Shown: in pieces, positions 1-22,491 of the stretch
Layout of the letters: the number at the start of each line of letters is the position of its first letter
Numbering within the stretch: position 1 is the stretch's first letter
IMG/VR virus record: IMGVR_UViG_3300035698_005854
Span: 1-22,491 of that record
Length of the DNA: 22,491 bases
Direction: 5' to 3' (one strand)
DNA from: a virus
The notes under the pieces: model-generated
The model's input: only the letters and a program-made list of their open reading frames with translations
Databases searched by the model: none
Told to the model about the DNA's origin: nothing
Translations under genes and position numbers: made by a program

Positions 1-20
1 ATATAAAAGAAATAAGGCTA

Positions 21-115
21 TATGATAGGGCGGACTCGAACCGCCGTGATGCGCTAAGCGAGCGCCTCGATACCAACTTCTCTTTATTTAAACGCTTTAT
101 TGTTTAAACTATCAT
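21..115 (-). tRNA. tRNA-like element, structurally irregular
   Basis: On the minus strand ATGATAG and CTATCAT form a perfect 7-bp acceptor-like stem (8 bp with the flanking T/A). A perfect T arm, GGCGG-TTCGAGT-CCGCC, ends at its 3' half. A D-loop-like AGTTGGTA and a hairpin GCGCT-CGCTT-AGCGC precede the T arm. The rest is not canonical: a 7-bp hairpin (TTTAAAC/GTTTAAA) sits between the acceptor and the D-like part, no four-pair D stem forms, and no 7-nt anticodon loop with U33 can be drawn. The total is 95 nt and no CCA is encoded. It starts a few bases after the stop of the metallophosphoesterase gene. It could be a decayed or rearranged tRNA, or a tRNA mimic. No amino acid is assigned. Confidence 0.45.
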
Positions 116-121
116 ATAACC

Positions 122-799
122 TTAAATTTCAAAAATCTTTGGTTTATATTTGTACTTGTATTCTTCGTCAAGTATAGAAACACATGAGCACAATGTATCA
201 TGTTCTCCGGATAATTTTACATCACCATGATCTGATGAATGGATATGGCCAGTTAAAACTCGAGGGATATTACGATTCAAAAGCTCAGTATAAAGAGTTT
301 TAGAACCACAATGCTCCATTGGTTCATTATGATTTACAGGTGGTTCCAATACTGTATCACATACCCCATACATAGGCCCATGGTTAATTAGGATGTCGGT
401 ATCGTCATGTATGTTGTTCCAATGAGGTTTAAGACGTTCATCTTTCTTCATCCAGTTCCAATTAAGAAACTCAACCGACCAAGGGGTTCCATGTACAATT
501 AGACCATCAACATCATAATGCTCATCGATAAGGCAGTGTACGTTTTTAGGACGTTCCGTATATTTAAATAGATGTTTCCATTCCCAATAATCGTGGTTAC
601 CTGGCGTAATTAGACACGTTCCTGGGTTAATTTTTTCAACCCACTTAAAGAAGTTAGTCATAGATTTATATTGGGCATTAGTTGCAGGATGTCCACCCGC
701 AATATCACCAACAACCAAAAGAAGATCAATATCTTGATCTAATAATTCTGGCATATTAGGTAAGTTCCCATGTAAATCAGAAATTGCAGCTATCTTCAT
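122..799 (-). CDS. Calcineurin-like metallophosphoesterase
   Basis: A 225-aa cytoplasmic protein with the metal-binding motifs of the calcineurin-like phosphoesterase fold in order: SDLHG (Asp8, His10), GDIAGG (Asp32), GNHDYWEW (Asn68, His69), INHGP near residue 139 and TGHIHSSDHG near residue 183. Such enzymes use two metal ions to hydrolyse phosphomonoesters or diesters; phage members have varied substrates (nucleotides, nucleic-acid ends, protein phosphates), so the substrate is open. The ATG has an AGGATA motif about 12 nt upstream and overlaps the end of the preceding gene by 23 bp, which indicates co-transcription. All expected metal ligands seem present and the length is normal for the compact phage class. 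Confidence 0.88.
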   Translation of the reverse strand: MKIAAISDLHGNLPNMPELLDQDIDLLLVVGDIAGGHPATNAQYKSMTNFFKWVEKINPGTCLITPGNHDYWEWKHLFKYTERPKNVHCLIDEHYDVDGLIVHGTPWSVEFLNWNWMKKDERLKPHWNNIHDDTDILINHGPMYGVCDTVLEPPVNHNEPMEHCGSKTLYTELLNRNIPRVLTGHIHSSDHGDVKLSGEHDTLCSCVSILDEEYKYKYKPKIFEI

Positions 800-1040
800 C
801 GTTTTCGTATCCTGTTAAAGTAACTTTGCCCCATAAGATGAATCCATTGATCAAAATCCAACCACATACTATTTTGAAATTAGCAATTGGGGCCAACCAT
901 TTTTCGGTTGGTGATAAAAGAGATGCACATGGTTGTTCGTATTGAATACTAAAAATAGTTCTTACGCCCTTTTTATATTCATCTGTTTTTCGATAATCGT
1001 AAAACTTAGCACTAAAGAAATTGTGATATGGTTTCTTCAT
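777..1040 (-). CDS. Small protein with a possible membrane segment
   Basis: An 87-aa protein of unknown function. The start is placed at the ATG of MKKPYHNFF because it forms an ATGA overlap with the upstream stop and has AGGATTAAG just before it; an in-frame ATG ten codons upstream would lie well inside the upstream gene. The N-terminal half is basic and aromatic. Near the C-terminus a hydrophobic stretch (NFKIVCGWILINGFILWG) could span or associate with the membrane, followed by an acidic tail. It overlaps the metallophosphoesterase start by 23 bp. No family is recognised. Confidence 0.7.
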   Translation of the reverse strand: MKKPYHNFFSAKFYDYRKTDEYKKGVRTIFSIQYEQPCASLLSPTEKWLAPIANFKIVCGWILINGFILWGKVTLTGYENDEDSCNF

Positions 1041-1381
1041 CTTAATCCTAGAACAGTGCGTTCTTCCCATGTTAGCTTTGCTATGCCACTATTGCGTAGC
1101 ATTTTTTCTTTATCGCTTCGATCCATGTTCAATTCAGAACTAGGGAAAGGTCGTTCAGGTGATAATACATAAATAATGCTGTCTATAACTACGCATTGAA
1201 CAGATATGTATTGAGCTTTATGTTTGTCTCTTACCTCTATTGCCTTGTTTCGATCAATGAAATAACCATAAATAGTAGAACCCTTATAAACCTTCAACAA
1301 TTCCGAAGAAGTATAACGACCAGGAGAAACTATCCGCAGTAACCTATTATCTTTTATTCTTTCTTTTAGTTTTTTAAACAT
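1037..1381 (-). CDS. Hypothetical phage protein
   Basis: A 114-aa protein with a strongly basic N-terminus (MFKKLKERIKDNRLLR) followed by a mixed alpha/beta-looking sequence that includes YGYFIDRNKAIEVRDKHKAQY. I recognise no family or catalytic motif. It is translationally coupled on both sides: its ATG shares a base with the upstream TAA (TAATG), and its TGA overlaps the next ATG (ATGA). This supports a real gene in one operon with the neighbouring small proteins. No signal peptide is visible. Confidence 0.72.
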   Translation of the reverse strand: MFKKLKERIKDNRLLRIVSPGRYTSSELLKVYKGSTIYGYFIDRNKAIEVRDKHKAQYISVQCVVIDSIIYVLSPERPFPSSELNMDRSDKEKMLRNSGIAKLTWEERTVLGLR

Positions 1382-1566
1382 TAAATTTTACCTTTTAGGA
1401 AGTTCCCTAGTTGCTCGCGGGACATGCAGTACCTTTCCCATAATACCTTCTTACCTTTAATAATAGTAAAGTCTCCGGGAATTTCATAAGAAGTTGCAAA
1501 ACCTTTCTTAACGAGATTTTCGTATAGCTTATAAGCCATGGTTCCATTAACCGTTGAGAACTTCAT
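1381..1566 (-). CDS. Downstream half of a split small gene
   Basis: A 61-aa reading frame, from MKFSTVNGTMAYKLYENL to FLKGKI, that looks like real protein sequence but has no convincing Shine-Dalgarno motif before its ATG. It is in the same frame as the 59-aa ORF immediately upstream and separated from it by a single TAA. Reading through the TAA gives RVYENGHEL before this Met, which continues an apparently helical segment. It is therefore probably the C-terminal half of an original ~130-aa protein, either reached by re-initiation or lost by a nonsense mutation. Function unknown. Confidence 0.6.
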   Translation of the reverse strand: MKFSTVNGTMAYKLYENLVKKGFATSYEIPGDFTIIKGKKVLWERYCMSREQLGNFLKGKI

Positions 1567-1593
1567 CAGCTCATGGCCGTTTTCATAAACCCT

Positions 1594-1773
1594 TTACAAA
1601 ATGGATATCAAATCTTTATAAAATGCTCTGTTGTAAGATGGGTCAAATAAGGCCATCTCAACAACATCGATAACTTTAGTAGGTCTCTTAAATCCGATTT
1701 TAACGAACCCAGCTATATCAGATACAGAGGCTGGGCTATTGGTTTTAGAAATTACATAAAATACTCGCCCCAT
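1594..1773 (-). CDS. Upstream half of a split small gene (59 aa)
   Basis: ATG at 1773 opens a 59-aa frame (start MGRVFYVISKTNSPAS, end FYKDLISIL) that stops at TAA 1594-1596. It overlaps the end of the preceding 54-aa gene by 22 bp in another frame. The sequence is protein-like throughout, with no low-complexity shadow character. The frame is continuous, apart from the TAA, with the 61-aa ORF downstream. A C-to-T change from CAA (Gln) would explain the stop. No family recognised. Confidence 0.6.
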   Translation of the reverse strand: MGRVFYVISKTNSPASVSDIAGFVKIGFKRPTKVIDVVEMALFDPSYNRAFYKDLISIL

Positions 1774-1916
1774 TCGTTGCTACTCGCTGCGCTGAAATAA
1801 TCGAGAGTGATATAGTCTGCATGAAGGAAGGCTTTGAAGTGCTCTTCTTTGCCTAGACATGCTTGTGCCATTGCCTGATTGGCCAAGTCTTTAACGTAGA
1901 ACGCTGGAATTATCAT
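1752..1916 (-). CDS. Small hypothetical protein (54 aa)
   Basis: ATG at 1916 directly follows the stop of the GMP-reductase-like gene (TAA then ATG), with AAGGTA about 7 nt upstream inside that gene. The product begins MIIPAFYVKDLANQAMAQAC and ends NEWGEYFM. It is 54 aa, acidic to neutral and probably soluble. The head-to-tail spacing and the overlap with the next gene argue that it is expressed. No domain is recognised. Confidence 0.6.
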   Translation of the reverse strand: MIIPAFYVKDLANQAMAQACLGKEEHFKAFLHADYITLDYFSAASSNEWGEYFM

Positions 1917-3044
1917 TTAAAATACCTTATCTAAGTGAATCTTCTTTTCACGTTTACCACCCATAGCGATTCGTTGTAGGATCACTTCATCTCTGAACTC
2001 ATCAATGGTTTTACATCCGCTATAAGATAGAACAGCTTTAAGGTTTAGAAATAGACCATCAAACACTTCAAACGTTTTACCTGTATATTTGATTAGACCT
2101 GATTTACCTTCTTCAGATACGAACGTGTTTTGTGTTCCGCCTGCTTTCTCTCTCATTAATTTTGAGGCCATACCAGCGTACTGAACGAATTCAGGTTCAC
2201 ATTCGATTTCTTCAAATCCGGTTCCATATAGTGGATTCTTATAATAAAACTTACCTGCTCGCTTTATCAATTCATGTTCATGTTTATTGAAATTGCCATA
2301 GAATGGTCCTTGAGCTAAATTAGTAGAAGCAAATATCTTTCCACACATAACATATGAAGCTCCGAAGGCTAATGCTTTAGCGATATCACCTGCAGTACGC
2401 ATACCTCCATCAGCAATAAGGAAATTAACTTTACGTTCAGCTTCACTCATTTTAGAATAGATATTATCTAGGGCAGTAAGAATAGGGAGACCGTTTCCGG
2501 TGTTTATGTTCGTTGAACAAATAGATCCACTTGCAATCCCTACTCTGAAATATGTTGCACCAGCATCTCTAAGTCTAAGCCAACCATCTGATGTTTCAAT
2601 ATTGCCGGCCATAATAATAGCATCCGGACAATTCTTCTTGATATACTTTACAGATTCTTCAGCGTAACCAGAATTACCATGAGCCATATCAACACAGAAC
2701 ATATTAACCTCTGCATCGATTAGAGTTTGGATCCATTCGTAATCTTTACCAACAGCCACAAACGTAGTTTCTTTAGGATTACAAGGTCCTGATATAATAT
2801 CTTTGTACATTTCCAATTGAGTTTCAGCACTTTCAAAATACCGGTGCAGAACAAATGGGTAGCCACGCATACCAAAATACAAAGCCATCTCAATTGTTCC
2901 TAGATGCCACATTGGGGAAGCAATAATTGGTAAGTTGTGGTTCGGTGCCTTTAATGACACTTCTGATCGAGATTTAAGTCTCGAGTATTGTGTAACGATA
3001 GTTACATCATCAGTTGAAATTGCTTCTTCTTTAATTAATCTCAT
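1917..3044 (-). CDS. GMP reductase / IMP dehydrogenase family enzyme
   Basis: A 375-aa TIM-barrel enzyme of the IMPDH/GMPR family, without the CBS (Bateman) insert of IMP dehydrogenases, so nearer to GMP reductase in size. Visible motifs: QYSRLKSRSEV near residue 19, PIIASPM at 39-45, a glycine-rich VGIASGSICST with the presumed catalytic Cys176, the phosphate-binding LIADGGMRTAGDIAKALAFGA at about 209-229, and the flap YAGMASK followed by SEEGK. GMP reductase converts GMP to IMP with NADPH; IMPDH oxidises IMP to XMP. The exact direction cannot be fixed by eye. The active-site loop SICSTNINTG departs from the usual SxCTTR. It follows a 44-aa zinc-ribbon gene almost without gap, in a nucleotide-metabolism neighbourhood. 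Confidence 0.85.
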   Translation of the reverse strand: MRLIKEEAISTDDVTIVTQYSRLKSRSEVSLKAPNHNLPIIASPMWHLGTIEMALYFGMRGYPFVLHRYFESAETQLEMYKDIISGPCNPKETTFVAVGKDYEWIQTLIDAEVNMFCVDMAHGNSGYAEESVKYIKKNCPDAIIMAGNIETSDGWLRLRDAGATYFRVGIASGSICSTNINTGNGLPILTALDNIYSKMSEAERKVNFLIADGGMRTAGDIAKALAFGASYVMCGKIFASTNLAQGPFYGNFNKHEHELIKRAGKFYYKNPLYGTGFEEIECEPEFVQYAGMASKLMREKAGGTQNTFVSEEGKSGLIKYTGKTFEVFDGLFLNLKAVLSYSGCKTIDEFRDEVILQRIAMGGKREKKIHLDKVF

Positions 3045-3045
3045 A

Positions 3046-3180
3046 TTATTTCCCGCAGGTAGGGCATATTGGTCTACCTGTTGATGTGTAATTTACTAAA
3101 CCGAAACACCATGGACAGAAGCCAAAGAAATTACAAATTTTCTTTACATAATATCTAAAGGTATAGCGATTAAATCTCAT
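3046..3180 (-). CDS. Small zinc-ribbon protein (44 aa)
   Basis: A 44-aa ORF with two CxxC knuckles, FCPWCFG near residue 22 and ICPTCGK at the C-terminus, about 18 residues apart: a minimal zinc ribbon. The N-terminus is basic and aromatic (MRFNRYTFRYYVKK). The ATG overlaps the stop of the upstream deoxyribosyltransferase-like gene as ATGA, and its TAA lies just before the GMP-reductase-like ATG. Possible nucleic-acid or protein-binding role; function unknown. Confidence 0.68.
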   Translation of the reverse strand: MRFNRYTFRYYVKKICNFFGFCPWCFGLVNYTSTGRPICPTCGK

Positions 3181-3656
3181 TTTGAGAATTCCTGTTTTAG
3201 CATTTCGATTAGCTCATCTAGATTATCTGCTTGAGGAATCCCTTGGCGCCTACATAAGATATCTACATTGCCTTTACGCCAAAATCCATTAGGGCAGCAT
3301 ACGATTGCATAAGCACCTTCATCTTGGAAGTGAGCTTCTAGACCTAGTTCCATTAACGTAATAGGAGACTTGGTTGTTGGGTCAAAGTAGAATACACATA
3401 CATTGGCTTTAGTGAGGTGATCGAGTTCCCAGGTCACTTGCTCATTGAACTGTGGGTTATCAATTGATTGCTCCCATGAAAGGTCCCAGTCGGTACGACG
3501 TGGATTATAGATGAGTAGACCTTCAACATCTTCGAGGGCTTTGATAACCTTCGATTGCCAATCTTCTGCTTTTCCCATTTCAATGGATCCAGCTAGAAAT
3601 AGATCGCGGTTCATTATTTGACTGCTTCGGCGGTTTGGTGGAGTGAGTACATTCAT
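3177..3656 (-). CDS. Nucleoside 2-deoxyribosyltransferase-like protein
   Basis: A 159-aa protein with the layout of the NDT-like family: FLAGSIEMG near residue 20 (nucleotide-binding turn), YNPRRTDWD at 50-58, FNEQVTWELDHLTKANVCVFYF at 70-91, and SPITLMELGLEA with the predicted nucleophilic Glu103. NDTs cleave the N-glycosidic bond of 2'-deoxyribonucleosides and move deoxyribose to another base; some relatives act on nucleotides. The first ATG is preferred because its TPPN segment resembles the short N-terminal strand common in the family, and AAGGA lies about 13 nt upstream. An internal Met15 is the alternative start. Confidence 0.8.
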   Translation of the reverse strand: MNVLTPPNRRSSQIMNRDLFLAGSIEMGKAEDWQSKVIKALEDVEGLLIYNPRRTDWDLSWEQSIDNPQFNEQVTWELDHLTKANVCVFYFDPTTKSPITLMELGLEAHFQDEGAYAIVCCPNGFWRKGNVDILCRRQGIPQADNLDELIEMLKQEFSK

Positions 3657-3662
3657 TTCTGA

Positions 3663-3821
3663 TCATTTCCTTTTAGTCAAATGCCACCCTTGACAGAATG
3701 GACATCTGTATTCTCTTAGTTGCAGGCCAGTATGATTATTATCTGGCTTCGCTTTGAACTCTGCAAATTCTTGAGTACAATAACGTTTCTTCTTACAGAA
3801 CTTCCTGAAGATCTTCTTCAT
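3663..3821 (-). CDS. Small basic CxxC protein with a CPFCxxWHLT tail
   Basis: A 52-aa basic protein, start chosen at the ATG of MKKIFRKFCKKKRY; the frame is open upstream to an in-frame TTG at 3872 but without a well-spaced ribosome site. The C-terminus carries YRCPFCQGWHLTKRK, a short motif (CPxCxxWHLT) I know from many small phage and bacterial proteins in which the Cys pair and His probably bind zinc. The start lies inside the +1 extension of the SLOG-family gene upstream. Function unknown; nucleic-acid contact is plausible from its charge. Confidence 0.6.
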   Translation of the reverse strand: MKKIFRKFCKKKRYCTQEFAEFKAKPDNNHTGLQLREYRCPFCQGWHLTKRK

Positions 3822-3868
3822 GTTTATATAATAGAACATGTAATTCTTTATTTGATTTACGAGCAAGA

Positions 3869-4222
3869 TCAATACTGTTTTTTAGTTCCTTTAGACTTAC
3901 CATCCCAAAATGCAACAACCACATCTGCTTGTGCAATAATATCTTTGTTGCGAATCATTCCTGCAGCGCGTCCGTATTTTTTCCAATCAGCTTTAAAGAT
4001 GATCGTGTTTACTCCAATCATCTTAGCGTAATTTTCAGCTAATGTATCAGCTCCCCTGGCACCGCCTGAGACAATGGTGACATCAGTTGGTATATTAATT
4101 AGATCATTAAGGGTGTACGCTAGGAGCTTATAATCTGATTCAGCTTGAGCTCTAGATTTAGGATTGGTTGAGTCTTTGATCGTTCCAAAGTCACGACCTC
4201 CTACGACGGCTATAAATTTCAT
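3869..4222 (-). CDS. SLOG / DUF2493 (YspA-like) nucleotide-binding protein, probably frameshifted
   Basis: A 117-aa frame with hallmarks of the DUF2493 branch of the SLOG superfamily: AVVGGRDF at the N-terminus, TIVSGGARGADTLAENYA near residue 49, and ADWKKYGRAAGMIRNKDII followed by VVAFWDGKSKGTK. SLOG proteins bind nucleotides or nucleotide-derived ligands. Here the frame ends abruptly at KGTKKQY. Shifting by +1 in the six-A run (plus-strand T-run 3878-3883) gives KNSIDLARKSNKELHVLLYK and runs to a TAA at 3793-3795, exactly the kind of C-terminal helix and strand the family has. The full product would be about 142 aa (3793-4222). The start overlaps the upstream stop as ATGA. Confidence 0.8.
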   Translation of the reverse strand: MKFIAVVGGRDFGTIKDSTNPKSRAQAESDYKLLAYTLNDLINIPTDVTIVSGGARGADTLAENYAKMIGVNTIIFKADWKKYGRAAGMIRNKDIIAQADVVVAFWDGKSKGTKKQY

Positions 4223-4524
4223 TGGTCAAGATCCGTTAGGTTAATGTATTGAGTGTCCCAAGTATTCAATGTTGCTAAGTTCTGTTTATACGTCACGTTC
4301 TTCGCTGGAGTAGAAACGATGAAACGTAGGTATTCACGAAGCTCTTTAAGAAATGCAAGAACTTCTTGGTTATAAGATTTAGCACTAAAGAAGTTGATGA
4401 GTGTATCAGCCTGTTCATATTCCGACAGCTTTCTATCGATCGCTACTGTCTGGACATCTTCATCCCACGATGTACGGTCAAATTTAATCTGGAGGATGCA
4501 TACTCTATCTGGAATATTGATCAT
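4219..4524 (-). CDS. Hypothetical protein (101 aa)
   Basis: The start is set at the ATG of MINIPDRVCILQIKF, which has a strong AAGGAG 7 nt upstream and follows the previous stop as TAACATG. A longer frame from 4566 would run back into the upstream gene. The 101-aa product has a beta-rich beginning (CILQIKFDRTSW), an acidic helix-forming middle (SEYEQADTLINFF, EVLAFLKELREYLRF) and a polar tail (NTWDTQYINLTDLDQ). No family recognised. It overlaps the SLOG gene by 4 bp (ATGA), so the two are probably co-translated. Confidence 0.75.
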   Translation of the reverse strand: MINIPDRVCILQIKFDRTSWDEDVQTVAIDRKLSEYEQADTLINFFSAKSYNQEVLAFLKELREYLRFIVSTPAKNVTYKQNLATLNTWDTQYINLTDLDQ

Positions 4525-4525
4525 G

Positions 4526-5002
4526 TTATTTCTCCTTATGGACACTGTACATTTGCCAGTCGCCATCTTTATTAATTGCGTAATAGCCTGATTTAGGTTC
4601 GACGTTCCATTGGAACTTAGAATAGTTTGCTGGATCCTTAAATAGTAAATGTGCTTTCATTGCTTTGCCAACCCAAATTGGAAAGTTAACTTCAGCTTCC
4701 TTAGGCTGTGATCCAAGTGATGCTGCTGAACATACATTAACCCCATTTACACGCTTAGCGCAGGGCGCCGCAGGGCTCCAACCCTCATCGATCAGTTTGA
4801 AATAGCAACACCATGCAAAGTACATCAGGCCTACGAGATTGTCTTCCCAGAGACGGGTTACACAGTGGTTGCGCCAACCTTTTGATTCACCAATTACGGC
4901 TTTATAAATCTGGTTGCATTCGAGGATTTGCTTATTAGCTCGACGCTTATCGAGCATTTTAGCCGAGATCCATAAGTCAGGGTTGGTTACAAATACTTGC
5001 AT
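4526..5002 (-). CDS. Hypothetical phage protein, possibly DNA-glycosylase-like
   Basis: A 158-aa soluble protein. The N-terminal part, MQVFVTNPDLWISAKMLDKR then RANKQILECNQIY, followed by GWRNHCVTRLWEDN, recalls a widespread phage family with a short strand, an (D/K)(K/H)R-x-x-K-x-x-x-E helix and a conserved NHP-type motif; some members are annotated as endonuclease V/pyrimidine-dimer glycosylase-like, but I cannot confirm that here. Several Trp residues and Cys pairs (CC at 65-66, PCA, VCS) are present. SD CTAAGGAAATCTA precedes the ATG. It lies 9 bp after the upstream gene. Confidence 0.7.
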   Translation of the reverse strand: MQVFVTNPDLWISAKMLDKRRANKQILECNQIYKAVIGESKGWRNHCVTRLWEDNLVGLMYFAWCCYFKLIDEGWSPAAPCAKRVNGVNVCSAASLGSQPKEAEVNFPIWVGKAMKAHLLFKDPANYSKFQWNVEPKSGYYAINKDGDWQMYSVHKEK

Positions 5003-5011
5003 TAGATTTCC

Positions 5012-5560
5012 TTAGTTAGAGATTGTGTATCCGCCTGGAACAAGTGAATCAACCAGCTTGTCAGTATAACTATTAGAAACACGAGCCTTAAGCTTATTGG
5101 ATTTGTATGCTTGAGTTTTGCGATAGAAGGCGAGCGCTGTTTTGCGAGAGGCAAACAAATCAGTTGAGAACACATATTCATCGTCAACCCAGATGTGGAT
5201 CGTCTGGGCACCATCCTCGGGCTCTGGGTTACAGTTACCACCATCACTTCCGTCGTGATCCATTTTGTGGCAAGCTTGAGCATATTCGATTCCATCGGTC
5301 TGATTTTCATCTTCATCGAGGTCGAACTGATCAGCGTACAATCCTGGGACGTCATATTCCTGAACTGAGTCAATTGCGAAGTTTTCGATTTCGAGGTTAG
5401 CGGCGAGTTCCAAGAGGATTTCAGGTTCACCATCTACAACCATGATCTGAATTTTTTCGAAGCTTGAAGCACCGATCCATCGGATGGTTTTCTTATCACC
5501 ATGTTTACGGACGATTCGGTTTGCGTCGTGGCTGGTCGCTGTAACTGTAATATGCTTCAT
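5012..5560 (-). CDS. Hypothetical protein, first gene of an operon (182 aa)
   Basis: A 182-aa protein of unknown family. The N-terminus is basic (MKHITVTATSHDANRIVRKH) and the middle is very acidic (DQFDLDEDENQTDG, then DHDGSDGGNCNPEPEDG), with a further strand-rich segment (TIHIWVDDEYVFSTDLFASR) and a basic helix. It has a strong GGAGATAAAC before the ATG and lies directly downstream of a terminator and a sigma-70-like promoter. It is therefore the first gene of the transcription unit that runs left toward the SLOG, deoxyribosyltransferase and GMP-reductase-like genes. The overlapping frame 5002-5433 is a shadow of this gene. Confidence 0.75.
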   Translation of the reverse strand: MKHITVTATSHDANRIVRKHGDKKTIRWIGASSFEKIQIMVVDGEPEILLELAANLEIENFAIDSVQEYDVPGLYADQFDLDEDENQTDGIEYAQACHKMDHDGSDGGNCNPEPEDGAQTIHIWVDDEYVFSTDLFASRKTALAFYRKTQAYKSNKLKARVSNSYTDKLVDSLVPGGYTISN

Positions 5561-5592
5561 GTTTATCTCCGGTGTTTGTTAAGTATGAGAAG

Positions 5593-5621
5593 AGTATACT
5601 CAACTGATATATCATTGTACA
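5593..5621 (-). promoter_or_regulatory. Sigma-70-like promoter for the 5560-leftward operon
   Basis: On the minus strand TGTACA (5616-5621, 4 of 6 matches to TTGACA) and TATACT (5593-5598) are separated by 17 bp, about 30 bp upstream of the ATG at 5560 and just after a terminator. The -10 lies in the palindrome GAGTATACTC. This suggests an early, host-polymerase promoter; no T4 late box is present here. Confidence 0.55.
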
Positions 5622-5631
5622 TAGAAAAATG

Positions 5632-5666
5632 AAAAAAATGCAACCAAATTAATGATTGCATTTTTT
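5632..5666 (-). terminator. Rho-independent terminator, possibly bidirectional
   Basis: The hairpin has stem ATGCAA paired with TTGCAT, extended inward by G-U, C-G and A-U pairs, with loop AAATTAA and A/T tracts on both sides (seven A on the left, six T on the right). In the minus direction it ends the transcript coming from the 6742/5962 genes. All nearby genes run leftward, so that direction is the relevant one. Confidence 0.75.
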
Positions 5667-5739
5667 GTTAAAATTTTAGGATATAGTGATCTATTATTAT
5701 TTACCTTATTATCCTAATTTGAGTTGTTAGATTAGCGGC

Positions 5740-5962
5740 TTAGTAACTTTCCTTCTTAATCTTAGTGATCTTACACATATCTCCCTTGTCAGTATCCTTA
5801 TTCTGAACATTAACTTCGAGTGTGTCTCCTACCTTATATTTCTTTAGGATCAGTGAAGGTAGTCCATTTCTGTTTATTACCTTTCATAGGTCCTTCAAGA
5901 ACTTCAAGGCTTACTTTCCAGTAGTAGCTATTAACTCTATATGATTCGTAGATAGGGTCCAT
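5740..5962 (-). pseudogene. Frameshifted small gene with MDPIYESY leader
   Basis: ATG at 5962, with AAGGAAATACA upstream, opens a frame MDPIYESYRVNSYYWKVSLE that ends after 42 codons at TAA 5834-5836. In the +1 frame the sequence stays open from just after EGPMK and reads VINRNGLPSLILKKYKVGDT, then LEVNVQNKDTDKGDMCKITK, to TAA at 5740-5742. No suitable start codon exists for that second part. The simplest reading is a ~73-aa protein carrying one extra base around AAAGG (plus strand near 5883-5888). The first eight residues match those of the gene at 7044. Function unknown; the C-terminal part looks like a small beta-barrel. Confidence 0.55.
5937..5961. repeat. 25-bp direct repeat encoding the DPI(F/Y)ESY leader, copy 1
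   Basis: Positions 5937-5961 and 7019-7043 match at 23 of 25 bases (CTATATGATTCG, then AGAT and GGGTCCA). Both copies encode residues 2-9 of their proteins. The two genes otherwise differ. The adjacent start codon is ATG in this copy and GTG in the other. Confidence 0.85.
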
Positions 5963-5971
5963 TGTATTTCC

Positions 5972-6742
5972 TTATTGTTTAAATATTGTTACGCCAATCA
6001 CTTCTTTTGGATTATACTGTTTGATTACATCAATCGTGTGCATCTGAGCAGCACGAGTAGTCATGAGGTCATCGATGATGATGATTGTTTTACCTTCGAT
6101 GTTCTTAGCAATATCTTCAACTTGCATTACACCTTTGAAGAATGGACGAAGAGACACATGGACGTTCTTCATAGAGAGGACGCCAGTGGCTTTGGCTTTC
6201 TTCAATACACGTTCAATATCTTTCTTCTGTTTATCTGTTGCTTTATCAGAAGCAGTAATCTTAGAGATATCAGCTTTAGAAATTGCATCAGGGATGATTG
6301 CTACTCCAGGAAGATGATTAGCAACTTCCTTAGTGAACATGTTGTTCAACTGAGAAGAGGACTTTACAGCAAGAACGGCATCAGGTTTGTAGGTTTTAGC
6401 AAGATGCTTACCTATTACTAATCCAGCTTGTCGAAGCCATTTCTTAAATTCGTCTTTATTTACTTCAGTAGCAGATTGACCTTTCAAAGCTTTCATAATA
6501 GGAGTAACGATTTCTTCACGATCCATTCCTTTCATATGAGAGGTACTGAATAGGGAAATAACAGTTGATCCACCAAAGTCTTTTGATTGAGAAGCAAATG
6601 GTTCAAAGGTGATGCCTTTACCTTTACCAAGAGTGATCTTCAGTCCTTCTTTACCTTTATAATTAAAGTCTAGATTATTATCATCTCCAATGAATAAAGC
6701 TTCCATAATTTTAAGAGCATGTTTTTGTAATTTGAGTTCCAT
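5972..6742 (-). CDS. Phosphoribosyltransferase-domain protein
   Basis: A 256-aa protein from the ATG of MELKLQKHALKIMEAL, which overlaps the upstream stop as TAATG. The longer version (start 6757) has its SD only a base from the ATG and is less likely. The C-terminus carries a type-I PRTase PRPP-binding motif, TIIIIDDLMTTRAAQMHTID, near residue 225, with the usual Gly of the DDxxTTG loop replaced by Arg. An upstream DAVLAVKSSSQL strand and the spacing resemble ComFC-like or stand-alone PRTase folds. PRTases join or remove a base with PRPP. The base is unknown and activity is uncertain because of the altered loop. Confidence 0.7.
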   Translation of the reverse strand: MELKLQKHALKIMEALFIGDDNNLDFNYKGKEGLKITLGKGKGITFEPFASQSKDFGGSTVISLFSTSHMKGMDREEIVTPIMKALKGQSATEVNKDEFKKWLRQAGLVIGKHLAKTYKPDAVLAVKSSSQLNNMFTKEVANHLPGVAIIPDAISKADISKITASDKATDKQKKDIERVLKKAKATGVLSMKNVHVSLRPFFKGVMQVEDIAKNIEGKTIIIIDDLMTTRAAQMHTIDVIKQYNPKEVIGVTIFKQ

Positions 6743-7044
6743 TAGATTTCTTGCCATACCTTTTTAGCGATACCTTCGCCATGAATTTCTGTGACATAAT
6801 CCGATATAGCTTCTCTAGCCGCTGTATCAGTTGCGCCAACTTCACTAGCGTCACGAATGATGCTAGAAATTTCTCTTCCGAGTTTAGATGGGTTCGAACC
6901 AAACTTAAAGTTGTCAATCAACTTCTTGATTTGCTTGGTTGCTTCTTTTGCTTGTTTATAGTGTTTACGTGAGTCGTAGAAATCAAAGATGTTCCACTTC
7001 TCGCTTTCAACAACAAGGCTATATGATTCGAAGATCGGGTCCAC
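6742..7044 (-). CDS. Hypothetical protein with MDPIFESY leader (GTG start)
   Basis: A 100-aa protein starting at GTG (AGGAATAAAATT upstream). It begins with (M)DPIFESYSLVVESEKW, then a basic amphipathic helix (KHYKQAKEATKQIKKLIDNF) and two more helices rich in Ala, Glu and Ile. No family recognised. The leader is nearly identical to that of the gene at 5962, at both protein and DNA level. The stop overlaps the PRTase ATG (TAATG). A T4-late-like AATAAATA lies at 7070-7077, about 26 bp upstream of the GTG, so a late, virion-related role is possible. Confidence 0.72.
   Translation of the reverse strand: MDPIFESYSLVVESEKWNIFDFYDSRKHYKQAKEATKQIKKLIDNFKFGSNPSKLGREISSIIRDASEVGATDTAAREAISDYVTEIHGEGIAKKVWQEI
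7019..7043. repeat. 25-bp direct repeat encoding the DPI(F/Y)ESY leader, copy 2
   Basis: Second copy of the repeat at 5937-5961, with two mismatches, one of which changes Tyr to Phe. Confidence 0.85.
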
Positions 7045-7069
7045 AATTTTATTCCTATTATCTTTAAGT

Positions 7070-7077
7070 TATTTATT
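7070..7077 (-). promoter_or_regulatory. Late-promoter-like box (AATAAATA)
   Basis: The minus strand reads AATAAATA, 7 of 8 bases of the T4 late consensus TATAAATA, and is placed about 26 bp before the GTG at 7044. This site is weaker evidence than the three perfect boxes elsewhere in the window. Confidence 0.35.
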
Positions 7078-7078
7078 A

Positions 7079-7528
7079 CTATAACCTGCCAAAGCGATGA
7101 TTGACATAGATGAAATCGGAATAAAGTTCTAGGCCCCAAGAGGGTGATGCATAGGAAGGATTGTAGAAGTGATTAGATGTACAGAACGGCTTGAATTTGC
7201 CTTTTATAATGTCATTTGATAATAACAGACAGAACTTCCAATTTGCTCTATCAATATCATTCTTTATTACAGGAATGCCTGGTCTCTGAACGTCCCAGGA
7301 AGCAAATTGTTTATTCTGTGTACATACATCCCAGGCCTTCATATTACGTTCCTGGGAGCGGTTGTAAATTACTGAAGCTACATAACACATACCGAGGTTG
7401 GTCTCACCTCTGGCCTCAGTGTATATCGTATACGCGATAGTTTGCTGATTAATAGTCGCGACTGAATTTACCAGAGACGCAAATACCAGTATCATGCTTA
7501 AAAACAAGAGTTTTGATTTCTGCTTCAA
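7079..7528 (-). CDS. SleB-type cell-wall hydrolase with signal peptide
   Basis: A 149-aa protein starting at TTG, which has an ideal AAGGAG 7 nt upstream. Residues 1-24 (MKQKSKLLFLSMILVFASLV) form a signal peptide or signal-anchor. The rest fits the SleB/CwlJ cell-wall hydrolase family (Hydrolase_2): AYTIYTEARGETNLGMCYVA with the conserved catalytic Glu38, VIYNRSQ, W-D-V-C, a central FASW, and SNHFYNPSYASPSWG. These enzymes cleave peptidoglycan glycan strands. In a phage this suggests a secreted or signal-arrest-release type lysin. No holin is visible next to it. The start lies inside a 55-aa ORF in another frame. Confidence 0.85.
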   Translation of the reverse strand: MKQKSKLLFLSMILVFASLVNSVATINQQTIAYTIYTEARGETNLGMCYVASVIYNRSQERNMKAWDVCTQNKQFASWDVQRPGIPVIKNDIDRANWKFCLLLSNDIIKGKFKPFCTSNHFYNPSYASPSWGLELYSDFIYVNHRFGRL

Positions 7529-7616
7529 CGGCTATCTCCTTAAACTTATTAATTACAGATTGAGGCATCTTCGGTCCTTTACGACCAAGAATATTAGTGT
7601 AGTCGATAAATCCCAT
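7449..7616 (-). CDS. Small protein overlapping the lysin start (55 aa)
   Basis: ATG at 7616, 5 bp after the stop of the 161-aa gene, opens a 55-aa frame: MGFIDYTNILGRKGPKMPQS, then VINKFKEIAVEAEIK and a short tail ending SRDY. It fills the otherwise empty interval 7529-7620 and overlaps the lysin start by 80 bp in a different frame. Composition is protein-like (basic linker then amphipathic helix). The SD is weak, so translation would rely on coupling. Function unknown. Confidence 0.55.
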   Translation of the reverse strand: MGFIDYTNILGRKGPKMPQSVINKFKEIAVEAEIKTLVFKHDTGICVSGKFSRDY

Positions 7617-7620
7617 TGCA

Positions 7621-8106
7621 TTAATCATTGATCACTCTCAGATACATATTGTAGCGATCAATATTAGCATTCCAATCAACCTTAATATTATGATCGAGGC
7701 AGTGAACAGTCAACGTGTTCCAATACGTTTGTGACAGGCGATGATTAGATGAAATCTCATAACGACCCACTTCAGTAAACGCAATCGTACAGTCTTGAAG
7801 ACGTTGATCCTCTTGCACTTCACCAATAAAGATATAAACTACGCTCTGAGAATGAGCATCAACTGGGAAGCTAAGTATAATGTCTTCAACGCAGTGCAGC
7901 TTAAGCGATTCAACAACCGTATAAAGGAATGAACGTGATGAAGGGCAAAGATTTACGTTTACAGGCAACCCTAATCCAGCCACTTTAGTGATAGTAGAAT
8001 CATCAAGATTTCGACAATGGATTTCAGGGGTATCTCCACTATCAATATCAAGTAAGATTTTATCCCAAGTAGCTTTAGTGGTTGAATTTGTGATCATGTA
8101 TTTCAT
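7621..8106 (-). CDS. Hypothetical protein (161 aa)
   Basis: A 161-aa soluble protein with no recognised domain. It begins MKYMITNSTTKATWDKILLD and contains several hydrophobic strands (EDIILSFPVDAH, SVVYIFIGEVQ, DCTIAFTEVGRYEIS) that suggest an alpha/beta fold, with three or four Cys and His (HCRNL, LHCVED, VHCLDHN). No CxxC pair is seen. The ATG shares a base with the stop of the CCA-adding enzyme gene (TAATG), so it is translationally coupled to it. Confidence 0.72.
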   Translation of the reverse strand: MKYMITNSTTKATWDKILLDIDSGDTPEIHCRNLDDSTITKVAGLGLPVNVNLCPSSRSFLYTVVESLKLHCVEDIILSFPVDAHSQSVVYIFIGEVQEDQRLQDCTIAFTEVGRYEISSNHRLSQTYWNTLTVHCLDHNIKVDWNANIDRYNMYLRVIND

Positions 8107-9542
8107 TATACGTTTTCCTTTATGAATTTCATTACATCTTCTTTAGTAACTTTGAACTCGTGTTCAATAATAAACTCTTTTGCTTTAGCCATAGTTTTAC
8201 CTATTGCAGCACCTTTCAGATCAGGGAAAGCTTCCATTACATCTTTACCATCAATCAGTTTCTTTATTCTGGCATCGAAGATTTCCTTTTCACCGAACGT
8301 TTCATAGATCCTTTCGATTGCATCCATTACCTCTTTCTGGTGAACTGGATCGAAAGCTTCACCTCTGCATGAATCATCAGCATAAGTAACTTGTTTCATA
8401 GTTTCCCAGTATGGAGATTGACGGATCGGAATGATCTTAGTCGCTTTCTTAGGGATAACGTGGAACCTCATGTGATGCTGAATACAGAAGCTTATTTCTT
8501 CAGACATCTTAGATGAAAACTTCAGGCGTTCAGCAATATCTTTAAAGATCTTTACGCCAGCACGATCATGTCCAATGAACTTATAACCCAGGTGGGTAGG
8601 ATGTCTTTCGGCACATTCAGGCTTACCAATATCATGGAACAGAATGCTCAGTGTAACCATAGGATCATTACCTTCATAAGTTCTCAGGGCAGCCATGATG
8701 TGATCAAAAACCAGACCGTTATCAACAACATAACGACCTGAAGGAGTATCACCATGCTTCTTCTTAGAATATGGCATATATTTCTCAGTCTTATTATCGA
8801 AGACCATAGCACCTTCAGGGTGATGTTTGTAGTATTGATCATACAGAGTTGTTGGAATGATTTCAGGCAGGACATAACGAATTACATCAGTCTTGATCAT
8901 ATCTTCAATGAACTGTGCCATTGCTTTGCCACCGTATCCAGCAACCTTAATCATTTCAGCAGAAATTCGCTCAGCAGCAATATTTTTCAGCTTATATGCT
9001 TTAGAAATCATAGCATTCTTAGTAGCTACGTCAATTTTAAAGCCAAATCGAGCTGCAAATCGATGTGCTCGGATAATTCTCAGCGCATCTTCTTCAAAAC
9101 GATCAGTAGGATTGCCAACACATCGGATAATCTTATTCTGAATGTCTTGTTGTCCATTATGGAAGTCATGAATAATACCATCAGCATCCATGTACATGGC
9201 ATTAATAGTAAAGTCTCTGCGCTGAGCATCGTCAGTTATAGTAGCACCCAGTTTAACTGAATCTGGATGACGTGAATCAGTGTATTCACCATCAGATCGG
9301 AACTGAGCTACCTCATATTCTTCACCTTGAAATGATACACCTGTTATACCAAAGTCCATTGATTGCCCAATGTCATATGTATTCAGGTCTGAGGATCTAA
9401 TGATCAGAATATCTTGTTTAGTAGCTATATCGATATCATGTGGATCGATATTCATTACAGCGTCTCGAACACAACCACCGACCAGATAGGTATCGAGTCC
9501 AATGTGTGGGATCAGCCGCATAGCTTTTTCAATTGATGTCAT
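8106..9542 (-). CDS. cca: CCA-adding tRNA nucleotidyltransferase
   Basis: A 478-aa class II tRNA nucleotidyltransferase/poly(A) polymerase-type enzyme. Motifs in order: YLVGGCVRD at 19-27, the metal-binding HDIDIAT (Asp36, Asp38), RRDFTINAMYMD near 108, and NPTDRFEEDALRIIRAHRFA near 143 (the helix that reads ATP and CTP). The C-terminal half has an HD-type domain (DHIMAALRTY, LSILFHDIGKP, IQHHMRFH), as in E. coli-like enzymes. The reaction is addition of C, C and A to the 3' end of tRNA. It is rare among phages. The ATG has AAGGAT 7 nt upstream and follows a terminator. The tRNA-like element at 21-115 lacks encoded CCA, which would give the enzyme a substrate. Confidence 0.93.
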   Translation of the reverse strand: MTSIEKAMRLIPHIGLDTYLVGGCVRDAVMNIDPHDIDIATKQDILIIRSSDLNTYDIGQSMDFGITGVSFQGEEYEVAQFRSDGEYTDSRHPDSVKLGATITDDAQRRDFTINAMYMDADGIIHDFHNGQQDIQNKIIRCVGNPTDRFEEDALRIIRAHRFAARFGFKIDVATKNAMISKAYKLKNIAAERISAEMIKVAGYGGKAMAQFIEDMIKTDVIRYVLPEIIPTTLYDQYYKHHPEGAMVFDNKTEKYMPYSKKKHGDTPSGRYVVDNGLVFDHIMAALRTYEGNDPMVTLSILFHDIGKPECAERHPTHLGYKFIGHDRAGVKIFKDIAERLKFSSKMSEEISFCIQHHMRFHVIPKKATKIIPIRQSPYWETMKQVTYADDSCRGEAFDPVHQKEVMDAIERIYETFGEKEIFDARIKKLIDGKDVMEAFPDLKGAAIGKTMAKAKEFIIEHEFKVTKEDVMKFIKENV

Positions 9543-9566
9543 AATTTATCCTTATTGGGTAATAGG

Positions 9567-9600
9567 AGTATAGTTTACCCCAGTTTACCTCAGTTGTAAA
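9567..9600 (-). promoter_or_regulatory. Candidate promoter and operator before the CCA-adding enzyme
   Basis: The minus strand has TATACT (9567-9572), the same -10 as at 5593, followed upstream by GGTAAACTGGGGTAAACT (a direct repeat of GTAAACT) and GTTTAC, which is inverted relative to GTAAAC. No good -35 hexamer lies at the right distance, so an activator or repressor may bind the repeats. Confidence 0.4.
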
Positions 9601-9601
9601 C

Positions 9602-9631
9602 AAAAAAGTGCAACTAAAATTAGCTGCACTT
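9602..9631 (-). terminator. Rho-independent terminator after the zinc-ribbon gene
   Basis: Stem AAGTGCA with TGCACTT, extended inward through a G-U, C-G, U-A and A-U pair, and a 4-nt loop. Six U follow in the minus-strand transcript. It lies between the stop of the 244-aa gene and the promoter of the CCA-adding enzyme. Confidence 0.75.
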
Positions 9632-9653
9632 CTCGTCTTTATATTATATAGAG

Positions 9654-10388
9654 TTATTCTTCAGGAGGTAGTTCATCTTTTAGCGGAAGCTCAATTTTAA
9701 CGAATTCATACATCTCATAGATCTCAGAATTATCAAGCCATAAGGCCATCCGTTCATCAGTAGTTGATAAGAATCTGTACTTGTTCATATCATAGTCGAT
9801 GTCGGTCAATATAAAGTTTTCTTCATATCGAGCAGTCTTAACGTAAAATAATTTACCAATACATGCTTCAAGTCCTGTTTTAGGGGCAGGGGCTGGGACA
9901 TCATTTATTAACAGAACTAAATCATCAACATCAGCAGAACAGAAAGGACAACAACCTACTTCACCAATATCTTCTTCTAATAAGATAAACCTACTATGGC
10001 ATACCGTACACGCTGAGATATTAAAGGTCTGGTTGTTTGCATCTATAAGAACACGTTTCATCTTCTCTTGTATGCTTCTACTTAGAGGAGGGGTACCAGA
10101 TTCGATCATCGTTTTATTAATAGAGTTTAAATCAGCTCCATCATTAATAGGATTAACGATTTGCTTTGCGTCAGTTCCACAATAAGGGCAACAAGACGTT
10201 ATAAATTCCTCTGGAGTATAACCAGATTCGATACATAAGAGATTACTACACTTATGACAAACAACTAATATGATCTTCATTTTACCAGAGAATAGCTTCT
10301 CTGCATATAGTTTATTATCTTCTTCAAATGTATTGAATGGTGATTCCATAATGTAGCTTTCTTTAGGTTGTGTAGGCAGGTGTGACAT
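9654..10388 (-). CDS. Double zinc-ribbon protein (244 aa)
   Basis: A 244-aa protein with two similar zinc-ribbon units: VVCHKCSNLLC ... SCCPYCGTD near residues 44-76 and SACTVCHSRF ... GCCPFCSADV near 125-155. Each is a CxxC pair about 20 residues from a second CxxC, so they look like an internal duplication. A C-terminal strand-rich region (KLFYVKTARYEENFILTDID) and an acidic tail (LKDELPPEE) follow. The ATG overlaps the upstream stop (TAATG), coupling it to the co-chaperonin-like gene; an internal Met14 (MESPFNTF) is an alternative. Function unknown. DNA, RNA or RNA-polymerase binding would be typical for such ribbons. Confidence 0.75.
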   Translation of the reverse strand: MSHLPTQPKESYIMESPFNTFEEDNKLYAEKLFSGKMKIILVVCHKCSNLLCIESGYTPEEFITSCCPYCGTDAKQIVNPINDGADLNSINKTMIESGTPPLSRSIQEKMKRVLIDANNQTFNISACTVCHSRFILLEEDIGEVGCCPFCSADVDDLVLLINDVPAPAPKTGLEACIGKLFYVKTARYEENFILTDIDYDMNKYRFLSTTDERMALWLDNSEIYEMYEFVKIELPLKDELPPEE

Positions 10389-10648
10389 TATTTTTCTATA
10401 AGAATAATATTATCTTCTTTTAATACACCAAGATCACTATTAATCTTATTTATGGAATATTTGTCATACAATACGACCTGGTCAACTTCGAATCCATTCT
10501 TTACTTTAGGGCCAACTGATGTTATCTTACCGTGGATCAACTTACTGTTCTCGGTAGACTTATCTGAAACGATGATGCCATCTTTAATAACGATGTCTTC
10601 ACCTTTTTCAATTTCTAATACTACATGATTTGAGTTTGCGTTATACAT
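10388..10648 (-). CDS. GroES-like co-chaperonin (T4 gp31-type)
   Basis: An 86-aa protein whose layout matches GroES-type co-chaperonins: VVLEIEKGEDIVIKDGIIVS (strand, then the stretch before the mobile loop), STENSKLIHGKITSVGPKVK (in GroES the mobile loop is followed by GEVLAVG), and a C-terminal NIILIEK equivalent to the DILAIVE end. In T4, gp31 replaces GroES so that GroEL can fold gp23. The mobile loop here is short and lacks the usual IVL tripeptide, so the pairing with host GroEL is uncertain. The start is taken at the ATG (10648) because the longer frame begins at TTG. It heads the minus operon that continues into the zinc-ribbon gene. Confidence 0.72.
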   Translation of the reverse strand: MYNANSNHVVLEIEKGEDIVIKDGIIVSDKSTENSKLIHGKITSVGPKVKNGFEVDQVVLYDKYSINKINSDLGVLKEDNIILIEK

Positions 10649-10714
10649 AAATTCCAATGTAATGTTGTTAGTAAAATATAGAACTTTTATCTACCTTACA
10701 TTATAAGGTGAATT

Positions 10715-10993
10715 ATGAAATTTTATGAAATTATAAATGGTATACTACTAAAGAATAAGCCAAAAAGCTTCTTTCTTAATGATCCTGGCTTTGATAAAGT
10801 CATGTCTGGATTTATGCTAGCACGATATATTAGCATGCATCCTAAATTACTTGCTCATGCTAGAGTAATCAATCACATCAATAAAGCTGGGTTGTCTGAT
10901 ATACAAATGTTCCATTATGCTTATGATCATATTCCTAAGCAAAAGAGTGGGTACATCCAATACATGAAGAAAACTAAAAAGGATAAGAAATGA
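10715..10993 (+). CDS. Short gp62-like clamp-loader small subunit
   Basis: A 92-aa protein with AAGGTGAATT before the ATG. Its central part, GFMLARYISMHPKLLAHARV, INHINKAGLSDIQMFHYAY and HIPKQKSGYIQYMKK, resembles the C-terminal region of T4 gp62 (a hydrophobic helix, a GLSD-type turn, then FxY and a (V/I)P(R/K)xKxxxxWxK-like end). gp62 joins gp44 to load the sliding clamp gp45. T4 gp62 is about twice as long, so this would be a minimal version. It ends in a basic tail and overlaps the next gene as ATGA. The assignment is from remembered motif spacing, so moderate confidence. Confidence 0.5.
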   Translation: MKFYEIINGILLKNKPKSFFLNDPGFDKVMSGFMLARYISMHPKLLAHARVINHINKAGLSDIQMFHYAYDHIPKQKSGYIQYMKKTKKDKK

Positions 10994-11487
10994 AGGTAGT
11001 CAATTTGTATTGTGAACCTGGAACAGGTAAATCTACTACAGCCGCTGCAGTTTTTGCTATCTTAAAACAAAGTGGATATAATGCTGAACTCGTAACAGAG
11101 TTCGCTAAAGATTTGACTTGGCATGATCGTAAAGAATGCCTTAAGGACCAGGTTTATATCTTTGGAAAGCAACAACATCGTCTCTTTATGCTCAGAGATA
11201 AGGTAGATTTCATTGTAACTGATGCACCAATCCTAGCAGGCGTCGTATTTAAGCGCCTGTATGCGCCTGACGTACCCGAATCATTTGAACAGTTAGTTAC
11301 AGATGTTTATGATCAGTATGACAACGTAGACATATTTCTGAGAAGACTTAAGCGTAATGAAACTGAGGAATATGCAAAGGGTATGGATTTTCTATTAAAG
11401 GAGTTTCTTTTAGAACAAGGAAATGGCTTTTATGAATTTGATGCTATAGGTGGTGTAGCTGAACGAATCGTAAACATTATCACTTAA
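10990..11487 (+). CDS. P-loop NTPase / kinase-like protein
   Basis: A 165-aa protein with a Walker A CEPGTGKSTTAA at residues 8-19, a following ELVTEFAKDLTW helix, and a Walker-B-like VDFIVTDAPI near residue 72. A basic region LRRLKRNETEEYAKGMD near 112 could be the LID or sensor. The shape fits the AAA_28/NadR-like or small nucleotide-kinase group, which phages often carry. The substrate is unknown. It is translationally coupled to the gp62-like gene (ATGA) and is the last gene before the terminator at 11491. Confidence 0.75.
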   Translation: MKVVNLYCEPGTGKSTTAAAVFAILKQSGYNAELVTEFAKDLTWHDRKECLKDQVYIFGKQQHRLFMLRDKVDFIVTDAPILAGVVFKRLYAPDVPESFEQLVTDVYDQYDNVDIFLRRLKRNETEEYAKGMDFLLKEFLLEQGNGFYEFDAIGGVAERIVNIIT

Positions 11488-11490
11488 CAC

Positions 11491-11518
11491 AAAAAAACGT
11501 ACCATAAGGTACGTTTTT
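11491..11518. terminator. Strong bidirectional terminator between convergent operons
   Basis: A near-perfect inverted repeat, AAAAACGTACC-ATAA-GGTACGTTTTT, lies between the stops of the kinase-like gene (+) and the capsid gene (-). The A and T tracts make it active in both directions. Confidence 0.9.
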
Positions 11519-11546
11519 AAGTTTAAGTTTTACAGTAACACTAGGA

Positions 11547-12926
11547 TTAGCTAGTGAAGTAACGAGCACCGTCAGCTGCGAGAGCTGCAGAGCTCAAGTT
11601 ATCTACACGCACGTACTGGTAGTACTTGCTTGATCCATACATGTTGTCATGCATACCGTAACGAGTACGAACAGCAAGACGAGGGTTGAAGGTGTTTTCA
11701 CCAGTAGCACGAGCAAGCTGTACAGGGATGTACGGACAATACACGATACCAGTCTGGGTTACACGCTGACCTTTATAACCGATAAGGGCGTAGTTACCAC
11801 CTGCGAAGATGTCACGGTATACCTTGATCGATCCAGAACGAAGTGTTCCAACGAATGTAGTTTCTGCAGCACCATCGGTACTAGCAGTATTTCCACCACC
11901 CTGTGCATCTTGGGACGTGAAGTCACTGAGACGTTCAAGCAATGCAGTTACATCTGGAGAAGCAACGGCCCAGTTACCAGCACCATCATGTGTACGAACA
12001 GCGATAGACTGACGACGCTGAAGGACGTGCGTGTAAAGGGTCGAAATACGTTCAAGCTGATGACGACCATCTGCTACAGTAGGATCCCATACTGATTTAG
12101 CTTCCGCATCACCAATACAAAGTTTTACCATACGTTCAAGAAGTTCACGGTCAAGTTCGTTCTTGATTTCCTGGCCAAGTACTGCAACCATTTCGGCATC
12201 AATATCGATACCCTGTGTGTGCATCATGTCTTCAGCAGCTTCAAGTGAGTAGGATGTACCAAACTTACGAGATTTAGCGATGATAGCAGCTTTTTCAATA
12301 CCAAGCTTAGCTGTAGGCATATCAGAGCCAAGGCCCCACCATTCTGCTTCTTCCATTTCAGCGGCTTCACCAACACCTGGACGATTAGATCCAGCGAAAG
12401 CTTGCCAGTCAGCGTCATCAGAGATAGTACCAGTGGCACCAGTGAAGGCTGAGTCAATTTTGTTGTAACCAAGTTCATCACCAGGCTGTGCAGTGAAACC
12501 TTTACCTTGCTGATCGTACTTGTAACGCATAGCGAATGCAAGTCCAACAGGTCCGTTCATTGGCTGAACACCAACGAGGTTATGGGCAAGAAGACCAGGG
12601 AATGTACGACGAAGAAGAGGCATCACGATGTGAGGCATACGATAGTCGTTAGGTCCACCAGTAGGATTAAAGCTCTGGCCGATTGCTCCACCACCTTGGG
12701 CAGATGCATCACCAGCACCCCATGCTCCACCTGTCTGACCATAGGCTTCGTTCATGTTCTGCTGAGGAGTTAAGAACTGATGTGTGTTTTGGATAGCGAT
12801 AGCCATCGATTCACGTAGATTTTGGTCTACGATAGGTGCAGCACCTTCGTGATCGATAACATCTTTCCAACGTTCAACCAAAGTACGACGGTACATAGGG
12901 TTAAGATGTGCGAATGTCATTTCCAT
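11547..12926 (-). CDS. 23: Major capsid protein (T4 gp23-like)
   Basis: A 459-aa major head protein of the T4 superfamily, last in the portal-protease-scaffold-capsid order. Recognisable segments are MPLLRRTFPGLLAHNLVGVQ-PM near residues 100-123 (T4 has the equivalent RRAIPNLIAFDICGVQPM), KAAIIAKSRKFGTSYSLEAA near 210, QEIKNELDRELLERM, and a C-terminal GIVYCPYIPVQLARAT and NPRLAVRTRYGM. A prohead-protease cut is likely in the N-terminal part; E60/A61 (NMNE|AYG) lies at the position matching the T4 LTE|A site. The ATG has AAGGAAGG upstream. The leader from a perfect late box is about 165 nt and starts with a hairpin. Confidence 0.95.
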   Translation of the reverse strand: MEMTFAHLNPMYRRTLVERWKDVIDHEGAAPIVDQNLRESMAIAIQNTHQFLTPQQNMNEAYGQTGGAWGAGDASAQGGGAIGQSFNPTGGPNDYRMPHIVMPLLRRTFPGLLAHNLVGVQPMNGPVGLAFAMRYKYDQQGKGFTAQPGDELGYNKIDSAFTGATGTISDDADWQAFAGSNRPGVGEAAEMEEAEWWGLGSDMPTAKLGIEKAAIIAKSRKFGTSYSLEAAEDMMHTQGIDIDAEMVAVLGQEIKNELDRELLERMVKLCIGDAEAKSVWDPTVADGRHQLERISTLYTHVLQRRQSIAVRTHDGAGNWAVASPDVTALLERLSDFTSQDAQGGGNTASTDGAAETTFVGTLRSGSIKVYRDIFAGGNYALIGYKGQRVTQTGIVYCPYIPVQLARATGENTFNPRLAVRTRYGMHDNMYGSSKYYQYVRVDNLSSAALAADGARYFTS

Positions 12927-13071
12927 TTTATTACCTTCCTTTTTAGGGATTTAATTATTTTCTTATTTCAAAACTTTTGCTTCAAATCTAACAAGCAATT
13001 CCAAGTTTAGTTTTTGTCAAAATTCTTACGAATTCAGTAGTAGTTCATAAAAGGTAAAACTATAAGTCCAA

Positions 13072-13088
13072 AGCGAGGAAACCTCGCT
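13072..13088 (-). other. Stable hairpin at the 5' end of the capsid mRNA leader
   Basis: Seven-base-pair GC-rich stem AGCGAGG/CCTCGCT with a 3-nt loop. In the minus transcript it lies about 4 nt after the predicted start site set by the late box at 13099. No U-tract follows, so it looks more like a mRNA-stabilising or regulatory structure than a terminator, though weak termination of the gp22 transcript is possible. Confidence 0.65.
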
Positions 13089-13098
13089 CTATTAATAC

Positions 13099-13106
13099 TA
13101 TTTATA
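13099..13106 (-). promoter_or_regulatory. T4-type late promoter for the capsid gene
   Basis: Perfect TATAAATA on the minus strand. It sits in the 198-bp interval between gp22 and gp23. In T4 such boxes are read by the gp55 sigma-like subunit with gp33 and the sliding clamp. Confidence 0.85.
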
Positions 13107-13124
13107 CATTTTTGTTATGAAACT

Positions 13125-14045
13125 TTAGTGAATGTAGTTAGCATACTGAGATGCAACGTTAGCATACGCTTCATTTACTGGAGTTTCATGTTCTTCTTCA
13201 AAATCTTTGTCAAGATTAGTGTCAAGATCAAGGGCTTCGATTCCTTCTTTAGCAAGACGACGATTTTCTTCATCGAGTGCTTTAAAGTCTTCTTGAGCTG
13301 ATTCCCAACCTTCTTTAACGTCAGTGATCTTTCCGTTTTCAAAGCGTTCTACCATGTAGTCTTTAAGAGCAGGCTTCATAGTTTCAGTTTCTGATTCGAT
13401 AAACGAGTCAACTTCGATTTTGTTAAGTTTCTTAGTAAGAACGATGTTCTGTGAAAGAACTTTATCGAATTCACCTTTCATTGAACCAACTGATTCATTT
13501 ACTTTGGATTCAAGCACGGTATCAGTGAAGAAGATATCCTTCATAGATTCGAAAGCTTTTTCAAGCTTTTCAAGACGAGCAAGACCAGTAATATCTTCAT
13601 CAGTATTAGCTTCGTCAAGTTTGTTATCGATAATGGCTTCAACAGATTCACAAAGATCATCCATTTCTTTATCCATATAAGTATCGAATGCTTCTTTTAC
13701 CTTAGTAAGTTCAGCAACTGAACGATCATCAAACTGACTGATAGCAAATTCAAGCATTTCAGAGAACTGAACGTCGATAGCGTCAACGGCTGTAGCATGA
13801 GCTTCAGTCAAATCAGTAAGTTCTTTAGCATGAACAAGTTTAGATTCTGCAATCTGTGTAGTAATGGTTTCCATCTGAGTTGCAACAACTTCATCGATAG
13901 TACCAGTTTCAGCTTCAACTGCTTTAGTTACGGCTTCTACGAAACGAGTCGAAATATCTTCTCGTACGCTTTCGGCAATAACTTCTTTAGAAGGATCCAA
14001 AGTGTTAAGTAAACCTTCTAGTAAGTCTTTAAGTGTTTTTTCCAT
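13125..14045 (-). CDS. 22: Prohead core scaffolding protein (T4 gp22-like)
   Basis: A 306-aa, highly acidic, almost entirely helical protein with Glu/Asp/Lys-rich heptad-like runs, typical of the gp22 inner scaffold. The T4 gp22 scaffold is degraded by the gp21 protease during maturation. Sites of the LxE/IxE type suited to that protease occur throughout (LLEG at 9-12, LCES near 131, IxE pairs in the middle). The gene lies between the protease and capsid genes, as in T4. The ATG is preceded by AAGGAG with a spacer of about 9 nt. Length is close to the T4 protein (269 aa), slightly longer. Assignment rests on position plus composition. Confidence 0.85.
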   Translation of the reverse strand: MEKTLKDLLEGLLNTLDPSKEVIAESVREDISTRFVEAVTKAVEAETGTIDEVVATQMETITTQIAESKLVHAKELTDLTEAHATAVDAIDVQFSEMLEFAISQFDDRSVAELTKVKEAFDTYMDKEMDDLCESVEAIIDNKLDEANTDEDITGLARLEKLEKAFESMKDIFFTDTVLESKVNESVGSMKGEFDKVLSQNIVLTKKLNKIEVDSFIESETETMKPALKDYMVERFENGKITDVKEGWESAQEDFKALDEENRRLAKEGIEALDLDTNLDKDFEEEHETPVNEAYANVASQYANYIH

Positions 14046-14063
14046 GATTTAGTGCTCCTTCTA

Positions 14064-14219
14064 TTAAATTTCAGTATTAGCGGCGATTCGATCATATCGA
14101 ATCTCTTTCGACAACCCAACTATTTCATCAAGTCCGGCAGTCGCATCAAAGTTCTGGTTGTTAACAACCTGTTGTACAAATTCGCGTGTTTTTTCACGAC
14201 GTTCTTCTTGTTTAGTCAT
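14064..14219 (-). CDS. Small protein between protease and scaffold (51 aa)
   Basis: A 51-aa ORF beginning MTKQEERREKTREFVQQVV and ending YDRIAANTEI, with a good AAGGAATCATT before the ATG. It is charged and predicted helical, with acidic and basic residues mixed. It sits between gp21 and gp22, where T4 has no gene. T4's small core proteins gp67 and gp68 lie between gp20 and gp21, where this genome has only a 59-bp gap. A displaced prohead-core protein is a reasonable guess, but sequence similarity is not evident. Confidence 0.7.
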   Translation of the reverse strand: MTKQEERREKTREFVQQVVNNQNFDATAGLDEIVGLSKEIRYDRIAANTEI

Positions 14220-14228
14220 AATGATTCC

Positions 14229-14924
14229 TTACATTTTAGCCAATTCGGCATAAAAACTGTTAAAGCTGTTAACGATATGGTCGGCTTTGAATTGAGCTTT
14301 ACGAGGAAGAGTAAGCATATTCTTTTCGAATTTCTCAAATGATTGTTCAAGGATATCACCATGAGTATCAATCATAAAGCTTTTAGATTCAAGAATACCA
14401 TCTACATAGCAACCTGGACCTGATGGATTATGTACAACATCTTCAGCAATTAGCTTATAGATGTTATCGATAACTTTATCTTTACCAATGGATCCAACAC
14501 CACGAGAGCTAACACCAGGTTTGCCACCATATTGAAGAATTGAGGCAAGGTTATCACCTAAGATTGTTCCTTTAATACCATGATCAGGAAAACTTGCTAG
14601 AACAGTAGCTTCACCGATCCAGATGTTACCTTCCTTAGTAAGGGAGTCAACCATAATACATGCTCGTTCGAAGTTAACATCGATTGAGTCAGGGTGGTTA
14701 GTTTCACCAAGTGAAAGACCTTTATTAATCTTTTCACGAGTGTATTCTTCAACCGCTCTGTCTAGAACACCTTCAGTATAAAGACGACCATTACCGTTTC
14801 GCTTGTTAGCTACTAAGAATGGGCCTTTAATCTTAAGCCGTTTAGGCGTGCCATTGTTGGATTGTTCGATAACTAACTCGCAATCCCACATTGGACTATC
14901 AGACATTAATTTACATGAGTTCAT
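14229..14924 (-). CDS. 21: Prohead core protease (T4 gp21-like)
   Basis: A 231-aa serine protease of the herpesvirus-assemblin-like (S80) fold. Visible: NKRNGNGRLYTEGVLDRAV near residues 40-58 (substrate-side strand and helix), LGETNHP with the catalytic His77, and PGVSSRGVGS with the catalytic Ser139/Ser140. These correspond to His85 and Ser140 of T4 gp21. It processes the scaffold and capsid N-terminus inside the prohead. A perfect late box lies 16 bp upstream of the ATG, so the leader is only about 10 nt; the SD (AAGAAG) is weak. A second start at Met7 is possible. Confidence 0.92.
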   Translation of the reverse strand: MNSCKLMSDSPMWDCELVIEQSNNGTPKRLKIKGPFLVANKRNGNGRLYTEGVLDRAVEEYTREKINKGLSLGETNHPDSIDVNFERACIMVDSLTKEGNIWIGEATVLASFPDHGIKGTILGDNLASILQYGGKPGVSSRGVGSIGKDKVIDNIYKLIAEDVVHNPSGPGCYVDGILESKSFMIDTHGDILEQSFEKFEKNMLTLPRKAQFKADHIVNSFNSFYAELAKM

Positions 14925-14939
14925 AGGCTTCTTATAAGA

Positions 14940-14947
14940 TATTTATA
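14940..14947 (-). promoter_or_regulatory. T4-type late promoter for gp21
   Basis: Perfect TATAAATA on the minus strand between gp20 and gp21. Predicted transcript start is about 10 nt before the gp21 ATG. Confidence 0.85.
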
Positions 14948-14983
14948 CTTTTTTAGGTATAAATTTATCTAAATGTCAATGAC

Positions 14984-16663
14984 TTAAAAATCGCTTTCTT
15001 CCTTAGGTTTAGTTTCTGTACCAAATTCTTCTAGGTTAGCGGCTTTGAAATTAATCTTAGCCATTCTAGTTTTAGTTTCTTCTATTGACTTGAAGTTTTC
15101 TTCAACCTCTTTGTCAGACATGCCAAGATATTTCTTCATTGCAATAACAGGATCTAAGTAATCAGTACTAGTAGCACGTTCAAACATTTCCATTTTGTTC
15201 TGAAGCATTACTCTCTGTTGATATATGTCGTAAGCAATAGGGCGAACGAATTCAACATCAAAGGAGTTTTCTGGAATCTGATCCGAGATCTTATCCCATA
15301 CTTCAAGGAACTTAAGGTGTGTAATGAATGATTCTTTAATACCCATTGAGATACGATTAGTTAATCGCATGATCATCTGTGCAAATGAGAATTCTTCGTA
15401 AGTGATTTCTTCTGTATTCTTAGTCCAGTTGCTATCACCAGATTCAAACATACGTTTAGAAGGGATCTTCAATGCTTTGAATACTTTACCTTGGAAATAA
15501 CGAAGACCTTCAAGGTCACCAAAGTTAGCATCACCGCCTATTTGAGAAACATCAGATTCAGGGGCACCTTGAGGACGAGCAAACCAGAACGATTCGATCA
15601 TAAGGTGTGTATCTCTTGCTGAGTGAACAGAACCAGATTCTTTATCATAAGACATCTTGTTGCTGTATTTCTTCATGTATTTGTTCAATACATCACGTTG
15701 TTTGTTAGGGTTAATATTACCCATACCAACGTTAAACATTAAACGAACAGGTGAACGAGAAATTGTGTAAATGATAATCGAGTCTTCCATCGATACTAAC
15801 TGATTGTAAGCACGACGAGCTTTAGAAAGCAATGGAAGTACAATAGTTTCATTACAGTTCATTGAGTCAAAGTTACAGTAGCATAATTGAGTGAACGGCA
15901 TGAATATACATTCACCATTAAGAAGATCATCACCACGATCAAGTTTATCAATCTGTAAATTATACTTCTTTTGGAAGTCCTGTTTGAACCCTGTTGTACC
16001 TGAACCACCTTGTTGATTATAATTATTGATATCTAAGTCGTTAGGACGTACAGAGAGTACCTTAACAACAATACCTACCTTAGTATTGGTAGATGTATCA
16101 ATTGCATAGTCAAATGCATGAGCAGGGATCTTCGTGTATCCTACGATTCCTTGATCAAGCATTTTAGGGTTTACAATATTTTCAAAACAAAGTTCACCAG
16201 TGATAACGAAGTCTTTCATATATTTGTAGATGTTCTTCTCTAGATTAAGAGGAGAAACCACTTTATTGAATTCTTCTTCAAACTGGGTTTTGTATTTAGC
16301 TGGGAAAGTATCAGCGAAAGTCATGTTGATGATCTTACCGTCATCGTCATAGTTTAACGAAGACTCACAAATCTGATCAATCGCATCAGAAATTTCCTGA
16401 TAACGAGACATTCCATAGTAATACTGAAGGCGCTGTGGCTTATTTGTATCAAGAGCCTTAACCTTCTTTTCAGCAGCAAAGGAGTTTACGATGTTAGGAT
16501 CGTAAAAATCTGAGTTCTGGTGTCGAGCATTTAAATCATTAAAGGCGTTTTCGATTACTGAAAGATCTGTGATATCATCATCAGCCGAAAACCTCATAAA
16601 ACTTTTTAAGAGGTGATCAAATTTTTCATCGTCATCGCGATTCTTTTTTCCGAATATTGGCAT
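14984..16663 (-). CDS. 20: Portal vertex protein (T4 gp20-like)
   Basis: A 559-aa portal protein. Long T4-like stretches are visible: QYYYGMSRYQEISDAIDQIC near residue 80, NIYKYMKDFVITGELCFENI near 144, MSYDKESGSVHSARDTHLMI and FWFARPQGAPESDVSQIGGD near 340-375, and LKIPSKRMFESGD followed by TYEEFSFAQMIMRLTNRIS near 400. The dodecameric portal starts head assembly and later passes DNA. The length is near T4 gp20 (524 aa). AAGGTTAACC precedes the ATG. It is the first gene of the head block and is divergent from the giant tail/adhesin gene, only 40 bp apart. Confidence 0.95.
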   Translation of the reverse strand: MPIFGKKNRDDDEKFDHLLKSFMRFSADDDITDLSVIENAFNDLNARHQNSDFYDPNIVNSFAAEKKVKALDTNKPQRLQYYYGMSRYQEISDAIDQICESSLNYDDDGKIINMTFADTFPAKYKTQFEEEFNKVVSPLNLEKNIYKYMKDFVITGELCFENIVNPKMLDQGIVGYTKIPAHAFDYAIDTSTNTKVGIVVKVLSVRPNDLDINNYNQQGGSGTTGFKQDFQKKYNLQIDKLDRGDDLLNGECIFMPFTQLCYCNFDSMNCNETIVLPLLSKARRAYNQLVSMEDSIIIYTISRSPVRLMFNVGMGNINPNKQRDVLNKYMKKYSNKMSYDKESGSVHSARDTHLMIESFWFARPQGAPESDVSQIGGDANFGDLEGLRYFQGKVFKALKIPSKRMFESGDSNWTKNTEEITYEEFSFAQMIMRLTNRISMGIKESFITHLKFLEVWDKISDQIPENSFDVEFVRPIAYDIYQQRVMLQNKMEMFERATSTDYLDPVIAMKKYLGMSDKEVEENFKSIEETKTRMAKINFKAANLEEFGTETKPKEESDF

Positions 16664-16695
16664 ATTAGTAGGTTAACCTTAAAAACCGTTATGGT

Positions 16696-16703
16696 TATTT
16701 ATC
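16696..16703 (-). promoter_or_regulatory. Possible late promoter for gp20 (GATAAATA)
   Basis: The minus strand GATAAATA matches 7 of 8 bases of TATAAATA, 32 bp before the gp20 ATG in the 40-bp divergent gap. A comparable AATAAATA on the plus strand lies at 16712-16719, between two candidate start codons of the giant protein. Confidence 0.4.
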
Positions 16704-19700
16704 ATGAAAGTAATAAATATCTATATGAAAAACGTGCAATCATATAATAAAGAACTCGAGATAGCGACTGCACAATTTAAAGATGCCTTAAATAACATAA
16801 AAATCTATATCTTTAATAAGGATGATTCAATAAAGAAACAGATTAGCGTACCTTTACGTTACGCGGCTAAATCAGTAGCCCTTAAAGAACTAGAGGATCG
16901 TAAAAAGAACCCAGCATACCCTGTTATGGCTTTTAGTCGTAGTGGATTCAGCGTTGACCAAGAACGTTTCTTCAATCTAAACAACGATGTCTTAATTCAA
17001 CAGAGTGATTCTTTAGATTACACTTTAGGACAACCTATTCCTGTTGATATTCAATTTGAACTTAGTGTTTTTTCTATGAATCCTGTTGAGGATGAACAGA
17101 TTGTACAGAACTTTACTCCATTTTCCATGCCAAATTTTTATGTTGCATGGAAACATCCTTACACTAAAGGTACCTTAAAGAGTCAAGTAATTTGGGACGG
17201 TCAGATTGATACACAGTATGAAATGATTGACTATGATGGTGAATCAAAACAGCGTATTATATCTAACACTACCTTTGTTTTCAAGACTTGGTTATTCCCA
17301 GGATCAAATCTTATCCCAGGCCAAGGACGTACTATAACTGATTGCAATGTAATCAGAAAAGTGATCACTAATTGGTATAGTGTTGATGATGTTTATTCAA
17401 TATTGGAAGAAGGTAATAATCTGCCTTATGATGAAATAATCTATTCAACTTTACCAACTCCATATATTACAAGTCCACCATCTATGGTCCCAGAACAGGT
17501 TAGCAATGTATCTGTTTTTGGTGCTAATTTTGTTGATACTATGCTTGTTTACTTGACTGCTACTGATGGAGTTCTAGGACCTGAAGAACCAATTATTCTT
17601 AAAGGTGAAGATACCGGTCTTACAGGTATTCTATATGATTATACATTAATTTCTGACGAAGAATTCATTTTAGAAGGCTTTACAGCTGATGACAACACTG
17701 AAGTTGATATTATAGTTGTTGATGTATGTCAAACATTTGAAAAGCTATCAAATTACTTAGGAAATAAGCTAAGAATTCGTGAAAGAGTTATCATGCCTGA
17801 TGGTAACCACTTTATTGCTAGATACAATATGTCTGGTGATTTTACTCTGCCATTTGTAGATGGATATACTTATGATGGTGTAATTGACTGGGGTGATGGT
17901 TCTCTTGGACTTATGTCCGATGGAATATTTACTCATGATTACGAACCCGGTGTATACACAGTTACATTGTCAGCTGGGGTTCCTAAATTTAGTTTTGACT
18001 TAGTTCCTAGAGATGCACATAAATTATTATCTGTTGAATCCCTTGGTGAAGTTGATATGCTTGATTTCGAAGGGATATTTGCTAACTGTATTAATATGAC
18101 TTCGTGTAATATTGGTGTATGGGCTCCTACAGTCCCTTCTATGAAGAGAATGTTCTATCGTTGTAACTCATTGACAACCTTTGATTATCCTAATTGGGAC
18201 TTCGATAACGTTGACACAATGGAAAATTTCTTATACAACGTTGACATTGGAGTGACATTCTATTCTGAATTTATTCAATGGATGAACATTAATTTGAACA
18301 ACTCTAATGTTATATTCAGTGGAGGAAACTCTGAATATGATATGTTTACTGCAGTTCCAAGACAGGAACTCGTAGAGAGCGGCTGGGTTATCACAGATGG
18401 CGGTTACTATGGTAACGAATATGTTACTCAGTATGAAGTTGCTTCATCTGATTTAACTATAAGACTCCCTTTATCTGAAGGATTTAATTACTCATTCGTT
18501 ATTGATTGGGGAGATGGATCAGATAAATCAATAATTGAATCTGCAACTGAAATAGATATATTTCATACATATTCTACTCCAGACTTATATGAATTGAGTA
18601 TTGAAGGTGTTTGTGAGAACTGGAGAGATGTATGGTCTAATATTTCTGCATCATTCGTTTTACTTTATCACATCTATGAATCACAACACTTAGCATTACC
18701 TCTATCTGATATTGGCACATATGACTTTATTGTTGATTGGGGAGATGGTTCACCTACTGATCACATCACTGAATGGGATGATCCTAAGAACTTGCATACA
18801 TACGAGTACTTTGGTAACTATTACGTAAAGATAACAGGAATTTGTACAACATGGTTAAGCAAAGCGGTGTTAATAAAAGATGACTTCGAATTATTGTTCC
18901 ATGTTTGTACATCAGACACTCAGTTATGCTTGCCATTGTCTGAAGAAGGTGAATATGACTTCGATATTGACTGGGGCGATGGATCGCCTATAGTGCATAT
19001 CACTGAATGGAATGATCCTGCTACTGTACATACATTTCAGTATTGTGGTAATTATTACACTAAAATAAAGGGAACATGCTCTCTATGGTTGAATAAGGCT
19101 ATCAGCATAGTGCCAGACAGCTTTGAGATGAATTACTTAATAGATCCAATTGATATGGTTGTAGATTTACCTCTGGTTGAATCTTATAATTACGACTTTG
19201 TTGCTAATTGGGGAGACGGTACTACCTCTAACGTTATAGCATGGGATGATCCTAATAGAGAACATATATATTCTCGTAAAGGCAAATACACCGTTAGCAT
19301 AACCGGAATTTGCGAAAGATTCAAATCATTAAGCACAATTACGTTTAATCCATACGTTGGTAACAACGGTTTAGCAGAATTGATAATCTCAAATGAGATT
19401 GATCCATACAACTTTACTGTTGATTGGGGAGACGGATCTCCTATTGATACAATACTAGCATGGGATGATCCAAATAGAATCCATCAATACTTGGCAATTG
19501 GTTCGTTTAACGTAACTCTGTATGGCGAGATTCCGGGCACAGTTTCGTTTGACGTAACTGAATCGTATGTCTTCAATGTAACAGCTATTGATGATGACGA
19601 AGCTAAATTTAATATGGTTGTTGGAGGAACATATGACTTTGATGTTAGCTGGGGAGACGGTTCACCTGATTCGACTATTATAGCCTACGACGATATAAAT

Positions 19701-21074
19701 CGCTATCACACCTACGTATCAGCAGGCAATTACGTTATCACTGCTCAAGGTACAATTAAAGCTGATTTGACTATTGATATAAGAGGCGAAATTATAATTC
19801 CAGACGTTATGGGTATGATCTCATTTGGCGATGTTCATATTAAGACAGGATTGATTCCATCCTCTGGATTTGAATATGAAATGGACGCAAGAAATATTTC
19901 AAAATGGTATAGCGATGTACCAGAACTTGGTGCTGGTCATGGCATCATGGGTGTAGAAGTAAATACCGCCGGGATCCAACGAACAGTCGAATTATATAGA
20001 TCAAGGCACTCAGATCAAGTCTTCCATAGTGTATGGGGAACTCCTAGATGGAATGGAACAACTGTTCCTTTAGATTTCACTCGCAGAGTTTGGGCTAAAG
20101 ACGGTCTTGATATTTCTATTGGTGAACTCACTACACAAACCATGACAGATGATATCTATAACGAGTCTGAGGATATCTATCTATGGGCAAGGAATGAAGT
20201 GACAGCTAGTCAACCAAGATATTTTGCAAAGGCTATAATCTACACACTTCAATGCTGGTCTGACGGAGCTAGAACTAATTTGATATATGATCTTGTTCCA
20301 GTCATCAAGGGTTCAACTCAATATTCTGCTACGCCTGCTCCTGCTGCTGGATTTTGGGATGTTGCTAATGACTTATATGTAATGCCAGATGGTGGAACAT
20401 TGCACCCTATTAAAGAAGATCTTAGAACTGAATATCCAGCATCTGTTTTTGGATTAGCGTCGTCATCTGAACTTTATATGGATACCGGTATAAACGTCCT
20501 ATCTGAATTCGATTTTGAACTGGATGCTAGATACGCTCAATCAGGTGAACCGCCAGACAACGGTTATTCTATTATGGGCAATGCTATATTCTCAAACCCT
20601 ACTTTAGTAGATGATCCTGATAATGATTATGCTGAATTGATTAGAGTAAAAACCGGGAGATTTAGCAGTGTATATGGCCAGCCCGCTGCGAGTCATGACG
20701 TTGGTGCGTCTGATTCAGTTAGACATATATTCAATAAAAGTGGAACAACATATTCAATATCAGGGATCGGAAGTATTACTTTATTGGATACTCCTAAGCG
20801 AGTTGGAAAATGTTATTTATGGCAACGAAATGAGGACAATAACAACGTAGCTAGATATTATGCCGATTGGACTATCTTCTCGTTTAGGGTATGGTGCAAC
20901 GCTACTAGAACCGAATTGCTCCAAGAGTTAATGCCGATACCTATTGGATCAACATTCTATTCATCTACTCCTGCCCCAAGCAATTGCTTCTGGGATACGG
21001 TATCTGCACGATACATTGAACCTATTGGTGGAACACTTGGCATCGAAGGTACAATTCCGCCAGATATGATATAA
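16704..21074 (+). CDS. Giant structural protein: gp15-like domain fused to PKD/BspA/LamG-like adhesin
   Basis: 1456 aa, the largest gene here, divergent from gp20. Residues ~20-205 resemble T4 gp15, the tail sheath terminator: ISVPLRYAAKSVALKEL near 45, an R-x-x-N turn, PIPVDIQFELSVF near 113, QIVQNFTPF near 130, a FVFKTWLFPG end near 190. An IPT/TIG-like domain (PYITSPPSMVPEQVSN) follows at about 250-345. Seven WGDG signatures (residues 396, 602, 679, 757, 836, 908, 983) mark PKD-like domains; the last six repeat every 72-79 aa. Between the first and second is a BspA-like leucine-rich segment (IFANCINMTS, FYRCNSLTTF). Two tandem ~200-aa LamG-like modules (from about 1037 and 1248), each ending in a STPAP-type motif and a FWD, close the protein. 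No signal peptide. The start could be Met1 or Met8. Expected in the virion, neck or tail. Confidence 0.75.
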   Translation: MKVINIYMKNVQSYNKELEIATAQFKDALNNIKIYIFNKDDSIKKQISVPLRYAAKSVALKELEDRKKNPAYPVMAFSRSGFSVDQERFFNLNNDVLIQQSDSLDYTLGQPIPVDIQFELSVFSMNPVEDEQIVQNFTPFSMPNFYVAWKHPYTKGTLKSQVIWDGQIDTQYEMIDYDGESKQRIISNTTFVFKTWLFPGSNLIPGQGRTITDCNVIRKVITNWYSVDDVYSILEEGNNLPYDEIIYSTLPTPYITSPPSMVPEQVSNVSVFGANFVDTMLVYLTATDGVLGPEEPIILKGEDTGLTGILYDYTLISDEEFILEGFTADDNTEVDIIVVDVCQTFEKLSNYLGNKLRIRERVIMPDGNHFIARYNMSGDFTLPFVDGYTYDGVIDWGDGSLGLMSDGIFTHDYEPGVYTVTLSAGVPKFSFDLVPRDAHKLLSVESLGEVDMLDFEGIFANCINMTSCNIGVWAPTVPSMKRMFYRCNSLTTFDYPNWDFDNVDTMENFLYNVDIGVTFYSEFIQWMNINLNNSNVIFSGGNSEYDMFTAVPRQELVESGWVITDGGYYGNEYVTQYEVASSDLTIRLPLSEGFNYSFVIDWGDGSDKSIIESATEIDIFHTYSTPDLYELSIEGVCENWRDVWSNISASFVLLYHIYESQHLALPLSDIGTYDFIVDWGDGSPTDHITEWDDPKNLHTYEYFGNYYVKITGICTTWLSKAVLIKDDFELLFHVCTSDTQLCLPLSEEGEYDFDIDWGDGSPIVHITEWNDPATVHTFQYCGNYYTKIKGTCSLWLNKAISIVPDSFEMNYLIDPIDMVVDLPLVESYNYDFVANWGDGTTSNVIAWDDPNREHIYSRKGKYTVSITGICERFKSLSTITFNPYVGNNGLAELIISNEIDPYNFTVDWGDGSPIDTILAWDDPNRIHQYLAIGSFNVTLYGEIPGTVSFDVTESYVFNVTAIDDDEAKFNMVVGGTYDFDVSWGDGSPDSTIIAYDDINRYHTYVSAGNYVITAQGTIKADLTIDIRGEIIIPDVMGMISFGDVHIKTGLIPSSGFEYEMDARNISKWYSDVPELGAGHGIMGVEVNTAGIQRTVELYRSRHSDQVFHSVWGTPRWNGTTVPLDFTRRVWAKDGLDISIGELTTQTMTDDIYNESEDIYLWARNEVTASQPRYFAKAIIYTLQCWSDGARTNLIYDLVPVIKGSTQYSATPAPAAGFWDVANDLYVMPDGGTLHPIKEDLRTEYPASVFGLASSSELYMDTGINVLSEFDFELDARYAQSGEPPDNGYSIMGNAIFSNPTLVDDPDNDYAELIRVKTGRFSSVYGQPAASHDVGASDSVRHIFNKSGTTYSISGIGSITLLDTPKRVGKCYLWQRNEDNNNVARYYADWTIFSFRVWCNATRTELLQELMPIPIGSTFYSSTPAPSNCFWDTVSARYIEPIGGTLGIEGTIPPDMI
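18447..19797 (+). repeat. Six tandem PKD-like units
   Basis: Within the giant gene six units of roughly 72-79 codons recur. Consensus features: LPL, YDF, (V/I)DWGDGSP, WDDP, HTY, GxYxVxIxGIC and a following W. Units 2-5 keep a Cys in the GIC/GVC/GTC position; units 6 and 7 have lost it. The DNA is diverged but a GATTGGGGAGATGG-like core is shared. Extent approximate. Confidence 0.8.
19811..21062 (+). repeat. Tandem duplication of a LamG-like module
   Basis: Two homologous protein segments of about 200 aa. Shared landmarks: F(D/E)(F/Y)E(L/M)DAR, (G/Y)xxIMG, YLWxRNE, a W-x-x-(A/G)-x-R-T stretch, (I/K)GST(Q/F)YS(A/S)TPAP and GGTL. Similar segments occur in the next gene. Boundaries approximate. 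Confidence 0.7.
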
Positions 21075-21077
21075 ATA
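21070..21077 (+). promoter_or_regulatory. T4-type late promoter for the last gene
   Basis: Perfect TATAAATA on the plus strand, overlapping the TAA stop of the giant gene. The start codon at 21108 follows with GGAT 7 nt before it. Confidence 0.85.
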
Positions 21078-21107
21078 ACTAAAATAATACTTTAATGGAT
21101 ACAAAAT

Positions 21108-22491
21108 ATGGCTAATGCTCCCTATAAAATCGTAAACCTTGGCGACGTTGGATGGACAAATCTTAATGACGCCTTCAAGAACAATACACAATTAGAATCT
21201 GCCACTATCGGCGCTGGAATCAACGCGTTGACTGAAATGATTAACACATTTGCTGGATGTTCAAACCTGAAAGAAATTAATGTTATCGACTGGGATATAT
21301 TGAATATAACGTCATTGCATAACTTCTTGAAGGACACTCAGTTAACAACTGATTCATATTCGTCAATGCTTATTCACTTTGCTAACTCAACCACAATTAA
21401 CGTTGGTGTTGTTATGCATGGTGGCAACAGCTTTTTTAATGCAGCAGGAGAAGAAGCTAGAGATACTTTAGTAAACGTTTATCAATGGGACATTACTGAT
21501 GCCGGCTTGCAGCCAGAATGGATTCAGATCTTAACAACAGACGATAATGGTAATCTCACAGATTTAACACTTCTAAGCCCAGTTCCAACTCCTGCTAATG
21601 CTAGAATGCTTAAGTTTTTAACTGGCGGAGATTATGTTGAAATAGAAGACAATATGATAAATTTCTTTAATACTGGTTTCATTGATTTTGAATTTGATAT
21701 GAAAAGGGGTAGCGCGTCCACACAATATATTCTAGATAATGGATATAAGTCTGGATATAATGGAATAGCAATTTATTGCATAAACAACGACATTACCATT
21801 TATAGGAGAGTGTCTAACGTAGTTGACACAAAACAGATGTTAAACTGCCTAAGCCCGAGCTCGTCTTATACAACACTTCAACATATTCATATCATAGGAG
21901 ACTCTGACGGGTTTGTTGTAACAAGAGACGGAACACCATTTACTTACTCTGGCGGGTTTTCTGTTAAAACCGGTACACCTGCTCATAACGCTAGACTCGG
22001 TCGCCAAATCGGTATGTCAGACAATATCTCAGATTATATTCAATTAGGAAACGTGAAAATTGCGGATGTTGCATATTTGAATTTTGAAGAGAGACAGGGA
22101 TTAGAGTGTTTCAACACTTTGAACAATACTAAAGCTAATATTGTGGCAGTGTCTGATTTATCTAACATCAGAATAAAATATGACGGAATTGAATCGCATA
22201 ACTGGAAATATGGTTTTAATATGCCGGACGAGTATACCACTTATCCAAGTTTCTCAGTTAAAACAACAGGTATTGCCACCATTGGTACGCATGACACATA
22301 TTTCATAGATGCGACGTATGATCCAGTTAATGGGGCCCCTTCATACGAATTTGATGTTAATATACAGTCAGATCAAGACTTTGACGATACTGTGATATTT
22401 TCAGCAGGCAGACCGTATCAAGAGGATTCAAATCATTATTCTATCCATTATAAAAAATCAACAGGCTCGATCATATGCAGAGTTAATACTG
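21108..22491 (+). CDS. Second adhesin-like protein, incomplete at the window edge
   Basis: An open frame from ATG 21108 that runs without a stop to the end of the window (461 codons). Residues ~1-140 match the BspA-like segment of the giant protein (FAGCSNLKEI, WDILNITSLHNFL, GGNSFFN, W-D-I-T-D-A-G). From about 165 a LamG-like segment begins (LKFLTGGDYVEIEDNMINFF, then FIDFEFDMKRGS), and a second one starts near 390 (TIGTHDTYFIDATYDP, YEFDVNIQSDQDF). It has its own perfect late promoter and an SD-like GGAT. No gp15-like domain is seen. Probable virion adhesin or receptor-binding component; the C-terminus is outside the window. Confidence 0.75.
   Translation, partial: MANAPYKIVNLGDVGWTNLNDAFKNNTQLESATIGAGINALTEMINTFAGCSNLKEINVIDWDILNITSLHNFLKDTQLTTDSYSSMLIHFANSTTINVGVVMHGGNSFFNAAGEEARDTLVNVYQWDITDAGLQPEWIQILTTDDNGNLTDLTLLSPVPTPANARMLKFLTGGDYVEIEDNMINFFNTGFIDFEFDMKRGSASTQYILDNGYKSGYNGIAIYCINNDITIYRRVSNVVDTKQMLNCLSPSSSYTTLQHIHIIGDSDGFVVTRDGTPFTYSGGFSVKTGTPAHNARLGRQIGMSDNISDYIQLGNVKIADVAYLNFEERQGLECFNTLNNTKANIVAVSDLSNIRIKYDGIESHNWKYGFNMPDEYTTYPSFSVKTTGIATIGTHDTYFIDATYDPVNGAPSYEFDVNIQSDQDFDDTVIFSAGRPYQEDSNHYSIHYKKSTGSIICRVNT

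Follow-up and report, generated by a model that had tools for sequence, protein, structure and literature searches.

Genes at the locus

The window, i.e., the whole stretch of DNA analysed here, is a complete viral record of 22,491 bases. It holds two minus-strand genes, denoted A and B, that begin with nearly the same short leader, together with T4-type head genes, as listed below (↓, putative cleavage point).

5740–5880 (upstream limit approximate), minus strand: open continuation of gene A in another frame (...GLPSLILKKYKVGDTLEVNVQ...KKESY)
5834–5962, minus strand: gene A as read, 42 aa, with a VLE↓G site at residue 23, after which the frame ends
5939–5962, minus strand: leader MDPIYESY of gene A, ATG start, putative site IYE6↓S
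5972–6757, minus strand: phosphoribosyltransferase-like gene between genes A and B, without leader
6742–7044, minus strand: gene B, 100 aa, with leader, second site VVE13↓S and a predicted four-helix domain
7021–7044, minus strand: leader MDPIFESY of gene B, GTG start, putative prohead-protease site IFE6↓S
11547–12926, minus strand: gp23 major capsid protein, maturation site MNE60↓AYG
13125–14045, minus strand: gp22-type scaffold, nine [ILVM]xE[AS] sites including PVNE↓AY
14229–14924, minus strand: gp21-type prohead protease, TATAAATA 23 bp upstream, VIE20 near the N-terminus
14984–16663, minus strand: gp20 portal
22365–22491: exact 127-bp terminal overlap with IMGVR_UViG_3300035698_013362 (G001)

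Genes A and B start at 5962 (ATG) and 7044 (GTG), respectively, and an AGGA-type ribosome site precedes each of them. A preliminary description had claimed a 23/25 match at these starts, and this was confirmed on reading 5400–8200: TGGACCCTATCTACGAATCATATAG (5961–5937) and TGGACCCGATCTTCGAATCATATAG (7043–7019), the first 25 bases after each start base on the minus strand, are identical at 23 positions. Reading both genes also bore out that the leaders differ by a single residue (Y/F at residue 5) and that the proteins are dissimilar past it. The degenerate leader pattern occurs only twice in the window (n = 2), where 0.02 matches were expected by chance, and two matches were obtained in none of 100 shuffles. 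The similarity underlying the earlier two-gene picture is thus real; that picture has to be revised in that the frame of gene A is interrupted and the leader is carried by far more genes. From its start, gene A is open for 42 codons to 5834, and a different frame is then open to 5740, which suggests a frameshift either in the gene or in the assembly.

A structural model of gene B, computed from a single sequence with the chain starting at residue 2, is of moderate quality and assigned pLDDT below 50 to the first 14 residues, followed by four helices from about residue 27. Neither a family match nor a structural or fold match to gene B was found, and a search of viral contigs gave no close relatives of gene B, the phosphoribosyltransferase gene or gp23. 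The last 44 residues encoded by the phosphoribosyltransferase-like gene match the PADLOC ShosT model (E = 1e-5). Elsewhere in the window, 16704–21074 encodes a protein of 1456 aa with recurring, PKD-like WGDGS segments; its residues 13–235 share 64% identity with another gene, L017 1106–1831.

Leader genes in the joined genome

The right end of the window overlaps one end of G001 (82,918 bp) by exactly 127 bp, a hallmark of adjacent contigs from an assembly graph with k = 127, and the last open reading frame of the window continues into G001. They also share a 29-bp promoter-like sequence, GTTGAGTATACTCTTCTCATACTTAACAA, which is probably the early promoter of this phage and lies upstream of different genes in three copies (window 5576–5605; L015 ~4200–4290 and 19725–19810). 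When further contigs of the phage were sought with this sequence among the viral contigs, only the already-known G001 was found outside the window. Because of the overlap, the continuing frame and the shared 29 bp, the window and G001 were joined into a single genome of at least 105 kb.

When 2.9 million viral contigs were scanned for the exact leader, the one further match lay in G001, and a looser scan gave additional leaders there. In the joined genome, nine proteins start with M..I(F/Y)E(S/A)Y, two encoded in the window and seven in G001 (MDAIFESY, MDPIFESY, MDTIYESY, MNPIYEAY, MDPIYESY, MDLIYESY and MDTIFESY), whereas chance would place I(F/Y)E(S/A)Y at residues 4–8 in ~3e-4 proteins. Two variants of the form MKPxIAE(A/S)Y, MKPTIAEAY and MKPNIAESY, bring the leader genes of G001 to nine. 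The search of the remaining genome that the preliminary description had proposed therefore yielded seven more leaders and two variants. A clear ribosome site precedes most leader genes, and an assembly artefact was rejected as the source of the similarity because the leaders lie on many different genes, each with its own ribosome site. No such start was found when the pattern M..I(F/Y)E(S/A)Y was run on seven other T4-superfamily phages. Leader matches at L012, L018 and L019 were discarded as chance matches in other phages or at non-start positions.

An unbiased scan was also performed for proteins that are similar at residues 2–9 and differ afterwards, with internal positions as a control. 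It gave 17 strong pairs in the joined genome and none at the internal control positions. On T4, with protein identities taken from the T4 record, the same scan gave MKT(Y/F)xEF on ipII, ipIII, ipI and gp61.1, and MELITELF on alt and alt.-1, so that the method recovers known head-internal proteins of T4 with no prior information. One further T4 cluster, MNYxxIYN, was obtained, which resembles a homing-endonuclease family.

Head genes and candidate cleavage sites

The gp22-type scaffold had no family hit and was assigned by its position between the protease and capsid genes and by its density of cleavage sites. Its nine [ILVM]xE[AS] sites compare with 1.6 in shuffled sequences, a count reached in none of 5000 shuffles, and with a proteome mean of 0.31 per 100 aa outside the scaffold. 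The maturation site of gp23, MNE60↓A, aligns with LTE65↓A of T4 gp23. The scaffold and this gp23 site define [ILVM]xE↓[AS] as the putative local cleavage motif, and all 11 leaders carry it at residue 6 or 7. The earlier proposal that IFE and IYE fit a gp21-type cut rule is accordingly in agreement with the phage's own motif. In T4, the protein densest in essentially the same motif is a 269-aa gp22-like reading frame adjoining gp21, which contains SIFE↓SV. Separately, a 376-aa protein without leader (L015 13818–14948, minus strand) contains six [ILVM]xE[AS] sites, including VNEAF and VSEAY, a count among the highest in the genome; it may be a further protease substrate.

The first site, IFE or IYE at residue 6, stands at the same position as the cut in T4 Alt, which is at ITE-6 (PMC5694885). 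A second [ILVM]xE[AS] was found at residues 11–25 in 6 of the 11 leader proteins versus 7 of 123 others (p = 1e-5), and site density in leader proteins is 3.0 per 100 aa in residues 9–30 and 0.41 beyond. Since the leaders were not picked for this second site, it constitutes an independent test. Propeptides of the T4 IP type end around residues 13–22. As a second site falls at residues 13–22 in most leaders, the cut may be located there and not at residue 6. The second site thus suggests either an IP-type cut or redundant cuts, as have been described for phiKZ propeptides (PMC9026906).

Carrier proteins

The leader is carried by at least nine and probably 11 varied proteins, nearly all of which are orphans in family, profile and homologue searches. 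Past residue 10, only the G001 pair L016 3525 and 3830 showed similarity, which is weak (E = 0.007), and the best other pair reached E = 0.27. The preliminary description had named a leader belonging to a larger conserved domain as one case against its proposal, and the cargos are mostly dissimilar past residue 10. Intact carriers are 97 to 320 aa long. The pI values of the cargos span 4.6–9.6; after the leader, 8 of 11 have a pI of at least 8.2, and the others have 4.6, 5.4 and 6.7. Two cargos, L015 12958 (−) and L016 10854 (+), contain hydrophobic, membrane-like stretches, and several leader genes adjoin sheath, tube, neck, baseplate-hub and terminase genes.

The cargo of L016 623–1207 (+) resembles 2H phosphoesterases below the curated cut-off: it weakly matches Pfam 2_5_RNA_ligase2 at E = 3e-5 (24.6 bits; cut-off 27) and Acb1 (E = 0.0024), and it matches a PHROG RNA ligase at 1e-5, while a PDB sequence search with it gave nothing meaningful. 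No cargo homologue was found in cultured phages by tblastn, no leader cargo was matched by PADLOC, and no ADP-ribosyltransferase was found among the carriers. A model of the 320-aa cargo was set aside at pLDDT 53. Frames are interrupted in two leader genes, gene A and L015 15268–15585 (−), the latter (MDPIFESYQQCLVESANVTKK) having an in-frame TAA after 21 codons, with a further 83 open codons in the same frame. Such broken frames fit dispensable accessory genes, or assembly errors.

Leader DNA and upstream signals

Codons of the residues shared between leaders agree in 136 cases versus 98 expected from genome codon usage (p = 0.0016), and Asp is encoded by GAC in 7 of 8 leader codons versus 23% genome-wide. 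This excess indicates that the leaders are related by DNA descent and were moved between genes as a short cassette. The late-promoter signal TATAAATA was found in exact form upstream of 2 of 11 leader genes versus 5 of 115 others, and with at most one mismatch upstream of 6 of 11 versus 27 of 115, a weak enrichment overall; one copy lies 13 bp before the start of the 2H-like cargo gene. Late expression of leader genes from this signal is only suggestive.

Interpretation and alternatives

We consider it very likely that MDPI(F/Y)ESY and the 5–15 residues following it form a capsid-targeting propeptide of a T4-superfamily phage, whose carriers would be packaged and injected. The capsid-targeting proposal of the preliminary description predicted further leader copies, gp20, gp21, gp22 and gp23 genes and a shared protease motif, and sequence counterparts of all of these were found. 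The leader protein would be made late, and a hydrophobic face of I4, F/Y5 and Y8 may dock the carrier onto the gp22 scaffold core. A gp21-type protease would then remove the leader at [ILVM]xE↓[AS], i.e., at residue 6, at the second site at 13–22, or at both, so that mature carriers would be retained inside the head and delivered to the next host together with the DNA. By analogy with T4 IPI–III, they could plausibly counter host defences or commandeer host functions; the basis for this analogy is the anti-defence function of Ip1–3 (PMC12373910). In this reading the leader has spread between genes by copying of a short DNA cassette. The sequence itself shows that the leader recurs on unrelated proteins in a phage with T4-type head genes, that it fits the phage's own protease motif and that the leaders are akin as DNA; targeting and packaging, cleavage, injection and cargo function, including anti-defence, are here inferred.

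The leader could otherwise direct docking or sorting to a structure other than the head core, such as the tail, baseplate or membrane, and match the protease motif incidentally. Such a role would agree with the sheath, tube, neck, baseplate-hub and terminase genes that neighbour leader genes and with the membrane-like stretches of two cargos. We regard it as unlikely, given that all 11 leaders have E↓[SA] at residue 6 or 7, that a second site is independently enriched and confined to residues 9–30, and that the same kind of signal in T4 marks exactly the head-internal proteins. Common ancestry of the carriers themselves, as diverged paralogues or as owners of a true shared N-terminal domain of which only the start is still similar, draws on the codon agreement, which exceeds usage and points to descent at the DNA level, on the weak similarity of the L016 3525 and 3830 cargos, and on the T4 MNYxxIYN cluster, an apparent shared N-terminal domain that the scan also caught. 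The other cargos, however, are dissimilar past residue 10, intact carriers vary in length between 97 and 320 aa, one cargo has a 2H phosphoesterase-like fold, and in the gene B model the leader forms the disordered start, which together make this origin highly improbable.

The conserved DNA might also act mainly as a translation-start or regulatory element with the peptide as its by-product, as high base identity and shared codons would allow. We give this hardly any credence: apart from a generic ribosome site, the upstream sequences are not alike, I4, the aromatic F/Y5 and E6 are kept despite codon changes (ATC/ATT, TTC/TAC/TAT, TCA/AGT/GCA), and the MKPxIAE(A/S)Y variants keep the logic of the peptide with different DNA. 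The best reading of the leader is a lineage-specific capsid-targeting propeptide on mostly orphan, probably injected proteins. Being recognisable from sequence, it would allow proteins that are likely to be injected and to act early to be shortlisted among unannotated orphans.

A wider proposal, which we advance only tentatively, is that T4-superfamily phages sort proteins into the capsid by leader codes that are lineage-specific and co-evolve with the scaffold, and that this phage has evolved its own two-site MDPI(F/Y)ESY code to preload about ten injected proteins. If so, one member of the preloaded set would be a 2H phosphoesterase, which could target host signalling nucleotides as soon as infection begins.

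Comparison with known leader systems

The leader resembles the capsid-targeting sequence (CTS) of T4 IPI, IPII and IPIII (MKTYQEFIAE↓A) in being a short N-terminal stretch on otherwise unrelated proteins that ends in [ILVM]xE↓[AS], in a phage with gp21, gp22 and gp23, and in that its carriers appear to be small accessory proteins. It differs in its sequence (MDPIFESY...) and in its two candidate cut sites. Carriers number 9–11 in 105 kb here and four in the T4 cluster, and unlike the T4 IPs, the cargos reach 320 aa and are not all basic (pI 4.6–9.6). No leader gene matches the T4 CTS pattern MKT(Y/F)xEF(I)xE, whose single match in the joined genome is an unrelated start. The leader is therefore treated as a probable functional analogue or variant of the T4 CTS and not as its homologue, and a CTS-like role despite the dissimilar sequence appears well supported at the sequence level. 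The T4 Alt propeptide (MELITE↓L, 6 residues) has I4, E6 and the same length to the first site, and broken leader-bearing copies occur in both phages (alt.-1 and alt.-2 in the T4 record; gene A and L015 15585 here). Alt differs in P1', which is L in T4 and S or A here, and in its ADP-ribosyltransferase carrier, a type not found here.

The nearest terminase found belongs to Rhizobium phage RHph_I1_18 (34.6%), which itself has a leader family: MISFKQHLNE↓S, MITFKQHITE↓S, MITFKQHISE↓S, MIPFKQHISE↓S, MQSFKEHLTE↓S and MKSFSEHIAE↓S, together with a T4-like MAKTYKEFIAE↓A. The pattern used to list them has a background of 2–5 matches per genome, and single members are therefore less certain than the family. 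The consulted stretches of its record hold no annotation of such a family, and Pfam gave no match to the leader proteins. One of them, L085 8633–9112 (−), has MISFKQHLNE↓S followed by YHGTSLDNAVKIIESGKL, also with no Pfam match; this segment presumably resembles ADP-ribosyltransferase starts. As in the present phage, one leader common to several proteins ends in xE↓[SA], whereas the RHph_I1_18 leader resembles that of T4 (K/S-F-K-x-H/F) and has a single cut site. Since the N-terminus scan recovers the T4 set and also finds sets in this uncultivated phage and in a Rhizobium phage, it could be run on many T4-like genomes to list candidate injected proteins. The cleavage end xE↓[SA] is common to T4, RHph_I1_18 and this phage while the targeting part differs, which is the pattern that a scaffold-specific sorting code would give.
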